NCBI RefSeq assembly: GCF_006539865.1
Contig: NZ_BJNV01000009.1
Span: 1-64,000 of the forward strand
Reading direction: 5' to 3'
Length of the DNA: 64,000 nucleotides
Origin: Zoogloea ramigera
GTDB taxonomy: Bacteria; Pseudomonadota; Gammaproteobacteria; Burkholderiales; Rhodocyclaceae
The notes beneath the pieces were generated by a model, which was not told where the DNA came from, did no database searches, and saw only the letters and a list, made by a program, of their open reading frames with translations. Made by a program: the position numbers and the translations under genes. Of the stretch, positions 1 to 64,000 are shown piece by piece (the stretch's first letter is position 1; each line of letters begins with the position of its first letter).

Positions 1-61
1 GCCCCAAGTTTCCTTGCCCCCCTTGGGGGGTGGGCTGGGCGAAGCCTGGCCCAGGGGGCGG
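1..61 (+). repeat. Dispersed 80-bp palindromic repeat, copy 1 (cut by window edge)
   Basis: This matches the 3' three quarters of an element found intact at 9541, 35018 and 59022, all in the same orientation. Shared landmarks are CCCCAAGTTTCCTTG, a C-run facing a G-run, GGGCTGGGC and a final GGGGGCG. The element reads through in frame into the LysR domain downstream, in the same frame used in bufB. Confidence 0.85.
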
Positions 62-541
62 TCATTTGTGCCCGAGACCCACGTGGCATGGACTCTGTGC
101 GAGACCCGCTCGGTGCTGGTGGCGAGCCCCGACTACCTGCAGCGGCGGGGCGCACCGGCCGACCCCCAGGCTCTCGCGGGCCACGACTGCCTGGGCTATC
201 GGCGGGCCGGCGGCGTGCTGTCGTGGCGTTTCGAGCCGGCCGGCGGCGGCGCCCAGGTGAGCGTGCCGACCCGCGGCTGCTTTGCCGCCAACAACAGCGA
301 GGCCCTGCGCGAGGCTGCCATCGGTGGCCTGGGGCTGGCGGTGCTGTCCGATTTCACCGCCCAGCGGGCGCTCCTCGATGGCCTGCTGGTGCCGGTGCTG
401 CCCGACTGGCGGCCGGTCGGGCTGTTCGGCGACAGCCTGTGCGCGATCCGCCCCTACAGCCCGACGGTGCCGAAGGCGGTGCAGGTGTTCGTGGCCTGGC
501 TGCGGGAGGCGCTGAAGGAGGGCTTCCCGCTGCCGCGCTGA
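2..541 (+). CDS. LysR-family regulator, C-terminal part (5' end outside window)
   Basis: This is the C-terminal half of the substrate-binding domain of a LysR-type transcriptional regulator. The motif ETRSVLVASPDYLQRRG is the typical strand and loop of the effector domain, followed by the HDCLGY block and a C-terminal GGLGLAVLSDF. The helix-turn-helix half lies upstream of the window. The frame is open to the left edge, but its first 20 or so codons come from the dispersed palindromic repeat. These residues replace what in relatives would be the strand just before the SLVARRL-like segment. Either the repeat is tolerated as an in-frame insertion or the gene is broken upstream. Ligand and target are unknown. 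The stop lies 17 bases from the convergent metallopeptidase gene. Confidence 0.7.
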   Translation, partial: PQVSLPPLGGGLGEAWPRGRSFVPETHVAWTLCETRSVLVASPDYLQRRGAPADPQALAGHDCLGYRRAGGVLSWRFEPAGGGAQVSVPTRGCFAANNSEALREAAIGGLGLAVLSDFTAQRALLDGLLVPVLPDWRPVGLFGDSLCAIRPYSPTVPKAVQVFVAWLREALKEGFPLPR

Positions 542-557
542 GCTTGGACCGGCGGCT

Positions 558-2618
558 TCAGCGCCCCGTGACCGGCGTCACCGGCAGGCTGGCCGGCCAG
601 GTGCCTTTGGCGCTGGCGCGGCCGCCGTCGAAGACCAGCCAGCTCTGGGCGCCGTAGTGGGGCAGGCCGCGCTGGAGGGCGTCCAGTGCCGCGGTGCCTT
701 CGGCGGAGATCACCGCCAGCGGCGCGGTACGGGTGGCGGTGGGGCCCAGCGTCCACACCTGGGCGCTGCCGCGGCTGGCAACCTCGGCGGGGCGAGGCGG
801 CAGGCCGGCGGTGGCGAGGGCGCGGTCGACCTCGGCGTGGGTGCCGGCCAGGATCACCGGCTCGCGGCCGTTGAGCGCGCTGGCGAGCGGGGTGCCGGTG
901 GGAGCGTTCTCGAGCAGGCGGCGGGCGAGGGCGTCGACCGAAGCGCGGGTGTCGGTGTCGGCTGCGGCATTCACCAGCCGCGGCGCGGCCGCGCCTATCC
1001 ACTGGCGCAGGATGGGCGGCAGGCTCCCTGGCGGGAGGCGGCGCCAGACGCGGGTGTCGGGGTCGAGGCGGACGCCCTGGGGGGCGAAGCCCAGCCGCAA
1101 CGTGGCGCTGGCCCGTGGGCCGGCCAGGCTCACCCAGTGGATCTCCCGGCGCCCGGGGGCGAGCACCTCGACCGGCAGGCGCAGCGGGTGGGCCGGGGCG
1201 TCCTGCGCGAGGTTCAGGGTGAGCTGGTGCTGCGAGCCGTCGGCGCGGGTGATGGCGCTCTCGATGCGCACCGCTGGCAGGGCGCGCTGGTTCAGCCAGG
1301 CCTCGAAGAACGGCCCGAGCGCTTGACCCGAGGCGCCCTCGAAGGCCGCCTGCAGCTCGCCCCAGCCGGCGGTGCGGAAGCGCTGGCGGGCCCAGAAGCT
1401 GCGGATGCCCTCGCGGAAGGCCGCCTCGCCGATGCGGTCCTGCAGCATCACAAAGAGCATCGCCGCCTTGCCGTAGCCCACCGCCGCCTCGGCGCCGTGG
1501 CTGCGGGAGCGGAAGTCGCGCAGCGCGGGCTGGCCGTCGGCGGGCAGGGCGAGGGCGTCGCGCAGCCAGCCCAGGCGCATCTCGGCCGCGGCGGCGGGCG
1601 ATTCGTCCAGCTTGTAGGCGTAGTCGGCCATGAAGGTGGTGAGGCCTTCGGACCAGTTGCCGCGGCGGTAGTCCACATACACCCCGTTGCCCCACCAGTT
1701 GTGCAGCACCTCGTGGCCGAGGGAGGTCTTGCGGATGAAGGGCAGGCGCACCACCGCCTCGCCCAGGTAGGTGAGGGTGGGCATGCCGAAGCCGGTGGGC
1801 AGCGGGCCGGCCACCACCGAGAAGTTGTCGTAGGGGTAGTCGCCGATGGCCTGGCTGTAGCGGCGGATGTAGGCCGCGCTGTCGTTCAGCCAGGCCTCGG
1901 CGAGGCCCGGCGTGGCGTCGAGCGCCGCCGCAAAGTAGGTGCGCAACACCAGCGGCGGGGCGCCCTCGCGGGCGACGTTCTTTTCGCGCACGCGCCAGGG
2001 GCCGGCCATCAGGTCGATGCCGTCGGTGGGCTGGCGCATCTCGAAGCTGGCCTGGTAGGGCTCGCCGGGCCGGGCCGGTGGGGTTTCGGCGAGCAGCTTG
2101 CCGGCCACCAGGCCGCGCTGCTCACCGGGCAGCGACAGGCGCAGCCGGTAGCCGAACATCTCGCGGGCCTGGGGGTACCAGCCGCTGCCGGCGGGCAGAT
2201 AGCTGCCCTCGGGCGAGCTCATCGGCGGCATGCGCTGCAGCACGCTGCGGTGGTCGCGCTGCAGATCCAGCGGCGGCAGCTGGCCGGCGTAGTCGATCTG
2301 CAGCGGCGCGCCGCCCGCGGCCTGGCGGATGCGCCACTGGCGAAAGCCCACCGGCCCCCGCAGCGCCTCGGCCGTCAGCGCCCGCCCACCCGCCGAGGCG
2401 CCGGTGACGCGCAGCGATTCATGCAGCATGAAGCGGAAGTCGCCCTCCGGCGGGCTGAGCCGGGCGCTGGCCTTGAAGGCGCGGCTGGCCGGGTCGAGGC
2501 TGACGTCGAGCTCGATGAGGCCGTCGGCCCGGGCCAGGCTGGCCGCCATGAGTGACAACAGCGGCAGCAACAGCAGCACGGCGAGGCGGCGCGACCAGCG
2601 GCGGAATGCGGCGGGCAT
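558..2618 (-). CDS. M1-type zinc metallopeptidase (aminopeptidase-like), exported
   Basis: A 686-residue protein with an N-terminal signal sequence (basic start, then a leucine-rich segment, cleavage near ASLARA). The zinc motif HEVLH sits at about residues 302-306, and the third ligand is the glutamate of NWSEGL (about residue 324). Only 17 residues separate the two, one fewer than in classical M1 enzymes. The upstream GMPTLTYLG block replaces the usual GAMEN exopeptidase motif. The family hydrolyses peptides, and this member probably acts in the periplasm. The C-terminal 250 residues are divergent. It lies 10 bases downstream of the ChaN-PDZ gene on the same strand, so the two are probably co-transcribed. 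Substrate specificity cannot be read from sequence. Confidence 0.85.
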   Translation of the reverse strand: MPAAFRRWSRRLAVLLLLPLLSLMAASLARADGLIELDVSLDPASRAFKASARLSPPEGDFRFMLHESLRVTGASAGGRALTAEALRGPVGFRQWRIRQAAGGAPLQIDYAGQLPPLDLQRDHRSVLQRMPPMSSPEGSYLPAGSGWYPQAREMFGYRLRLSLPGEQRGLVAGKLLAETPPARPGEPYQASFEMRQPTDGIDLMAGPWRVREKNVAREGAPPLVLRTYFAAALDATPGLAEAWLNDSAAYIRRYSQAIGDYPYDNFSVVAGPLPTGFGMPTLTYLGEAVVRLPFIRKTSLGHEVLHNWWGNGVYVDYRRGNWSEGLTTFMADYAYKLDESPAAAAEMRLGWLRDALALPADGQPALRDFRSRSHGAEAAVGYGKAAMLFVMLQDRIGEAAFREGIRSFWARQRFRTAGWGELQAAFEGASGQALGPFFEAWLNQRALPAVRIESAITRADGSQHQLTLNLAQDAPAHPLRLPVEVLAPGRREIHWVSLAGPRASATLRLGFAPQGVRLDPDTRVWRRLPPGSLPPILRQWIGAAAPRLVNAAADTDTRASVDALARRLLENAPTGTPLASALNGREPVILAGTHAEVDRALATAGLPPRPAEVASRGSAQVWTLGPTATRTAPLAVISAEGTAALDALQRGLPHYGAQSWLVFDGGRASAKGTWPASLPVTPVTGR

Positions 2619-2628
2619 CGGCGCGCCC

Positions 2629-3879
2629 TCAGGGCTGGGGCTGGGGCTGGGGTTGAGCCGAGGTCGGCGCTGGCGCCTGGGGCGGGAAGCGCACGATGAT
2701 CTCCACCTCGCCGTCCTTGCGCGCCACCTTGAAGGGCAGCCAGGTGCCGGGCGGCTGGCGGCGGATCGCCGCGCTCACCTCGGCGCTGCTGCCCGGCGCC
2801 CGCCCAGCCAGCTCGACGATGCGGTCGCCCGCCTTGAGGCCGTAGGTTTCGGCCAGGCTGCCGGGGTTGAGCTGGGCGATGCGCACGCCCTTGCCCTGGT
2901 CTTCGAGGGTCACGCCCAGGCGCGGTGGCTCGAGGTTGGCGGCCGGCCGGTCGGGCAGCACGAACACCGCGTGGGCGATGCCTGGCTGCAGGGTCTGGCA
3001 CTCCTCGCGGCCGGAGGCGGGCAGTAGGCTGGTCACCCGCTTGACGCCCAGGGCGCGCAGCTGGTGGGGCACGCCGTGCTCGAAGCGGATGTGCCCGCTG
3101 CCCATCACGCCCACCACCAGCGGCCGGCGCTGGCCGGCGGCGGGGGCGCCGAGGCGGGCCGCCAGCGCCTCGGCCATTGCCCGGTCCCAGGTGAGCTGGG
3201 CGTCCAGGAAGTTCTCGAAACTGTTGTCGCCCTTGCCCGCCTGGCGCCGGCCAGCCAGGTGGCTGCGGTGCAGCTCGCGCAGCAGGTCGCGGTAGGCCGG
3301 CAGGGCCGCGGCGGGGCGGCCGACGCCTTCGCGCTCGGCGGCCGGCACACCCTGCCAGCCCTTGTCGGCAATGGCCCGGGTGAGCTTCTGGTCCACGTTG
3401 AGGGCGACCATCGGGATGCGGTTGATGCGGGCAAACTCGAACAGCGGCAGGTAGAGCTGGGGCGGGAAGTTCCACACCTGCTCCCACTCGGCCTGGGTGA
3501 TGAACTCGCGCACGCCGAGCTGCCCGTCCACCCAGCGGTCGAGCACCGGCTGCAGGCGGCGCGGGAACATCTCGAAGCCGATCGCCATGTCGGGCCGCTG
3601 GGCGTGCAGCGCGGCGAGCACCTGCAGCTGCCAGCGGTGGTGGTCGTCCTGGTCGTGCTGCTCGCCCAGCAGCACGACATCGCTGGAGGCTGCTTCGCTG
3701 AGGGGCCCGGCCGGCAGCGTGGGCTGCAGGCGCTTGCCGCTGGTGAGCAGCCAGCGCCCGGTCTCCTTGCAGAGGGCGGCATCGGCGGCCTTCGGTGCCG
3801 GCGGGGCGGCGCTGGCGAGACTGGCGCTGGCGGCGAGCAGGGCTGCGCCGATCAGGTGGAGGGGTTTGAGCCGGGGCAT
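2629..3879 (-). CDS. ChaN-family (DUF399) lipoprotein-like protein with C-terminal PDZ domain
   Basis: 416 residues. After a signal peptide (LLAASASLASA) comes a ChaN/DUF399 domain with the typical VVLLGEQHDQDDHH start, IGFEMFPRR and a GVMGSGHIRFEHGVP block. ChaN relatives bind haem or iron and belong to the Tiki/EreA-like superfamily. From about residue 320 a PDZ domain follows (LGVTLEDQGKGVRIAQLNPG, then YGLKAGDRIVEL). The protein ends in a PQPQPQP tail encoded by a GGGGCT hexanucleotide repeat. I chose the second ATG because AGGAAA lies seven bases before it; an upstream ATG at 3897 would add six residues. It lies upstream of, and is probably co-transcribed with, the M1 peptidase, which suggests a shared periplasmic role. 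Confidence 0.82.
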   Translation of the reverse strand: MPRLKPLHLIGAALLAASASLASAAPPAPKAADAALCKETGRWLLTSGKRLQPTLPAGPLSEAASSDVVLLGEQHDQDDHHRWQLQVLAALHAQRPDMAIGFEMFPRRLQPVLDRWVDGQLGVREFITQAEWEQVWNFPPQLYLPLFEFARINRIPMVALNVDQKLTRAIADKGWQGVPAAEREGVGRPAAALPAYRDLLRELHRSHLAGRRQAGKGDNSFENFLDAQLTWDRAMAEALAARLGAPAAGQRRPLVVGVMGSGHIRFEHGVPHQLRALGVKRVTSLLPASGREECQTLQPGIAHAVFVLPDRPAANLEPPRLGVTLEDQGKGVRIAQLNPGSLAETYGLKAGDRIVELAGRAPGSSAEVSAAIRRQPPGTWLPFKVARKDGEVEIIVRFPPQAPAPTSAQPQPQPQP

Positions 3880-3917
3880 GGTCGGGTTTCCTGGCATGGA
3901 AGGGGCAGGGTTGGGGC

Positions 3918-4418
3918 TCAGTCGCCCAGCGCGATCACGCGCACGTCGAGCCGGAAGGGGCCCGCCTGGCGGTCGGCGATGAGGAGGCCGATCTGCTTGA
4001 TCTGCACTGCCGTGGGCGGCTCGGCGCTGGCGGGGCGGCCGCGCCAGGTGGCAACGAAGCCCTCAAGCGGCAGGCGTACCACCGCCCACTCGCCGGCCGG
4101 GGGCTGGAAGCTGGCCTGGTGGGCGATGCCGTCGAAGCCGCCGTCGGTGCGCAGGTTGAACTTGTAACGCCGCCCGTCGCCGCGTACCTCGAGCAGGCAG
4201 GCGAGCGCGCCGACGGCAGTCTCCGGGACCTCGGCCAGGGCGCGCACCGAGGCGAAGCCGCCGTTGTTCTCCAGCGACACTTCACCCGCAAACACCCCGT
4301 GGCCGGCCGGGTCGTGGCGCATGTGGCTCGCCGACACACCGCCCATCACGCGGTCGTCGATGGCCTGCCAGGGGACGACGGCGGCTGGGGTGTCGAAGCG
4401 GTAGAGGGGGTATTTCAT
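3918..4418 (-). CDS. CIA30-family (NADH:ubiquinone oxidoreductase intermediate-associated) protein
   Basis: A 166-residue protein starting MKYPLYRFD and matching the CIA30/galactose-binding-like fold. It shows the hallmark WQAIDDRVMGGVSAS motif near residues 18-32, then ENNGGFASVR and a C-terminal IGLLIADRQAGPFRLDVR. In mitochondria CIA30 assists complex I assembly, but bacterial members are stand-alone proteins of unknown role, so the name is a family label. A longer reading frame upstream has repeat-like, non-coding sequence, so I use the internal ATG. It is followed 38 bases later by the ChaN-PDZ gene on the same strand. Confidence 0.82.
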   Translation of the reverse strand: MKYPLYRFDTPAAVVPWQAIDDRVMGGVSASHMRHDPAGHGVFAGEVSLENNGGFASVRALAEVPETAVGALACLLEVRGDGRRYKFNLRTDGGFDGIAHQASFQPPAGEWAVVRLPLEGFVATWRGRPASAEPPTAVQIKQIGLLIADRQAGPFRLDVRVIALGD

Positions 4419-4524
4419 GGCGGTGTGGGCCTTGGCGGTGGCGTTGGGTGTCTGTGATCGGTTGCTGTGTTGCAGAGGCGCTTGCGGGAGGTTCCTGCAG
4501 GGGGTTTTTGTAGAGGTTGTTGCA

Positions 4525-4604
4525 GGGGCGGCTTCAGTCGCCCGCGGACTCCGATCAAAGGCATGCCTGTGGTCAACGAGGGGAGGGCAACTGAAGTCGC
4601 CCCT
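4525..4604. repeat. Pair of REP-like palindromes (GGGCGRCT-GA-AGTCGCCC type)
   Basis: Two imperfect palindromes of the form GGGCGGCTTCAGTCGCCC (about 4526-4543) and GGGCAACTGAAGTCGCCC (4585-4602) lie 42 bases apart in the gap between the CIA30 gene and the kinase gene. A perfect copy lies at 6281. Short intergenic GC-rich palindromes of this type are typical REP elements. Apart from them the 305-base gap shows no gene. Confidence 0.6.
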
Positions 4605-4723
4605 ACACGAAGGCGGCGGTCTGGTGCTTGCTCGCACGTACTGCGGCTGAAGGATGTGCCGTCGCCTTGACGCATCTCTTTCCCCCGCAACGATGACGGT
4701 GCCCGTCTCATCGGCCGGCTGCC

Positions 4724-6058
4724 TCAGCCCGGGCTGCCCGCCGCGTGGCGCAGGAACAGCCCGCGGATGTCCACCCGCGCCCCGAGCCTTGCCGCCAGCA
4801 GATACAGCCCACCGATCTTGCGGTGGAGGAAGAGCGCGTCCACCGGCGGGGTGTGCCAGAAATCCCGGTCGGTGCCCAGCTGCATGCCGGCGTCGCGCAT
4901 GCGCTGGGCGAGGCTGGAGCGGCCGAAGTCGTAGAGGCCCTCATGGCGCAGGGGTTCGCAGGCCTGCACAAAGATGTCCAGCACCAGGCGGCGGTGCCTG
5001 TCCTCGATCTCGGCGCCGAAGTAGCCGATCTCGCTGGCCGCAGCGTCGAGGCCGGCGCGGTCGCCCGCCATGCCGGCGCCAAGCAGCCGCCGGTAGGCCT
5101 CGACGAGGGCTGCGTCGAAGCGCCGGGTGGCGCCGAAGTCGAGCAGCACCAGCCGGCGGCTGGCCGGGTCGTACAGATAATTGGCGAGGTTGGGGTCGGT
5201 CTGGACATGCCGGAACGCAAAGATCTCATTGAACAGCAGCTCGAACAGCAGATGCGCCACCCGGTCGCGCTCGGCCTGGGGCGCGGCCTCCAGGGTGTCG
5301 AGGCTTTGCCCTTCGACCCGCGACATGACCAGAACGTTCGTCGTGCCGAGCCCCTCCACCACCTCGGGCAGCGTGAAATCCGGGTTCCCGGCCAGCAGGC
5401 TGCGGTAATGCCTGAGGTGGGCGGCCTCCTTGAGGTAGTCGGCCTCGTCGTGGAGCTGGCGCTTGGCCTCGTCGAGCAGCGGCGCGATGTCGAGGCTGGC
5501 CGGCAGCAGGCCCGACAGGCGCAGCAGGGTGGCCACGTTGTCCACGTCGCTGGAGATGCTGCGGGCGATGCCCGGGTATTGCACCTTGATCGCCAGGCGG
5601 CGCCCGTCGAGGGCCTCGGCGGCGTGCACCTGGCCGATCGAGGCGGCCGCCATCGGCGTGAACGAGAAGCGCGAGAAGTGCTGCGTCCAGTCCTTGCCCC
5701 AGTTGGCCTCCAGCACCGTGACCAGCTGGCTCATCGGCATCGGCTGGGCGTCGGCGCGCAGGCGGGCGAGGATCTGGCTGAGCTCCGGCGGCAGCAGATC
5801 GCCGGCGTCCATCGACAAGAGCTGGCCCACCTTCATCGCCGCGCCGCGCAGCTGGGCCAGCTGGTCGGCCACCCGGCGGGCGTTGGCGGGGGTAAGCAGC
5901 AGCTCGCCCACCGACGGGCGCCGGCCCTGGGCCAGCTGGCGCAAGCCCTCGGCGAGCATGCCGCCGGCCACGCCGGAAGCCAGGCTGCCCAGCCGGGCGA
6001 GGCGGGAGATGCGGCTGCTCGGCACCGCGGTGCCGGCCTTGGTGGTGGGCGTTGTCAT
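4724..6058 (-). CDS. ABC1/AarF/UbiB-family atypical kinase
   Basis: 444 residues. The ABC1-family signature is clear: the KxGQ motif (AAMKVGQLLSMD), the alanine-rich nucleotide loop AAASIGQVHAA, the lysine strand LAIKVQYPG, the catalytic segment HVQTDPNLANYLYD and the metal-binding DFGATRRF. UbiB/COQ8 members support ubiquinone biosynthesis through a KxGQ-gated ATPase. This protein lacks the two C-terminal membrane helices of E. coli UbiB and resembles the shorter ADCK/AarF group. The N-terminus is basic and alanine-rich. I start at MTTPTTKAG, where GGGAGC precedes the ATG. REP-like palindromes lie on both sides of the gene. Its exact substrate is unknown. Confidence 0.88.
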   Translation of the reverse strand: MTTPTTKAGTAVPSSRISRLARLGSLASGVAGGMLAEGLRQLAQGRRPSVGELLLTPANARRVADQLAQLRGAAMKVGQLLSMDAGDLLPPELSQILARLRADAQPMPMSQLVTVLEANWGKDWTQHFSRFSFTPMAAASIGQVHAAEALDGRRLAIKVQYPGIARSISSDVDNVATLLRLSGLLPASLDIAPLLDEAKRQLHDEADYLKEAAHLRHYRSLLAGNPDFTLPEVVEGLGTTNVLVMSRVEGQSLDTLEAAPQAERDRVAHLLFELLFNEIFAFRHVQTDPNLANYLYDPASRRLVLLDFGATRRFDAALVEAYRRLLGAGMAGDRAGLDAAASEIGYFGAEIEDRHRRLVLDIFVQACEPLRHEGLYDFGRSSLAQRMRDAGMQLGTDRDFWHTPPVDALFLHRKIGGLYLLAARLGARVDIRGLFLRHAAGSPG

Positions 6059-6280
6059 CGGTGGGCTCCCGCTGGTGTGCTGAGGGTGAAGGGCCGGGCA
6101 GCCTGCAAAAACTGCACAGGGCTGGCGGCGGCTGGGTTGGTCAGTGCATCTTCCTGGCGCTGTCGGCGTTGGACGTGGCGAGGCATCGATCCGTCGATGC
6201 GCCCTGTAGGTGCCCCTGCAACACATCCCCGCGGCGCGTGCCGGAAGATACTGGGCTGTCGAACTGATGTAGCCGACGCA

Positions 6281-6300
6281 GGGGCGACTGAAGTCGCCCC
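6281..6300. repeat. Perfect 20-bp REP-like palindrome
   Basis: GGGGCGACT and AGTCGCCCC face each other across two bases. This is the perfect version of the palindromes at 4525-4604, so this REP-like family flanks the kinase gene. The surrounding gap (6059-6393) has no gene that I can support. Confidence 0.7.
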
Positions 6301-6393
6301 CAAAGTTGATGTGATCAGTCATCTGCCAACGCTGACATTACCTTCATCTTAGGCGCCGCAGCCTTGTTTTGTCTAGGACAACAAGGCTTCGCT

Positions 6394-6768
6394 TCAGCGC
6401 AAACTGCGGATCTCCTCGAAGTTGCCGTCGGCGAGCTGCCCGTCGGGGGTGAACACCAGCTGCAGGATCACGTCGGTGCGGCCGCCGAGCCAGTCGGTGC
6501 CGACCGGGATCTTGCCAAAGATGCACGGCCCGCCGCGGGCCGGCAGCTGGGCGGCCATCGCGCTCTTGCGGCCGAGCTCGTCGCACTCGGCGGCGGTCTT
6601 GATGGAATAGGTGGTGGGGTGGCGCTTGAGCTCGGCCTCGGCGGCGGTGATGCTGAGGCCCGGCTTCAGCGCCTCGCGCAGCTGGGGCACCAGCGGCGAG
6701 GGCGCGGCGGTGCAGGCGGCGAGGGCGGCGCAGGCAACAAGCAGGGCGAGGGTGCGGTGGCTGTTCAT
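6394..6768 (-). CDS. Small outer-membrane lipoprotein, function unknown
   Basis: 124 residues with a clear lipoprotein signal: MNSHRTLALLVACAALAAC, lipobox LAAC with the cysteine at residue 19. The mature part has about 105 residues. It resembles small SmpA/BamE-like or DUF-type lipoproteins in layout (GLSITAAEAELKRHPT is like the BamE GMTxxxVxxLxG helix) but not clearly enough to name. Two cysteines (AAECDELG and GGPCIFG) could form a disulfide. The ATG is 10 bases downstream of the pepD stop codon on the same strand, so the two genes probably form an operon with pepD first. Confidence 0.75.
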   Translation of the reverse strand: MNSHRTLALLVACAALAACTAAPSPLVPQLREALKPGLSITAAEAELKRHPTTYSIKTAAECDELGRKSAMAAQLPARGGPCIFGKIPVGTDWLGGRTDVILQLVFTPDGQLADGNFEEIRSLR

Positions 6769-6775
6769 GGGGCGC

Positions 6776-8254
6776 TCAGGTTTGGCTGGAGGCTTCGGCG
6801 AGGATCGCGGCGAGCAGCCGCCAGGCCTTGCCGACCGATTCGATCTCGACCCGCTCGCCCGGCGCGTGGGCGCCGCGGATGGTGGGGCCGAAAGAGACGA
6901 TGTCGATGCCCGGGTAGCGGGCCGCGATGAGGCCGCACTCGAGGCCGGCGTGGATCACCTGCACCGTCGATTCGGCGCCGAACTCGCGGCGGAACACCTG
7001 CTGCGCCAGCGCCAGCAGCGGCGAGCCGGGGTCGGGCCGCCAGCCCGGGTAGTGGCCGCTGATGTCCACCTGGCTGCCGCTCAGCGCAAACAAGCTGGCG
7101 ATCTCGTCGGCGAGGGCCTGGCTGCCGCTGTCCACCAGCGAGCGCACCATGAAGTTGCAGTGCCCGCCGCCCGGGCCGAGATCGACCATGCCCAGGTTGT
7201 TGGACGTCTCGACCACCCCCGGCACCGCCAGGCTGCGCCGGCGCACGCCGTGGGGCGCGGCGTGCAGCGAGGCCAGCCACACCGCCTGCTCGCCGGCCGC
7301 CAGCACGGCCTCGGTGGTGCCTGGCGCGACGCTGAGCGTGATGCCCGCGTCGACGCCGGCCAGCTCGCTCCGCAGCAAGGCCTGCCAGCGGTCGAGCGCA
7401 GCCGCCAGCGCCGGGCCGTGGCCTGCGGGCAGGCACAGGGTGGCGCGAGCCTCGCGGGGCAGGGCGTTGCGCGCGGTGCCGCCGGTGAGGCTGGCGAGAC
7501 GCAGGGGCAGGTTGGCCTCGAGCCCGCGCAGCACGCGCACCAGCAGCTTGATGGCGTTGCCGCGCTCCTCGTGGATGTCGACGCCCGAGTGCCCGCCGCG
7601 CAACCCGGCGAGCCCGATCTGCCACGCCTCGAAGCCGCCAGGCACGGGTTCGCCTGCACCGCTGCGGGAGACGTTCACGTCCAGCCCGCCGGCGCAGCCC
7701 AGGTAGAACTCGCCCCAGTCCTCGGTATCGAGGTTGAGCATCAGGCGGCCCTGCAGCACGTCGGCGGCAAGGCCGTGGGCGCCACCCATGCCGGCTTCTT
7801 CGTCGACGGTGAGCAGCGCTTCGAGGGGGCCGTGCACCAGCGTGGCGTCTTCGAGCGCAGCGAGGATCAGCGCCACGCCGATGCCGTTGTCGGCGCCCAG
7901 GGTGGTGTCGTCGGCAATCAGCCAGCCGTCGGCGAGGCGGGGGGTGATGGCGTCGCGGCTGAAGTCGTGGGCGGTGCCGGCGTTCTTCTGGCAGACCATA
8001 TCCAGGTGGGCCTGCAGCACCACGCCGGGGGCGTGCTCGCGGCCCGGGCTGGCGGGCTTCTTGATGATCAGGTTGCCGGCGCCATCCACTGTGGTCGCCA
8101 GCCCGCGCGCTTCCGCCCATGCGCGCAGATGCTCGCGCAGCGGCCCCTCGGCCTTCGACGGGCGCGGGAAGGCGCACAGGGTGGCAAAGTGCCGCCAGAT
8201 GGGGGCGGGGGCGAGGCCGGCAAAGGCCGGGGGCAGGGGTGGGGTGGCAGGCAT
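6776..8254 (-). CDS. pepD: Aminoacyl-histidine dipeptidase (cytosol non-specific dipeptidase, M20 family)
   Basis: 492 residues, the usual length for PepD. The M20 metal ligands are visible: LQAHLDMVCQK near residue 85, ADNGIGVA, the general-base pair VDEEAGMGGAHGL, NLDTEDWGEF, and a C-terminal HAGLECGLIAARYPGIDIVSFGP. PepD hydrolyses dipeptides such as Xaa-His in the cytosol with two zinc ions. The start at MPATPPLPPAFAGL gives the standard N-terminus (LAPAPIWRHFATLCAFPRPS). It is transcribed divergently from the YigZ-like gene, with 123 bases between starts, and is followed by the small lipoprotein. Confidence 0.93.
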   Translation of the reverse strand: MPATPPLPPAFAGLAPAPIWRHFATLCAFPRPSKAEGPLREHLRAWAEARGLATTVDGAGNLIIKKPASPGREHAPGVVLQAHLDMVCQKNAGTAHDFSRDAITPRLADGWLIADDTTLGADNGIGVALILAALEDATLVHGPLEALLTVDEEAGMGGAHGLAADVLQGRLMLNLDTEDWGEFYLGCAGGLDVNVSRSGAGEPVPGGFEAWQIGLAGLRGGHSGVDIHEERGNAIKLLVRVLRGLEANLPLRLASLTGGTARNALPREARATLCLPAGHGPALAAALDRWQALLRSELAGVDAGITLSVAPGTTEAVLAAGEQAVWLASLHAAPHGVRRRSLAVPGVVETSNNLGMVDLGPGGGHCNFMVRSLVDSGSQALADEIASLFALSGSQVDISGHYPGWRPDPGSPLLALAQQVFRREFGAESTVQVIHAGLECGLIAARYPGIDIVSFGPTIRGAHAPGERVEIESVGKAWRLLAAILAEASSQT

Positions 8255-8377
8255 GACGTGGGTCGGGCTGGGGGAAGAGCCGGCAGCATCCACGGGGCGG
8301 GGGCGCAGCGTCAAGCCCGCAGGAGCTGCCGCCAGGTTTGCCTGCGCCGCCCGTCTGCCCTTACCCTGCCGCCTGCC

Positions 8378-8968
8378 ATGGCCCACAGCATCTCCTCCCC
8401 CGTCCACAGCGAGCTCATCATCAAGAAGAGCCGCTTCATCGGCTGCGTGCAGCCCGTAGCCGGCCGCCCTGCGGCCCAGGCCATCGTGGCCGGGTTGCGC
8501 CTGCAACACTCCGGCGCGGCCCACGTGTGCTGGGCGCTGCTTGCCGGAGGCCAGTCGGCCGCGGTGGACGACGGCGAGCCCTCCGGCACCGCCGGCCGCC
8601 CCATGCTCGACGTGCTGCGCCACCAGGGCCTCGAAGGCGTGCTCGCCACCGTGGTGCGTTACTACGGCGGCGTGAAGCTCGGCGCCGGCGGGCTGGTGCG
8701 CGCCTACACCGACTGCGTCGCGCAAGCCGTCAAGCAGGCCGACAAGGTGCCCATCCTGCGGCTGCGCGCGCTGCACTGCGCCGTGCCCTACGCCCTCGAA
8801 GGCCTCGTCCGCCGCGAGATCGCCGCCGCCGGCGGGCGGCTCGACGACATCCGCCACGGCGAGGCGGTGGCCTTCGACATCACGCTGGCCGAGGCGGCGG
8901 CGGATGAACTGATCGCCCGGCTGGGCGAGGCATGCCAGGGGCGGATTGGGTGGGAGGCGCCTGAGTAG
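8378..8968 (+). CDS. yigZ: YigZ/IMPACT-family protein
   Basis: 196 residues. The N-terminal UPF0029/IMPACT domain shows the family signature: ELIIKKSRFIGCVQPV, HVCWALLAGG, DDGEPSGTAGRPML and VVRYYGGVKLGAGGLVRAYTD. The C-terminal half is the DUF1949 alpha/beta domain. Members have been linked to translation control and to proline peptidase-like activity, but the biochemical role is unsettled. The ATG at 8378 lies directly before HSISSPVHSELI. It is divergent from pepD. Downstream is a 700-base gap full of repeats. Confidence 0.88.
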   Translation: MAHSISSPVHSELIIKKSRFIGCVQPVAGRPAAQAIVAGLRLQHSGAAHVCWALLAGGQSAAVDDGEPSGTAGRPMLDVLRHQGLEGVLATVVRYYGGVKLGAGGLVRAYTDCVAQAVKQADKVPILRLRALHCAVPYALEGLVRREIAAAGGRLDDIRHGEAVAFDITLAEAAADELIARLGEACQGRIGWEAPE

Positions 8969-8996
8969 GGTGCTCACCGCGCCGTTGGCTTCCGGT

Positions 8997-9445
8997 GCGG
9001 GTGCTGGCGTCCTTATCGGCGCCTTGTGATCGATCGACGCGGCAGCATGCATCGATATCGCAGCCTTGTGATAAATCAACGCCGCAGCTGTTGTCGATAT
9101 CGATAGCCATTTACCTTATGTCAGCGCCTGGTTAAAAGGTAATTAGCTATCGTTGACGTCATAAGCCGCCGCGATAAAGGCCAACAAGCCGGCAACATCG
9201 AATCACAAGGCGCCGATATCGATGCACGCAGCGCAGATATCGACCAAAGCCGGCGCGTTACACGCCAAGGCCGCTGCAACAACGACGCCCGCGGTCACAA
9301 CAAGAAAGCTTGTGGCCGCAACAAAGCTTCGAGCTTCGCCAACAATTGCCCAAGCCTTTGCCGCATCGATGCCGGCGCTTCCAACAGCAAGGCACCGGGG
9401 CGCGACAACAGCCCGCGCGCACCCGACATCAAGCCACGCGCTTCC
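8997..9445. repeat. Two opposed arrays of 21-bp repeats around a central hairpin
   Basis: Read on the minus strand, 9101 down to 8997 divides into five 21-base units such as GATATCGATGCATGCTGCCGC. Read on the plus strand, 9155 to 9445 divides into about fourteen units such as AACAACGACGCCCGCGGTC, one of them shortened to 18 bases. Between them a hairpin pairs TAGCCATTTACCTT (9104-9117) with AAGGTAATTAGCTA (9136-9149). Units near the centre are nearly identical in both arms (ATCACAAGGCGCCGAT). The period of seven codons gives heptapeptides such as SQGADID, but stops interrupt the frame, so I see no intact gene. Base composition is less GC-rich than the surroundings. Confidence 0.8.
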
Positions 9446-9540
9446 GGTTTGCCGCTCCGCTGCCATGGGCTAGAGCCCAGCGCAATGTAATATCCTGATA
9501 TCTTGCAATGAATACGCGTTGGGGGTAATGTCGGGTCTCG

Positions 9541-9618
9541 AGGAAACGCAGGGCCGCCCCAAGTTTCCTTGAACTCCCTCGGGGGGCGGGCTGGGCAAAG
9601 CCCGGCCCTGGGGGCGCT
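9541..9618 (+). repeat. Dispersed 80-bp palindromic repeat, copy 2 (intergenic)
   Basis: Starts AGGAAACGCAGGGCCGCCCC and ends CCGGCCCTGGGGGCGCT. Internal pairing is possible between AGGAAAC and GTTTCCT, and between CAGGGCCG and CGGCCCTG near the two ends. It lies between the 21-bp arrays and the small gene at 9666. This is the only one of the four copies not inside a coding sequence. Confidence 0.9.
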
Positions 9619-9665
9619 AAGTAGCACCTCAATTCGACACGATCATCCCGCACCAGGAGACACGC

Positions 9666-10034
9666 ATGTCCAAGACCCCCAGCGGCCGCGTCCCGGCCAA
9701 GATCATCAACGAAGACATCCAGGCCTTCCACGGCCTCGGCACCATCCAGGGCTACGCCCCCCACGACCCCGACCTCACCCTCGAGGCCATCACCGCCACC
9801 TACGACGAACTCATGGCCGACCGCGCCGCCCTGGTCCGCGCCCAGATCGCCCTCGACATCATCCGCGACAAGATCGGCAACACCGAGCAACGCTTCCACA
9901 GCCAGATGCGCGGCTCCAAAGACTCCGTCCGCGGCCAGTACGGCGACGACTCCAACGAACTCGCCGCGATGGGGCTGAAGAAAGCCTCGGAGAAAAAGCG
10001 AGGCAGCAGCCGCGGCAAACCGGCGGAGGAGTAA
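9666..10034 (+). CDS. Conserved hypothetical protein, helical, basic C-terminus
   Basis: 122 residues, beginning MSKTPSGRVPAKIINEDIQA. The middle is strongly helical (ITATYDELMADRAALVRAQ) and is followed by a segment of the pattern KDSVRGQYGDDSNELAAMG and a lysine-rich tail (KKASEKKRGSSRGK). I recall similar tails in small uncharacterised bacterial proteins but cannot give a function. AGGAGA lies eight bases before the ATG, and a strong terminator follows 15 bases after the stop, so this looks like a real single-gene transcription unit. The codon use is like the GC-rich chromosome, so it is not part of the integron that follows. Confidence 0.7.
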   Translation: MSKTPSGRVPAKIINEDIQAFHGLGTIQGYAPHDPDLTLEAITATYDELMADRAALVRAQIALDIIRDKIGNTEQRFHSQMRGSKDSVRGQYGDDSNELAAMGLKKASEKKRGSSRGKPAEE

Positions 10035-10048
10035 ATCAAGGAGAAGAG

Positions 10049-10071
10049 GGCGGGCGGAGGCCCGCCTTTTT
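10049..10071 (+). terminator. Rho-independent terminator of the 9666 gene
   Basis: GGCGGGC and GCCCGCC pair across a four-base loop and are followed by five Ts. It should end transcription from the chromosomal side before the integron. Confidence 0.85.
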
Positions 10072-10227
10072 GGGGGGTGAAAGGAGGAAGGTTTGCAGGG
10101 AGTGAGCTAGGACTGCTGTCGGCCAGGAGCGGACGGTCGCCACCCGATTCGGATAGCTGCCATTCTTGCGGAACGGTATGCTCCACTCCTCCTTGCGAGT
10201 GGTTTCTGCTTCTAAACAGTCACTTGC

Positions 10228-10291
10228 AGAAAATGTTATCCGGCATCCCGATTTTATGCGGCAGGACTGTCGCCCTAAAACAAAGTTATGC
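10228..10291 (+). other. attI1-like integron recombination site
   Basis: The last 34 bases, ending in GTTATGC (core site 10285-10291), differ at only four positions from the class 1 attI1 sequence as I remember it, including the diagnostic block CGCCCTAAAACAAAGTT. Similarity continues upstream (ATGTTAT, CGAT-TTAY) with one gap. The recombination point would be between 10285 and 10286. The comparison is from memory, not from an alignment. Confidence 0.8.
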
Positions 10292-10326
10292 CTTCAAGAT
10301 CGCATCACTCACCATAGGAGAAAGAA

Positions 10327-10626
10327 ATGAGCATTCCTGCAACTGGTTGGAAAAATAAGGCTGGCACTGCCGATCGAGGATGCAAGTGCGGCACATGGAA
10401 AGACCACTGGATCAAGTTCGCGAAAAAATCGTGGCCTGCTACCTGCTCGGTACAAAACTGCTCAAGCGCTCCGACGCTTGGTGCTCATGTCATTAATTCC
10501 GCAGTAACCGGCGAGCGGATTGTTCCTATGTGTGATTCATGTAACAAGCTCAGTGGCACATTCACGCTCAAGGGTTCTATTACTGTCCCAAGCGCAAACA
10601 AGTCGGAAACTTGTGAGAAGGCATAA
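10327..10626 (+). CDS. Cassette-encoded small HNH-like zinc protein
   Basis: 99 residues. Visible elements are C19-K-C21, then C40 and C45, the histidine of LGAHVIN (H54), and C69-D-S-C72-N73 in IVPMCDSCNK. Two cysteine pairs flanking a histidine, with a final CxxCN, is the layout of the HNH/treble-clef nuclease fold, although the first histidine of a canonical HNH is not obvious. I infer a nucleic-acid-binding or nuclease role with low certainty. AGGAG lies six bases before the ATG. The TAA stop is inside the inverse core site GCATAAC of the attC, the classic compact arrangement of an integron cassette. Codon use is much less GC-biased than in the flanking genes. Confidence 0.75.
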   Translation: MSIPATGWKNKAGTADRGCKCGTWKDHWIKFAKKSWPATCSVQNCSSAPTLGAHVINSAVTGERIVPMCDSCNKLSGTFTLKGSITVPSANKSETCEKA

Positions 10627-10716
10627 CCCGGCAGTCGAGAGGGACAGCCCAAAGGCTGCGCTTTTGGGTACCCTCCGCGCTTCGCGCTCCGGTTGCCCCT
10701 CACTTCCGCGTTGGGC
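10621..10716 (+). other. attC site of cassette 1
   Basis: A 96-base imperfect inverted repeat from GCATAAC (10621-10627) to GTTGGGC (10710-10716). The inner arms pair as well: the GGCAGTCGAGAGGGACA side faces TGCCCCTCACTTCC with one or two unpaired bases, as in folded attC sites. A further small stem GCGC-TTC-GCGC lies near the middle. Strand transfer would occur between 10710 and 10711. Confidence 0.82.
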
Positions 10717-10780
10717 CACAAGGCTACCGACCCTGAAATGCAGCGCATCCTCAAACAGCAACGAGCAGTAGGGAGGCTCT

Positions 10781-11896
10781 ATGTCTGATGCAATCGGATT
10801 CGAGATTGATTTTCTTCCCGTCGGAAATGGCGAACGCAGCGGGGACGCAATTGCCATTCGCTATGGATCACCCGGAGACTACAAGGTATTGGTGTACGAC
10901 GGTGGCACAAAAGAGTCGGGGCAAGCCCTGGTCGACCACATTAAGAAGTATTACGGCACAACCCGTGTCGACTATGTTGTCAACTCCCATCCCGATTCAG
11001 ACCATGCATCTGGATTGTCGGTGGTTCTCGAGCAGTTGGAGATAGGCGAATTGTGGATGCACCAACCGTGGAAGTACTCCAGTGTGATTCTGGACTATTT
11101 CAAGGATGGTCGAATAACAGACAACAGCCTTGCTGAACGGCTTAAGGACAAGATGGCTGCCGCTTATACGTTGGAACAATTGGCCGAGGAGAAAGGCATT
11201 CCCGTATATGAACCATATCGAGGAGCGACAATCGGAGAGTTTGTCGTCTTGTCGCCCGAAGAAGATTGGTACGTGCATGATCTGATAGCCGAGTTTCAAA
11301 AGTCGCCGGAATCCAAGAAGTCCGAGTCAACCGCGACAGACGGACTTGCTGGAATCTTCGAGGCGGCAAAGAAGGCAGCCGCTAGCGCCGTTGCTTGGAT
11401 TACCGAACACTGGGGCATCGAGTTTCTACGAAATGACGTTCAGACCAGTGCTGAAAATGAAAGCAGCGTTATTCTCTTTGGCCTACTCGATGAGAAAGGA
11501 ATACTTCTCACCGGCGATGCCGGAATTAGAGCTCTCGATGCAACTGCGGCTTTTGCAGAGTCGAAGAAGGTATCGCTTCCGGGCGTTCTGCATTTTGTGC
11601 AGGTACCACACCACGGAAGTCGGAATAACGTTTCCACAACCGTGCTGGACAGAATTGTCGGGCCAAGAAAATCTGCCGATGATGGCGTGACGAGCAAGAC
11701 TGCATATGTTTCTGCGAGCAAGAAGTCCAGCACTCACCCGAGAAAGGTTGTCGTCAACGCATTCATACGACGAGGTGCCAAAGTTGTAGAGACAAAAGGA
11801 CAATCAAAGCGGTATCACCACAACATGCCCGCCCGCGAGGGCTGGGTTCCCGTAACTCCGCTGACATTTTCACAACAGGTAGAGTCATGGGACTAG
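10781..11896 (+). CDS. Cassette-encoded metallo-beta-lactamase-fold protein (ComEC-type)
   Basis: 371 residues. The metal motif is HPDSDH (H70, D72, D74, H75), followed by the ENESSVIL strand, LLTGDAG (D246) and VPHHGS (H277, H278). The series HxDxDH, TGD and HHGS without a separate central histidine is that of the ComEC/Rec2 C-terminal domain, a probable DNase or phosphodiesterase, rather than of a beta-lactamase. There is an insertion of about 60 residues (roughly 160-220) with an alanine-rich helix. GGGAGG lies five bases before the ATG at 10781. Its last ten bases overlap the membrane protein gene, so the two are translationally coupled. A toxin, defence or signalling role is inference only. 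Confidence 0.82.
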   Translation: MSDAIGFEIDFLPVGNGERSGDAIAIRYGSPGDYKVLVYDGGTKESGQALVDHIKKYYGTTRVDYVVNSHPDSDHASGLSVVLEQLEIGELWMHQPWKYSSVILDYFKDGRITDNSLAERLKDKMAAAYTLEQLAEEKGIPVYEPYRGATIGEFVVLSPEEDWYVHDLIAEFQKSPESKKSESTATDGLAGIFEAAKKAAASAVAWITEHWGIEFLRNDVQTSAENESSVILFGLLDEKGILLTGDAGIRALDATAAFAESKKVSLPGVLHFVQVPHHGSRNNVSTTVLDRIVGPRKSADDGVTSKTAYVSASKKSSTHPRKVVVNAFIRRGAKVVETKGQSKRYHHNMPAREGWVPVTPLTFSQQVESWD

Positions 11897-12645
11897 ACTT
11901 CCTTGAGAAACTCACCAACACATATGAACGCAAAGCACGCCTATATCCCGTTTTTCTGTTGCTGGCTCCAGTTGTGATGCTGGTTGTTGGGGTGTACGGT
12001 GTGGCGCTTGAGTTGAAGGCAACCGTCGCCGGAACGCTTGCGACCTTTGGCGTCTTCTACTTGGCCGCGTCTATCGTCCGAGAAAATGGCAAGCGGCTGG
12101 AAGACTCTCTCTTCACGAAATGGGGTGGAAAACCAACGACTCAGATATTGCGGCACGGCAATACTGAGATTGACCCTGTTACAAAGGCTCGATATCACGC
12201 TTTCCTTTCCAAGCACCTCGGAGTTGAATTTCCCTCTAAGGCTTCTGAAGAGAACGATCCAGAGGGCGCAGACCACATATATCAGTCTGCCACCAAGTGG
12301 CTTCTCGATCGAACGCGCGACAAGAAGACATTTGCGTTGCTCTTCGATGAGAACGTTGCGTTTGGGTTTCGACGGAATTGCCTCGGCATAAGGCCATTTG
12401 GAATTGCAGTTTCTGCAATCACATTAGCTTGGTCATTGACCAAGAGCGATGTGATAACCGCTCAAGGAATAGATACTGCTTCCCTTGCTAGCCTGTCGAT
12501 CGGTACGAGCGTTTCGCTGGCAGTGTCCCTCTGCATGCTTTTCGTATGGACATTCTTTGTCACGAAAGAAACCGTCAAGACGGCCGCTTTCGGTTATGCG
12601 CATATGCTTTTTCGGTCCTGCGATGTGTTGCCCAAGAAGAGATGA
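11887..12645 (+). CDS. Cassette-encoded four-helix membrane protein
   Basis: 252 residues. Two membrane helices lie near the N-terminus (about 20-41 and 46-64) and two near the C-terminus (about 171-184 and 205-225), enclosing a soluble region of some 105 residues with charged, helical sequence (SATKWLLDRTRDKKTFALLF). I do not recognise the family. Its layout recalls the small multi-helix membrane effectors found with conflict-system enzymes. The start overlaps the end of the MBL-fold gene by ten bases (ATGGGACTAG), so the proteins are probably made together and may act as a pair. The stop is 13 bases before the attC site. Codon use is low-GC like the rest of the cassette. Confidence 0.75.
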   Translation: MGLDFLEKLTNTYERKARLYPVFLLLAPVVMLVVGVYGVALELKATVAGTLATFGVFYLAASIVRENGKRLEDSLFTKWGGKPTTQILRHGNTEIDPVTKARYHAFLSKHLGVEFPSKASEENDPEGADHIYQSATKWLLDRTRDKKTFALLFDENVAFGFRRNCLGIRPFGIAVSAITLAWSLTKSDVITAQGIDTASLASLSIGTSVSLAVSLCMLFVWTFFVTKETVKTAAFGYAHMLFRSCDVLPKKR

Positions 12646-12658
12646 CCAATGCATTATG

Positions 12659-12725
12659 GTCCAACCCATCATTCCACCGGACCTGCGCGAAAAGCCGCGC
12701 AGGCCGGTGAATTCAGACGTTGAAC
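12659..12725 (+). other. attC site of cassette 2
   Basis: A 67-base site from GTCCAAC (12659-12665) to GTTGAAC (12719-12725), both exact matches to RYYYAAC and GTTRRRY. Inside, ACCGGACCTGCGCG faces CGCGCAGGCCGGT across a short loop (AAAAGC) with a single unpaired base, an almost textbook attC hairpin. Strand transfer would occur between 12719 and 12720. Confidence 0.88.
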
Positions 12726-12750
12726 GACAGCATTCCTCAAAACTCAACGG

Positions 12751-12769
12751 CCGCTTTGGTCGATAGCGG
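12751..12769. repeat. Short palindrome downstream of the last attC
   Basis: CCGCT and AGCGG pair across TTGGTCGAT. An RYYYAAC-like ACTCAAC lies just before it (12741-12747), but no matching GTTRRRY follows, so this may be a broken third attC or a REP-like element. Confidence 0.4.
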
Positions 12770-12818
12770 TCATTAATCGAGGTAGTCTTGTCTGCCCACG
12801 CCGGCCCTCTCCCACGAC

Positions 12819-12844
12819 GTCGGGTCACGCTGCGCTGACCCGAC
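12819..12844. repeat. GTCGGGTCA palindrome (common REP-type element)
   Basis: GTCGGGTCA and TGACCCGAC pair perfectly across CGCTGCGC, followed by CTAC. This matches the widespread proteobacterial intergenic palindrome of the GTCGGGTTA-CGCTGCGC type. It lies between the integron and the beta-lactamase gene and could also act as a transcription barrier for both converging units. Confidence 0.7.
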
Positions 12845-12872
12845 CTACAAAAGCTACAAAAGCCCCGCAGCC

Positions 12873-13769
12873 TCACCCCACAATCCCCCGCACAACCCTT
12901 CCCACCTCCGCCAGCGTCGCGTCCCGCGCGGCGCTGTCCACCGCGCTGTCGGCGAGGTAAGCCGAGACGATCAGCGGCGCGCGCTCGGGTGGCCACACGA
13001 CGCCGCTGTCGTTGGCGTCGCTCTGGAAGGTGCCGGTCTTTTCGCCGACGCGCCAGGTGTCGGGCAGGCCGGCCCGGAGGCGTTTGCCGCCGGTGGTGTT
13101 GCCTTCCAGCCACTTGGTCAGCAGCGCGCGGGAGGCGGCGCTCAGGGCGTCGCCGAGCACCAGCTTGTGCAGATTCATCACCATCGCGCGCGGGGTGGTG
13201 GTGTCCATGGGTTCGTCGGGGTGTTTTACGTTCAGCTCGGGCTCGCGGCGGTCGATGCGCGTGACGCTGTCGCCCAGGGTGCGCAGGTAGGCGGTGAGGG
13301 CGGCGGGGCCGCCGTAGCTGTCAAGGATGAGGTTGGCGGCGGCGTTGTCGCTGGTGGTGATGGTGGCTTCGCACAGCGCCGCGAGGCTCATGCCCGGGTC
13401 GCCCACGTGCCTTTCGGTCACCGGCGACCAGGGGATGATGTCGGCCGGGGTGATGGGGATGCGTCGGTCGAGGGATTCGAGGCCGCGATCCACCCGGTGC
13501 AGCACCAGCGCGCTGGCCAGAAACTTGAAGGAGCTGAGGGTCTGGAAGCGTTCGTCGGCGCGATAGCCGTAGGTGGCGCCATCGGCGGTGTCGAGGACGT
13601 GCACGCCGAGCCGCCCCCGCGCTTCGGCTTCCAGTGTCTGCATCTGGGCGAGGATGCGGGCCTGCAGGGCAGGGCGGGTGCCCTCCGCGCGTGCGTGCCG
13701 GGGTGCGATCCCGGTGCCGAGGGCGGCCGACGACAGTGCCGCGAGGAAGCGTCTTCTTGTAAACATCAT
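12873..13769 (-). CDS. Class A serine beta-lactamase, Tat-exported
   Basis: 298 residues. All class A motifs are present: the SxxK nucleophile block SSFK (S79, K82), SDN (140-142), ExxLN as EPELN (E176, N180) and KTG (244-246, followed by T). The enzyme hydrolyses beta-lactams in the periplasm. The N-terminus MMFTRRRFLAALSSAALG is a twin-arginine signal, less usual than a Sec signal but known in some class A enzymes. GGAG lies five bases before the first ATG. High GC and chromosome-like codon use show it is not one of the integron cassettes next door. I cannot tell which subfamily or substrate spectrum. It has no ampR-like neighbour; the next gene is a TetR regulator 444 bases away, on the opposite strand. 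Confidence 0.92.
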   Translation of the reverse strand: MMFTRRRFLAALSSAALGTGIAPRHARAEGTRPALQARILAQMQTLEAEARGRLGVHVLDTADGATYGYRADERFQTLSSFKFLASALVLHRVDRGLESLDRRIPITPADIIPWSPVTERHVGDPGMSLAALCEATITTSDNAAANLILDSYGGPAALTAYLRTLGDSVTRIDRREPELNVKHPDEPMDTTTPRAMVMNLHKLVLGDALSAASRALLTKWLEGNTTGGKRLRAGLPDTWRVGEKTGTFQSDANDSGVVWPPERAPLIVSAYLADSAVDSAARDATLAEVGRVVRGIVG

Positions 13770-13847
13770 GGGTTCTCCTCATGCGTCATGCCACCGCTGC
13801 CTGCGGAGTTCTTGAACGCCGCTACCCAGGCATGTCGGGGCGTGCAG

Positions 13848-13923
13848 GTGCGGCCTCAGCCGCACTCCGGGGGCCAGACGGCCGCGGATTATTGTTCGAC
13901 CTCCGCCTGCGGTTGAAGCCGCA
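13848..13923. repeat. Two GC-rich palindromes (TGCGGC type)
   Basis: GTGCGGC and GCCGCAC pair across CTCA (13848-13865), and TGCGG pairs with CCGCA across six bases (13908-13923). The pattern resembles the REP-like palindromes near 4.5 and 6.3 kb (stem, TCA or TGAA loop, stem). No gene lies in this part of the gap. Confidence 0.55.
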
Positions 13924-14126
13924 CCCGCAGGGGCGTGTGCCGGGTTTGAATGCGGGGATTATGCCCCGGGCAGCTGCTTTGGCTGTCCGTGCGCGGGCTT
14001 TGTCTTGTGCTTGGGTCCGCCTGCAAGGGGGGCGAATGTGGGTCGGCCTGGCGTAGTTCAGGCTGCGGCATGGGCGCGGGCGTGAAATGTTGAGTGGCCC
14101 GCCGCAAGAGGCGCAGCGCGGGGGTG

Positions 14127-14154
14127 TTGACATAGATCAAAATGAACGTATGAT
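14127..14154 (+). promoter_or_regulatory. Sigma70-type promoter of the tetR-type gene
   Basis: TTGACA (14127-14132), a 16-base spacer and TATGAT (14149-14154). It stands out from the GC-rich surroundings and leads into an operator-like palindrome. Confidence 0.8.
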
Positions 14155-14156
14155 TA

Positions 14157-14168
14157 AAACAACTGTTT
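14157..14168. promoter_or_regulatory. Candidate TetR operator overlapping the start of transcription
   Basis: AAACA and TGTTT form an inverted repeat across two bases, three bases after the -10 element. Its position suggests autorepression by the TetR protein encoded 45 bases downstream. Assignment is inferred from position and symmetry only. Confidence 0.5.
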
Positions 14169-14213
14169 GATTTGTGTCTTCCCTCCCTCCCATCACCTGT
14201 TCAAGAGCCGGCC

Positions 14214-14879
14214 ATGCGCGAAGACACGTCAAAGAATTCAATCGACACCCGCAGCCGCATCCTCGACGCGGCCGAGAGCCTGTTCATGGAGTACGGCTTC
14301 GACGGCACCTCGATGCGCCTGATCACCGGCCAGGCCGGGGTCAATCTGGCGGCGATCAATTACCACTTCGGCTCCAAGGAGCTGCTGTTCCAGGAGGTCT
14401 TTCGCCGCCGGCTGACCGATCTCAACCGGCGGCGCATCGCGGTGCTGGACGCCCTCGAGGCCGAGGCCGGCGGTGCGCCGCTCAAGCCGAGCCGCATCGT
14501 CGAGGCCTTCTTTGGCGAGGCGCTGCGCATGGCGGCCGACGTGGAGGGCGGCGGCCACACCTTCATGCGCCTGTTGGGGCGCACCTACACCGAGCCGAAT
14601 GATTTTGTGCGCCAGTTTCTGGCCGAGGAGTACGCCGAGTGCGTCGACCGTTTTCTGGCGGCGCTGTACCGGGCGCTGCCCGAGGTGGAGCGCACCGAGA
14701 TTTTGTGGCGCTTCCATTTCATGATGGGGGCGATGTCCTACGCCATCGCCGGCACCGATGCGCTGCAACTTCTGGCCGGTAAGTTCGACGACGAAGACCC
14801 GGCCCGCCTGGCGTCGCGGCTGATGAGTTTTCTGCTCGGCGGCCTGCGGGCGCCGCTGGCCGACCCGGGCCCGGCCTGA
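14214..14879 (+). CDS. TetR/AcrR-family regulator, probable repressor of the beta-oxidation genes
   Basis: 221 residues. The N-terminal helix-turn-helix is typical (RILDAAESLFMEYGFDGTSM, then INYHFGSKELLFQEVF). The C-terminal domain has the CerR-like layout with the FMRLLGRTYTEPNDFVRQFL helix. The gene has its own strong promoter with an inverted repeat at the start point and is followed 70 bases later by fadE in the same direction. TetR regulators in this position (PsrA, FadR-type) usually sense acyl-CoA and repress beta-oxidation genes. That role is inferred from context. Confidence 0.85.
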   Translation: MREDTSKNSIDTRSRILDAAESLFMEYGFDGTSMRLITGQAGVNLAAINYHFGSKELLFQEVFRRRLTDLNRRRIAVLDALEAEAGGAPLKPSRIVEAFFGEALRMAADVEGGGHTFMRLLGRTYTEPNDFVRQFLAEEYAECVDRFLAALYRALPEVERTEILWRFHFMMGAMSYAIAGTDALQLLAGKFDDEDPARLASRLMSFLLGGLRAPLADPGPA

Positions 14880-14949
14880 GCCACGAAGTGATAAAGAATC
14901 CATAAAACAAGCGGGCTGCAAAGACGGCACCGTGTAAAGGAGACAGCAA

Positions 14950-17424
14950 ATGGCTTACTGGTTTCTGGTTACCTTCCCTCCCTTGGTGGTCGCGCTCGCC
15001 TACGGGCGAGCGCCATTTTTTGCCTGGTACGGGGTGGGGTTGGCGTGGCTTGCGGCCTTGGCGTGGCTGGCCGGCTGGCCGCCGGCGCTGGCGGCGGGGG
15101 CGCTGGCGGTGCTGGGCGGGGTGGGCGCGGTGTTCCTGCTGCCGGCGCTGCGCCGCGGCGTGGTGACGGCGGGCATCTTCAAGGCTTTCCGCAGGGCGCT
15201 GCCCTCGATGTCGCAAACCGAAAAAGACGCGCTGGAGGCCGGCACCGTGTGGTGGGAGGGCGAGCTGTTTGGCGGGCGGCCCGACTGGCAGCGCCTGCTG
15301 GCTTTCCCCAAGCCGGTGCTGAGCGCCGAGGAGCAGCGCTTTCTGGATGTGGAGACCACCGAGCTGTGCCGCCTTACCCGCGACTGGGAATGCACCCAAA
15401 AGCAGGACATGCCCGACGAGGTGTGGCGCTACATCAAGGACAAGGGCTTTTTGGGGATGATCATCCCCCGCGAATACGGCGGCAAGGGCTTCTCGGCGCT
15501 GGCCCACTCGGCGGTGGTCACCAAGCTTTCCACCCGCTCGTCGGCGCCGGCGGTGACGGTGATGGTGCCCAACTCGCTGGGCCCCGCCGAGCTGCTGCTG
15601 CACTATGGCACGCCCGAACAAAAGAACCACTACCTGCCGCGCCTCGCCCGCGGCGACGAGATCCCGGCCTTTGCGCTCACCAGCCCGTGGGCGGGCTCGG
15701 ATGCGGCGTCGATCCCCGATGCCGGCGTGGTGTGCAAGGGCATCTACCAGGGCCGCGAGGTGCTGGGGATGCGGGTCAGCTTCGACAAGCGCTACATCAC
15801 GCTGGCGCCGGTGTGCACGGTGTTCGGGCTGGCCTTCAGGTTGTTCGACCCGCAGCACCTGCTCGGCGAGGTGGAGGATATCGGCATCACCTGTGCGCTG
15901 GTGCCCCACGATCACCCGGGCGTGGCTATCGGCCGGCGGCATTTCCCGCTCAACGCGGTGTGGATGAACGGGCCGATCCGTGGCACCGATGTGTTCATGC
16001 CCCTCGAGTTCATCATCGGTGGCCCGGCGATGGCGGGGCAGGGCTGGCGGATGTTGATGGAGTGCCTGGCGGCGGGGCGGTCGATCTCGCTGCCGGGCTC
16101 CAACACCGGTATGCAGAAGATGACGGCCCGCGCGGTGGGCGCCTATGCCCGCGTGCGTTACCAGTTCAAGACGGCGGTGGGGCGCTTCGAGGGCGTCGAG
16201 GAGGCGCTGGCCCGCATCGGCGGCAACACCTGGCTGTCGGACGCGGCGCGGGTGATGACCGCCGGCGCCATCGACCTGGGCGAGAAGCCGTCGGTGGTGT
16301 CGGCCATCGTCAAGTACCACGTCACCGAGCGTGCGCGGCAAACGGTTAACGACGGCATGGACGTGATCGGCGGCAAGGGCATCTGCCTGGGGCCGCAGAA
16401 CTTCCTGGGGCGCGCCTACCAGCAGATCCCGGTGGCGATCACCGTGGAGGGCGCCAACATCCTCACCCGCAGCCTGATTTTGTTTGGCCAGGGGGCGATC
16501 CGCTGCCACCCGTATGTGCTTGAAGAGATGCACGCGGCCCGCGAGGGCGACCTCGCCGGCTTCGACGCGGCGCTGTGGGGGCACGTGGGCTTCAGCGTCA
16601 GCAACGCCGCCCGGGCGCTGGTGATGGGGCTCAGCGGGGCGCGCTTTGTAGGTGTGCCCGAGGGCGTGGCCCCCGAGGCGCGCCATTATTACCAGCAGCT
16701 CACCCGCATGTCGGCGGCCTTCGCCTTTACCGCCGACCTGGCGATGGGCACCCTGGGCGGCTCGCTTAAGCGCAAGGAGAAGCTGTCGGCCCGCCTCGGC
16801 GACGTGCTGGCCCAGATGTACCTGGCCTCCTGCGCCCTCAAGCGCTTCGAGGACGAAGGCCGCCCGGTGGCCGACCTGCCGCTGCTGCATTGGGCGCTGC
16901 AGGACTGCCTGTTCAAGGCCGGCGAAGCCTTCGAGGGCGTGATTGCCAACTTCCCCAACCGGCTGTTTGCCGCCTTCCTGCGGCGGGTGGTGGTGTTTCC
17001 GCTGGGCAAGCCGTGGGTACCGCCGTCGGACCAGTTGGGCCAGGACGTGGCGCGCCTGTTGATCGAACCCTCGGCCACCCGCGACCGGCTTACCGCTGAT
17101 GTATATCTGCCCACCGACCTCGAAGAGCCCGTCGCCGCCCTCGAGGCCGCCTTTGCGGCCACCGTCGAGGCCGAGCCGGTCGAGGCCAAGCTGCGCCGGG
17201 CGATCAAGGCCGGGCAGTTCAAGCCGGGCCTGATGATCGGCGGCGGTGTGGATGCCATCTACACGGCCGCCCTCGAAGCTGGAGTGATCACCCGCGACGA
17301 GCACGCCACGGCCATGCGCCGCGGCATGCTGCGCGACAAGGTCATCCGGGTGGATGACTTCCCCTACGACTTCGACCTGCGCGCCGCGCTGGTCGATGTG
17401 GCCGAACCCCGCAAGGCAGCCTGA
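14950..17424 (+). CDS. fadE: Long-form acyl-CoA dehydrogenase FadE
   Basis: 824 residues, close to the 814 of E. coli FadE. Two or three hydrophobic helices occupy residues 1-70, then the flavin acyl-CoA dehydrogenase core begins: MIIPREYGGKGFSALAHS, SLGPAELLLHYGTPEQK, FALTSPWAGSDAASIPDAG and, further on, VVSAIVKYHVTERARQTVNDGMDVIGGKGIC. A C-terminal extension of about 250 residues is specific to FadE. It catalyses the first, FAD-dependent step of fatty-acid beta-oxidation, probably bound to the inner membrane. AAAGGAG precedes the ATG. The TGA is directly followed by the ATG of the thiolase gene, so they form one operon. Confidence 0.94.
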   Translation: MAYWFLVTFPPLVVALAYGRAPFFAWYGVGLAWLAALAWLAGWPPALAAGALAVLGGVGAVFLLPALRRGVVTAGIFKAFRRALPSMSQTEKDALEAGTVWWEGELFGGRPDWQRLLAFPKPVLSAEEQRFLDVETTELCRLTRDWECTQKQDMPDEVWRYIKDKGFLGMIIPREYGGKGFSALAHSAVVTKLSTRSSAPAVTVMVPNSLGPAELLLHYGTPEQKNHYLPRLARGDEIPAFALTSPWAGSDAASIPDAGVVCKGIYQGREVLGMRVSFDKRYITLAPVCTVFGLAFRLFDPQHLLGEVEDIGITCALVPHDHPGVAIGRRHFPLNAVWMNGPIRGTDVFMPLEFIIGGPAMAGQGWRMLMECLAAGRSISLPGSNTGMQKMTARAVGAYARVRYQFKTAVGRFEGVEEALARIGGNTWLSDAARVMTAGAIDLGEKPSVVSAIVKYHVTERARQTVNDGMDVIGGKGICLGPQNFLGRAYQQIPVAITVEGANILTRSLILFGQGAIRCHPYVLEEMHAAREGDLAGFDAALWGHVGFSVSNAARALVMGLSGARFVGVPEGVAPEARHYYQQLTRMSAAFAFTADLAMGTLGGSLKRKEKLSARLGDVLAQMYLASCALKRFEDEGRPVADLPLLHWALQDCLFKAGEAFEGVIANFPNRLFAAFLRRVVVFPLGKPWVPPSDQLGQDVARLLIEPSATRDRLTADVYLPTDLEEPVAALEAAFAATVEAEPVEAKLRRAIKAGQFKPGLMIGGGVDAIYTAALEAGVITRDEHATAMRRGMLRDKVIRVDDFPYDFDLRAALVDVAEPRKAA

Positions 17425-18705
17425 ATGAACCCGCCCATCTACATCATCGACGGGGCGCGCACGCCCTTCCTGAAGGCGCGCAACGCCCCCGGCCCGTTTG
17501 CTGCGGGCGACCTGGCCACCGCCGCCGGCAGCGCGCTCTTGGCCCGCCAGCGCTTTGCCCCGGAGCAGCTCGACGAGGTGATCCTCGGCTGCGCCAGCCC
17601 TTCGCCGGACGAGGTGAACATCGGCCGCGTCGCCGCGCTGCGCATGGGCTGCGGCACCCAGGTGCAGGGCTGGACGGTGATGCGCAACTGCGCGTCGGGC
17701 ATGCAGGCCATCGATTCGGCGATGGCCAACATCCACAGCGGCCGCTCGCAGCTGGTGCTGGCCGGCGGCGTCGATGCCCTGTCGCGGGCGCCGTTGCTGT
17801 TGTCCGACCCGATGGTGCGCTGGTTCGCCGGCTGGATGGGCGCGCGCAGCCTGGGGCAGCGCCTCGCCATGCTCAGGAAGTTCCGCTTCGGCTACCTGGC
17901 GCCGGTGATCGGCATCATGAAGGGCCTCACCGACCCCATCGTCGGCCAGCTGATGGGCCAGACCGCCGAGAACCTGGCCTGGCGCTTCGGCATCAGCCGC
18001 GACGAGATGGACGCCTACGCCGTCGAAAGCCACCGCCGCGTGGCGGCCGCCCAGGACGCCGGGCATTTTGCCGAGATCGTGCCGCTGATCGACCGCGACG
18101 GCAGCATCTACGCCAGCGACGACGGCCTGCGCCGGGACGCGTCGCTGGCCGGCCTCGCCAAGCTCAAACCTTTCTTCGACAAGAAGTACGGCCGTGTCAC
18201 CCCCGGCAACAGCTCGCAGATCACCGACGGCGCGGCGTGGCTGGTGCTGGCCTCGGAGGCCGCGGTGGTGCAGCACGGCCTCACGCCGATCGGCCGCATC
18301 GTGGATAGCCAGTGGGCGGCCCTCGAGCCCGAGCTGATGGGCCTCGGCCCTGTGCATGCGGCCACGCCCATCCTGCAGCGCCACGGACTCGGGCTGAATG
18401 ACCTCGACCTGTGGGAGCTCAACGAAGCCTTCGCGGCCCAGGTGATCGGCTGCCTGCGCGCCTGGCAGGATGACGTTTATTGCCGCGAGCGCCTCGGCCT
18501 GCCCGGCGCGCTGGGTGCAATCGAGCCGGCCCGGCTGAACATTGATGGCGGCGCGGTGGCGCTGGGCCACCCGGTGGGGGCGAGCGGGGTGCGCATCGTG
18601 CTGCACCTGTTGCAGGCGCTGCGCCGCACGGGCGGCAAGCGGGGCATCGCCACGATCTGCATCGGTGGCGGTCTGGGTGGCGCGATGCTGGTGGAGGCCC
18701 TGTGA
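17425..18705 (+). CDS. Acetyl-CoA C-acyltransferase (thiolase), FadI-like
   Basis: 426 residues. Thiolase signatures are present: nucleophile cysteine in NCASGMQAID (about residue 92), PGNSSQITDGAAWLVL, LNEAFAAQV, the histidine motif GGAVALGHPVGASG and the second cysteine in TICIGGGLGGAM. It cleaves 3-ketoacyl-CoA to acetyl-CoA and a shortened acyl-CoA. The ATG directly abuts the fadE stop, and its own stop overlaps the next start by one base (TGATG), so it is translationally coupled to the bifunctional enzyme. Together they form a trifunctional FadI/FadJ-like pair. Confidence 0.92.
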   Translation: MNPPIYIIDGARTPFLKARNAPGPFAAGDLATAAGSALLARQRFAPEQLDEVILGCASPSPDEVNIGRVAALRMGCGTQVQGWTVMRNCASGMQAIDSAMANIHSGRSQLVLAGGVDALSRAPLLLSDPMVRWFAGWMGARSLGQRLAMLRKFRFGYLAPVIGIMKGLTDPIVGQLMGQTAENLAWRFGISRDEMDAYAVESHRRVAAAQDAGHFAEIVPLIDRDGSIYASDDGLRRDASLAGLAKLKPFFDKKYGRVTPGNSSQITDGAAWLVLASEAAVVQHGLTPIGRIVDSQWAALEPELMGLGPVHAATPILQRHGLGLNDLDLWELNEAFAAQVIGCLRAWQDDVYCRERLGLPGALGAIEPARLNIDGGAVALGHPVGASGVRIVLHLLQALRRTGGKRGIATICIGGGLGGAMLVEAL

Positions 18706-20642
18706 TGGCACTGCAACACTGGAAACTTGAGCGCGACGCCGAGGGCATCGCCTGGGCCACGCTGGACGTGGCGGGCAGCAGCACCAACACCCTGGGCAGC
18801 GCGGTGATGGCTGAGCTTGCCAGCCTCCTCGACGAACTCGACCGCCAGCCGCCCAAGGGCTTGGTGATCCGCTCGGGCAAGGCGGCCGGTTTCATCGCCG
18901 GCGCCGACATCGAGGAGTTCACCCGCATCGACTCCCCGGCCGCCGCCCGCGCGCTGGTGGAGCGCGGCTGGAGCCTGTTCAACCGGCTGGCGGCGGTGGC
19001 CTACCCGACCCTCGCGCTGGTGCGCGGCCACTGCATGGGCGGCGGCTTCGAGCTGGCGCTGGCCTGCCGCTACCGCATCACCGTGGACGAGCCCGCCACC
19101 CGCATGGCGCTGCCCGAGGTGATGCTGGGCATCTACCCGGCCTGGGGCGGAATGCTGCGCCTGCCGCGCCTGGTCGGCCCGGCGGTGGCCTTCGACCTGA
19201 TGCTCACCGGCAAGGGCGTCGATGCCCGCAAGGCGAAGCGCCTTGGCCTCGCCGACGACTGCGTGCCGCCGCGGGTGATGGACAGCGCCGCCCGCATCAC
19301 GCTGCTGTCGGGCCGCGCGCCGCGCGGGCTGCCCTTCATGCAGCGCCTTCTTAGCGGCCCGCTGAAGGGCGTCGTGGCCCGCCAGGCCCGCCAGCAAACG
19401 GCCGCCAAGGTGCGCCCCGAGCACTACCCGGCGCCCTTCGCGATCATCGACATCTGGGCCCGCCACGGCGGCAACGCGCTGGCGGTGCCGGCCGAGTCGC
19501 CGGCGTCGCTGGAGGCGATCTTCCGCTCGCCCACCGCCAAGAACCTGGTGCGGGTGTTCTACCTGCAGGAGCGCCTGAAGGCCTTCGGCAAGGATGCCGA
19601 CTTTGCGCCGAAGCGGGTCCATGTGGTGGGCGCCGGGGTGATGGGCGGCGACATCGCCGCCGAATGTGCGCTGCGCGGCATGATCGTGACCCTGCAGGAC
19701 CAGAGCATCGAGCGCATCGCGCCGGCCGTCGCCCGGGCCGCCAAGCGCTTCGAGCGCAAGCTGCGCGGCCAGCCGCGGGAGGTGCGCTTCGCCCTCGACC
19801 GCCTGATCCCCGACCCGGCCGGCCACGGCGTGGCCCAGGCCGACGTGGTGATCGAGGCGATCTTCGAGAACCTGGAGGCCAAGCGCGCGCTGCTCGCCGA
19901 CATCGAGCGGCGCGCCCGGCCCGACGCGCTGATCGCCTCCAACACCTCCAGCCTGCGCATCGCCGACATCGCCGCGGCGCTTGTCGACCCGGCCCGGCTG
20001 GTGGGCGTGCATTTCTTCAACCCGGTGGCGATGATGCCGCTGGTCGAGGTGGTGCGCACCGCGGCCACCGGTGACGAGGCCTTCCGGCAAGCCGCGGCCT
20101 TCGTGCGCAAGCTCGACAAGCTGCCGTTGCCGGTGAGCGATGCGCCGGGCTTTCTGGTCAACGCGGTGCTCGGGCCCTACATGTACGAGGCCCTGCGCTG
20201 CGTGGACGAGGGCATCGCGCCCGAGGCCATCGACGCGGCGCTCACCGCCTTCGGCATGCCGATGGGGCCGATCGAGCTTATCGACACGGTGGGCCTCGAC
20301 ATCGCAGTGGCGGCGGGCAAGGCGCTGGCCGGGGCCGACGCGGTGCTGCCGCGGGCGCTGGCTGACAAGGTGGCCGCCGGCCAGCTCGGCAAGAAGAGCG
20401 GGCAGGGTTTTTACCGCTGGGAAGGCGGCAAGGCACAGAAGGCCGCCGCCCCGCGGGTGCAGGAGGGCCTCGCCGGGCGCATATTGGCGCCGCTGCTGGC
20501 GGCCGCCGAAAATTGTGTGGCGAAAGGGGTGGTCGAGGATGCCGATCTGGCCGACGCCGGGGTTATATTCGGAACCGGCTTTGCGCCGTTTACCGGCGGG
20601 CCGCTCAACCATTCCCGCGCAGCAGGGGCGCCGGGCCACTGA
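18705..20642 (+). CDS. Bifunctional enoyl-CoA hydratase / 3-hydroxyacyl-CoA dehydrogenase, FadJ-like
   Basis: 645 residues. The N-terminal crotonase domain shows KAAGFIAGADIEEF and GHCMGGGFELALACRYRI with the catalytic glutamate in LPEVMLGIYPAWGG. From about residue 305 the NAD-binding domain follows (VHVVGAGVMGGDIA), then IASNTSSLRI, VGVHFFNPVAMMPLVEVV and DAPGFLVNAVLGPYMYEA. It is shorter than FadJ/FadB of E. coli (about 714-729 residues). It carries out hydration and NAD-dependent oxidation in beta-oxidation. A GTG directly before the chosen ATG could add one residue. Confidence 0.92.
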   Translation: MALQHWKLERDAEGIAWATLDVAGSSTNTLGSAVMAELASLLDELDRQPPKGLVIRSGKAAGFIAGADIEEFTRIDSPAAARALVERGWSLFNRLAAVAYPTLALVRGHCMGGGFELALACRYRITVDEPATRMALPEVMLGIYPAWGGMLRLPRLVGPAVAFDLMLTGKGVDARKAKRLGLADDCVPPRVMDSAARITLLSGRAPRGLPFMQRLLSGPLKGVVARQARQQTAAKVRPEHYPAPFAIIDIWARHGGNALAVPAESPASLEAIFRSPTAKNLVRVFYLQERLKAFGKDADFAPKRVHVVGAGVMGGDIAAECALRGMIVTLQDQSIERIAPAVARAAKRFERKLRGQPREVRFALDRLIPDPAGHGVAQADVVIEAIFENLEAKRALLADIERRARPDALIASNTSSLRIADIAAALVDPARLVGVHFFNPVAMMPLVEVVRTAATGDEAFRQAAAFVRKLDKLPLPVSDAPGFLVNAVLGPYMYEALRCVDEGIAPEAIDAALTAFGMPMGPIELIDTVGLDIAVAAGKALAGADAVLPRALADKVAAGQLGKKSGQGFYRWEGGKAQKAAAPRVQEGLAGRILAPLLAAAENCVAKGVVEDADLADAGVIFGTGFAPFTGGPLNHSRAAGAPGH

Positions 20643-20650
20643 GACTCAAT

Positions 20651-20676
20651 GCCTGGAGGGGTTTTGGCCTCCAGGC
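20651..20676 (+). terminator. Hairpin after the fadE operon
   Basis: GCCTGGAGG and CCTCCAGGC pair across GGTTTTGG, eight bases after the stop. No T-run follows, so it may stabilise the mRNA end or attenuate transcription into fadL rather than end it. Confidence 0.45.
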
Positions 20677-20750
20677 CCAGGATTCGCCCGGGGTTCGGCG
20701 CACCCCGTGGCACCCAATATTACAACCGCGCCAAACACGAGGAGACACCC

Positions 20751-22031
20751 ATGAAGATGAAAACCATCGCCCGCCTGATGCCCTTGCTGGCCCTCGGCCT
20801 CGCCAGCGGCCATGCCTCCGCGGCCGGCTTCCAGCTGCTCGAGCAGAACGCCAGCGGCATCGGCAACGCCTACGCCGGCTCGGCCGCGGTGGCCGAGAAC
20901 GCCAGCACGATCTTCTTCAACCCGGCGGGGATGACCCAGCTGAAGGATCGGGAGATCTCGGTGGGCTTCTCGGCGGTGCGGCCGACCTTCAAGTTCGACA
21001 ACCGCGGTTCGAGCGTGGGGGCGCTGGGGGCGGCGGGCGAGGGCGGTGACGCGGGGAGCTGGGCTTTCATCCCCAATGGCTACATGTCGTGGGCGCTCAA
21101 CAAGGACGTCTATGCCGGCATCGGCTTCGGTGCGCCCTTTGGCCTGGTCACCGAATACGACAACCCCTGGCTCGGCGGCGCCCAGGCGCTCAAATTCGAC
21201 ATCAAGACCTACAACATCAACCCGAGCATCGCCCTGCGCGCCACCGAGCGGGTGTCGATCGGCGCGGGCATCAGCATCCAGCGCATGGAGGTGGAGTACA
21301 GCCGGCTGGCGGCCGTGGTTTCGCCGGCGCTGGCCACCACCAAGGCGACCCTGTCTGCCGGTGACACCAGCTGGGGCTGGAACGTGGGCGCGCTGTTCAC
21401 CCTCAGCCCGAGCACCAAGGTCGGTGTCTCGTACCGCTCGAAGATCCGCCACACGCTGGAGGGCGACCTGAGCGTGCGCGGCCCCGCCCAGGGTGCCAGC
21501 GCCGCCCTTACGTCGGGCAGCGCGAAGGCGTTTGTCGAGCTGCCCGACACCTTCATCCTGTCGGTGGCGCAGCAGCTCAACGACAAGTGGGAGATGCTCG
21601 GCGACGTCTCGTGGACGGGCTGGAGCAGCATCGACAAGGTGGACATCGTGCGCACCTCGGGCAGCCTGAGCGGCCGCACGGTGCAGACACTCGACACAGC
21701 CTTCCGCGATTCCTGGCGCTACGCCCTCGGTGCCAACTATCGCTTCAGCGATACCCTCAAGCTCAAGTTCGGTGTCGCCTACGACCAGACGCCGGTGCCT
21801 GACACCGCCCACCGCCTGGTGTCCCTGCCCGACGCCAACCGCACCTGGCTGACCACCGGCGCCCAGATCAAGCTGGACAAGGCCTCCACGGTGGACCTGG
21901 GGGCGGCTTACATCCAGGTCTCCGAGAGCCACATCGACAACAGGCAGGCGTCCCTCGGGCGTGGCGACGTGAAGGGCGTTTACGACGCCCGCGTGTGGAT
22001 TCTCGGCGCCCAGTATTCGATGGCCTTCTGA
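20751..22031 (+). CDS. fadL: FadL/OmpP1-family outer-membrane long-chain fatty acid transporter
   Basis: 426 residues with a signal peptide (MPLLALGLASGHASA) and then the mature start AGFQLLEQNASGIGNAYAGSAA, the conserved hatch-domain beginning of FadL. NASTIFFNPAGMT follows, and the rest alternates amphipathic beta strands, ending in the C-terminal phenylalanine (YSMAF) recognised by the BAM machinery. FadL lets long-chain fatty acids and other hydrophobic compounds cross the outer membrane. GAGGAG lies seven bases before the ATG. Its place between two beta-oxidation gene pairs supports fatty acids as substrate. Confidence 0.93.
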   Translation: MKMKTIARLMPLLALGLASGHASAAGFQLLEQNASGIGNAYAGSAAVAENASTIFFNPAGMTQLKDREISVGFSAVRPTFKFDNRGSSVGALGAAGEGGDAGSWAFIPNGYMSWALNKDVYAGIGFGAPFGLVTEYDNPWLGGAQALKFDIKTYNINPSIALRATERVSIGAGISIQRMEVEYSRLAAVVSPALATTKATLSAGDTSWGWNVGALFTLSPSTKVGVSYRSKIRHTLEGDLSVRGPAQGASAALTSGSAKAFVELPDTFILSVAQQLNDKWEMLGDVSWTGWSSIDKVDIVRTSGSLSGRTVQTLDTAFRDSWRYALGANYRFSDTLKLKFGVAYDQTPVPDTAHRLVSLPDANRTWLTTGAQIKLDKASTVDLGAAYIQVSESHIDNRQASLGRGDVKGVYDARVWILGAQYSMAF

Positions 22032-22038
22032 GCCCTAC

Positions 22039-22072
22039 CGCCGTGCCGGTTTCGTAGCGCTCCGGCACGGCG
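22039..22072 (+). terminator. Long stem-loop after fadL
   Basis: CGCCGTGCCGG pairs perfectly with CCGGCACGGCG across 12 bases, seven bases after the fadL stop. There is no T-run, so it is either a factor-dependent terminator or an mRNA-stabilising hairpin. Confidence 0.5.
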
Positions 22073-22135
22073 CAGCACAGTGCGACACCCATAAGAAATC
22101 AGGCCCTCCGCGGGCCGAGCCAAAAGGAGAAACGC

Positions 22136-24520
22136 GTGAGCCGATTGATCATTCGGAAGGTGGCGGTGCTGGGCGCTGGCGTGATGGGGGCGCAGATCGC
22201 CGCCCACTGCGCCAACGCCGGCGTGCCGGTGGTCCTCTTCGACCTGCCGGCGAAGGAGGGTGACCCTAGCGGCATCGCCCGCAAGGCCATCGACAGCCTC
22301 AAGAAGCTCGACCCGGCGCCCTTCGCCACCAAAGACAGGGCCCAGTTCATCGACGTGGCCAACTACGGTAGCGACCTCGAACAGCTGCGCGGCTGCGACC
22401 TCATCATCGAGGCCATCGCCGAGAAGCTCGAGTGGAAGCTCGACCTCTACGCCAAGGTCGCGCCCTTCATCCGCCCGGATGCGATCTTCGCCTCCAACAC
22501 CTCGGGGCTGTCGATCGCCGCCCTCGACGCCGGCCTGCCCGAAGCCCTGCGCGACCGCTTCTGCGGCATCCACTTCTTCAACCCGCCGCGCTACATGGCG
22601 CTGGTCGAACTCATTGCCACCGCCCGCACCCAGCCGGCCATGCTCGACGACCTGGAAGCCTGGCTCACCACCCGGCTCGGCAAGAGCATCATCCGCGCCA
22701 AGGACACCCCCAATTTCGTCGCCAACCGCATCGGCGTGATGTCGATTCTGGCGGTGATGCACCACACCGCGCGCTTGGGCCTCGGCTTCGACGAGGTCGA
22801 CGCCCTCACTGGCCCGCTGATCGGCCGCCCCAAGAGCGCCACCTACCGCACTGCCGACGTGGTCGGCCTCGACACCCTGGCCCACGTCGTCGGCACCATG
22901 CAGGCCACGCTGCCGGACGACCCCTGGCACGCCTACTTCAAGAACCCCGACTGGCTCACCGGCCTCATCGCCCAGGGCGCACTTGGCCAGAAGACCCGTG
23001 GCGGGATCTACCGGAAAGACGGCAAGACCATCACCGTCCTCGACGTCGCCACCCAGGCCTACCGCCCCAGCGCCGGCGAGGTCGCACCCGAGGTGCTGGC
23101 GGTCCTCAAACAGCGCAACCCGGCCGACAGGTTCGCCCAGCTCCGCGCCAGCAGCCACCCGCAGGCGCAGTTTTTGTGGGCGATCTTCCGCGACGTCTTT
23201 CACTACTGCGCGGTGCAGCTCGGCGCCATTGCCGACAACGCCCGCGACATCGACCTGGCGATGCGCTGGGGCTTCGGCTGGAGCACCGGCCCCTTCGAGA
23301 CCTGGCAGGCCGCCGGCTGGCAGGCGATTGCCGCGGCCATCCAGGCCGACATCGACGCCGGCCTTGCGATGAGCAATGCGCCGCTGCCCGCCTGGGTCGT
23401 CGACGGTCGCCAGGGCGTGCATGCCGCTGCCGGTTCGTGGAGCGCGTTTGAATCCACCCTCAAGCCCCGCTCGGCCCTGCCGGTGTATGGCCGCCAGCTC
23501 TACCCCGAACAGGTGCTGGGCGAAGCCGCGCCCGACGCCGGCCTCACCCTGTGGGAGAACGAGGGCGTGCGCCTGTGGAGCCTGCCGGCGCGCGACGCGC
23601 GCATCGGCATCGTGTCGTTCAAGTCCAAGATGCACGCCATCGGCAACGAGGTGATGGACGGCCTGCTCGAGGCCATCGCCCGCGCCGAGCGCGACCTGGA
23701 CGGCTTGGTGATCTGGCACGACGCGCCCTTCGCGGTGGGCGCCAACCTGCAGCAGGTGGCTGAAGCCTGCCAGGCCGGCCAGTTCGACCTCCTCGAAAAG
23801 ACCGTCGCCAAGTTCCAGCAGGTCTCGATGGCCCTCAAGCACGCCGCGGTGCCCACCGTCGCCGCGGTGCAGGGTATGGCGCTGGGGGGCGGCTGCGAAT
23901 TTGTGATGCACGCCAGCCATCGGGTGCTGGCGCTGGAGAGCTACGTGGGCCTCGTCGAGGCGGGTGTCGGGCTGATCCCGGCCGGTGGCGGCTGCAAGGA
24001 GTTCGCCCTGCGCGCCGCCGAGATGGCCGCCCGGGCCGCCGGTGGTGACGTGTTCCCCTTCATCCAGAACATGTTCCAGACCATCGCGATGGCCAACGTC
24101 TCGAAGAGCGCGCTGCAGGCCGTCGAGCTGGGCTTTGCCAAGCCCTCCGACGACATCGTCTTCAACGCCCGCGAGCTGCTGCACGTGGCCCTCCACCGCG
24201 CCCGTGCGCTGGCCGAGGCCGGCTGGCAGGCGCCGCCGGTGCAGCGCGCCGTGCCGGTGGCCGGCCGCAACGGCATCGCCACCTGCGAGATGATGCTGAT
24301 CAACATGCGGGAAGGCGGCTTCATCTCGGCCTGGGATTACCGCGTCGCCAAGGCCGCCGCCACCGCCCTGTGCGGCGGCGAAGTGGACACTAACGCCAGG
24401 GTGCCCGAGCAGTGGCTCCTGGACGTGGAGCGCGCGCTCTTCGTCGAGCTGCTCAAAACCGAGAAGACCCAGCAACGCATCGTGCACATGCTGGAAACCG
24501 GCAAGCCGCTGCGCAACTGA
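22136..24520 (+). CDS. Bifunctional 3-hydroxyacyl-CoA dehydrogenase / enoyl-CoA hydratase, FadN-like domain order
   Basis: 794 residues with a GTG start; AAAGGAGA lies a few bases upstream. The dehydrogenase comes first: KVAVLGAGVMGAQIAAHCANAG, FASNTSGLSIAAL, GIHFFNPPRYMALVELI, DTPNFVANRIG. The crotonase domain is C-terminal: DAPFAVGANLQQV and GMALGGGCEFVMHASHRVL with EAGVGLIPAGGGCKEF. This order is the reverse of the FadJ-like enzyme at 18705 and matches the Bacillus FadN type. The next gene is its thiolase partner. The region thus holds two complete hydratase/dehydrogenase/thiolase sets. Confidence 0.92.
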   Translation: MSRLIIRKVAVLGAGVMGAQIAAHCANAGVPVVLFDLPAKEGDPSGIARKAIDSLKKLDPAPFATKDRAQFIDVANYGSDLEQLRGCDLIIEAIAEKLEWKLDLYAKVAPFIRPDAIFASNTSGLSIAALDAGLPEALRDRFCGIHFFNPPRYMALVELIATARTQPAMLDDLEAWLTTRLGKSIIRAKDTPNFVANRIGVMSILAVMHHTARLGLGFDEVDALTGPLIGRPKSATYRTADVVGLDTLAHVVGTMQATLPDDPWHAYFKNPDWLTGLIAQGALGQKTRGGIYRKDGKTITVLDVATQAYRPSAGEVAPEVLAVLKQRNPADRFAQLRASSHPQAQFLWAIFRDVFHYCAVQLGAIADNARDIDLAMRWGFGWSTGPFETWQAAGWQAIAAAIQADIDAGLAMSNAPLPAWVVDGRQGVHAAAGSWSAFESTLKPRSALPVYGRQLYPEQVLGEAAPDAGLTLWENEGVRLWSLPARDARIGIVSFKSKMHAIGNEVMDGLLEAIARAERDLDGLVIWHDAPFAVGANLQQVAEACQAGQFDLLEKTVAKFQQVSMALKHAAVPTVAAVQGMALGGGCEFVMHASHRVLALESYVGLVEAGVGLIPAGGGCKEFALRAAEMAARAAGGDVFPFIQNMFQTIAMANVSKSALQAVELGFAKPSDDIVFNARELLHVALHRARALAEAGWQAPPVQRAVPVAGRNGIATCEMMLINMREGGFISAWDYRVAKAAATALCGGEVDTNARVPEQWLLDVERALFVELLKTEKTQQRIVHMLETGKPLRN

Positions 24521-24532
24521 GGGATGAACACC

Positions 24533-25729
24533 ATGAGCAAACAGATCCAGGACGCCTACATCGTCGCCGCCACCCGCACGCCGGTAGCCAAGCGCAACGG
24601 CATGTTCCGCAGCGTGCGCCCCGACGACATGCTGGCCCACGTGCTGAAGGCCGTCGTCGCCAAGGTGCCGGGCCTCGACGCAACCGAGATCGGCGACGTG
24701 GTCGTCGGCTGCGCGATGCCCGAGGCCGAGCAGGGCATGAACGTGGCGCGCATCGGCCTGTTGCTGGCCGGGCTGCCCAACACCGTGCCGGGCATCACCA
24801 TCAACCGCTTCTGCTCGTCGGGCCTGCAGGCGGTGGCCGACGCCGCGGCGCGCATCCGCCTGGGCGAGGCCGACGTGATGATCGCCGCCGGCACCGAGAG
24901 CATGAGCGTGATGCCGCAGATCATGGGCAACAAGATCTCGCTGAACCCGGCGATCTTCGCCCATGACGAGAACCTCGCCATCGCCTACGGCATGGGCCTC
25001 ACCGCCGAGAAGGTGGCCCAGCAGTGGCAGATCAGCCGCGACGACCAGGACGCCTTCGCGGTCGAGTCCAACCGCCGCGCGGTGGCCGCAATCGCTGCCG
25101 GCGCCTTCCGGGACGAGATCACGCCCTACCTGGTGAGCAGCTACAAGCCGGGCGAGGGCGGCGCGGTGCGCGTGTCCGAGCGCCTGTGCGACACCGACGA
25201 GGGCCCGCGGGCCGATGCTTCGCTGGTGACCCTCGGCAAGCTCAAGCCGGTGTTCGCCGCCCGCGGCTCGGTGACGGCCGGCAACAGCTCGCAGATGTCG
25301 GACGGCGCCGGTGCGGTGCTGCTGATGTCGGAGGCGGCGGTGAAGCGTTACGGCGTCACGCCGATCGCCCGCTTTAGCAGCTACGCGGTGGCCGGCGTGC
25401 CGCCGGAGGTGATGGGCATCGGCCCGGTCGAGGCGATCCCCCGCGCCCTCAAGGCGGCCGGCATCGCTCAGGGCGAGCTCGACTGGATCGAGCTCAACGA
25501 GGCCTTCGCCGCCCAGGCGCTGGCGGTGGTGCGCCAGCTGGATCTCGACCCGGCGAAGGTGAACCCCCAGGGCGGCGCCATCGCGCTGGGCCACCCGTTG
25601 GGGGCCACTGGCGTGATCCGCGCGGCTACGCTGATGAGCGCGATGCAGCGCGGCCAGGCGCGCTACGGGATGATCTCGATGTGCATTGGCACCGGGATGG
25701 GCGCGGCGGGGGTGTTCGAGAGGGTGTGA
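24533..25729 (+). CDS. fadA: Acetyl-CoA C-acyltransferase (thiolase), FadA-type
   Basis: 398 residues. Motifs: nucleophile cysteine in NRFCSSGLQAVADA, GTESMSVMPQ, TAGNSSQMSDGAGAVLLM, LNEAFAAQALAV, GGAIALGHPLGATG and MCIGTGMGAAGVFE. I start at MSKQIQDAYIV, because GAGGG lies nine bases before this ATG; an ATG three codons earlier overlaps that ribosome-binding site. It lies 12 bases after the FadN-like gene and should complete that beta-oxidation set. The 380 bases that follow hold a 21-bp repeat array and no gene. Confidence 0.92.
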   Translation: MSKQIQDAYIVAATRTPVAKRNGMFRSVRPDDMLAHVLKAVVAKVPGLDATEIGDVVVGCAMPEAEQGMNVARIGLLLAGLPNTVPGITINRFCSSGLQAVADAAARIRLGEADVMIAAGTESMSVMPQIMGNKISLNPAIFAHDENLAIAYGMGLTAEKVAQQWQISRDDQDAFAVESNRRAVAAIAAGAFRDEITPYLVSSYKPGEGGAVRVSERLCDTDEGPRADASLVTLGKLKPVFAARGSVTAGNSSQMSDGAGAVLLMSEAAVKRYGVTPIARFSSYAVAGVPPEVMGIGPVEAIPRALKAAGIAQGELDWIELNEAFAAQALAVVRQLDLDPAKVNPQGGAIALGHPLGATGVIRAATLMSAMQRGQARYGMISMCIGTGMGAAGVFERV

Positions 25730-25763
25730 CGGCCCAGGGCCGCCGGGAAAGCGGGCGTGTCGA

Positions 25764-25973
25764 TAGTACGGCGCGCCTGCTCGCGACCACCTGCCGGCCC
25801 GTCCCGAGCACCCTGGCGCTCCTCTCGACGCGCTTTTAGCGGCCCCCTCGCACCTCCACGCTCCTCCCGAGCACCTCCGTGCTGCTCGGGAGGAGCGTGG
25901 AGCCCCTCGTGAGTACCGCCGGGCTGCTCCCGAGGAGCGCCGATCTGCTCGCGAGCACATCCGGGGTGCTCGC
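25764..25973. repeat. Array of ten 21-bp repeats with a central 20-bp perfect inverted repeat
   Basis: The stretch divides without gaps into ten 21-base units, for example GAGTACCGCCGGGCTGCTCCC, GAGGAGCGCCGATCTGCTCGC and GAGCACATCCGGGGTGCTCGC. Units share GAG at the start and TGCTC near the end. In the middle, 25854-25873 is the exact reverse complement of 25883-25902, with a nine-base loop. No intact gene is visible in either direction. The period and the change of direction match the array near 9 kb, although the sequences differ. Confidence 0.82.
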
Positions 25974-26108
25974 CCTGACGGGCGAGGTCACCGTGTCTTG
26001 AGTTGGGGCCGGAGTTCCGGGCCGCCCGCCGCTTTGACGGGGCTGGGGTGCTTCCCGCCGGCTGCGTTTCAGGGTCAAATCGCCTCCTTACCCCAACAAG
26101 GACGCACC

Positions 26109-26906
26109 ATGAGCTCCACGATTCTCCTCGACGTCACGGATGGCGTCGCCACCCTGACCCTCAACCGCCCGGCCGCGCTCAATGCCCTCTCCTTCGAGAT
26201 GATGGGCGCCCTGGCCGAGGCCACCTCAAAGCTCGCCCATCGGGACGACCTGCGGGTGGTCGTCATCAAGGGCGCCGGCGAGCATTTCATGGCCGGCGGC
26301 GACCTGAAGGATTTCGCCGGCCAGCTGCACCTGTCGCCCGAGAGCCGCATCGCCAGCTTCCGCGCCACCATCGAGCAGGACATCAACCGCAGCGTCGAGG
26401 CACTGGCCGGCCTGCGGGTGCCGGTGATCGGCCGCGTGCACGGTGCCTGCGCCGGCTTCGGCCTGTCGCTGGCGCTGGGCTGCGACATGGTGCTGGCGGC
26501 CGACACGGCCTACTTCACCACCGCCTACGGCAGTATCGCGCTGTCGGGTGACGGCGGCGTGTCGTGGTTTTTGCCGCGCATCGTTGGGCGCCACAAGGCC
26601 TTCGAGCTGCTCCTGATGGCCGAGCGCTTCGACGCCGCCGAGGCGCTGCGCCTGGGCGTGGCCAACAAGGTGGTGCCGCTCGCCGAGCTCGACGCGGCGG
26701 TGGACGCGCTGGTCGGCCGCATTCTGCGCGGCCCGAAGGAGGCCTACGCCGAGATGAAGCGCCTGCTCAACCAGTCGCCCGACCAGAGCCTCGATGCCCA
26801 GCTCCAGCTGGAGGCCGAGGCCTTTGCCCGCTGCGCCGCACGGCCTGATTTCGACGAGGGCATCGGCGCCTTCCTCGAAAAGCGCAAGCCGCGTTTCAAC
26901 GGCTGA
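26109..26906 (+). CDS. Enoyl-CoA hydratase/isomerase family protein
   Basis: 265 residues, one crotonase domain. Visible motifs are LNRPAALNALSFEMM, the oxyanion-hole strand EHFMAGGDLKDFAG, GRVHGACAGFGLSLALGCDMVLA and the active-site region TTAYGSIALSGDGGVSWFLPR. In the last motif the usual catalytic glutamate positions are replaced (SIALSGDGG), so activity may be that of an isomerase or of a 2-(1,2-epoxy-1,2-dihydrophenyl)acetyl-CoA isomerase-like enzyme rather than a typical hydratase. AAGGA precedes the ATG. It is separated from fadA by the 21-bp array, and its stop overlaps the convergent YdcF gene by 11 bases. Confidence 0.88.
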   Translation: MSSTILLDVTDGVATLTLNRPAALNALSFEMMGALAEATSKLAHRDDLRVVVIKGAGEHFMAGGDLKDFAGQLHLSPESRIASFRATIEQDINRSVEALAGLRVPVIGRVHGACAGFGLSLALGCDMVLAADTAYFTTAYGSIALSGDGGVSWFLPRIVGRHKAFELLLMAERFDAAEALRLGVANKVVPLAELDAAVDALVGRILRGPKEAYAEMKRLLNQSPDQSLDAQLQLEAEAFARCAARPDFDEGIGAFLEKRKPRFNG

Positions 26907-27660
26907 GCCGGTAGGCCAGGATGCCGACCCATTCGTGGGCCGCGTAGCCGCCGGCATAGGCGGTGTTGATGCCGGGCAGCTTTGGCAGGAGGTTGTCGTC
27001 CTTGCCAGGGCCGCCGAAGAACGCGGTGGGGGCCGGGATCACCGCCAGCCCGGCGTGCTCGAAGGCCTCTACCGAGCGGTGCATGTGGGCCGCGTGGGTC
27101 ACCAGCACGACCCGCTTCACCCCCTGCGGCAGGAGTAGCTGCGCGCTGAAGTCGGCGTTCTGGCGGGTGTCGAGGGAGCGGCCCTCGACCCACTTCACGG
27201 GCACCCGGAAATCCTCCTCCAGCACCTGTTTCATCAGCTGCGCCTCGCCCGGGCCCCGGGCGTTGGCTTGCCGGCTCGGGGTGCCGCCCGACACCAGTAC
27301 CGGCAGCCCGCTCTGCCGCGCCAGCCGAGCGCCGTAGCGGACCCGTTCGAGGGTGATGCGGTTCACCGTCGAGCCGCCATATTCCGGCGCGTAGTCGCGC
27401 AGGCCGCCGCTCAGGATGACGATGGCGTCGGCCCCGGCGAGGCTCGCCGGCTCCACCGCCGGGATGTCCTCGAGCGGTTCGAGGAGCGTGCCCACCGATG
27501 CCGGCGTGATCATGGCGAGGCCCACGGCGATGCCGCTCCAGGCCACGACGCGGCCGATGCGCGGCAGCCATCCGAGCAGCAGCAGGCCGAGGGCGACCAG
27601 CATCAGGGGGCCGAGGGGCGGCAGGATGAGCGCCGCGACGATGTTTTTGAGGTAGAGCAT
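26896..27660 (-). CDS. YdcF/ElyC/SanA-family membrane protein (DUF218)
   Basis: 254 residues. Two hydrophobic segments span the N-terminus (about 5-30 and 38-56), followed by a DUF218 domain with the typical ADAIVILSGGLRDYAPEYGG, RVRYGARLARQSGLPVLVSGG, SLDTRQNADFSA and VLVTHAAHMHRSV. ElyC members influence envelope polysaccharide or peptidoglycan precursor use; the reaction is unknown. It converges on, and overlaps, the enoyl-CoA hydratase gene. The start MLYLKNIVAALIL is the standard N-terminus of the family. Confidence 0.87.
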   Translation of the reverse strand: MLYLKNIVAALILPPLGPLMLVALGLLLLGWLPRIGRVVAWSGIAVGLAMITPASVGTLLEPLEDIPAVEPASLAGADAIVILSGGLRDYAPEYGGSTVNRITLERVRYGARLARQSGLPVLVSGGTPSRQANARGPGEAQLMKQVLEEDFRVPVKWVEGRSLDTRQNADFSAQLLLPQGVKRVVLVTHAAHMHRSVEAFEHAGLAVIPAPTAFFGGPGKDDNLLPKLPGINTAYAGGYAAHEWVGILAYRLSR

Positions 27661-28014
27661 GGTGAAAAAGGGAGCACCGGCGAGGCGCCGCATTGTCGGT
27701 GAAGAGGCGCAAGGCTATCATCCGGTTGGGCGCGACCGGCTACCTTATGTAGCCTCGACAGCCCCACGCACACTGGCTTCCATCTCTTCGCCCGCGCCTT
27801 CCTGGCGGGCGTGCTCAAAGCATTCCAAGGGTTGCTGCAGCGTCACGGACGTACTCGTCATCAGGGGAAAGATCATCGCGAGAATTGGGTTCCAGTCGAA
27901 AAAGGGGGCGTTCGGGCCTGAGTGTGGTCCGGCTCGCCCCGCCGATCCGGGCAGTCCGGCGCCGCGTGGCGCCAGCGGGGCAATCGCCCGCCGACGGGTC
28001 GGAGGGCTGGCACG
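27661..28014. other. Intergenic region without a recognisable gene
   Basis: 354 bases between the divergent YdcF and DUF2802 genes. Open frames here have no family signature, and I see no tRNA, repeat or clear promoter. GGAGGG at the right end is the ribosome-binding site of the next gene. Confidence 0.6.
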
Positions 28015-28539
28015 ATGATGGAACTCGGCGTGCGGGAGGCGATCTGGGCGCTGGTCGGCGTGCTCTCCCTCTATCTGGTGGTCATCCTCTTCCGGCTGGC
28101 GCTGCCGCGCACGGCTCGCGCCGCGGCGGAGGCCGCCCCGCAGACCGAGGTCGTCGCTGCGCCGCCCGCCGCGGCCACCGTCGAGACGATGCCTGCGCCG
28201 CCCGAAATCCCCCTCGCCGAAATGAACGAGCTCGAGATCCAGCAGCTGCGCCGCGACATCGGCCAGCTACGCACGGAGCAGGATTTCCTGCGCAGCGAGC
28301 TGGTCGCGATGCGGCTCGACATGAACGAGATTCAGGGCACCCTGGCCCGCGCCGAGGTGCAGGCCCAGCAACCGCAGGCCGCGCAGCAGTATGTGCGTCC
28401 GGTGTCGCCGCAGCATTCCGAGGCGATGCTGCTGGCCGGCCGGGGGGTCACCGCGGCGCAGATCGCGGATCACTGCGGGATCTCGGTGGCTGAGGCCGAA
28501 CTGGTGTGTGCGCTGGCACGGGCGGAGGATGGAGCATGA
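28015..28539 (+). CDS. DUF2802 membrane-anchored protein
   Basis: 174 residues. One N-terminal membrane helix (about 8-27) is followed by an alanine/proline-rich linker, a coiled-coil-like segment (LEIQQLRRDIGQLRTEQDFLRSELVAMRLDM) and a C-terminal DUF2802 helix-turn-helix-like domain (AMLLAGRGVTAAQIADHCGISVAEAELVCALAR). DUF2802 proteins are uncharacterised. In several bacteria they sit near flagellar or envelope genes. Two ATGs in a row begin the gene. Its stop overlaps the next start in ATGA, so it is coupled to the SPOR-domain protein. Confidence 0.8.
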   Translation: MMELGVREAIWALVGVLSLYLVVILFRLALPRTARAAAEAAPQTEVVAAPPAAATVETMPAPPEIPLAEMNELEIQQLRRDIGQLRTEQDFLRSELVAMRLDMNEIQGTLARAEVQAQQPQAAQQYVRPVSPQHSEAMLLAGRGVTAAQIADHCGISVAEAELVCALARAEDGA

Positions 28540-29399
28540 ACGAAGAGCGGAAAACCGCCGAGGTGGAGGCCGTGGGCGACGAAGACGGCCGCCGGCAGTT
28601 GTGGGTGCGGGCGGGCATGGCCGTGGGCCTGATCGGCTTGCTGCTGGGCGGGCTGGCGGTGTTCGATCACCAGTCGCGCCCGCCGGTGCCCGAAGAGGAG
28701 GTGGTATTGCCCACCAAGCCGATCGCGCCGGCCCAGGTTGCGTCCGAGGCCGGGCGTGATGCGCCGCCCGACGTGCTGAGGGCCGGCGCTGAAGCCGCCC
28801 TGCGCCCCGTGGCGCCACCCGAGGAGGCGCCGGCGCCGAGTCTGCCGCCCGACACCAAGGCCAGCCGGGCCGAGCGGCTCGAACGCCAGGCCAATGTCGT
28901 CGAGGGCACCCGCCCACCGGCGCGGCCGGCCCAGGGTACGATGGCGCCGGCGGCTCCAGGCCGCGTCGAAACCGTGCGGAAACCCGACGAGCCCGCTGTG
29001 CCGACGGCCCCGCAGTCTGCGGTGGCGCCAGCCGCCAGAAGCGCGACGGCTGCCGTGGCGCCTGTGCCTGCCACCGCCCAGGCACCGGCTGCGGTGCCCG
29101 CTGTACGGCCAGCGCCGGCCGCGTCGGCCCCGGCGCCCACGGTGGCTGCCGAAGCAGGGGCGGCCCCGGCCCCGCGCGCGGCTGCCGATGGTGCCTATTA
29201 CCTGCCCCTGGGGGCCTTTCCCACCGCCGAACAGGCCGAGGTGCTGAGGGCCCGGCTATCGGCCGCAGGCGTGCCCTCCCACCTGGAGACCCGGGTTCTC
29301 GTCGGGCCGTTTGCCGATCGACGCGATGCGCTGGCCGCCCAGGCCCGCCTGCGCGAAAAGGGTTTCACGCCCGGCGAGCTGCTGCCCTTCCGGCGCTGA
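28536..29399 (+). CDS. SPOR-domain membrane protein
   Basis: 287 residues: a short cytoplasmic start, one membrane helix (about 26-42, AGMAVGLIGLLLGGLAVF), about 155 residues rich in proline and alanine, and a C-terminal SPOR domain (YYLPLGAFPTAEQAEVLRARLSAAG, then RVLVGPFADRRDALAAQARL). SPOR domains bind denuded septal peptidoglycan, so a role at the division site or in wall remodelling is likely. It overlaps the DUF2802 gene by four bases. The long low-complexity linker explains several open frames on other strands. Confidence 0.87.
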   Translation: MNEERKTAEVEAVGDEDGRRQLWVRAGMAVGLIGLLLGGLAVFDHQSRPPVPEEEVVLPTKPIAPAQVASEAGRDAPPDVLRAGAEAALRPVAPPEEAPAPSLPPDTKASRAERLERQANVVEGTRPPARPAQGTMAPAAPGRVETVRKPDEPAVPTAPQSAVAPAARSATAAVAPVPATAQAPAAVPAVRPAPAASAPAPTVAAEAGAAPAPRAAADGAYYLPLGAFPTAEQAEVLRARLSAAGVPSHLETRVLVGPFADRRDALAAQARLREKGFTPGELLPFRR

Positions 29400-29650
29400 T
29401 CCGGCGTGCTTCGCGTGTCGGCGGGCTGCCGGTGATGGCTGCTTGAGCCGCCTGCTTTATGCCTGTCGCGCCATGCCTGCTGCGGTGCGTGCCTTGCCCC
29501 GCTGGCCGGGCCAAACCTCGGAGCGTTGCTGGCGCCTGTGCGTATTCCCGGCGCTGCCCCGGCCCGGATCACTCGCACGCCTCGGGCGTCGCTGAAATCC
29601 CGCCTCGAACCACCAGATTTTCGTGTCGTTTCTGTATGCCCGACAGGCGG

Positions 29651-30799
29651 CTAGGCCTGGGCGCAATAAGAGGAAGGCCGGGCGAACTCGTCTGCCGCGG
29701 CCCGGGTCAGGTCGTGGAGGTTGCCGGTGGCTTGGTAGGTCTGCCGCAGCCAGGCGGCGTCGCCCTGGTGGCTTGCGGCCAGCGCGCGCAGGCGGTCGAG
29801 CTGCGGCCGGCAGCCCAGGTCGTCGGCGTCGCCGGCGAGTTGCTCGAGGAGCGCCGGAAGCGCGGTGGCGAGGGGCGTCTTGCAGCGCCGCAGCGGGTCG
29901 GCGAGTTCGGCCGCGAAGCCGAAGCGGCAGGCCTGGAACTTGTTGTAACGGGCCACCAGGGCCTGCATCGCCGGCACTACCGGCGGCCGTTCGCGTAGCA
30001 GGTAGCGGGCCAGGCATTGGGCGAAGGCGGCCAGCTCGGTGGCTCGGTCGACGGTCAGTGGGGTGTCGCAGACGCGGACTTCCACGGTGCCGTATTCGGG
30101 CTTGGGGCGCACGTCCCAGTACAGGTCCTTGATGCTCTCGGCGACCCCGCAGGACTGGAGCAGCGCCATGTGATCGAGAAAGGCCGCCCAGTCGGCCACG
30201 TCGGGGGCCTGCCCGGACAGGGGGAAGGCCGAGACGGCGTTGAGGCGGGCCGATTCGAAGCCGGTGTCGGTGGCGTCGAGATAAGGCGACGCGGCCGACA
30301 GGGCCACGAAGTGGGGCACATGGAGGTTGAGGGCGTGGGTCAGCCAGATGGCGTCGTCGCCGGAGGGCACACCGATGTGGATGTGCTGCCCGAACACCGT
30401 GAATTGCTTGCTCAGGTAGCCGTAGCGCTCGTTGAGGAAGGCGAAGCGCTCGCCGGGGCTGATGCGTCGCTCCGGCCAGTGGTGGAAGGCGTGGGTGCCG
30501 CCGCCGCAGACGGCGATGTTGTTGCGCTGGCAGTGCTCCACCAGCACCTGGCGCAGCCCGTCGAGGTCGGCGGCGATGGCGGTGACGTCCTGCCGGGGGC
30601 GGGAGTTCACCTCGATCATGCTCTCGGTGATCTCGAGCTTGATCTCGCCGAAGCGGTCGTCGTAGTGCAGCCCACCCAGCAGGTCGGTGGCGGCGCGGGT
30701 GAGGTCGTAGTCGCGCAGGGAGACGAGCTGGAGCTCGAGTTCGACGCCAAGGGTGAGGGGGCGGCTGGGGGTGAAGCGGAGTTGGGAAAGGTCGCTCAT
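29651..30799 (-). CDS. ybdK: YbdK-type carboxylate-amine ligase (GCS2 family)
   Basis: 382 residues, the usual length of YbdK. GCS2-family motifs: TLGVELELQLVSLRDYDL at the N-terminus, EITESMIEVNSRPR, GGGTHAFHHW, GQHIHIGVPSGDDA and YGTVEVRVCDTPLTV. YbdK makes gamma-glutamyl bonds (weak glutamate-cysteine ligase activity is known). It overlaps the antiporter gene by four bases (ATGA) and is downstream of it. A glutamine-amidotransferase-like gamma-glutamyl hydrolase lies 2 kb away, which suggests a gamma-glutamyl metabolism neighbourhood. Confidence 0.9.
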   Translation of the reverse strand: MSDLSQLRFTPSRPLTLGVELELQLVSLRDYDLTRAATDLLGGLHYDDRFGEIKLEITESMIEVNSRPRQDVTAIAADLDGLRQVLVEHCQRNNIAVCGGGTHAFHHWPERRISPGERFAFLNERYGYLSKQFTVFGQHIHIGVPSGDDAIWLTHALNLHVPHFVALSAASPYLDATDTGFESARLNAVSAFPLSGQAPDVADWAAFLDHMALLQSCGVAESIKDLYWDVRPKPEYGTVEVRVCDTPLTVDRATELAAFAQCLARYLLRERPPVVPAMQALVARYNKFQACRFGFAAELADPLRRCKTPLATALPALLEQLAGDADDLGCRPQLDRLRALAASHQGDAAWLRQTYQATGNLHDLTRAAADEFARPSSYCAQA

Positions 30800-32049
30800 C
30801 GGCGGGGCTCGGGTGGCGGTTCGGTCTCGCCGGCCTGCTTGAAGGCGTACCGGCACAGCTGGGGGCCGGCCAGCTCCATCAGGGCGGCGGCCAGCAGTGG
30901 CAGCAGCAGGGCCTGGCCGCTGACCTCGGGGTAGATCGCGGCCAGTTCGGCGCCCATGAAGATGGCGGTGGCGGACAAGGGCTGGATGCCGACGCCCACC
31001 AGCCGACGCTTGGCGGCCGGCAGGTCGTTGCGGCCGGTGAGCACCACGCCGGCAAACTTGGCCAGGCCGCGCACCACGATGAGGCCGATCGCCTGCAGCC
31101 CGGTGAGCCAGCTCAGCTTGTCGAGGGGCAGCATGGCGCCGGTCACCACGAACAGCACGATGGCCAGGGTCCAGTGCCCCTCGGGGAGCCTGGTGTAGGC
31201 CAGCACCTTGGTCTGGTCGGCCAGGTTGAGCGCGGCGCCCATCATGAACAGGCTGAGGAACACCGGTACCGCCAGCATCCGCGCCACGCCGATGGCCAGC
31301 AGCGCGACGGCGACCAGGATGAACACCTGGGCCGCCGAGCCCTTGGCCTGCCGCGCGGCGATCGCCAGGGCCAGGCGGGCGCAGGCCAGCCCGATGCCGG
31401 CGCTGCCGCAGACCACCCACAGCGGGTGCACGATGGCGTTGAGCCAGTCGCCGGCCTGCTCTGCGTGCACGACGCCGAGCACCAGCGCGAAGACCACGAA
31501 GGAGAGCGCGCAGCTGATCGCCGTGAGCAGCAGCGTGCGCTGGGTGACCTGGCCCTGGGCGCGGTTCTCCTGGGCGGTGAGCAGCACCACCGCCGGTGCC
31601 GAGGCCATCGTGATCGCCGCGGTGGCGGCGCTCCAGCCGGGGCTCAGGCCGACCGCCAGCAGGGCGAAGGTGAAGATCGACACGAAGGCCAGCCCCGATT
31701 CGGCCAGCGCGCTGGCCAGCAGGCTCCGGTTGGCGTTGAGCCAGCGCAGGTCGAGGTGGCGGCCGGTCTCGAGGAGCAGGAGGCCCAGCGCGGCGTCGGC
31801 CACCGGCTTGGCCAGGGCGACGGTTTCCCGATCCAGCCAGCCCAGCACACCCGGCCCGGCGACGGCACCCGCCAGCACGTAGCCGACGATGCGCGACAGG
31901 CCGAAGCGGCGGAACAGCGTCTCCCCGACCAGCAGCCCGGCCACCAGCAGCAGGGCGAAGAGGGCCAGCGGGTCGAGCTGCTCGGGAAGCGGCGGCAGGA
32001 AGAGGAGCCGCTCCTGCAGCGCCTCCCAGCCTTGGCGGGGCGGCATCAT
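30796..32049 (-). CDS. Kef-type cation/proton antiporter (CPA2 family)
   Basis: 417 residues with about 12 membrane segments and the CPA2 features: the N-terminal GLSRIVGYVLAGAVAGPGVLG motif of the first repeat, DAALGLLLLETGRHLDLRWL, and a C-terminal repeat with GLIVVRGLAKFAGVVLTG. It has no TrkA-N domain, unlike KefB/KefC, so regulation is not by a built-in nucleotide domain. KefC is gated by glutathione. The overlap with a GCS2-type ligase is therefore suggestive but unproven. The cation may be potassium or sodium. Confidence 0.87.
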   Translation of the reverse strand: MMPPRQGWEALQERLLFLPPLPEQLDPLALFALLLVAGLLVGETLFRRFGLSRIVGYVLAGAVAGPGVLGWLDRETVALAKPVADAALGLLLLETGRHLDLRWLNANRSLLASALAESGLAFVSIFTFALLAVGLSPGWSAATAAITMASAPAVVLLTAQENRAQGQVTQRTLLLTAISCALSFVVFALVLGVVHAEQAGDWLNAIVHPLWVVCGSAGIGLACARLALAIAARQAKGSAAQVFILVAVALLAIGVARMLAVPVFLSLFMMGAALNLADQTKVLAYTRLPEGHWTLAIVLFVVTGAMLPLDKLSWLTGLQAIGLIVVRGLAKFAGVVLTGRNDLPAAKRRLVGVGIQPLSATAIFMGAELAAIYPEVSGQALLLPLLAAALMELAGPQLCRYAFKQAGETEPPPEPRR

Positions 32050-32261
32050 CGGGGCAGGGCTCCGCGGGCCGGGGGCGCCGGCTTGCGCTCACCGGGGCCG
32101 CAGCCGCCCGCATTCCGGCTGCTTCGGCGGCTGGTTTCAGTGCCGCTCCGGCTGCCCGGCTGTGCTTCACCGAGACGGTGCCGGAGGGATGTTTTCAGGT
32201 CGTGGCGGTGAAGGAGCATGAGCTTGGCGAAGACGTACTTTTAAAAAAACATTGGAACAAA

Positions 32262-32288
32262 TATAATTTACGAAAACATATTTCGCAA
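32262..32288 (+). promoter_or_regulatory. Promoter -10 and candidate MarR operator
   Basis: TATAAT (32262-32267) is followed immediately by the inverted repeat TTACGAAA-ACATA-TTTCGCAA (32268-32288). The repeat covers the expected start of transcription just upstream of the MarR gene, a usual place for an autorepressor site. The region is strikingly AT-rich for this chromosome. Confidence 0.6.
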
Positions 32289-32299
32289 ACGCCAAGCCG

Positions 32300-32788
32300 A
32301 TGACGCTCACCCCGCAAGCCCCCGCAGACCCCATGGCCCTCACCGTCCTGAAGCAGTTCCGGCTGATCTTCGGGTCGGTCCGCCACCACTTCCGGGAGGT
32401 CGAACAGAGTTGCGGGGTGTCCGGCTCGCAGCTGTGGCTGCTCCACGAAATCGCCCACACGCCCGGCGTGGGGGTGTCGGAGCTTGCCGCCCGCCTGTCC
32501 ATCCACCAGTCCACCTGCAGCCAGCTGGTCGACAAGCTCGAGGCGCGGGGCCTGATCTCCAAGGCGCGCAAGGCCGATGACCAGCGGCGGGTCGGCGTGC
32601 AGCTGACAGACCAGGCCGCCGAGGTGCTGGCGGTGGCGCCGGGGCCGGTTGCGGGCATCCTGCCGCAGGCCCTGCAGGGCTTGCCCGACGACACGCTGGA
32701 GCGGCTGCACCTGGGGCTGGCCGAGGTGATCGCTCAACTGACCGTCAGGGATTCGCCCAGCGCGGGCAAGCCCCTGGCCGATATCTGA
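32300..32788 (+). CDS. MarR-family transcriptional regulator
   Basis: 162 residues. The winged helix-turn-helix is clear (SQLWLLHEIAHTPGVGVSELAARLSIHQSTCSQLVDKLEARGL, then the wing ISKARKADDQRRVGVQLT). The ATG at 32300 lies shortly after an operator-like inverted repeat, so it probably controls itself. It lies 33 bases before the amidotransferase gene in the same direction and is divergent from the antiporter, so either or both could be targets. The ligand is unknown. Confidence 0.85.
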   Translation: MTLTPQAPADPMALTVLKQFRLIFGSVRHHFREVEQSCGVSGSQLWLLHEIAHTPGVGVSELAARLSIHQSTCSQLVDKLEARGLISKARKADDQRRVGVQLTDQAAEVLAVAPGPVAGILPQALQGLPDDTLERLHLGLAEVIAQLTVRDSPSAGKPLADI

Positions 32789-32821
32789 GGCCCGCGCGCG
32801 GACGCCCGGCTGGGAGGTGAG

Positions 32822-33604
32822 ATGGCACGCAGCAAGACGATCCGGATCGGGCTGTCGGCCCGGCTGTTCCACCCGCGGGACGGCGCGATGGGCATCGAGT
32901 CGAAGACGCTCCAGGTGCTCGAGCAGTCGATCGCCCAGTGGGTGATGTCGCGGGATGTGCTGGTGCTGATGGTGCCGTCCATCCTCAAGGATGGCCCCAT
33001 CCACCGCAGCAACATCCGCCTCCGTGACTACGCCGACTATCTCGACGGGCTGGTGCTGCAGGGCGGCACCGACGTCAGCCCGGAGGCCTATGGTGAGACG
33101 CCGTTGAAGGACGAATGGGCCGGCGACCGGGTGCGCGACGCCTACGAGATGGAGCTGCTCCATGAGTTCGTGGAGGCCGGCAAGCCGGTGCTGGGCATCT
33201 GCCGGGGCCTGCAGCTCATCAACGTGGCCTTCGGCGGCTCGCTATACCAGGACATTCCCACCCAGTTCGCCGAGCCGGCCCGCCACCAGGCCGACGCCTA
33301 CGACCAGCACAGTCACGCCGTCCACTTTGCCGAAGGTGGCCAGTTTGCGCGCTGGTTCGGCCCGGTGGTGGGCGGGCAGGTGGTGTCCATCCACCACCAG
33401 TGCGTGCGCAGCCTGGGGCGGGATCTGGTGGTCGAGGCGACTTCCACCGACGACGGCATGATCGAGGCCATCCGCCACACCGGGCGGGGTTTCGTGGTCG
33501 GTGTGCAGTGGCATCCGGAGTTCCACACCCCGGGGCGCAGCAATCTGCTTGATTGCGCGCCGCTGCTGGACGCCTTCCACCAGGCGGCGCGCAACAGCCG
33601 CTAG
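32822..33604 (+). CDS. Gamma-glutamyl-gamma-aminobutyrate hydrolase-like (PuuD family, class I GATase)
   Basis: 260 residues. Class I glutamine amidotransferase triad: nucleophile cysteine in VLGICRGLQLINV, histidine and glutamate in GVQWHPEFHTP. The early block LDGLVLQGGTDVSPEAYGE is typical of PuuD/YvdE proteins, which hydrolyse gamma-glutamyl bonds, for example in putrescine degradation. GGGAGG lies four bases before the ATG. With the MarR gene upstream and YbdK nearby, it may act on a gamma-glutamyl compound made in the same region. No other puu genes are present. Confidence 0.87.
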   Translation: MARSKTIRIGLSARLFHPRDGAMGIESKTLQVLEQSIAQWVMSRDVLVLMVPSILKDGPIHRSNIRLRDYADYLDGLVLQGGTDVSPEAYGETPLKDEWAGDRVRDAYEMELLHEFVEAGKPVLGICRGLQLINVAFGGSLYQDIPTQFAEPARHQADAYDQHSHAVHFAEGGQFARWFGPVVGGQVVSIHHQCVRSLGRDLVVEATSTDDGMIEAIRHTGRGFVVGVQWHPEFHTPGRSNLLDCAPLLDAFHQAARNSR

Positions 33605-33676
33605 TGGCGTTCTGCCGCGGGATGGCGGCAGCGCCGTGGCCACTGCGGGGGGCGCAAGAAATTTTTTCTGGATGGG

Positions 33677-33706
33677 TGTAAGAGTGCGGGCCCGGCTCCG
33701 ACTAAT
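33677..33706 (+). promoter_or_regulatory. Candidate ECF-sigma promoter of the bufferin operon
   Basis: TGTAAGA (33677-33683) and CGACTAAT (33699-33706) are 15 bases apart, about 70 bases before bufA. A GTAA-type -35 with a CGWCTA-type -10 fits ECF promoters. The ECF factor is encoded at the end of the same operon, so autoregulation is plausible. Confidence 0.45.
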
Positions 33707-33775
33707 GGGCAGGCGTCGGATTCCCGGCGGTCCTGCCGGAGCCTCCGGCATCCTCACCCTGACAGGAGAAACATC

Positions 33776-34090
33776 ATGAGTGCCATCACCACCAAGTCGA
33801 TCTCGGCCGCTTCCCTCGCGCTGGCCATGGGCGCTGCCCTCAGCCTCGCCGCGGCCCCGGCCACTGCCCAGGACCGCATGGCCGACAAGGAGAAGTGCTT
33901 CGGCGTCGCCCTGAAGGGCAAGAACGATTGCAAGGCGGGTGCCGGAACCACCTGCGCCGGCACCTCGAAGGTGGATTACCAGGGCAACGCCTGGTCGCTG
34001 GTGCCGAAGGGCAGCTGCGAGAAGACGGCCTCGCCGAGCTCGCCCACCGGCCACGGCCAGCTGGCCGAGTTCAAGGAAAAGAAGGCCTGA
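33776..34090 (+). CDS. bufA: Bufferin precursor peptide BufA (DUF2282)
   Basis: 104 residues. A signal peptide ([22 protein letters not shown]) is followed by the DUF2282 core with four conserved cysteines (C41, C52, C60, C81) in [37 protein letters not shown] and KGSCEK. Bufferins are ribosomally made peptides whose core cysteines are modified by the DUF692 enzyme with its DUF2063 partner and which bind copper in the periplasm. AGGAG precedes the ATG. It is the first gene of the operon, behind a candidate ECF promoter. Confidence 0.93.
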
Positions 34091-34119
34091 GCCCCTAGCA
34101 CCGACGCGGAGCGCCCGCC

Positions 34120-35112
34120 ATGATGCCGAAACTCGTCCAGCCCGCGTCGCCGGCAGGGGGCGTTGCTGCGCCGGGGGCCGCCAGCCTGCCGCCCCGCTGC
34201 GGGCTGGGCCTCAAGCCCGAGCATTTTCGCGGCATCCTCGAAACGCAGCCGAATGTCGGCTTCTTCGAGATCCACGCCGAGAACTACATGGTGGCGGGCG
34301 GCCCCCTTCACCACTACCTCACCCAGATCCGCAGCCATTACCCCCTGTCCATCCACGGCGTCGGCTTGTCGATCGGCGGCGAGGGCGGGCTCGACGCAGC
34401 GCACCTGGATCGCCTGGCGGCCTTGATCGACCGCTACGCGCCTGAGTCGTTTTCCGAGCACCTGGCCTGGTCCAGCCACGGCGGCGTGTTTCTCGACGAC
34501 CTGCTGCCGTTGCCCTACGACCGGGACAGCCTGAGCCGGGTGTGCGCCCATGTCGACCAGGTCCAGACGCGCCTGGGGCGGCGCATGCTCCTCGAGAACC
34601 CGGCCACCTATGTGGAGTTCGCCGCGTCCACCTTCACCGAGGCGGAGTTCATTGGCGAGGTGGTGGCGCGCACCGGCTGTGGACTGCTGCTTGACGTGAA
34701 CAACGCCTATGTTTCGGGCGTCAATCATGGGCGTGACCCGTGGGCCTGCATCGAGGCGCTGCCCCTCGCCGCGACAGGGCAGATCCACCTGGCCGGCTTC
34801 GCCCGGGACGTCGATGCGGCGGGCGACCCGCTTCTCATCGACACCCACGGCGCGCCCGTTTCCCAGGCCGTGTGGGCGCTTTACCGCAAGGTGCTGGAGA
34901 GGGTCGGGCCCATGCCGACGCTGATCGAGCGGGACAGCGACATCCCGCCGCTGCCGGTGCTGCTGGCCGAGGCCCGGCGCGCCGAGGGCCTGTTGCAGGC
35001 GGTGGCCGGCAGCTTTAAAGGAAACGCAGGGCCGCCCCAAGTTTCCTTGCCCCCCACGGGGGGCGGGCTGGGCGGAGCCTGGCCCTGGGGGCGCTCAGGG
35101 GTGGCGCCATGA
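34120..35112 (+). CDS. bufB: DUF692/MNIO-family bufferin-modifying enzyme BufB, C-terminus extended by a repeat
   Basis: 330 residues. The multinuclear non-haem iron oxidative enzyme (TIM-barrel) fold shows [77 protein letters not shown] and [11 protein letters not shown], containing the usual His/Glu/Asp metal ligands. It modifies the cysteines of BufA. The family-like part ends around residue 299. The last 30 or so residues (from [13 protein letters not shown]) are encoded by the dispersed 80-bp palindrome, which reads through in frame. The ATGA overlap with bufC is kept. Confidence 0.92.
35018..35098 (+). repeat. Dispersed 80-bp palindromic repeat, copy 3 (inside the 3' end of bufB)
   Basis: Nearly identical to copies 2 and 4 over the full length, starting AAGGAAACGCAGGGCCGCC and ending GGCCCTGGGGGCGCT. 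It forms the last codons of bufB and ends 11 bases before the bufC start. Confidence 0.92.
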
Positions 35113-35882
35113 GTACCCGACACGATTTCGCCCGGGCTCTCCTCGACCCGGAGCTGCCTTGCCCGGCGGGCCTGGTGGCCTGGAACGGCTCCAACCCGGC
35201 ACGGCGCTTCCAAGTGTATCGAAACAACGTGCTCGTCGCCCTCGTGGACGCCCTGGCGAGCAACTTCGTGGTGACCCACGAACTGGTGGGCGAGGCTTTC
35301 TTTCGGGCGATGGCGGCCGTCCATGTCCGCGCCCATCCGCCCCGTTCGCCGGTGCTGGCCTGCTACGGCGCCGACTTTCCGGCTTTCATCGCCAGCTTTA
35401 TCCCGGCCGCGGGCTTGCCCTATCTGGCGGACGTGGCGCGGCTCGAATACCTGCGGGCCGTGGCCTGCCACGCCGCGGACGTGAGCCCGGTGGGTGAGGG
35501 CGCGCTCGCCGCCCAGCTTGCCGACGAGGGCGGCCTGCCAGGGCTCCGCTTCGCCCTGCACCCGTCGCTGGCGGTGCTGCCGTCGCGCTTTGCGGTGGTC
35601 TCCCTGTGGGCCGCGCACCAGGGTGTGGGGGATCTCGCGGCGGTGGTTCCGGATGTCGCCGAGACGGCGCTGGTGCTGCGCACGGGGCTGGAGGTGGAGG
35701 TCATCGAGATCCCGCCCGCCAGCGGTGTCTTCATCGCGGCCCTCCAGTCCGGGCGGCCGCTCGGCCGGGCAGCCGAGGAGGCGACGGCCCTCGGGGCGGG
35801 CTTCGACCTCGCCGCGACCCTTGGCCTGCTGCTGCAGAAGTCGGCCATCACCACACTCCATCCTTCGCGGAGCACACCATGA
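35109..35882 (+). CDS. bufC: DUF2063 bufferin biosynthesis partner BufC
   Basis: 257 residues. The N-terminal DUF2063 domain is recognisable: [42 protein letters not shown] and [20 protein letters not shown]. The C-terminal part ([19 protein letters not shown]) is typical of the family. DUF2063 proteins bring the peptide to the DUF692 enzyme. It overlaps bufB by four bases (ATGA) and the doxX gene by four bases, so the three are translated together. Confidence 0.9.
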
Positions 35883-36403
35883 ACACGCCTTTCAGTACCC
35901 GGCAAGGTCCACTGCCATCTCCGGCGCTCCACCCGCTCGAGCGCCTCACCCGGTGGCTGTCGGGCATCCCCGACGGTCTGGTCCTGCTGCTCGGGCGCTT
36001 CTCGATTGCGGCGGTATTCTGGAAGTCGGGGCAGACCAAGATCGAAGGGCTGGCGATCGACCTGATCTCGGGCGAGTTCCAGCTGGGCTGGCCGCGCCTC
36101 GCCGAGTCGGCGCTGTTCCTCTTCGAGAACGAATACCGGCTGCCCCTGCTGCCGCCCGCGCTGGCGGCCTTGCTGGCGGCGCTGGCCGAGCATGTCTTTC
36201 CCGTCCTGTTGCTGCTCGGGCTGGCCACGCGCCTGTCGGCCCTCGCGCTGCTCGGCATGACCCTGACCATCCAGCTCTTCGTCTATCCCGATGCCTACCC
36301 GACCCACGGCGTTTGGGCCACGGTGCTGCTGGTGCTGATCGCTCGGGGCGCCGGGCCGTACTCGTTGGACCACTTTCTGGCTGGCCGCCTTGGCGCCCGC
36401 TGA
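35879..36403 (+). CDS. DoxX-family membrane protein
   Basis: 174 residues with four membrane segments and the DoxX features: LLLLGRFSIAAVFWKSGQTKIEG, ALLAALAEHVFPVLLLLGLATRLSALALLGMTL and YPTHGVWATVLLVLI. DoxX proteins often accompany DUF692/DUF2063 operons and are thought to be redox- or quinone-related; their role here is not established. The ATG overlaps the bufC stop. Confidence 0.87.
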   Translation: MNTPFSTRQGPLPSPALHPLERLTRWLSGIPDGLVLLLGRFSIAAVFWKSGQTKIEGLAIDLISGEFQLGWPRLAESALFLFENEYRLPLLPPALAALLAALAEHVFPVLLLLGLATRLSALALLGMTLTIQLFVYPDAYPTHGVWATVLLVLIARGAGPYSLDHFLAGRLGAR

Positions 36404-36529
36404 CGGGCGAGGCGCCGCGGCGCGCAGTCGCGCAGGGCCGCCGGGGTGGGCGAGAGATGGGTGGTGCTGGCCCGCATCTCGCGCTATAACGCAGGGGCCC
36501 TCAACCACGCCGGTAGCCACGAAGCGCCC

Positions 36530-37129
36530 ATGAGTCAGGATTCAAGCCCTCTGATGGAAGATGACTTTTTGGTGGCGTTGCGCCGCGATCTCCTCAAGTT
36601 CGCCCGGTTGCAGCTGCGCAACGACGCCCTCGCGGAGGACATGGTGCAGGAGGCGCTCGCCGCTGCGCTCGTCGGCGAGCGCAGCTTTGCCGGCCGGGCC
36701 GCGCTAAAGACCTGGATCTTCGCGATCCTGCGCAACAAGATCGTCGATCACTTTCGTGCGAGCGGCCGGGTCACCAACGTCTCGGCCCTGTCGCCCGAGG
36801 AGGCCGGGCTCGATCAGGCCTTCGAGGCGCTGTTCAAGGCCAACGAGCACTGGGCCCGGGACGCCCGCCCGGCCCCCTGGGGCGACCCGGAGGAGGCCCT
36901 GATCCAGCAGCGTTTCTGGGTGGTGTTCGATGCCTGCCTCAATCATCTGCCGGCCAGCACCGCGCGCGTCTTCATGATGCGGGAGTTTCTGGAGCTGGAG
37001 ACGGCGGAGATCTGCCAGGCCCTCGAGATCACCGCCGGCAACTGCAACGTCATCCTGCACCGGGCGCGCAACGGGCTGCGCCGGTGCCTCGACAAGAACT
37101 GGTTTTCCCCGGAGCCGTCCCGATGCTGA
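36530..37129 (+). CDS. ECF RNA polymerase sigma factor of the bufferin operon
   Basis: 199 residues. Sigma region 2: DLLKFARLQLRNDALAEDMVQEALAAAL and ALKTWIFAILRNKIVDHFR. Sigma region 4: LPASTARVFMMREFLELETAEICQALEITAGNCNVILHRARNGLRRCL. A long insert between regions 2 and 4 (about 80-130) is typical of the SigJ/SigF-like group linked to DUF2282 operons. It overlaps the zinc-finger gene by seven bases, so factor and antagonist are made together. It probably drives the operon from the GTAA/CGACTA promoter before bufA, in response to metal or oxidative stress. Start MSQDSSPLMED chosen as the only one near the conserved region. Confidence 0.9.
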   Translation: MSQDSSPLMEDDFLVALRRDLLKFARLQLRNDALAEDMVQEALAAALVGERSFAGRAALKTWIFAILRNKIVDHFRASGRVTNVSALSPEEAGLDQAFEALFKANEHWARDARPAPWGDPEEALIQQRFWVVFDACLNHLPASTARVFMMREFLELETAEICQALEITAGNCNVILHRARNGLRRCLDKNWFSPEPSRC

Positions 37130-37314
37130 GCTGCAGACAAGCCACCCGCCTTCTCTCCGAGGCCCAGGACCGGAAGCTCGGTCTGTCCGAGAAGCTGAGC
37201 CTCGAGCTGCACCTGGCCATGTGCAAGGGGTGCACGAACTACCGGGCCCAGGTGTCCTTCCTGCGTGATGCCTGCCGGCGCTACGTGGCGGACGTCCGGG
37301 AGGGCCGCGAGTAG
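37123..37314 (+). CDS. zf-HC2 anti-sigma factor, short form
   Basis: 63 residues. The zinc-binding anti-sigma motif is complete: SCRQATRLLSEAQDRKLGL, then the HLAMCKGC cluster (H, C, C) that forms the ZAS core. No membrane helix follows, so it is a soluble antagonist of the ECF factor encoded just upstream, with seven bases of overlap. It ends the bufferin operon. NrsF-type membrane anti-sigma proteins replace it in some other bufferin operons. Confidence 0.88.
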   Translation: MLSCRQATRLLSEAQDRKLGLSEKLSLELHLAMCKGCTNYRAQVSFLRDACRRYVADVREGRE

Positions 37315-37345
37315 CGCCTATGGTCTGCCGTGGAGCCGGCCCGGC

Positions 37346-37582
37346 TCATTCGCCGGCCTGGTGGGGGACGATGGACAGGGCGTGGCCGCTGCGGCAATGG
37401 AGGGCGAAGCCGTGGCCACGGCCGCTGCCCGCCGGTGCGGCCCACAGGGCGGATTCGTCGCCCAGGCTGCGGGCGATCTCGTAGCCCCGCTGCTTGAGGA
37501 GGCCCGGGTCGAGGTGTTCGGCGACGATGCGCGCTGCATCCGGGCGCGCGGGGTGGGCGAGGACGAGGCGAAAGACTCCCAT
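37346..37582 (-). CDS. Small hypothetical protein
   Basis: 78 residues, MGVFRLVLAHPARPDAARIV at the start. No family recognised. The sequence has no signal peptide or membrane helix; a GYEIARSLGDESALW segment and a C-terminal RSGHALSIVP suggest a small globular protein. AGGAGA lies seven bases before the ATG, which supports a real gene. It converges on the bufferin operon with 31 bases between stops. Confidence 0.5.
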   Translation of the reverse strand: MGVFRLVLAHPARPDAARIVAEHLDPGLLKQRGYEIARSLGDESALWAAPAGSGRGHGFALHCRSGHALSIVPHQAGE

Positions 37583-37677
37583 GGCGGTCTCCTGCTGGAT
37601 TGAGCGATGGGGGAAATCTAAGCGCCCTGTGTGACGCCTTCGCGACGCGGCGAAGGCAATCGTGCTGCGCCCGGCGG

Positions 37678-39876
37678 TCAGGCGTTAATGGCGAGGCGGG
37701 AGGGGCGAAAGCCTTCGAGCAGCTGGCCGGCGGCGGCGGCGTCGAGGGGGCGGGAGAACAGGAAACCCTGCATTTCGTCGCAGCCCAGGCCTTCGAGGGC
37801 CGTGCGTTGCTCGCCGCGCTCGACGCCCTCGGCGGCCAGCCGGATGCCCAGACCCCGGGCAACCCCGGCAATCGCGCCGATGACCGGCTGGCTGGCCTGG
37901 GCCTGGATGTCCTTGACGAAGCTGCGGTCGATCTTGAGCCGGCTGACGCCGTAGCGCTGCAGGCTGGCGAGGGACGAATAGCCGGTGCCGAAGTCGTCGA
38001 GGCTGATGCCGACGCCGAGATCGCGCAGGTCCTTGAGGCAGGGAGCGACGTGCTGGACATCGCTGCACAGCAGGCTCTCGCTCACCTCGAGTTCGAGGCT
38101 GGCCGGCGGCAGGCCATGGCGGGCGAGCACCCGCGACACCGTGTCGGCCAGGTCGGGGTGTTCGAAATCCCGCGGGGAGAGATTGGCGGTGAGGCTGAGT
38201 TCGGGAAACTGGCGGCGCCATGCGGCCATCTGCGCACAGCCGGTCTCGAGCACCCAGCGGCTGATCTCGTGGATGATGCCGGCCTCTTCGGCTGAATGGA
38301 TGAAGCGCGACGGCGCCACCAGCCCGTGGGTGGGGTGGCGCCAGCGCACCAGCGCCTCCATGCCGCTGATGCGGTCCCGCGACAGGCTGACCAGGGGCTG
38401 GTAATGCAGCTCGAGTTCGTGGCGCGCGACGGCCTGGCGCAGCTCTTTTTCGAGGGAGGCCCGGGTGCGGTAGCTGGCGTGCATCTCGGGCGAGAAGAAG
38501 CTGAAGCCGCCGCCGTTGCCCTTGACCTGGTGCATGGCCACGCTGGCGTGCTGGATGAGGTCTTCGGCGCTGTTGCCGTCCTGCGGGTGGATCGCGATCC
38601 CCAAGCTGAGGGATGCGGTGAATGGATGTTCGCCGATTGCGAAGGGGGTCTGGAAGGCCTGCTGGATTTTCTCGGCGATGGCCCGGGCGTCCGGCTCGCT
38701 GCCGATGTCGGGCAGGAGGGCGATGAACGCGTCGCCGCGGTGGCGGGTCAGGGTGTCGCCGCGGCGCAGGCATTGCTTGAGCCGGAGCGCGATGGCGCGG
38801 AGCAGGGTGTCGCCGTCGCCGCGGCCGTGGGTTTCGTTGATCTGCCGGAAGCGGTCGATGTTGATGAGCATGACCGCGATGAGGCCCTTGCGACGCTTGG
38901 CCTGGGTGATGGCCAGGTTGAGGCGGTCGTCGAAGAGTTCGCGGTTGGGAAGCTGGGTGAGCGGGTCGTGGAAGCCGATGTGGGGCGCGGGGGCGTCGTC
39001 GTCGCGCCGGCGCAGGGCGGGCAGGTTGCGGGCGGCGCCGTAGGTGCCGACGAAGTGGGCCGGGGCGCGGGAGTCGGCGCGCCGGTAGATGCCCATGGCG
39101 TTGAGCACGATGCTCACCGGCCCGTCGCCATCGCTGCCTTCGGGGCCGTAGGGGTTGCGGCTGAGGCGCAGCTCGACGTTGCTGGCAGCCCGCGGGCCGG
39201 TGCGCCGCTCGGCAAAGAAGAAACGCGCCCGGTCCACGTCCTCGGGGTGCACGATCTCGGAGAAGTGCTTGCCGATCAGGTCGTTGCGGGGGTGGCCGAG
39301 GAGCGATTCGACGCGCTGGTTGAGGTAGTTGAAGCGGCCCTCGGCGTCGAGGGTGTAGATGAGATCGAGGGAGTTCTCGACCATGTAGCGGTGCATCTGC
39401 TCGGACGATTGCAGGCGCTGGTGGATGATTCGGTTGTTGCGCTCGACCTGGCGCTTGAGGAGGGCGTTGGTGACGGCCCGGCGGAGCTGCTCGGGGCTGT
39501 AGGGCTTGAGCAGGAAGTCGTCGGCGCTGCGGCGCAGGGCGCCCACGGCAGCGTCCATAGATTCTTCGCCGCTGATCATGATGGTGGATTCGCGGCGCTC
39601 GTGGCTGAGCAGCCAGTCCATCACCGCCAGGCCGGAGGCGTCGGGCAGGCGGTAGTCGATGATCAGCAGGTCGTAGGAGCGGGTGTTGAGGCGTGCGAGG
39701 GTTTCAGCGACGGAGCCGCAGTCTTCGATCAGGCGGTCCTTGCTCTGGAGCAGGGCCGCGACTGAGCGTGTCAGGGACGGTTCATCGTCGACGACAAGAA
39801 TGCGGGTGAGGGACTCGGCGGCTGCGCACCGGCTCTCGTCGGTTGGGAAGAACGGACCTTCCCAGGGGATGACCAT
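37678..39876 (-). CDS. Response regulator with PAS, degenerate GGDEF and EAL domains
   Basis: 732 residues. An N-terminal receiver domain (ILVVDDEPSLTRSV, phosphorylatable aspartate in LLIIDYRLPDASG, LLKPYSPEQL), then PAS (MVENSLDLIYTLDAEGRFNYLN), a GGDEF domain whose signature is RGDAF instead of GGDEF, and a C-terminal EAL domain with EALVRW, NLSPRDF, ISLDDFGTGYSSL and KIDRSFV intact. I expect c-di-GMP hydrolysis rather than synthesis, with the GGDEF part regulatory. No histidine kinase is coded next to it on the same transcript, but a cytoplasmic HDOD-kinase gene is adjacent upstream and may be its partner. Confidence 0.9.
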   Translation of the reverse strand: MVIPWEGPFFPTDESRCAAAESLTRILVVDDEPSLTRSVAALLQSKDRLIEDCGSVAETLARLNTRSYDLLIIDYRLPDASGLAVMDWLLSHERRESTIMISGEESMDAAVGALRRSADDFLLKPYSPEQLRRAVTNALLKRQVERNNRIIHQRLQSSEQMHRYMVENSLDLIYTLDAEGRFNYLNQRVESLLGHPRNDLIGKHFSEIVHPEDVDRARFFFAERRTGPRAASNVELRLSRNPYGPEGSDGDGPVSIVLNAMGIYRRADSRAPAHFVGTYGAARNLPALRRRDDDAPAPHIGFHDPLTQLPNRELFDDRLNLAITQAKRRKGLIAVMLINIDRFRQINETHGRGDGDTLLRAIALRLKQCLRRGDTLTRHRGDAFIALLPDIGSEPDARAIAEKIQQAFQTPFAIGEHPFTASLSLGIAIHPQDGNSAEDLIQHASVAMHQVKGNGGGFSFFSPEMHASYRTRASLEKELRQAVARHELELHYQPLVSLSRDRISGMEALVRWRHPTHGLVAPSRFIHSAEEAGIIHEISRWVLETGCAQMAAWRRQFPELSLTANLSPRDFEHPDLADTVSRVLARHGLPPASLELEVSESLLCSDVQHVAPCLKDLRDLGVGISLDDFGTGYSSLASLQRYGVSRLKIDRSFVKDIQAQASQPVIGAIAGVARGLGIRLAAEGVERGEQRTALEGLGCDEMQGFLFSRPLDAAAAGQLLEGFRPSRLAINA

Positions 39877-39926
39877 CGTGACTCCCTGACATGCTTTTTT
39901 ACTTTGCGCCGCAATGATGCATCAGA

Positions 39927-42029
39927 TCAGGGCATTGCCGCCAGCGGCATGAATATCTGGAAGAGCGTACCAGAGCCCGGCTGGCTGCGGCACAGGATGG
40001 TTCCGCCGTAGGCGGTGACGAGGTCGCGCACCACCGGCAGGCCGATGCCGCTGCCGCCGGGCTTGTCGTTGCTGCGCGCGTTGGGGGTGAACAGGGTGTC
40101 GATGCGCTCGGCGGGCAGGCCCGGGCCGTTGTCCACGACGCGGATCTCCATGCAGCGGCTGCCGTTGGCGTTGATGCCGGCGACCGCCGCGACGGTCAGC
40201 TTGCCGCCCTCGGGGATGGCCTCGGCGGCGTTCTTGAAGAGGTTGAGCAGCACCTGCTTGAGGGCGTCCGGCGGGATCGCGGCGGGCGGCAGGTTGGCCG
40301 GCGCGCGCAGCTCGAAATGGATGCCGCGGCGTGAGAACAGGGCCTCGCCGTAAAGCGCGCGCAGGTCGTGGAGGATCTCGGCGACGCCGCTGTGGGACGG
40401 GCCCGAGGGGGTGATCGAGCTGAAGTCGCTGGTGCGGCGGACGAGGGTGCCGACCCGGTCAAGCTCGTCGCTGAGCAGGGCGAACTGTTCCTTGAGGGCG
40501 GGGTCGTCGAGCTTCTCGTCGATCATGCCCAGGTAGGTCTTGATGACGGTGAGCGGGTTGCTGGCCTCGTGGGCGATGCGCCGGGCGTGGTCGATGTAGC
40601 GGCGGGCGATGCTCTCCTCGAGGTCCTGGCGCATCTTCTCGTCGGCGCGGCGCTCGGACAGGCGGGCGGTGGCGGCCTGGGTGACCGTGCGGCGCAGGCC
40701 GGGCTCGACGTCGCCGCCGGGGATCTCGTTGCTGGCGCAGGGGAAGACGGCGACGCCGGCCTCGTGGGGGTTGTTCCAGGGCACGCAGAGCAGCCCGTCG
40801 GATTCGAGCCAGCGGGCGAGCTGCCAGTCGGCGGTGCACCGGCCTGGTGGGCGGGCGCCGTTCTGGAAGCGCATCTCGGTGTCGTCGCGGAAGGCTTGCG
40901 CCAGCGCGCTGTACTCGTCGGCGATGGGGATCTGGAGCTGCTCCAGCCCGGGGTAGGTGGGGTTGGCGGCGCCGACGAGGAAGTCTTCGCTGAAGTTCCT
41001 GACGAACAGCACCGGTGCGTCGAGGCCGAGCAGCAGACGGCTGGCCACGTCGAAGCCCTGGCGGGCCATGCCGGCATCGCTGAAGGCGCCGCGGGAGAAG
41101 GCGCCGAGGGCGGTGCGGGCGATGCTGGTGTCGGTGGCCGGCTCGCTCTTGTCGGACGAGACGGCCCAGGGCTGGGTGAGCATGGCCGGCTCGATGCTCA
41201 TCTCGAGGCCCTTCAGCCGCTCCTGCAGGCCGCGGGCGGTGTCGGCGATCAGGCTGACGAGGAGGCTGCCCTCGACGCCGGTGAGGTGGCTGGCGCTCTC
41301 GAGGCTGGCGGCGGACTGGCTGCCGCGGTAGCCGGCGAGCTCTTCTGCGGCGGCCAGGATGCGCACCAGCGGGTGGGCGTTGATGATGCTTTCGGGCTCG
41401 GCCTGGTGCAGCGCGATGGCGTCGGCAACGCTCGGCGGAAACCCGCAGCGGGCGGCGAGGTCGGCCGACAGCTCGGCGTGGTCGAAGCCGTAGCGCTCCC
41501 ATTCGGCGGCGGCCAGGGCGCGCTCGTCGATGGCGTCGAGCTGGAGCTGGCGGTAGTCGTCGCTGTATTCACCGAGCCACAGCAGCCCGAGGTCGTGCAT
41601 CAGGCCGGCGCAGTAGGCTTCGTCCGGCCGCGGGTAGGCGGTTTCGAGGGCTAGGTGCAGGGACAGTTCGGCCACGAACTGGCTGTGCAGCGCGTGGTGG
41701 CGATGGGAGCGGGTGCCGATGCGGCGTTGGGGCTGCTGGATGACGTGGCGCAGGGACCAGCCCTGCAGGAGGCCGGCATCGATGCCGGCGATGCGGTTGG
41801 CGATGGCGTCGAGCAGTTTCTCAGGATCGTTGCCGCCCAGCGGCGCGGTCAGGAGCAGCTCAAACACCAGAACGGGGTCGAGGGCGATGCTGCGGGCGAT
41901 GTCCTGCGTGGTCGGCTTGCCGTTGGAAAGAGCCCGAAGCAGCGCCGTTGCGCTTTCGCGCAAAGCGGGCAGACGCGATGTCGGAACTGCTGAAGGACGT
42001 CGCATTTTGAATATTCGGGTCGTGGGCAT
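39927..42029 (-). CDS. HDOD-domain histidine kinase
   Basis: 700 residues, soluble. An HDOD domain covers about residues 20-220 (ARSIALDPVLVFELLL, YCAGLMHDLGLLWLGEY). A middle part with GAF-like features follows. The histidine kinase core begins with the phosphoacceptor in RIAHEASNPLTVIKTYLGMI, with the N box LLNLFKNAAEAIPEGG, VVDNGPGLP and GGSGIGLPVVRDLV. It probably phosphorylates the REC-PAS-GGDEF-EAL protein encoded downstream on the same strand, 50 bases away. The input signal is unknown. A later ATG (at MRRPSAVP) could also be the start. Confidence 0.87.
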   Translation of the reverse strand: MPTTRIFKMRRPSAVPTSRLPALRESATALLRALSNGKPTTQDIARSIALDPVLVFELLLTAPLGGNDPEKLLDAIANRIAGIDAGLLQGWSLRHVIQQPQRRIGTRSHRHHALHSQFVAELSLHLALETAYPRPDEAYCAGLMHDLGLLWLGEYSDDYRQLQLDAIDERALAAAEWERYGFDHAELSADLAARCGFPPSVADAIALHQAEPESIINAHPLVRILAAAEELAGYRGSQSAASLESASHLTGVEGSLLVSLIADTARGLQERLKGLEMSIEPAMLTQPWAVSSDKSEPATDTSIARTALGAFSRGAFSDAGMARQGFDVASRLLLGLDAPVLFVRNFSEDFLVGAANPTYPGLEQLQIPIADEYSALAQAFRDDTEMRFQNGARPPGRCTADWQLARWLESDGLLCVPWNNPHEAGVAVFPCASNEIPGGDVEPGLRRTVTQAATARLSERRADEKMRQDLEESIARRYIDHARRIAHEASNPLTVIKTYLGMIDEKLDDPALKEQFALLSDELDRVGTLVRRTSDFSSITPSGPSHSGVAEILHDLRALYGEALFSRRGIHFELRAPANLPPAAIPPDALKQVLLNLFKNAAEAIPEGGKLTVAAVAGINANGSRCMEIRVVDNGPGLPAERIDTLFTPNARSNDKPGGSGIGLPVVRDLVTAYGGTILCRSQPGSGTLFQIFMPLAAMP

Positions 42030-42190
42030 AAAGACGAAGCACGGTTTTCACAAATTTAGTGCTTTGAATTCTAACCGCAGCCTCCCGCCTGCTGCCTGTG
42101 ACTTATGCGTGCCCATGGTCGGGCTTGGGCCAGAGAGTGTGACCCATTTCGCGCCGGCCGTCAGAGTCTGGGCAGGGAGGGGAGGGCGCT

Positions 42191-43330
42191 TCAGCCGAAC
42201 TGCAGGCTGTCGGCAAAGGCCAGGGCTTCGAGGTGGGCCCGGTTCACCTCATCGGGCGTGATGTGCAGCTCGTCGGCGAGGGTGGCGAGCTGCTTTTCGT
42301 CAAAGCTTTCCAGGGCCCGCGCGAGTTTCAGGAAGGGTGCATAGACCCCGTCGCCGCTCACCAGCGCGTCATAGATGGGGGGAGGAAGGTGCATCTCCTC
42401 GAGGGCCGAACGCAGGCTTGCGCCGAGGAGCAGGTGGAGCATCGAGAAGGCACCGGTGATGAAGAGGTTGTCGAGCTCGCCCTTCTCGAAGAAGGCGCTG
42501 CCGATCTTCTCCATGAAGCGGCCGCGGGCGATGGCGGTCTGCATGAGGGCCGGTGCGGAGGGGTCGCGACTGGCCGAAATGAGCAGTACAGAAAGCCATT
42601 TATGAAGTTTTTCGTAGCCCAGAATGGTGACCGCGTGGCGGAAGGACTGGATCTCGCACATCAGTCCGAACCCGGCAGAGTTGATGTAGCGCAGCAGCTT
42701 GTAGGAGAGGGCCACGTCCTGCTTGAGGACGTTTTCGATCTCCTTCACCTCGGCGTTGCGGCGCACCAGGCTGAGCAGGCGGACGATCTGGGCATGGGAC
42801 GGGGCGAGCTTGCCGTCGGTCTTCACGCCCCGCAGGAAGAACCAGCCGGATGCCCCGTCGTAGCCCTGGGCGATGGCGTCGCGGAATTCGGGCACGTCGG
42901 CCAGCCCCCAGGCGATGGCCAGGCCCGGCGGGTCGGCGGGCAGGGGCTGGCGTTTGGCGTCGATGATCACGAAGCGCCACGGCACATTGGGCGGCACCAC
43001 CGTGTCGGGCTGGTACCAGGTGAGGTTGACGCTGATGCCCGCCTCCTGCAGGCGGGGGATCAGCGAGAGCGTCAGCGGGTGGGCGATGGCCTGGGACGGG
43101 ATCTCGACCATCGCGTTGGCGGGAGCTTTCCACTCGAGGAGGTCGGGGGTGGGCACCAGCCGGTAAAGGCTGATGAACACCGGATGGGTGGCCGGCCACA
43201 CGTCGGCCAGCCCCTGCAGGCCCTCGACTGCCCGGGCGACCGTGGCCGCATGAACGATCAGCCGGTTGGCGGTGATCTTGTACTGTTTGTTGATGACCGG
43301 CTCGCGGGTGATCAGGACGGCGTTGCTCAT
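42191..43330 (-). CDS. YuxH-like protein: degenerate EAL plus HDOD domain
   Basis: 379 residues. The N-terminal 190 residues look like a decayed EAL domain, lacking the EAL signature. The HDOD domain follows (IENVLKQDVALSYKLLRYINSAGFGL, then the RHAVTILGYEKLHKWLSVLLIS block). Such proteins act as signalling adaptors for motility, pili or c-di-GMP pathways without catalysis. The gene is 161 bases upstream of the HDOD-kinase on the same strand, so three signalling genes stand in a row. Confidence 0.85.
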   Translation of the reverse strand: MSNAVLITREPVINKQYKITANRLIVHAATVARAVEGLQGLADVWPATHPVFISLYRLVPTPDLLEWKAPANAMVEIPSQAIAHPLTLSLIPRLQEAGISVNLTWYQPDTVVPPNVPWRFVIIDAKRQPLPADPPGLAIAWGLADVPEFRDAIAQGYDGASGWFFLRGVKTDGKLAPSHAQIVRLLSLVRRNAEVKEIENVLKQDVALSYKLLRYINSAGFGLMCEIQSFRHAVTILGYEKLHKWLSVLLISASRDPSAPALMQTAIARGRFMEKIGSAFFEKGELDNLFITGAFSMLHLLLGASLRSALEEMHLPPPIYDALVSGDGVYAPFLKLARALESFDEKQLATLADELHITPDEVNRAHLEALAFADSLQFG

Positions 43331-43354
43331 GGGCTCGGGTTCCGGGGCCGGGAC

Positions 43355-44380
43355 TCAGGCGGGGGTGGGGTCGGTCGAGAAGCTGAAGGCGTCGGCGAAA
43401 AAGGCGTCGGCCGGCAGCTGGCAGCGTCCGGTGAGGTCGGCGCGGGCGGCGTCGATCATGGCCGGGGAGCCGCAGGCGTAGACTTCGTGCCCGGAGAGAT
43501 CGGGCAGGTCGGCCATGAGGGCGGCGTGGGCGAGGCCCTGGCGGCCGCTCCAGTTGTCGGCAGGCGATGCGTCGGAGAGCACCGGCACGCAGCGGAAGCC
43601 GGACAGGCGCGCCTCCCAGCTGCGGGCCACGTCGAGCTGGTAGAGGCCGGCGAGGTCACGGCTGCCCCAGTAGAGCGTCATCGGGCGGGTCTGCCCGGTG
43701 GCGATGGCGTTTTCGACGATGCTCTTGATCGGCGCAAAGCCGGTGCCGCCCGCCAGCAGGATCGCCGGCTTGGGGGAGTCGTGCAGCCGGAAGCCGCCCA
43801 GCGGGCCTTCGAAGCGCAGGATGTCTTTTTCCTTGAGCTTTTCGAAGACGTGGGTGGTGAACTGGCCGCCGGGCACGCGGCGGATGTGCAGCTCGAGGTG
43901 GTCGGCGCTGGTCGGGGCGTTGGCGATCGAGAAGCTGCGCCGCTTGCCGTCGGCCAGCAGGATGTCGATGTATTGCCCGGCGATGAACTGGAACTTCTCG
44001 CTGGCCGGCAGCTTGAGCTCGAGGATTATCACGTCGTCGGCGGCGAGGCTGCGCTTCTGGACCCGGCAGGGCAGCTTCTTGACCGGGATGTCGCCGGCAC
44101 GGCTCACCTGGCGCACCTCGACGATGAGGTCGGAGCGCGGGTGGGCGCAGCACAGCAGCGCCATGCCGGCTTCACGTTCGGCTACGGTGAGGGTGGATTC
44201 GGAGTAGCGCCCGTGATCGACCTCGCCCGCCAGCACCTTGCTCTTGCACACGCCGCAGGCGCCGTCACGGCAGCTGTAGGGGATCAGCAAGCCGCCGGCC
44301 AGGGCGGCTTCGAGGATGGTTTCGTCGGAGGTGGCAGGAAAGCCGAGCCCGCTCGGCTGAAGGGTGACCTGGAACGACAT
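43355..44380 (-). CDS. 2Fe-2S ferredoxin-NAD(P)H oxidoreductase (AscD/CDP-6-deoxyglucoseen reductase type)
   Basis: 341 residues. A plant-type 2Fe-2S ferredoxin domain holds C37, C42 and C45 in YSCRDGACGVCKSKV and C77 or C78 as fourth ligand. A ferredoxin-reductase FAD domain (RRSFSIANAPT) and an NAD domain (LLAGGTGFAPIKSIVENA, YACGSPAMI) follow. Proteins of this layout shuttle electrons from NAD(P)H to an oxygenase or deoxysugar dehydratase; many Betaproteobacteria encode an orphan copy like this one. No partner enzyme is adjacent. The start is only 27 bases from the start of the divergent epimerase gene. Confidence 0.88.
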   Translation of the reverse strand: MSFQVTLQPSGLGFPATSDETILEAALAGGLLIPYSCRDGACGVCKSKVLAGEVDHGRYSESTLTVAEREAGMALLCCAHPRSDLIVEVRQVSRAGDIPVKKLPCRVQKRSLAADDVIILELKLPASEKFQFIAGQYIDILLADGKRRSFSIANAPTSADHLELHIRRVPGGQFTTHVFEKLKEKDILRFEGPLGGFRLHDSPKPAILLAGGTGFAPIKSIVENAIATGQTRPMTLYWGSRDLAGLYQLDVARSWEARLSGFRCVPVLSDASPADNWSGRQGLAHAALMADLPDLSGHEVYACGSPAMIDAARADLTGRCQLPADAFFADAFSFSTDPTPA

Positions 44381-44407
44381 GATGGGTGGCCGTGAGATAA
44401 TCGGTGG

Positions 44408-45304
44408 ATGAAACGTCGAAAAATGAAGCAGGTGCTTGTTGTCGGTAGCGGCGATGTGGCCCGCCGGATCATCCCGTGGCTGGCCCGCCGCTTCCGGGTT
44501 TGCGCCGTGGTCCGCCGACCGGAGGAGCGTGCCGCGCTGCGCGCCCTGGGCGCGACGCCCCTCGTGGCGGACCTCGATGAGCCCGGTTCGCTGCAACGGC
44601 TTTCCGGCATTGCCGACTACGTTCTGCACTGCGCGCCACCGCCCGCAACGGGGCGGGGCGACCCCCGCACCGGCCGACTTCTGGCGGCTTTGGTGCATCG
44701 CGGGAGTCTACCACGACGGCTAATCTATATAAGTACCACCGGCGTCTATGGCGACTGTGGCGGCGACTGGCTGGACGAAACCCGCAGCCTGCGCCCGACC
44801 TCGGCCCGGGGCGCCCGGCGCGTGGCGGCAGAGCGCCTGCTCCGGCGCTTCGGCCGGCGGACGGGTTGCCGGGTGAGCCTGTTGCGGGCGCCGGGCATCT
44901 ACGATTCGGCCGAGCGCCTGCCGCTGGCCCGGCTGCACAAGGGCGAGCCGGTGCTGCGGGCGGCGGATGACGTGTTCACCAACCACATCCACGCCGACGA
45001 CCTGGCCCGGCTGCTGGCCCTGGCCCTCTTTCGCGGGCGGCCCGGGCGGGCCTACAACGCCTGTGACGACAGCCAGCTCGCGATGGGCGATTATTTCGAC
45101 CTGGTCGCCGACGCCTGCGGGCTGCCGCGCCCGCCCCGCCTGTCGCGGGCCGAGCTGGCGCAGCAGGTCTCGCCGATGACGCTCTCGTTCATGTCGGAGT
45201 CGCGGCGCATCGGCAACGCCCGCATCAAGAACGAATTGCGTGCCCGCCTGCTCTACCCCACGGTCGCCGATGCGCTCCGGGCGCGAGGCGAGCCGGTTTC
45301 CTGA
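44408..45304 (+). CDS. NAD-dependent epimerase/dehydratase family protein (extended SDR)
   Basis: 298 residues. A Rossmann start KQVLVVGSGDVARRIIPWLA (GxGxxA-like), then YISTTGVYGDCGGDWLDE, a catalytic-type YG, and NACDDSQLAMGDYFDLVADACGLP near the C-terminus. The YxxxK motif of classical SDRs is not obvious (ARGARRVAAER stands where it should be), so the protein may bind NAD(P) without the usual chemistry. In relatives it is annotated as YeeZ-like. Divergent from the reductase; hemJ follows 23 bases later. Confidence 0.82.
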   Translation: MKRRKMKQVLVVGSGDVARRIIPWLARRFRVCAVVRRPEERAALRALGATPLVADLDEPGSLQRLSGIADYVLHCAPPPATGRGDPRTGRLLAALVHRGSLPRRLIYISTTGVYGDCGGDWLDETRSLRPTSARGARRVAAERLLRRFGRRTGCRVSLLRAPGIYDSAERLPLARLHKGEPVLRAADDVFTNHIHADDLARLLALALFRGRPGRAYNACDDSQLAMGDYFDLVADACGLPRPPRLSRAELAQQVSPMTLSFMSESRRIGNARIKNELRARLLYPTVADALRARGEPVS

Positions 45305-45327
45305 ACCTTTCCCTGAGAGCTTTCCCC

Positions 45328-45744
45328 ATGGATTATCTGAGCATCAAGTCCCTGCACATCATCCTCGTCACCAGCTGGTTCGCCGGCCTGTTCTACCTGC
45401 CGCGGCTGTTCGTCAACCACGCGATGGTGAGCGACAAGGCCACGCTGGAGCGCCTCGCGCTGATGGAGCTCAAGCTCTACCGCTTCATGACCCCGCTGGG
45501 CATCCTGGCGGTGGGGCTGGGCATGTGGCTGTGGTTCGGCTTTGGTTTCTCGGGCGGCTGGCTGCACCTCAAGACCGCGCTGGTCACCTTCCTGATCGTC
45601 TATCACCTTTACTGTGGCCGCCTGATGCGTGCCTTCGCCGAGGGGCGCAACACCCGCAGCCACGTGTGGTTTCGCTACTTCAATGAAATCCCGGTGCTGG
45701 TGCTTTTTGCCTGCGTCTTCCTGGTCGTGCTGAAGCCCTTCTGA
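45328..45744 (+). CDS. hemJ: Protoporphyrinogen oxidase HemJ-like / CopD-family membrane protein
   Basis: 138 residues with four membrane helices. The family signature is present: KSLHIILVTSWFAGLFYLPRLFVNHA at the N-terminus (the histidine of LHI is a proposed haem ligand), LGIWLW-like GLGMWLWFG, and HLKTALVTFLIVYHLYCGRLM. HemJ oxidises protoporphyrinogen IX in the haem pathway of many Gram-negatives that lack HemG and HemY. It follows the epimerase gene closely and precedes rlmL. Confidence 0.85.
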   Translation: MDYLSIKSLHIILVTSWFAGLFYLPRLFVNHAMVSDKATLERLALMELKLYRFMTPLGILAVGLGMWLWFGFGFSGGWLHLKTALVTFLIVYHLYCGRLMRAFAEGRNTRSHVWFRYFNEIPVLVLFACVFLVVLKPF

Positions 45745-45766
45745 TTCTTCTACTGGATTCCTCGTC

Positions 45767-46933
45767 TTGAACTTCTTTGCCCCTTGCCCCCGCGGCCTCG
45801 AGCCGCTCCTTGCCGACGAGCTCATCGCCCTCGGTGCCACCGACCCGAAAGCCGTGCCCGGCGGCGTGCAGTTTGCCGGCGACTGGGCGCTGTGTTATCG
45901 CGCCAACCTCGAGAGCCGGATCGCCACCCGCGTGCTGTGGCAGATCACGATGGGCCGCTACCGCAGCGAGGAGGACGTGTATCGGATCGCCTACGCGCCC
46001 ACCTGGGCTCGCTGGTTCACGCCCGAGCAGACGATCCGTGTCTTCGTCACCGCCCACAAGTCGCCCCTGCGCAGCCTGGAGTTCGTCACGCTGAAGATCA
46101 AGGATGCCGTCTGCGACCATTTCCGCACCGTGGCGGGCAAGCGGCCCAGCGTCGACACCCAGGCGCCGGACATGCGCGTGCATGCGTTTTTGTCGGCGGA
46201 TACCGTCACGCTCTACCTCGACACCTCGGGTGAGCCGCTCTACAAGCGTGGCTTCAAGGAGGCTGCGGTCGAGGCGCCGCTCAAGGAGAACCTGGCCGCC
46301 GGCATCCTCAAGCTCACCGGCTGGAAGCCGGGCGAGGAGGCCCTGTGTGACCCGATGTGCGGCAGCGGCACCTTCCTGATCGAGGCGGCCCAGATGGCCC
46401 TCGACGTGGCCCCGGGCCTGGGCCGGCATTTTGCGTTCGAGCGCTTCAAGCATTACGAGCGCGACACCTGGCTGCCCATCCGCCAGGCCGCCGAGGCCCG
46501 CCGCCAGCCGCCGCGCAAGCTGGCGATCTACGGTTCGGACATCCTCGAATCCCAGCAGCGCAAGGCCTTCGTGAACCTGCGCAGCGCCGGCCTGGAGGGC
46601 TGTGTGGAGGTGACCCGGGCCGATCTGCTCGACCTGCCGGCCCCGGCGCCGGCCGGCGTGCTGGTCGCCAACCCGCCCTACGGCGTGCGCCTGTCGGACA
46701 CCTCCGAGCTGGAGGCCTTCTACCCGCAGCTGGGCGACGCCCTCAAGGCCCACTGGGCCGGCTGGCGCTGCTATTTCTTCACCGGCGACCCGGCCCTGCC
46801 GAAGGGCGTCCGCCTGAAGGCCAGCAAGCGCACGCCGCTCTTCAACGGCGCCATCGAATGCCGGCTGTTCGAATACCAGATGATCGCCGGCTCGGCCAGG
46901 AAGCCCAAACCGGTCGACAAGGCCCCGGACTAA
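45767..46933 (+). CDS. rlmL: 23S rRNA (guanine-N2)-methyltransferase, RlmL/THUMP family
   Basis: 388 residues, starting with TTG (MNFFAPCPRGLEPLLADEL, the canonical family start). A THUMP domain occupies the first 160 residues (RVFVTAHKSPLRSLEFVTLKIKDAV). The methyltransferase follows: DPMCGSGTFLIEAAQMALDVAPG, IYGSDILESQQRKA and the catalytic motif VANPPYGVRL. It lacks the second methyltransferase domain (RlmK) of E. coli RlmKL, so it should modify G2445 only. It ends 180 bases from the convergent pilU, and the gap is filled by a structured repeat. Confidence 0.9.
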   Translation: MNFFAPCPRGLEPLLADELIALGATDPKAVPGGVQFAGDWALCYRANLESRIATRVLWQITMGRYRSEEDVYRIAYAPTWARWFTPEQTIRVFVTAHKSPLRSLEFVTLKIKDAVCDHFRTVAGKRPSVDTQAPDMRVHAFLSADTVTLYLDTSGEPLYKRGFKEAAVEAPLKENLAAGILKLTGWKPGEEALCDPMCGSGTFLIEAAQMALDVAPGLGRHFAFERFKHYERDTWLPIRQAAEARRQPPRKLAIYGSDILESQQRKAFVNLRSAGLEGCVEVTRADLLDLPAPAPAGVLVANPPYGVRLSDTSELEAFYPQLGDALKAHWAGWRCYFFTGDPALPKGVRLKASKRTPLFNGAIECRLFEYQMIAGSARKPKPVDKAPD

Positions 46934-46994
46934 AAAGCGTCACGACGACCTCGGCGGCGGAGTCGCCGCCATCTTCTTGGCTCCCCACGGACTG

Positions 46995-47113
46995 AATGGG
47001 CGCAGAAAGCGTAGCGAGCGCTCCGAGGCTGTGACGAGAAGCGCAGCCGTACAGGCGTACGGCGAGCATCGCAGTCGCAGGATCGGAGTGCGCAGTAGCT
47101 TTATGCGCCCATT
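46995..47113. repeat. 119-bp structured inverted repeat between rlmL and pilU
   Basis: AATGGGCGCAGAAAGC (46995-47010) is the reverse complement of 47098-47113 with one mismatch. Inside, CTCCGA faces TCGGAG, and GCCGTAC-AGGC-GTACGGC forms a central hairpin. The whole could fold into a cruciform or a multi-stem RNA. The right end touches the pilU stop codon. Confidence 0.78.
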
Positions 47114-48249
47114 TACACGATGTCGAGGTTCTGGATGCCCGACAGCATGTCACCCCGGTCGCCGCGGCGGCTCTTGAGCTTGATCTGCAGGCGCAGGTCG
47201 TTCATGGAGTCGGCGTTGCGGAGGGCGTCTTCGTAGGTGATCAGGTTGCGCTCGTAGAGGTCGAAGAGGCTCTGGTCGAAGGTCTGCATGCCCAGCTCGC
47301 TGGAGCGCTTCATGACGTCCTTGATGCCCGGGACTTCGCCCTTGAAGATGAGGTCGGAGATCAGGGGCGAGTTGAGCATGACCTCAACCGCCGGCACGCG
47401 GCCCTTGCGGTCGCACATGGGCAGGAGGCGCTGGGAGATCAGGGCGCGCAGGTTGAGGGAGAGGTCCATCAGGAGCTGCTGGCGGCGCTCTTCGGGGAAG
47501 AAGTTGATGATCCGGTCGATGGCCTGGTTGGCGCTGTTGGCGTGGAGCGTGGCCAGGCACAGGTGGCCGGTTTCGGCGAAGGCGATGGCGTAGTCCATCG
47601 TTTCGCGGTCACGGATCTCGCCCATCAGGATCACGTCGGGGGCCTGGCGCAGGGTGTTCTTGAGCGCCGGCTCCCAGGATTCGGTGTCGATGCCGACCTC
47701 ACGCTGGGTGACGATGCAGTTCTTGTGGGCGTGCACGAACTCGATCGGGTCTTCGATGGTGATGATGTGGCCGAAGCTCTTTTCGTTGCGGTAATCCACC
47801 ATCGCCGCCAGCGAGGTGGTCTTGCCGGTGCCGGTGCCCCCCACGAAGATCACCAGGCCGCGCTTCGACATGGCGATCTCCTTGAGCACCGGCGGCAGGC
47901 CGAGCTCATCGAAGTTGGGGATGCGCTGGGGGATGGTGCGCAGCACCAGACCGACCTGGCCCTGCTGGATGAAGGCGTTGGCCCGGAAGCGCCCGATGCC
48001 CGCCGGCGAGATCGCGAAGTTGCACTCTTTGGTGGCTTCGAATTCCTGGGCCTGGCGGTCGCTCATGATCACCCGCGCCAGCTCGGCGGTGTGGGTGTGG
48101 GTGAGCTGCTGGTTCGACTGGGGCACGATCTTGCCGTCGATCTTGATGGCCGGCGGAAAGTTGGCGGTGATGAAGAGGTCGGACCCGTTCTTCTGAAGCA
48201 TCAGCTTCAGCAGGTCGTTCATGAACTTGAGTGCCTGGTCGCGTTCCAT
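47113..48249 (-). CDS. pilU: Type IV pilus retraction ATPase PilU
   Basis: 378 residues. N-terminal PAS-like domain (GSDLFITANFPPAIKIDGKIV), Walker A GGTGTGKTT, Asp box IITIEDPIEF, Walker B DVILMGEIRDRETMD and His box LCLATLHANSA. The longer, charged C-terminus (LQIKLKSRRGDRGDML) distinguishes PilU from PilT. It works with PilT in retraction of type IV pili at the inner membrane. It lies 62 bases downstream of pilT on the same strand. Confidence 0.95.
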   Translation of the reverse strand: MERDQALKFMNDLLKLMLQKNGSDLFITANFPPAIKIDGKIVPQSNQQLTHTHTAELARVIMSDRQAQEFEATKECNFAISPAGIGRFRANAFIQQGQVGLVLRTIPQRIPNFDELGLPPVLKEIAMSKRGLVIFVGGTGTGKTTSLAAMVDYRNEKSFGHIITIEDPIEFVHAHKNCIVTQREVGIDTESWEPALKNTLRQAPDVILMGEIRDRETMDYAIAFAETGHLCLATLHANSANQAIDRIINFFPEERRQQLLMDLSLNLRALISQRLLPMCDRKGRVPAVEVMLNSPLISDLIFKGEVPGIKDVMKRSSELGMQTFDQSLFDLYERNLITYEDALRNADSMNDLRLQIKLKSRRGDRGDMLSGIQNLDIV

Positions 48250-48311
48250 GGTGTGTTCCTGTTGCCGGGCGGACCGGCGGATATCGGTGATTGTCCGGGG
48301 TTGACCGGCGA

Positions 48312-49355
48312 TCAGGCCGTGAAGTTGTCCTTGTTGGCGGCACGAACGCGGGCTTCGGCACCCGAAACGATGTTGCGCCGCACCAGGTCGGCCAGGCACT
48401 GGTCGAGGGTCTGCATGCCCACGCCCTGGCCGGTCTGGATGGCGGAATACATCTGGGCGACCTTGTTCTCGCGGATGAGGTTGCGGATGGCCGGGGTGCC
48501 GATCATGATCTCGTGGGCGGCCACGCGCCCGGCGCCGTCCTTGGTTTTGAGCAGGGTCTGCGAGATGACCGCCCGCAGGGATTCGGACATCATCGCGCGG
48601 ACCATGTCCTTTTCGGCAGCCGGGAAGACGTCGACGATACGGTCGACTGTTTTGGCGGCGGACGAGGTGTGCAGGGTGCCGAACACCAGGTGGCCGGTCT
48701 CGGCGGCGGTGAGGGCGAGGCGGATGGTTTCGAGGTCGCGCAGCTCGCCGACGAGGATCACGTCCGGGTCTTCCCGCAGGGCCGAGCGCAGGGCGGCGTT
48801 GAAGGACTGGGTGTCGCGGGCGACTTCCCGCTGGTTGATCAGGCAGCGCTTGGATTCGTGGACGAATTCGATCGGGTCTTCGATGGTGAGGATGTGGCCG
48901 TATTCGTTTTCGTTGACGTAGTCGACCATCGCCGCCAGCGTGGTGGACTTGCCCGAGCCGGTGGGGCCGGTGACCAGCACGATGCCGCGGGGCTGGCTGG
49001 AGATGTCCTTGAAGATCTTCGGGCAGTTGAGCTCTTCGAGGGTCAGCACCTTGGACGGAATGACCCGGAACACACCCGCTGCGCCGCGGTTCTGGTTGAA
49101 GGCGTTGACCCGGAAGCGGGCGAGGTTGGGGATCTCGAACGAGAAGTCGGTCTCGAGGAATTCCTCGTACTGCTTGCGTTGGGCGTCGTTCATGATGTCA
49201 TAGACCATGCCGTGCACATCCTTGTGGGTGAGCGCCGGCAGGTTGATCCGGCGCACGTCGCCATGGACGCGGATCATGGGCGGCAGACCGGCCGAGATGT
49301 GCAGGTCGGAAGCCTTGTTCTTGACGGTGAAGGCAAGCAGTTCGGTGATATCCAT
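48312..49355 (-). CDS. pilT: Type IV pilus retraction ATPase PilT
   Basis: 347 residues, the standard length. MDITELLAFTVKNKASDLHISAGLPP is the family start; GPTGSGKST is Walker A, DPDVILVGELRDLETI Walker B, VFGTLHTSSAAKTVDRI the His box, and AIRNLIRENK the PilT-specific retraction motif. It depolymerises pili and so powers twitching motility and DNA uptake. It is divergent from yggS with 110 bases between starts. A run of nine Gs (Cs on the coding strand) lies about 25 bases upstream of the start. Confidence 0.96.
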   Translation of the reverse strand: MDITELLAFTVKNKASDLHISAGLPPMIRVHGDVRRINLPALTHKDVHGMVYDIMNDAQRKQYEEFLETDFSFEIPNLARFRVNAFNQNRGAAGVFRVIPSKVLTLEELNCPKIFKDISSQPRGIVLVTGPTGSGKSTTLAAMVDYVNENEYGHILTIEDPIEFVHESKRCLINQREVARDTQSFNAALRSALREDPDVILVGELRDLETIRLALTAAETGHLVFGTLHTSSAAKTVDRIVDVFPAAEKDMVRAMMSESLRAVISQTLLKTKDGAGRVAAHEIMIGTPAIRNLIRENKVAQMYSAIQTGQGVGMQTLDQCLADLVRRNIVSGAEARVRAANKDNFTA

Positions 49356-49407
49356 CGTGGTGGCTCGTCGCTTTGGAGGGGGGGGGAGGGGCCGGGTTCG
49401 GGCACAA

Positions 49408-49435
49408 TTTTGGGGCCACGGGCCGGTGCTATACT
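49408..49435 (+). promoter_or_regulatory. Candidate promoter of yggS-proC-yggT-yggU
   Basis: TTTTGG (49408-49413), a 16-base spacer and TATACT (49430-49435), 31 bases before the TTG start of yggS. The -35 element is weak. Confidence 0.5.
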
Positions 49436-49465
49436 CAACGGCCCCAGGCTTCCGAAAATTGAGCT

Positions 49466-50161
49466 TTGCAAGATTATAAGTCAGGGCTTTCCGCCCGCCT
49501 CCAAAACCTTGTCATGCGCATCGCGCGTGCCGCCGAGGCGGCCGGGCGTGATGCCGCCGAAGTAAGGCTGCTGGCCGTCAGCAAGACCTGGCCGGCCGAC
49601 AGCGTGCGTGAGGCCGCGGCCGCCGGGCAGTGTGCCTTCGGCGAGAACTACGTGCAGGAGGGCGCCGAGAAGGTCGACGCGCTGGCCGGGCTGGGCCTCG
49701 AATGGCATTTCATCGGCCCGCTCCAGAGCAACAAGACACGCCTCGTGGCGAACCGCTTTGTGTGGGTGCATTCCATCGACCGCCTGAAGATCGCCGAGCG
49801 CCTGTCGGCCCAGCGGGACGCGCATCTGCCGCCCCTCGAGGTGTGCATCCAGGTCAATGTGAGCGGCGAGGCGAGCAAGAGCGGCGTGGCGCCGGGCGAG
49901 CTGCCTGAGCTGGCCCATGCGGTGGCGGGCCTGCCACGGCTGCGGCTGCGTGGCCTGATGGCGATCCCCGAGCCGACCTCCGACGTCGCTTTGCAGCGGG
50001 CGCGCTTTGCCACGCTGCGCCAGTTGCGCGACCAGCTCAACGCCGACGGCCTGGCCCTCGACACCCTGTCGATGGGCATGTCCGACGATCTCGAGGCGGC
50101 GATCGCGGAGGGCTCCACCATGGTCCGGGTCGGTACGGCGATCTTCGGTTCCCGGTCCTGA
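49466..50161 (+). CDS. yggS: YggS/PLPBP-family PLP-homeostasis protein
   Basis: 231 residues with a probable TTG start. PLP-binding lysine in VRLLAVSKTWPADSV, then CAFGENYVQEGAEKV, LEWHFIGPLQSNKTR, HSIDRLKIAERL, VCIQVNVSGEASKSG, LRGLMAIPEP and LSMGMSDDLEAAIAEGSTMVRVGTAIFG. The protein binds pyridoxal phosphate and balances vitamin B6 and amino-acid pools; it has no known catalytic activity. yggS-proC-yggT is a widely conserved cluster. Confidence 0.94.
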   Translation: MQDYKSGLSARLQNLVMRIARAAEAAGRDAAEVRLLAVSKTWPADSVREAAAAGQCAFGENYVQEGAEKVDALAGLGLEWHFIGPLQSNKTRLVANRFVWVHSIDRLKIAERLSAQRDAHLPPLEVCIQVNVSGEASKSGVAPGELPELAHAVAGLPRLRLRGLMAIPEPTSDVALQRARFATLRQLRDQLNADGLALDTLSMGMSDDLEAAIAEGSTMVRVGTAIFGSRS

Positions 50162-50282
50162 AATCCGGCTGGCGGAATGCTGCGGCCACCCGCTGCGCCC
50201 CGCCCCGGTTGTTTTCCGAACAGGCGCCGCATCATCCCGGGTGGCCTGTATCCTTTCGATTCCTACAGACGGAAAGACGGCA

Positions 50283-51095
50283 ATGAAAATTACCTTCCTC
50301 GGCGGCGGTAACATGGCGGTAGCCCTGATCGGCGGCCTCCTCAAGCGCGGTTTCAAGGCGACGGACGTGCAGGTGGTCGAACTCTCCGGTGAGGGCCGGG
50401 CCCGCCTCGCCGCCGACTTCGGCGTGCGTGCCATCGAGGCCATTGATGATGCGGCGCTGGCCTGCGATGTGCTGGTGCTGGCGGTCAAGCCCCAGCAGCT
50501 CCGCGCGGCGGTGGCGCCCATCGCCGGCCGGCTCGACCGGCAGCTGGTGGTGAGCATCGCCGCCGGCCTGCGCCTCGCCGACATCGGGCGCTGGCTGGGG
50601 GGCCATGGCAAGCTCGTGCGCTGCATGCCGAACACCCCGGCACTGATCGGGGCGGGCATCACCGGCCTTTTCGCCGATGCTTCGGTGGATGCGGCCGGGC
50701 GGGCGGCTGCCGAAGAAGTGCTGGCGGCGGTCGGCTCCACCGTGTGGGTGCAGGACGAGGCACAGATCGACGGCGTCACCGCCATCTCGGGCAGCGGCCC
50801 GGCTTACGTCTTCCATTTCATCGAGTGTCTGCAAGCCTCGGGCGAGGCCCTCGGTTTCGAGGCCGACACTGCCCGTAAGCTGGCCATCGACACCGTGCTC
50901 GGCGCGGCCCGGCTGGCCGCCGGCAGTGCCGAGTCGCCCGCGGTGCTGCGCGAGCGCGTCACCTCGAAGGGTGGCACGACGGCGGCGGCGCTGGCCTCGA
51001 TGGCGGCAGATGGTTTCCCGGACGTGATCCGGCGGGCCGTGGTGGCAGCTGAAGCCCGCGGGCGCGAGCTCGGCGACGAGCTGGGCCGCGATTGA
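50283..51095 (+). CDS. proC: Pyrroline-5-carboxylate reductase
   Basis: 270 residues. The Rossmann start is MKITFLGGGNMAVALIGGLL, then VLAVKPQQL, CMPNTPALIGAGITGLF and the family signature ISGSGPAYVFHFIECLQASGEALG, with TSKGGTTAAAL near the end. It reduces pyrroline-5-carboxylate with NAD(P)H in the last step of proline synthesis. It follows yggS by 121 bases and precedes yggT by 14 bases. Confidence 0.96.
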   Translation: MKITFLGGGNMAVALIGGLLKRGFKATDVQVVELSGEGRARLAADFGVRAIEAIDDAALACDVLVLAVKPQQLRAAVAPIAGRLDRQLVVSIAAGLRLADIGRWLGGHGKLVRCMPNTPALIGAGITGLFADASVDAAGRAAAEEVLAAVGSTVWVQDEAQIDGVTAISGSGPAYVFHFIECLQASGEALGFEADTARKLAIDTVLGAARLAAGSAESPAVLRERVTSKGGTTAAALASMAADGFPDVIRRAVVAAEARGRELGDELGRD

Positions 51096-51109
51096 TCCAG
51101 GGAGGCATC

Positions 51110-51682
51110 ATGCTCGGAAGCCTTCTCCTCACCGTCATCGAAACCCTCGGCGGCCTATTGTCCGGCGTGCTGCTCGCACGCTTCATCATGCAGTGGCAGC
51201 GGGTTTCGTTCCGCAACCCCATCGGCCAGTTCGTCGTGGCCACCACCGACTGGCTGGTGCTGCCCCTGCGGCGTTTCATTCCCGGCCTCGGGGGGCTGGA
51301 TCTGGCCAGCCTGCTGCCCGCGTGGGTGGTCCAGGTTCTGGTGGTGTTTGCCATGCTCGGCCTGTTGGGCCGGATCGGTGCGGCAAACCCGTTCAGCCTG
51401 CTGGCCGTGATGTGGGGCGTGGGCCTGCTTGAGACGGTCAAGGTGGCGCTCTACCTGCTGATGGGGGTGGTGCTGATGTCGGCGATCCTGTCGTGGGTCA
51501 ATCCCCATGCGCCGATGGCCGGTGTCATCAATGCCCTCGCGGAGCCGTGTCTGCGTCCGTTCCGGCGCGTCATCCCGCTCATCGGCGGCGTCGACCTGAG
51601 CCCCATCGCGTTGTTTCTGCTGCTGCAGGTGGCGCTCAGCGCCCTGGCCATGGCCAAGCTCATGCTGATCGGCGTGGCCTGA
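51110..51682 (+). CDS. yggT: YggT-family membrane protein
   Basis: 190 residues containing the two YggT repeats, each with one or two membrane helices and the pattern FRNPIGQFVVATTDWLVLPLRRFIPGLGGLDL or ILSWVNPHAPMAGVINALAEPCLRPFRRVIPLIGGVDLSPI. Members have been tied to osmotic shock protection and cell division; the mechanism is unknown. GGAGG lies four bases before the ATG. The GTG start of the next gene is two bases past its stop. Confidence 0.92.
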   Translation: MLGSLLLTVIETLGGLLSGVLLARFIMQWQRVSFRNPIGQFVVATTDWLVLPLRRFIPGLGGLDLASLLPAWVVQVLVVFAMLGLLGRIGAANPFSLLAVMWGVGLLETVKVALYLLMGVVLMSAILSWVNPHAPMAGVINALAEPCLRPFRRVIPLIGGVDLSPIALFLLLQVALSALAMAKLMLIGVA

Positions 51683-51684
51683 GC

Positions 51685-51975
51685 GTGAGCTGGTATGCCC
51701 AGGCTGCCGACGGCAGCCTGATTCTCACGCTGCACATTCAGCCCGGCGCCCGCAAAACCGAGATCGCCGGGCTGCATGGCGGCGCGCTCAAGATCCGTCT
51801 GGCTGCGCCGCCGGTGGACGGCAAGGCCAACGCCGCGCTCCTGGGTTTTCTTGCCAAGACCTGCGGGGTCTCCAAGTCGGCGGTCGAGCTGATCAGCGGC
51901 GATAGTTCCCGCGCCAAGCGGGTCCGTCTGCGTGGTGCGGACCTGGACAGGGTTGCCGGGCTCGCCGGCGACTGA
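51685..51975 (+). CDS. yggU: DUF167 (YggU) family protein
   Basis: 96 residues with a GTG start directly behind yggT. Family signature: LTLHIQPGARKTEIAGLHGGALKIRLAAPPVDGKANAALLGFLAK and a C-terminal SGDSSRAKRVRLRG. The function of YggU is unknown. It ends the operon; a perfect terminator follows 58 bases later. Confidence 0.9.
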   Translation: MSWYAQAADGSLILTLHIQPGARKTEIAGLHGGALKIRLAAPPVDGKANAALLGFLAKTCGVSKSAVELISGDSSRAKRVRLRGADLDRVAGLAGD

Positions 51976-52033
51976 ACCTGCCGTACTCCCGGCGAAAGCC
52001 GGTTCGGGTCGGCCGCGCCGCACGCGAAATCAC

Positions 52034-52073
52034 AAAGCAAAAGGCCAGTCCGTGTGGACTGGCCTTTTGCTTT
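52034..52073. terminator. Bidirectional rho-independent terminator
   Basis: A perfect 18-bp stem around the loop GTGT: AAAGCAAAAGGCCAGTCC pairs with GGACTGGCCTTTTGCTTT. A-runs and T-runs on both sides let it stop the yggS-proC-yggT-yggU transcript on the plus strand and the tRNA transcript on the minus strand. Confidence 0.92.
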
Positions 52074-52078
52074 GGTAC

Positions 52079-52154
<76 letters not shown>

Positions 52155-52164
52155 GAAGCCCTGA

Positions 52165-52193
52165 ATTATATTTAATAAGCCAGGTCGGATCAA
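52165..52193 (-). promoter_or_regulatory. Promoter of tRNA-Thr
   Basis: On the minus strand TTGATC (52193-52188), a 17-base spacer and TATAAT (52170-52165), ten bases before the mature tRNA start. Confidence 0.85.
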
Positions 52194-52208
52194 GCCCGCT
52201 CGGTGGGG

Positions 52209-55200
52209 TTATTCGTGGATCACGCGCCAGTTTGTAACCCGCGGCTCGCCGGACTCGGCGACGGTGCTGCCGTAGATCTTGCTGCCGCCGCTCACGTCGG
52301 TGCCGAGAACCCGGATGCTGGAGCCGATACGGACCAGGGAGGTGTCGGCCAGGCCAGGGCTCAGCTCCATCCATTCGATGCGCGAGCGCTGGCCGCCGAC
52401 CACGGTGCTCAGCACGCTTTGGCCGCTCCCGTAGTAGGCGGAGTAGAGGCGGGTGGTGCCGCTGGCGTTGCAGGGGTCGTCGTTCAGGATCGAGCCGCCC
52501 CATGTCACCACCCCATCGTTGGCCTGGAGGTTGAGCACGATGCGTTCGGTCACCGCTGGCTTGCCGACACTGGCGAAGCGCCCGGTCAGATCGTAGTACC
52601 AGCCCATGGGGGTGGCGCTGTCTGCCGTCGCGCCGGCCAGCAGGTTGGTCACGGCGGCCATCTTGGCGCGGGTGATCGGGAAGGAGACCCCACCGGGAAG
52701 GGCTGTTTCGTGGCTCTCCGATCCATAGGCGCGGCTCTTGGTGCCGTCACGGAAGGCGTAGAGGGTCTGCTGCTGCGTGTTGCCCTGATCTTCCAGTGAC
52801 AGCAGCCGCCCGGTCCCGACGAAGACGTAGCGCTTCAGGTCTTTTGCCGAGTATTCGATCTTGGGCGCCGTCGTGACCGGCTGGGGGGTTCCGTCCGGTG
52901 CCTTGAGTTCGCCGATCTTGATGGCCGCGGGGTCTTTGGTGAGGTCGCTGAAGTCGAAACGCCACAGATTGCCGAGGAGATCGCCGCCATAGACGTACTT
53001 CAAGGTGTAGTCGGAGTAGCCCTCGGTGTAGCCCTCGATCTGGGCGAGGCCGGCGGGGTTCGTGGCCGTGCCGGCGCTGGTCTGGATGGGGCCCTTGAGG
53101 AGCTCGCCGGTCTTTGCGTTCAGGACGAAGAGGGCGCCCTTGCCGGTGGTGTTGTTGTAGCCGGAGGTCAGGATCACCACCCAGCCCCAGCGGCGGGTCT
53201 TTGCGATGAGCGGACGACCGTAGCTGTAGCCCATGTCCGCATGGCTGAACTCCCACAGAATCTTGCTGGCCATGCCGGTTTCGTTGAGGGAGCCCGGCGT
53301 TATGTCGGTCACATCCACGGCAATGAAGCTCCGTCCGCCCTTGCCCTGGCCGGTGACCAGCAGCGTGCGCCAGTCGGCGGGCGTGCTGGCGCCGATGGCA
53401 GCGAGGCTGTTGCCGGTGCGGGCAAAGTCCACGTCACGGATTTCCGGCGTGGCGTTCATGTAGTAGTGGTGGGTGTATGTCGGCCGGGCAAGCGCCTGCA
53501 GGCCGCTGCTCTGCGGAGTCCCGTCGGGGCCTTCGAAGGTGGAGTAGGGCACCACGGCGAAGACTTCGTTACCCGCGTTGGTGCTTTCGCTGGCATCGAA
53601 GGCGTGCAGCATGCCGTCGTTGGCGCCCACGAAGACGAGGGGCGTGCGGCTGGCCTTGCTGCTCTTGAAGGTGGTGTAGCCCGGGTTGTGGGTGTCGGAG
53701 TAGCTGGCGTTCGGCTTGCCGAGGTAGGTCACCTTGGAGTCGACGATGTCGCCCAGAAGGTTCGTCCGGAGGCGGTAGGCCTTGGTGGTCGCGATGGTCG
53801 ACTCGTTGCTGCGGTCACCACGCAGGTAGTTGAGGATGTTCTTGCCGTCGGTCGAGTTGCCCGTCGGCGCCGCGCTCGAGATGCTCAGGTTGAGCTGTTG
53901 GGTCGCGCTGAGGTAATCCCAGCGGAAGGGCGTACCCCTCAGGTCGGACGGGACGGGGTTCGTCTTGGTCTTGTCGACCGGGCTCATGGTCACGATGATC
54001 CGGTTGTCGCTCCCGATGTTCCCCAATTTGGCGGCGGCACTCCAGAGCTGGGTGAGGTCGGGCTGGTCATTGACGATCTTGTTGATCCTGGAGGCGATCA
54101 CGTCGCCTGACCAGGTCCCCGCGTCATAGGTGCCCTGATAGGTGTTGGAGCCGCCGCTCGTCTCGCTGAGCTGCAGGCTCGACAGGCCGCTACCTGCTGC
54201 TGCGCCAGCACCTTCGGCGATGCTCATGAAAGCATTCTGCAGGCCAACGAACATGTCGTCCGGCTTGCTTGCGGGAAAGTAGTTGTTGGGTAATTCGTAG
54301 CCGTTGTACCTGCGGATGTTGGTCTTCTTGACGTCCAGGCCGCCCCAGATGTCGGTGCTTGGATTGAACGCCGAGGGCGGGGCCTTGGGGTCGGGCTTCT
54401 TGTAGCCGCCGTACTTGGCGGCCAGCCAGTACTGGTTCTTGTTTGCATAGCCGCCTTCGAGAACGTCCATCCAGTAGGTTTCGATGGTCTGGGTTCCGGG
54501 AAGCTCGGTGCGGATGTCGTTGGAGTGGGCGTAATAGGCGATCCCCGCCATCAGGTAGCCGTTGTCGGTGCCGCTGGACCCTGCAACCAGGTCGGTGCCG
54601 AGGGTCGAGCCCAAGCCCTCGAGGGCGCCCACGGTGTCGGTCCAGGCCTTTGCCGTCTTGCCGGCCATGTTCCCGTCCACGTCGCTGGGAGCCGGGGCGT
54701 TGCTGCCCGACAGGTTGCGGTCGTAGTTGCTGTTGGTGTCACCGATGCCGATGATGTAGTTCTTCTTGCAGGAGAGCGCGCCCTGGGTGGGATACTTGGG
54801 GTCCCTGGCGGGGTCGTTCCATTCGGTGAACACGGGGAAGCCGTCCCGCAGGGTGGCGTCCACGCCGGAAACATAAGAGGCCGTGGGCGTCATGGCCTTG
54901 AAATACTTTACGGCCTCGGCGTACATCTCGCTCACCGGGTCGAACCGTTTGTACTTTCCGCTGCTCTGCCCGAACTTGTTGAGGTAGTTGATCGTACCGC
55001 TGTTGACCTGCTGCTTGGCCTGCATGCCGTAGGGGTCGTCAAGGAAGGCGCCGGTTTCGGTGATCTCGTTGTCGAGGCTCTGGATCTGGGCGCGCAGGAC
55101 GCCGCCGTCCCGCGCGATGTTGCTGGCGGTATTCTCGGTCAGATAAAGATAGCCAAAGGCGCCGAAATACATCTTGTCCTTGTATTGCTGCATCAGGCCG

Positions 55201-56027
55201 GCGGGTTTCCAGACGGTCTTGGTGCCGGCCGAGTCCACGTACTTGCGGCAGTTGGATTCCAGGAAACTGCCCGCGCCGGTGCCTTGATCCCGGCAGACCT
55301 CGACGTTGACGTTGTAAACGGCGACCTGTGTCTGTTCAATCGACGTTTCGGCGTTCTTAGACCATGGGGCCTTGCCTTCGGCTTCGTAGCCAAAGCGGAC
55401 CTGCACGCCCATGCCGCCGTTGCGAATCCATAACGGACGGTCATGGAAATCGACGGGCAGCCCGGTGTAGCTCTTCACCAGGCTCTTGTCCAGAAAACGG
55501 TCCGGGAAGTTGCTGGTCAGGTAGCTTCCCTGCGCCGATGCGTAAGCCCGCTGCAACACGGTCTTGCCCAGCGGCGACCCGCTGGCGCTGGCGAATGTCT
55601 TGGGCTCGTCGGTGAGCCGCAGGCCCCCGGTGAGCACCCAGCGGAAGGTGTCCACGCCCTGCATCGTGGCCCAGTTCATGAAGTTGCCGCTCCACCGGTT
55701 CGCGCAGGTGTAGTTTGAACCGGCGAAGTCGGCCGGCTCAAAATACGAACCGTTGTAGGTGTAGCACTTGTTGGGGTCGAAATAGCCGAGGTATTTTTTG
55801 GTGGTGACGAAGGTGTCGCCATCGTCCTGGTGAGCTCGGGTGATCGCGGTGGGGAACTCGACCGACAGCGCGAGCATCACGTTGGCCGGCACGTCGGCGA
55901 TCGAGATCGGCTGGTCTGCCAGCGGCGTGAGCGCGGCGGTGGCGCCGGTGGTCATTGACATGGTCGCGACGCCGGCCAGCACGAGCGTAGCCGTGCGCAA
56001 GCCGGGCATGAAGGTCGTGGATTTCAT
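52209..56027 (-). CDS. pilY1: Type IV pilus tip adhesin/assembly protein PilY1
   Basis: 1272 residues with a signal peptide (LVLAGVATMSMTTGATA). The mature protein starts with the betaproteobacterial PilY1 pattern DVPANVMLALSVEFPTAITRA, which lacks a clear von Willebrand MIDAS motif. The C-terminal half is the PilC/PilY beta-propeller (TPLVFVGANDGMLHAFDASE, VVPYSTFEG, YVYGGDLLGNLWRFDFSD, RYVFVGTGRLL). PilY1 sits at the pilus tip with the minor pilins, primes assembly, counteracts retraction and mediates adhesion. AAAGGAAAC lies before the ATG used here; an upstream in-frame ATG would add a non-signal extension. Last gene of the operon. Confidence 0.95.
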   Translation of the reverse strand: MKSTTFMPGLRTATLVLAGVATMSMTTGATAALTPLADQPISIADVPANVMLALSVEFPTAITRAHQDDGDTFVTTKKYLGYFDPNKCYTYNGSYFEPADFAGSNYTCANRWSGNFMNWATMQGVDTFRWVLTGGLRLTDEPKTFASASGSPLGKTVLQRAYASAQGSYLTSNFPDRFLDKSLVKSYTGLPVDFHDRPLWIRNGGMGVQVRFGYEAEGKAPWSKNAETSIEQTQVAVYNVNVEVCRDQGTGAGSFLESNCRKYVDSAGTKTVWKPAGLMQQYKDKMYFGAFGYLYLTENTASNIARDGGVLRAQIQSLDNEITETGAFLDDPYGMQAKQQVNSGTINYLNKFGQSSGKYKRFDPVSEMYAEAVKYFKAMTPTASYVSGVDATLRDGFPVFTEWNDPARDPKYPTQGALSCKKNYIIGIGDTNSNYDRNLSGSNAPAPSDVDGNMAGKTAKAWTDTVGALEGLGSTLGTDLVAGSSGTDNGYLMAGIAYYAHSNDIRTELPGTQTIETYWMDVLEGGYANKNQYWLAAKYGGYKKPDPKAPPSAFNPSTDIWGGLDVKKTNIRRYNGYELPNNYFPASKPDDMFVGLQNAFMSIAEGAGAAAGSGLSSLQLSETSGGSNTYQGTYDAGTWSGDVIASRINKIVNDQPDLTQLWSAAAKLGNIGSDNRIIVTMSPVDKTKTNPVPSDLRGTPFRWDYLSATQQLNLSISSAAPTGNSTDGKNILNYLRGDRSNESTIATTKAYRLRTNLLGDIVDSKVTYLGKPNASYSDTHNPGYTTFKSSKASRTPLVFVGANDGMLHAFDASESTNAGNEVFAVVPYSTFEGPDGTPQSSGLQALARPTYTHHYYMNATPEIRDVDFARTGNSLAAIGASTPADWRTLLVTGQGKGGRSFIAVDVTDITPGSLNETGMASKILWEFSHADMGYSYGRPLIAKTRRWGWVVILTSGYNNTTGKGALFVLNAKTGELLKGPIQTSAGTATNPAGLAQIEGYTEGYSDYTLKYVYGGDLLGNLWRFDFSDLTKDPAAIKIGELKAPDGTPQPVTTAPKIEYSAKDLKRYVFVGTGRLLSLEDQGNTQQQTLYAFRDGTKSRAYGSESHETALPGGVSFPITRAKMAAVTNLLAGATADSATPMGWYYDLTGRFASVGKPAVTERIVLNLQANDGVVTWGGSILNDDPCNASGTTRLYSAYYGSGQSVLSTVVGGQRSRIEWMELSPGLADTSLVRIGSSIRVLGTDVSGGSKIYGSTVAESGEPRVTNWRVIHE

Positions 56028-56056
56028 TTGATGTTTCCTTTGTGCGGCGGCGACGA

Positions 56057-56695
56057 TCATTTGACTCGGGTGGTAACGGTTGCCTGAACGTAGGTCTGCG
56101 TATTGCGCATCCCGTCACTGCGGATGGTGACGCGGTAGAGCGGCAGCGAGATCGACCCGGGTTTGTCCTGCCGGTAGGAGCCGCCAAGCTCGTAGCGGTC
56201 CGAGACGGAGCATTTGGACTCGCTGGACGGGCCAAAGTCCGAGCACATCCGCTCGATCAGGAAGCGCACCTCCTGGCCGTCTTCGCTGACGGGCTTGATC
56301 TTCGAGAACTTTGCGTCGAACTCGGCCTTGTTCTTCAGGATCCGCGGAACGCCGTTGGCATCGGCTTCGAGGAGGCGGGGCGAGTAGTTGAGCGAGATCC
56401 AGGTGGCGGCCGCCGTGCACGGCCCGGGGTCGCAGCCATCGTCGCTGGCTTCGTTGGCCAGGAAGTCGCTGCGCTGCATGACCTCGAAGGCCCTGTTCAG
56501 GCCGACGCTGGTCCGGTTGACCGAGTCGCGCTTGAAGGCCAGGTTGCCCGACAGAAGCGCCGAGGTGTCGACCGAGCGGAGCAGGGAAACCCCGCCCAGC
56601 ATCATCACGACGAGGACCACCAGCACCACGGCCAGTACCGACCCCCGGCTGCGGGACGGATGTGGGAGCGAGAAGGGATGCGTGCGCAATCGCAT
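56057..56695 (-). CDS. pilX: Minor pilin-associated protein PilX
   Basis: 212 residues. A basic leader ending in RSRG is followed by SVLAVVLVVLVVMMLGGVSLLRSVDTSALLSGNLAFKRDSVN, the typical PilX N-terminus (PilX_N) with the segment LRSVDTSALLAGN. Cysteines at DDGCDPGPC and in ERMCSDFGPSSESKC are likely disulfide partners. It belongs to the pilus tip priming complex. It follows pilW by 15 bases and precedes pilY1 by 29. Confidence 0.92.
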   Translation of the reverse strand: MRLRTHPFSLPHPSRSRGSVLAVVLVVLVVMMLGGVSLLRSVDTSALLSGNLAFKRDSVNRTSVGLNRAFEVMQRSDFLANEASDDGCDPGPCTAAATWISLNYSPRLLEADANGVPRILKNKAEFDAKFSKIKPVSEDGQEVRFLIERMCSDFGPSSESKCSVSDRYELGGSYRQDKPGSISLPLYRVTIRSDGMRNTQTYVQATVTTRVK

Positions 56696-56710
56696 GGGGA
56701 CACCTGGAGA

Positions 56711-57934
56711 TTATTTGGGAGTGGATTTCATGTTGCGCAGCGGAATCACCCAGTCGAACACCTGGTAGCCGTAGCGCTGCTCGCTGGACGAGAGTTTCAC
56801 GGTCACCTGCCGGCTGGTCTGGAGATCCTGGAACAGCACCAGCTGGGTCGGCTTGGCGTCAACTACCTGGGCTTGAGGGGTGCGCAGGATCACACCGATA
56901 CGGATCGCCTTGATCTGGTCGACCTTCTGCTGGGTGGCCGCGTTGCCGTCCATCAGCTCGGTGATGCTCCAGCCGGATTCGGACGGGGCGATCCATTCAT
57001 CCACCGCATCGTCGTTGGGGATGCCCCCGACGCCGTTGTCGACACCGTAGCGGGCCTTGAAGAGCAGGATGTTCTCGCCGAAGGACTGCAGCGGGCGCCT
57101 TTGCAGGAGATCGTATTCGACCAGCTCGTTGCTGCTATTTACCGAGAGCAGCGAGAAGGTCGGCTGGTCCTCGCGCCCGAGGTGAAAGGCCGAGGGGCTG
57201 TTGGTGGTCGACAGGAGGGTGCCGTAGGAGCTCGAACCCTGATTGAGCGGAACCACCGTGTAGGAGGCTGGTGAGATCACTTTTGCGGCGGCAGGCATCA
57301 CCGCCAGCCCCAGCGAGATGTCCTGGGTCGGGGTGCCGCCGGAGTAGTTGGAGGCCACCTGGACGATCTGGCAATCTGCCGGCCCGCCGGCCACGTCCTG
57401 GGCGACTGCCAGCAGCAGGTCGGTGGTGCTCTGGCCCGCGTCCTTGAGGCCGATCCCGTTGGGGTTCGAGACGGTCAGGGAGGTCCCCGTCGAGTCGAAG
57501 GGGATGTCCCGGTTCGAGGACGGGGAGTTGGCAGCGATCACCATGACCGTATCCGAGCCGGTGCCGCCGTCCCGGATGCCGACGGGCAGCACCCGGACAG
57601 ACTTGGGAAAGCTCTCGAAGGGCGCCGGGAAACTCGACACCGGCAGCAGCGGGCTGCCCGCGCGGTTCACCTTCAACAGACAGCTCCAGATGTTGCGGCC
57701 CTGCACCAGCCCGGCGCCGCCTTCTTCCAGCATCAGGTTGAGCCGTGCGCCGACGACGGCAGCCGTCTGGACGGTGTCGGCGGCGCCGCCCACGTTGCGG
57801 CGGAACGTTTCGCTGGAGGTGAAGGCCTTGAAGATGACCAGGGAGGCCAGCAGGCCGATGGCCATCCCGACCATGACTTCGACAAGACTGATGCCGCGCT
57901 GGGCTTTCGGCTTCGGCATGGGGCGCTTGAACAT
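56711..57934 (-). CDS. pilW: Minor pilin PilW
   Basis: 407 residues. Prepilin leader MFKRPMPKPKAQRG, cleavage before ISLVEVMVGMAIGLLASLVIFKAF (glutamate at position 5 of the mature protein). The large globular domain and the C-terminal KAIRIGVILRTPQ segment match PilW. With FimT/FimU, PilV, PilX and PilE it forms the minor pilin tip. It lies nine bases after pilV. Confidence 0.93.
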   Translation of the reverse strand: MFKRPMPKPKAQRGISLVEVMVGMAIGLLASLVIFKAFTSSETFRRNVGGAADTVQTAAVVGARLNLMLEEGGAGLVQGRNIWSCLLKVNRAGSPLLPVSSFPAPFESFPKSVRVLPVGIRDGGTGSDTVMVIAANSPSSNRDIPFDSTGTSLTVSNPNGIGLKDAGQSTTDLLLAVAQDVAGGPADCQIVQVASNYSGGTPTQDISLGLAVMPAAAKVISPASYTVVPLNQGSSSYGTLLSTTNSPSAFHLGREDQPTFSLLSVNSSNELVEYDLLQRRPLQSFGENILLFKARYGVDNGVGGIPNDDAVDEWIAPSESGWSITELMDGNAATQQKVDQIKAIRIGVILRTPQAQVVDAKPTQLVLFQDLQTSRQVTVKLSSSEQRYGYQVFDWVIPLRNMKSTPK

Positions 57935-57943
57935 GTGGGCTTC

Positions 57944-58402
57944 CTAGAAAAGCAGTGCGCGGGTGACGTAGCGCCCTTTGACTTCCTTGATCTGAGTCGG
58001 GTTTTTGGCCACGCCAGGCATCTCCCAGGTCACCTCCAGATAAACGATGAGGGTGCTCGTGGTGGCGGACTTGGTGAAGGTGGGGGTTACCACCGCGTTC
58101 GGCAGGCGTGCCGCGGCGATCACCCGGTCGTTGAGCCAGGCCTTGAACTTTGGCCCGTTGGGGGCGGCAAACTCGGTTTCCACCTTGCTCACGTCGGAAG
58201 CCGTCATCTTGGCCAGCAGCTCGTCGGCGAGCATCGCCGCCTCGGTGCGGAAACGGCTGTCCGTGGCGATCTTGGTGGAGGCGGCCTGGAAGCCGACCAT
58301 GCCCAGCAGCCCCAGCGAAAAGATCAGGAGGGCCACCAGCGCCTCGAGAAGGACGTAACCCGACTGGGTGGGCCGGGTGGATCGGGACTGTTTGGTGTTC
58401 AT
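57944..58402 (-). CDS. pilV: Minor pilin PilV
   Basis: 152 residues. Leader with cleavage in TQSG before YVLLEALVALLIFSLGLLGMVGFQA (position 5 glutamate), the PilV N-terminal pattern with LEALVALLIFSLGLLG. The C-terminus has TWEMPG-like VTWEMPGVAKN. Starts 16 bases after fimT. Confidence 0.93.
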   Translation of the reverse strand: MNTKQSRSTRPTQSGYVLLEALVALLIFSLGLLGMVGFQAASTKIATDSRFRTEAAMLADELLAKMTASDVSKVETEFAAPNGPKFKAWLNDRVIAAARLPNAVVTPTFTKSATTSTLIVYLEVTWEMPGVAKNPTQIKEVKGRYVTRALLF

Positions 58403-58418
58403 GGTCAGACCTTCGGGC

Positions 58419-59114
58419 TCAGGCTTTGGGGCACTTGACGAGGCTTATCTGCGGCTGGCAGGCAAACGGTTCGCCGGAGGCCAGCGCGGGGTTGCACAGC
58501 TTCACGCCGCCCCCGGGTGTCACGAACACGCACAGGGCCTTTTCGGCGCTGCTGCGCGAGATGCGGTAGACCTGATGGCTGGAAATTGCCGCGCCCTTGT
58601 TGTCCAGCACCCGCCCGGAGCCGCTGAAGAGCACGCTGGCCGGGCCTTCGACGGTGATGTCGGATGACACCTCCTTGAGCTGGAAGCCGTTCACGTAGGC
58701 CGCGTTCTCGTCGGCCAGCGGGGTCAGGCCGTCCAGCGCGCGGATGGCCCAGTTCTTGCCGTTCGTCGTGGCGGTCAGGGTCTTGATGCCGGAGGCCGCG
58801 GGGGTGCCGTTGGTCAGCATGAACTCCACCCGCAGGTTGCGCCGGATGGCCTCGGCCTCGGCCTGCCGCAGCCCGTTCTGCAAGATTTCGGCGGCCGAGT
58901 TGACCGAGCTGTTGCGAATCCACTGCCCCATCTGGGGGATGCCGATGGCGGCGACGATGCCGACGATGGCAACGGTGATCATCAGCTCGAGCAGTGTTAC
59001 GCCCCGCTGCGTGCGCCTCTCAAGGAAACGCAGGGCCGCCCCAAGTTTTCTTGACCCCCGCGGGGGGCGGGCTGGGCGGAGCCCGGCCCTGGGGGCGCTC
59101 AGCAGACTCAGCAT
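58419..59114 (-). CDS. fimT: GspH/FimT-type minor pilin with repeat-extended leader
   Basis: 231 residues. Cleavage is expected in RRTQRG before VTLLELMITVAIVGIVAAIGIP. The leader is 38 residues long, against 6-15 in most prepilins, because residues from about 6 to 31 are encoded by the dispersed 80-bp palindrome lying between the start codon and the processing site. AAGGGAG precedes the only usable ATG, which overlaps the pilE stop (ATGCTGA). I see no alternative start codon between the repeat and the cleavage site. The rest is a normal GspH domain (SAAEILQNGLRQAEAEAIRRNLRVEF). Confidence 0.9.
   Translation of the reverse strand: MLSLLSAPRAGLRPARPPRGSRKLGAALRFLERRTQRGVTLLELMITVAIVGIVAAIGIPQMGQWIRNSSVNSAAEILQNGLRQAEAEAIRRNLRVEFMLTNGTPAASGIKTLTATTNGKNWAIRALDGLTPLADENAAYVNGFQLKEVSSDITVEGPASVLFSGSGRVLDNKGAAISSHQVYRISRSSAEKALCVFVTPGGGVKLCNPALASGEPFACQPQISLVKCPKA
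59022..59101 (+). repeat. Dispersed 80-bp palindromic repeat, copy 4 (in the fimT leader)
   Basis: Full-length copy, very close to copy 3 by eye. It lies wholly inside the 5' end of fimT, in antisense orientation to the gene, and encodes a segment with SAPRAGLRPARPPRG on that strand. Confidence 0.92.
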
Positions 59115-59524
59115 GAGGTGGCTCCCTTGGACAGCAGCCAGCAGCTCTGGGACGCCGTGACGGAGGGGGTTTTGGAGGTCTTCTCGCCGGACTGGTTGAT
59201 CGTGTAGGTGTAGCCGCTCATGCCGTTGGCCGATTTGCCGGTGGCGGTCATCGTGAAGGTGGTGGTGGTGCAGTTGGAGATTGCCACGCTGAAGGGTGTC
59301 TCGTTGAAGACCGGGCTGAAATCCAGGGCGCAGTTGTAGGTTCGCTCCGAGTTGAAGACCTGCTCCATGCGCACCTTGGCCTCGGACAGCGCGCCGACGC
59401 CCTGGGCGATCTTCCCCCTCACGATATGATCGGTGTAGGCCGGCACGGCAATGCCGGTGAGGATGCCCACCACCACCACCACGATCATCAGCTCGATCAG
59501 GGTGAAGCCCGTTTGCTTGCTCAT
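59108..59524 (-). CDS. pilE: Minor pilin PilE
   Basis: 138 residues. Leader MSKQTG, mature N-terminus FTLIELMIVVVVVGILTGIAVPAYTDH (position 5 glutamate). Two conserved cysteine regions, TYNCALDF/ISNCTT and a C-terminal QSCWLL, with FTMTATG as in other PilE proteins. I start at the second ATG because AAAGGAG lies nine bases upstream of it; the first ATG is only three bases from that site. First gene of the minor-pilin operon; overlaps fimT by seven bases. Confidence 0.9.
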   Translation of the reverse strand: MSKQTGFTLIELMIVVVVVGILTGIAVPAYTDHIVRGKIAQGVGALSEAKVRMEQVFNSERTYNCALDFSPVFNETPFSVAISNCTTTTFTMTATGKSANGMSGYTYTINQSGEKTSKTPSVTASQSCWLLSKGATSC

Positions 59525-59686
59525 CTGCATAATCTCCTTTGAGCCTAAGATGACATCGAGAAGGCGCGAAGGCGAGTCCCTTGCGACCGGCGGAAATCTC
59601 CTGCCGACAGGCGGCAGCGGTGCCGTTGTACGGCAGGGCTATCGTGCACCGCATGCCTCTCGGTCATCCTGCAAGTCACTGATCCG

Positions 59687-60355
59687 GTGTTTCAATTTCG
59701 CCCTCTTGAAGCTTCTCCGGGCTTCCGTCTCGCTTTCGCCGTGGTGCTTTCCGTGCTCGCCCATGGCGCCCTCGTCGTGGTGTCGCCGCACTTCGGCCAG
59801 ACGCCAACGGTGCCAGGGCGGCAGAACCTGCTCGCGGGCCGGCTGGTCAAGCCGCCCCCGGGCGCGCTGCGAGCCACGCCGCAGGTGCTGCCGTCGGCGC
59901 CCGCGGTGGCAGTCGAGCCGAAGCCTGCCCCCGCTGCCGTCGTTCCTGATGCCGTCGCTCCCCACGCCCTTGTCCCGGAGCCGGGCGAGTTCGCGGCGTC
60001 GTCGCCAGCCGAGACCTTGCCTGAACGCTACCGCCCGGCTTCGCTGCTCAGCCGTGGCCCCGAGCTGCTCACCCCGCCCGACGAGAACGCCTGGCCGAGC
60101 CTGCCCGACACGCCGCCCGGCCGCTTTCAGCTGGAGCTGGCGATCAGCGCCGACGGCACCGTCGACCGCATCGTGCCCCTGTGCGAGGCGCAGCTGTGCC
60201 CGGCAGCCGGCGTGTATGCCGAGCTGGTCAGCCACTGGCGTTTCCAGCCCGGCGATCTGGCCGGGGAGGCCAGCCCGAGCCGGCTGCGTCTGGAGTTCGA
60301 GGTGGGCCTGCCCGCGGAAGCCGACGCCGCCGACGATCAGGCGCCGCGCCAGTAA
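59687..60355 (+). CDS. TonB-like envelope protein
   Basis: 222 residues with a GTG start. One N-terminal membrane helix (about 14-33, RLAFAVVLSVLAHGALVVVS), an extended proline/alanine-rich stretch, and a C-terminal globular domain (GRFQLELAISADGTVDRIVPL, VYAELVSHWRFQPGD) resembling the TonB C-terminal fold, including the VxxxWRFxP ending. It could energise an outer-membrane receptor or span the periplasm. No exbB/exbD or receptor gene is adjacent. Its 3' end overlaps the convergent lysR gene by 19 bases. Confidence 0.72.
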   Translation: MFQFRPLEASPGFRLAFAVVLSVLAHGALVVVSPHFGQTPTVPGRQNLLAGRLVKPPPGALRATPQVLPSAPAVAVEPKPAPAAVVPDAVAPHALVPEPGEFAASSPAETLPERYRPASLLSRGPELLTPPDENAWPSLPDTPPGRFQLELAISADGTVDRIVPLCEAQLCPAAGVYAELVSHWRFQPGDLAGEASPSRLRLEFEVGLPAEADAADDQAPRQ

Positions 60356-61242
60356 TCCGGGCGCCCGAAGAGGCCGCGCAGATAGTCGATGAGCAGCCGC
60401 ACCCGCAGCGGCAGCCGGCGGTTCTGGGGAAACACCGCGTAGATGCCGGTGGGCGGGGCCGCGTAGCGGTCGAGCACCGACACCAGCGCACCGCTGGCGA
60501 GATCCTGTTCCACCTCCCACATCGAGCGCCAGGCCAGCCCGATGCCGCCCACCGCCCAGTCGTGGAGCACCGTGCCGTCATTGCACTCGAAGCGCCCCGA
60601 GACCTTGATGGTGCGCGTCTGGCCCGGCGTGTCGGGGTCGGAGAAGACCCAGCCGCGCTGGGGGTCGAGGGACAGGCAGTCGTGGCGCGCCAGGTCGTCC
60701 GGGTGGGCCGGGGTGCCGCTGCGGGCCAGGTAGGCCGGGCTGGCGACCACCACCCGGCGGTTGTCGCCCAGGCGCACCGACACCAGGCTCGAATCGCTCA
60801 GCTCGCCGATGCGGATGGCGCAATCGACGCTTTCATTCACCAGGTCCACCAGCCGGTCGGACAGATCAAGGCTGCAGCTCACCTCGGGGTTGGCGGCCAG
60901 AAAGTCGCGCAGCAGCGGGGCCACGTGGCGCCGCCCGAAGCCGGCCGGCGCCGAGACCTTGATGTGCCCGCTCGCCTTGACGCCGCCCAGGCTCACCGAG
61001 GCCTCGGCGTTGGCGAGGTCGTTGAGGATGCGCTGGCAGTCTTCCAGAAAGGCGCTGCCCTCGAAGGTCAGGCTCAGCTTGCGGGTGGTGCGCAGCAGCA
61101 ATTTGACCCCCAGGCGCTCCTCCAGCGCGTCGATGCGCCGCCCCATCATCGCCGGCGTCACGCCCTCGGCGCGGGCCGCGGCGGACAGGCTGCCGCGGCT
61201 GGCCACGCTGACAAAGGCGGTGATCTCCTTGAAGTTGCTCAT
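60337..61242 (-). CDS. LysR-family transcriptional regulator
   Basis: 301 residues. Helix-turn-helix MSNFKEITAFVSVASRGSLSAAARAEGVTPAMMGRRIDALEERLGVKLL, followed by the substrate-binding domain (GHIKVSAPAGFGRRHVAP, VDCAIRIGELSDSSLVSVRLG, VVVASPAYLARSG). It is divergent from the haloacid dehalogenase gene with a 174-base AT-rich gap, so it probably regulates the dehalogenase/TSUP pair and itself. Inducer unknown. Confidence 0.9.
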   Translation of the reverse strand: MSNFKEITAFVSVASRGSLSAAARAEGVTPAMMGRRIDALEERLGVKLLLRTTRKLSLTFEGSAFLEDCQRILNDLANAEASVSLGGVKASGHIKVSAPAGFGRRHVAPLLRDFLAANPEVSCSLDLSDRLVDLVNESVDCAIRIGELSDSSLVSVRLGDNRRVVVASPAYLARSGTPAHPDDLARHDCLSLDPQRGWVFSDPDTPGQTRTIKVSGRFECNDGTVLHDWAVGGIGLAWRSMWEVEQDLASGALVSVLDRYAAPPTGIYAVFPQNRRLPLRVRLLIDYLRGLFGRPDYWRGA

Positions 61243-61416
61243 TTTGTACTAAAAGTAAAAAATCATTTGATTTTATTATGGCTTCTTTTTTCTTTATGCA
61301 TTGAATAAACTTCGCTGCATTGCAGTAAAAGAGATGTCGTTCCGCAAGCAGATAGCGGGCCGGCGCTCCGGCACCAACACCCACCCGTCACCCCACGCAG
61401 CGAGGAGCAAACCAGC

Positions 61417-62109
61417 ATGGCGCAGCAAGCCCGCATCCAGGCCGTCGCGTTTGATGCCTTCGGCACGCTCTTCGACGTCTACTCGGTGGGCCTCCTGGCC
61501 GAGCAGCTGTTTCCGGGCAAGGGGGCGACGCTTGCCGAGCTGTGGCGCCAGAAGCAGATCGAATACAGCTTCATCCGCAGTCTGTCGGGCCGCTACAAGC
61601 CCTTCTGGGACATCACCCGGGACGGACTCGACTTTGCCGCCGCGCGCCTGGGGCTGGCTCTCGATGGCGCGCAGCGCACCCAGCTGATGAACCAGTACGC
61701 CTGCCTGTCGCCCTTCCCCGAGAACCTCGCCGCGCTGCGCCGCCTCAAAGACGCCGGCCTGCCCACCGCGATCCTCTCCAACGGCACGCCCGAGATGCTC
61801 CAGGTGGCGATCAAGAGCGCCGGCATGCAGGGGCTTTTCGACCACGTGCTGTCGGTCGACGCCGTGCGCAAGTACAAGACCCATCCCGACGCCTACGCCC
61901 TGGCCCCGGCCGCCTTCGGCCTGGCGCCGGAGCGCATCCTGTTCGTCACCTCCAACGGCTGGGACGCGGCCGGCGCCAGCTGGTACGGCTTCACCACCTT
62001 CTGGATCAACCGCAGCGGCCAGCCCCTCGAGGCGCTCGACGTGGCGCCCACCGCCACCGGCCGCACGATGGACGACGTGGTGGCTTATCTCATTGGCGGG
62101 CGGGGCTGA
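61417..62109 (+). CDS. Haloacid dehalogenase, type II (HAD family)
   Basis: 230 residues. HAD motif I AVAFDAFGTLFDVYS (nucleophile D13), motif II LSNGTPEM, the lysine of KYKTHPDAYALAP and SNGWDAAGASWYGFTTFWINR at the C-terminus are those of L-2-haloacid dehalogenases. It hydrolyses L-2-haloacids to D-2-hydroxyacids. The LysR gene is divergent and the TSUP gene follows two bases after the stop, perhaps as its transporter. Confidence 0.92.
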   Translation: MAQQARIQAVAFDAFGTLFDVYSVGLLAEQLFPGKGATLAELWRQKQIEYSFIRSLSGRYKPFWDITRDGLDFAAARLGLALDGAQRTQLMNQYACLSPFPENLAALRRLKDAGLPTAILSNGTPEMLQVAIKSAGMQGLFDHVLSVDAVRKYKTHPDAYALAPAAFGLAPERILFVTSNGWDAAGASWYGFTTFWINRSGQPLEALDVAPTATGRTMDDVVAYLIGGRG

Positions 62110-62110
62110 C

Positions 62111-62896
62111 ATGGACGCCGCGCAGATCCTCCTCGTCGGCGGCGGCGCCTTTCTGGCCGGTGGCATGAACGCCATCGCCGGCGGCGGCACCTTCTTTTCG
62201 TTTCCCGCGCTGCTGGCGGCCGGCGTGCCGCCGGTGATGGCCAACGCCAGCAACACCGTGGCCATGTGGCCGGCCAGCCTGTCGAGCGCCTGGGCCTACC
62301 GCCGCGAGGTGAGCCGCCATCCGCGGTGGACGCTGCTGCTGGTGCTGGTGTCGCTGGTCGGTGGCATCAGCGGCAGCCTGCTGTTGCTGGCGACGTCCAA
62401 TGCGGCCTTCTCGCGCCTGGTGCCGTGGCTGCTGCTGGTGGCCACCAGCCTGTTCGCATTCTCCGGGCAGATCAGCCGCGCCGTTGCGGCGGCCAAGGCA
62501 AAGGTCGGGCTCGGCACGCGGGCGGCCGGTACGCCGGGCGGGCTTGGCGGTTTGATCTTCCAGACCATCGTGGCGATCTATGGCGGCTTCTTTGGCGCCG
62601 GCATGGGCATCCTCACGCTGGCTGCGCTGGCCATCCAGGGCGTCGATGACATGCAGGAGCTCAACGGCCTCAAGAACCTCACCTCGGCGGTCAATTACAC
62701 CGTGGCCGCGGCCACCTTCATCATCGCCGGCGCCATCAGCTGGCCCCACACCCTGCTGATGATCGCCACCGCCATGGCCGGTGCCTTTGCCGGCGCGGCC
62801 TTCGCGCGCCGCCTGCCGGCCGTATGGCTGCGGCGGCTGGTGGTGGCAGTGGGCGCCGTGCTCAGCCTCATCTATTTCATCAAGACTTACGCTTGA
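62111..62896 (+). CDS. TSUP-family (TauE/SafE) membrane transporter
   Basis: 261 residues with about eight membrane segments and the duplicated TauE/SafE signature: GGMNAIAGGGTFFSFPALLAAGVPPVMANASNTVA and GGFFGAGMGILTLAALAIQGVDDMQELNGLKNLTSAVNY. TSUP proteins carry sulfonates, sulfite or other organic anions. Being in the dehalogenase operon, it may move a haloacid or its product. The ATG at 62111 lies directly after the upstream TGA. Confidence 0.9.
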   Translation: MDAAQILLVGGGAFLAGGMNAIAGGGTFFSFPALLAAGVPPVMANASNTVAMWPASLSSAWAYRREVSRHPRWTLLLVLVSLVGGISGSLLLLATSNAAFSRLVPWLLLVATSLFAFSGQISRAVAAAKAKVGLGTRAAGTPGGLGGLIFQTIVAIYGGFFGAGMGILTLAALAIQGVDDMQELNGLKNLTSAVNYTVAAATFIIAGAISWPHTLLMIATAMAGAFAGAAFARRLPAVWLRRLVVAVGAVLSLIYFIKTYA

Positions 62897-62923
62897 CCTT
62901 AACCTTCACCTAAAGGAGCTTCC

Positions 62924-64000
62924 ATGAGCCTCAACCTGCCCCAAGGCATGCAGATCAACGCCCCCCTCCAGCCCGGCTACGAAAACATCCTCACCCTCGA
63001 GGCCCTCGAGTTCGTCGCCAAGCTGCACCGCGCCTTCGAGCCCCGTCGCCAGGAGCTCCTGAAGGCCCGCGTCGCGCGCCAGGCCCGCATCGACGCCGGC
63101 GAGATGCCCGACTTCCTGCCCGAGACCAAGGCCATCCGCGAAGGCGACTGGAAGGTCGCCCCGCTGCCCAAGGCCCTCGAGCGCCGCCGCACCGAGATCA
63201 CCGGCCCGGTCGAGGTCAAGATGATCATCAACGCCTTCAACTCGGGCGCTGATTCCTACATGACCGACTTCGAGGACTCCAACAGCCCGAAGTGGGACAA
63301 CCAGATCCAGGGCCAGATCAACATCTACAAGGCGATCCGCCGCGAACTGTCGTTCAAGAACGAAGCTGGCAAGGAATACAAGCTCAACGACAAGATCGCC
63401 ACCCTGCAGATCCGCCCCCGCGGCTGGCACCTGGATGAAAAGCACGTCACCGTTGATGGCCAGCGCGTCTCCGGCGGCATCTTCGACTTTGGCCTGGTGT
63501 TCTTCCACAACGCAAAAGAGCAGATCGCCCGCGGCGCCGGCCCCTTCTTTTACCTGCCGAAGATGGAGAGCCACCTCGAAGCCCGCCTGTGGAACGACAT
63601 CTTCGTGATGGCCCAGGACCACATCGGCCTGCCGCAAGGCACCATCAAGGCCACCGTGCTGATCGAGACCATCCTCGCCACCTTCGAGATGGAAGAGATC
63701 CTGTACGAGCTGCGCAACCACTCCGCCGGCCTCAACGCCGGGCGCTGGGACTACATCTTCTCGTGCATCAAGAAGTTCAAGAAGAACCAGGATTTCTGCC
63801 TGGCCCAGCGCAGCGCCATCACCATGGAAGTGCCCTTCATGCGCGGCTACGCGCTGGCCCTGGTGCAGGCCTGCCACAAGCGCGGCGCCCCGGCGATGGG
63901 CGGCATGTCGGCCCTGATCCCGATCAAGAACGACCCGGAAGCCAACGAGAAGGCCCTGGCCGGCATCCGCCACGACAAGACCCGCGACGCCAACGACGGC
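62924..64000 (+). CDS. aceB: Malate synthase A, partial (runs off the window)
   Basis: 359 codons visible and open to the window edge; the full protein would have about 530-540. Family motifs: [107 protein letters not shown] with the catalytic arginine and glutamate, and [28 protein letters not shown]. It condenses glyoxylate with acetyl-CoA in the glyoxylate shunt and so fits the fatty-acid-using lifestyle shown by the fad genes. AAAGGAG precedes the ATG. Confidence 0.95.

Follow-up and report, generated by a model that had tools for sequence, protein, structure and literature searches.

An integrase-less integron unit with two defined ends in a Zoogloea ramigera genome

Among described systems, those closest to the locus analysed here are the class 1 integrons, in their chromosomal and Tn402-like forms, and the cassette arrays termed CALIN. 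A report by Gillings from 2009 is said to describe MITE-like structures on either side of a class 1 integron, which to judge from its title are flanking elements. In the accessible parts of the published account, the chromosomal or pre-clinical class 1 integrons of Betaproteobacteria have an attI1-type site, a kind of cassette and kinds of ends that are also those of the units described below (PMC5460862). CALINs are, in the portions of the sources available to us, attC cassettes without a neighbouring integrase, which the present unit resembles in this respect, and they have been proposed to be degraded or off-target products (PMC8618304, PMC9024848).

The locus lies in a 64-kb stretch of Zoogloea ramigera DNA, referred to here as the window, which belongs to a draft genome of 4.6 Mb in 207 contigs (G000). 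We consider it quite likely that positions 10119 to 12762 (2.64 kb) constitute a complete integron unit that has sharp borders and no integrase gene, a judgement that jointly covers insertion of its cassettes by IntI1 in trans and movement of the unit as a block (Table 1).

Composition of the window unit

Judged by its sequence, the unit contains an attI1-type site, and the likeness to attI1 that the first-pass annotation had proposed holds up in alignment. The 26-mer of class 1 attI1 aligns with positions 10266-10291 with three mismatches and had no match in 100 shuffles, and a genuine attI1 adjacent to intI1 in another Zoogloea genome (G012, L094) aligns over 61 nt that include both upstream direct repeats, with a local alignment score of 56 compared to a maximum of 24 in 200 shuffles. 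The predicted cut point lies at 10285/10286. These values bear on the reading of the locus as an ordinary CALIN, in which an integrase located elsewhere inserted cassettes off target and the attI-like sequence is a chance occurrence or a weak secondary site. CALINs are common, off-target insertion is one of their proposed origins (in the accessible part of PMC8618304), and the unit does have two attC sites without a nearby integrase, two being the smallest number for a CALIN; however, a 61-nt site with both direct repeats and such a score, together with the same ends and leader in other genomes, already contradicts this reading, which we regard as very improbable.

Two cassettes follow the attI1-type site. 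Their boundaries are correct as originally claimed, since each R'' pairs in seven of seven positions with the start of its own cassette, wobble allowed. A covariance model for attC, for which 23 sites from other units and no window sequence were used (13 base pairs, 96.7% of cells paired), gave only two matches on both strands of the 64 kb up to an E-value of 5 (E-values are rough), at 10621-10716 and 12659-12725, precisely the positions assigned to the attC sites in the first-pass annotation. The second of these also stands out in simpler measures, with a stem score of 9, for which matches average 0.07 per 64-kb strand in 30 shuffles, and a strong single-stranded DNA fold (z -5.7); the first is unremarkable in both, with a stem score of 7.2, for which matches average 5.7 per 64-kb strand in 30 shuffles, and a bottom-strand fold of z -1.5. 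The Rfam gathering scan of the window returned one tRNA and nothing else.

The protein of cassette 1 has no Pfam match; it has 167 homologues at E ≤ 1e-3, and among the 120 matches listed of these 167 most are unnamed proteins of 95-103 aa. In cassette 2, the first protein matches the PADLOC model PDC-M48B, a phage-defence candidate, with 432 bits, and the name of that model suggests a possible role in defence. The second protein gave neither a Pfam nor a PADLOC match, and no relative of it was found in the genome collection (0/41 candidate stretches).

In the other copies listed, the leader preceding attI is 196-229 bp long, and its left border mostly lies 196-216 bp before the attI core. The cassettes are presumably expressed; a scan for consensus promoters found none at positions 9990-10340 of the window and none in the leader of plasmid pYKBR041, and the terminator-like hairpin in the leader of the window likewise speaks against the proposed unit. 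The strong terminator previously placed upstream of attI corresponds to a hairpin with a T-run near 10045-10072 (read from the sequence and absent from the terminator scan list). It lies 3' of a chromosomal ORF (9666-10034) and is not part of the unit, whose first position is 10119. At the other side, the earlier extent to 12725 gave the end of attC2 correctly but not that of the unit, which is at 12762.

As had been claimed, no integrase gene is present, and this extends to the whole genome: a profile search with TIGR02249 gave a best score of 23 bits against a cut-off of 265, and an IntI1-type query found nothing at E 1e-3. Measured against a complete integron, the locus has an attI-type site and attC-bearing cassettes and lacks intI beside attI; intI is likewise missing from all units tabulated below.

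Table 1. Features of the integron unit and their positions in the window
Feature	Position	Strand	Description
Left end (YCGGCCANNAGCGG... consensus)	10119..10168	+	44/50 to family reference
Leader, 148 bp	10119..10266	+	about 65 bp internal deletion relative to other copies
Terminator-like hairpin inside leader	10183..10202	+	1 found, 0.2 expected
attI1-type site	10233..10291	+	ATGTTAT direct-repeat-like at 10233, GATTTTATG at 10250
attI1-type site, inner boxes	L box GTCGCCC 10269-10275, core GTTATGC 10285-10291	+	
Gene cassette 1	10286..10710	+	cassette logic, attC model
Cassette 1 ORF, 99 aa	10327..10626	+	small protein, Cys/His-rich (by eye)
attC of cassette 1 (attC1)	10621..10716	+	covariance model 37.9 bits, E 3.9e-6
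Gene cassette 2, two ORFs	10711..12719	+	cassette logic, attC model
Cassette 2 ORF 1, metallo-beta-lactamase-fold protein	10781..11896	+	PF00753, 36.8 bits
Cassette 2 ORF 2, 252-aa protein	11887..12645	+	hydrophobic stretches (by eye); 134 homologues
attC of cassette 2 (attC2)	12659..12725	+	covariance model 71.1 bits, E 2.7e-13
Right end (TTGAACGACAGC...CGGCCGCTTTGGTCG)	12720..12762	+	

A family of units with common ends

The genome of the window holds a second integrase-less unit, of 2.0 kb and with two correctly chained attCs (G000:C2; L003, L078). Altogether 34 units of 0.84 to 5.6 kb were tabulated, of which 23 have the right end and none has intI inside; 11 rows are without the right end, some through contig ends, one unit begins at a contig edge (L079) and another is doubtful (L083 at 7764). 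Seven attI-like matches without the left end were dropped from this table, among them the copies on plasmid pN260-3, where the leader is cut by an IS26 insertion, and in G180 and G076, two of the 17 genomes with the attI variant, where no left end was recognised. Cassette logic chains one or more attCs in 22 of the 34 units, the doubtful L083 counted. For the 12 chainless units, a search with the attC model at E ≤ 0.01 within or after attI was positive in six (L085, L086, L088, L223, L226, L227) and negative in four (L074, L092, L097, and L222, which has a match only outside the unit), L084 and L095 being left out of this search as their contigs end just past attI.

Within the family, 17 of 395 genomes and 8 of 68 genera have the attI variant, and the reversed-pattern control gave no match. 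A collection of named genomes yielded 15 stretches with the variant, the hosts being Zoogloea, Thauera phenolivorans, T. propionica, Azoarcus taiwanensis, Diaphorobacter caeni, several MAGs and a Pseudomonas plasmid contig. Among 72,556 plasmid records, leader and attI were found together in three: pYKBR041, from activated sludge in Japan (according to the accessible part of PMC9499019), and pMRCP1333 and pN260-3, both from human samples in Japan. Between them, the plasmid relatives have blaIMP-1, aac(6')-31 and qacF cassettes. The attI-variant pattern had no match in viral contigs, and the plasmid leader had no near match in 20,395 E. coli records.

In the alignment of the copies from the genus, the sequence outside the left end is unrelated between copies. 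The last cassette is followed by the common right end GACAGCTTTCCTCAAAGCTCAACGGCNGCATTGGGTCG, which has 21 matches in 13 of the 23 genus genomes (reversed control: 0). Candidate terminal inverted repeats are imperfect by eye (CGGCC..GCGGCCG at the left, CGACC..GCGGCCG at the right when reversed), and inspection by eye of the flanks listed, 28 left and 20 right, revealed no target-site duplication. Sequence comparison indicates that the unit has one property of non-autonomous, MITE-like mobile elements, the same ends at unrelated sites, and by eye shows no sign of another, the target-site duplication. For detecting the ends, a 15-base left-end pattern was uninformative as a lone marker (15 matches in the genome of the window, 25 for the reversed control), and loosely scanning for inverted ends did not help in this GC-rich DNA, where a weight matrix was used instead. 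Two Thauera plasmids have the left end with about 120-130 bp of the leader, and match the right end in 34 of 38 and 27 of 38 positions; they show no attI core by eye and no attC at the threshold used, and the left module is therefore not tied to attI.

The first-pass annotation had offered two origins for the locus, a decayed ancestral integron or a block of attI and cassettes that had moved. The second alternative is supported, because both ends are found again, unchanged in kind, at unrelated sites in many genomes and on plasmids. According to the first, an ancestral intI1 integron at this site would have lost intI1, with attI and cassettes remaining. Zoogloea (G012, L094, 4.3 kb) and Thauera do have complete intI1 units with the same outer ends, and their attI core is identical to that of the present unit. 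However, the leader is a different sequence, conserved across the copies of the family. When compared with the intI1-attI1 region, the leader of the window is not significantly similar (equalled or exceeded in 162 of 300 shuffles), the full-length leader of L080 is weakly similar at best (6 of 300 shuffles as high), and a tblastn search of four leaders revealed no intI remnant (best E 0.38). Moreover, one decay event cannot yield a common leader at unrelated sites, and we consider decay improbable. Nor did an intI1 ancestor turn up at this locus in sister strains, where it had been thought worth seeking: the sole relative with the orthologous site, G007 (L076), has, by eye, left- and right-end-like sequences without an attI core, and the genes between them resemble a mer operon (by eye). 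No empty target site was found for the window unit or for the second unit (sodB flank).

Probable use of attI in trans and proposed movement of the units

Integrons of the intI1 type have the same kind of left end at 12 of 13 loci, where it is located about 125 bp past intI1. These 12 comprise seven chromosomal loci with six distinct flanks (those of L197 and L200 are the same) and five Tn402-like backbones; the locus without the common left end, L203, is the most diverged of the 13 (83% IntI). When nine intI1 loci were re-examined, the left end was present in all nine and the right end also in five.

Plasmids pYKBR041 and pMRCP1333 are identical over 251 nt of flank, leader and attI and continue with different cassettes past the cut point, the first cassette being aac(6')-31 or qacF. 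Leader and attI of T. propionica are identical to those of pYKBR041 in 236 of 236 bp (3867 to 4102 of L034); this match stops at the left end and just past the attI core, and again the first cassettes differ. The aac(6')-31 cassette is 99.8-100% identical between the units of the pYKBR041/pMRCP1333 pair and the intI1 integron of pN260-3, on which an intI1 integron and the integrase-less type occur together. IntI1-type genes (at least 93% identity) are present in 5 of the 17 genomes with the attI variant compared to 6 of 378 without it (p 3e-5), and within genus g72 (Thauera by inference) in 4 of 4 compared to 3 of 17 (p 0.006), p-values that are too optimistic as the genomes are related. Six of the 17 genomes are Zoogloea, and G012 alone among them has a close IntI1. 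Genome G273, a single contig, has its intI1 at 0.34 Mb and its units at 2.16 and 2.28 Mb.

The identical leaders with differing first cassettes past the cut point, the aac(6')-31 cassette common to units and the pN260-3 intI1 integron, and the over-representation of IntI1-type genes in attI-variant genomes all argue that the attI of the units is probably used by an IntI1-type integrase in trans. The cassettes of the window unit are likely to have been inserted in this way, with IntI1 presumably cutting at attI. The unit would then be a satellite of class 1 integrons, with a capture site and cassettes of its own but dependent on other integrons for the enzyme. Since no helper integrase was found in the genome of the window, this copy is probably idle until one arrives.

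The unit likely moves as one block, by a route that we infer from its surroundings. Dispersal by Tn402-type transposition is suggested by four distinct loci at which a unit lies behind a Tn402-type IRi (pYKBR041, pMRCP1333, the MAG WAS_Bin_15 and G232): in the two plasmids the complete unit with both ends is placed between IRi and an annotated tniR with the second inverted repeat, and the MAG and G232 have the same left side and the same right flank as these plasmids. However, a scan of 26 loci that allowed 4 mismatches (duplicates included; short contigs limit some) detected no IRi at the window, at L078 or at the other loci beyond the four, and the window unit is not enclosed by IRi and IRt as a Tn402-type class 1 integron is. 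Tn402-type transposition is thus hardly a likely cause of the dispersal.

The best candidate for the mover is a small tyrosine recombinase that we call Rec206, a 206-aa PF00589 (Phage_integrase) protein. Between the end of its gene and the left end of a unit there are 77-79 bp in three cases, an intI1 unit (L219/L252) and the integrase-less units of Thauera G273 (L221) and Zoogloea G020 (L083, where the gene is damaged), although this adjacency is biased, the loci having been fetched for holding units. A YCGGCCA border lies 71-79 bp past the gene, whatever follows, at 8 of 8 gene ends of at least 83% identity including that of pRSB223, a count that leaves out a 33-aa fragment in T. propionica and for which the border was picked as the best match within about 150 bp. 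The outer flanks show a palindromic preference, with G at -8 in 24 of 28 left flanks and, in the reversed right flanks, G at -9 in 15 of 20 and C at -7 in 16 of 20 (a few flanks are from related backbones). Such flanks, together with the lack of a duplication by eye, would fit a tyrosine recombinase better than a DDE transposase. Against this, the gene is absent from the window and from L078, plasmid relatives of 58-72% identity (n=9, two identical) have the exact motif at that distance in 0 of 9 cases, with one at 75 bp carrying one mismatch, and no excised circle was seen. That Rec206 acts at the unit ends, making the units satellites of Rec206 as well as of IntI1, is compatible with block movement and loading in trans, and we put it forward tentatively.

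A wider reading, which we regard as rather doubtful, would make class 1-type integrons the cargo of a site-specific mobile system, comprising intI1 forms and integrase-less satellite forms with common ends, which Rec206 moves between chromosomal sites and into Tn402 transposons at palindromic attachment sites, with IntI1 loading the satellites in trans. If true, this would supply the step, so far missing, that took the ancestor of the clinical class 1 integrons out of the chromosome, and satellites would already have gone the same way, onto plasmids with blaIMP-1.

Significance and comparison with known systems

The unit can be described as a pared-down integron, a platform without integrase that is likely mobile. 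Such a platform needs no enzyme of its own to exist and spread, and cassette content and integrase content are therefore separate counts. Counting intI1 is common practice in surveys, and one environmental class 1 cassette PCR employs MRG284/285; both would miss the units where no intI1 integron is present, and integrase-gene tests would miss relatives that lie on plasmids from human samples, beside carbapenem-resistance genes. The ends common to intI1 and integrase-less units are a lead on how chromosomal class 1 integrons become mobile.

The MRG285 primer sequence has been published (accessible part of PMC10224954), and its site falls within the right end of some units (exact in L036, L093, L152 and others), not within that of the window, so that the right end was already known as a conserved 3' end. 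No exact MRG284 site is present in the window, L034, L035, L036 or the other integrase-less units examined, and the MRG284 matches in L225 and L238 belong to their intI1 integrons. A description of the leader, the integrase-less form or the common left end was not found in a search whose coverage of subscription papers was small and did not extend to those that first described chromosomal class 1 integrons; the left end may already have been published.

On plasmids the units lie between IRi and tniR, as Tn402-like class 1 integrons do, and the left flank of the G232 unit (L234) is the one that carries intI1 units in L216, L217, L218, L220 and L196; unlike these integrons, the units have no intI1, and no IRi was found at the window or L078. 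As in the MITE-like case, the idea is that of an integron moved between short repeats, but here the ends belong to the unit itself and no duplication was seen. Chromosomal class 1 integrons have intI, whereas the units are without it and have a different leader. From CALINs, finally, the unit differs in its attI1-type site, its conserved leader, its two defined ends and its recurrence as a family.

Surroundings of the window unit

The right flank of the integrase-less integron unit contains the palindromic repeat GTCGGGTCACGCTGCGCTGACCCGAC, which finds matches in numerous copies throughout the genus. Immediately adjoining the unit is a gene of the class A beta-lactamase fold; because this stretch is 90% identical to the orthologous locus of the relative G007, the gene is chromosomal and no cassette. 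At the G007 site orthologous to that of the window unit (L076, G007:C145), visual inspection showed end-like sequences flanking genes that resemble a mer operon.

Features beside, within and related to the window unit
Feature	Location	Strand	Remarks
Two-gene cassette	window 10781-12645		PDC-M48B-like protein
Palindromic repeat	window 12766-12848
Class A beta-lactamase-fold gene	window 12873-13769	-	PF13354, 148.5 bits
L250	Thauera sp. K11 plasmid pTX1		unit left end, ~120-130 bp leader, right-end matches
L251	T. aminoaromatica plasmid pTha01		unit left end, ~120-130 bp leader, right-end matches

Unit ends in other loci

Both Thauera plasmids enclose a different gene; no attI core was seen by eye inside either locus, and no attC was found in them. 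Tandem arrangements of units were recognized by eye at L143 (1320-1434) and L230 and in the flanks of L197 and L200, two chromosomal intI1-type integron loci. In L143 a new left end follows ~77 bp after a right end, and T. propionica and T. phenolivorans have, also by eye, a spacer of that type in common, upstream of their intI1 units.

The two-gene cassette and relatives

For the window's second cassette, one protein of which resembles the PADLOC phage-defence candidate PDC-M48B, relatives occur in 43 plasmid records, each at less than 60% identity.
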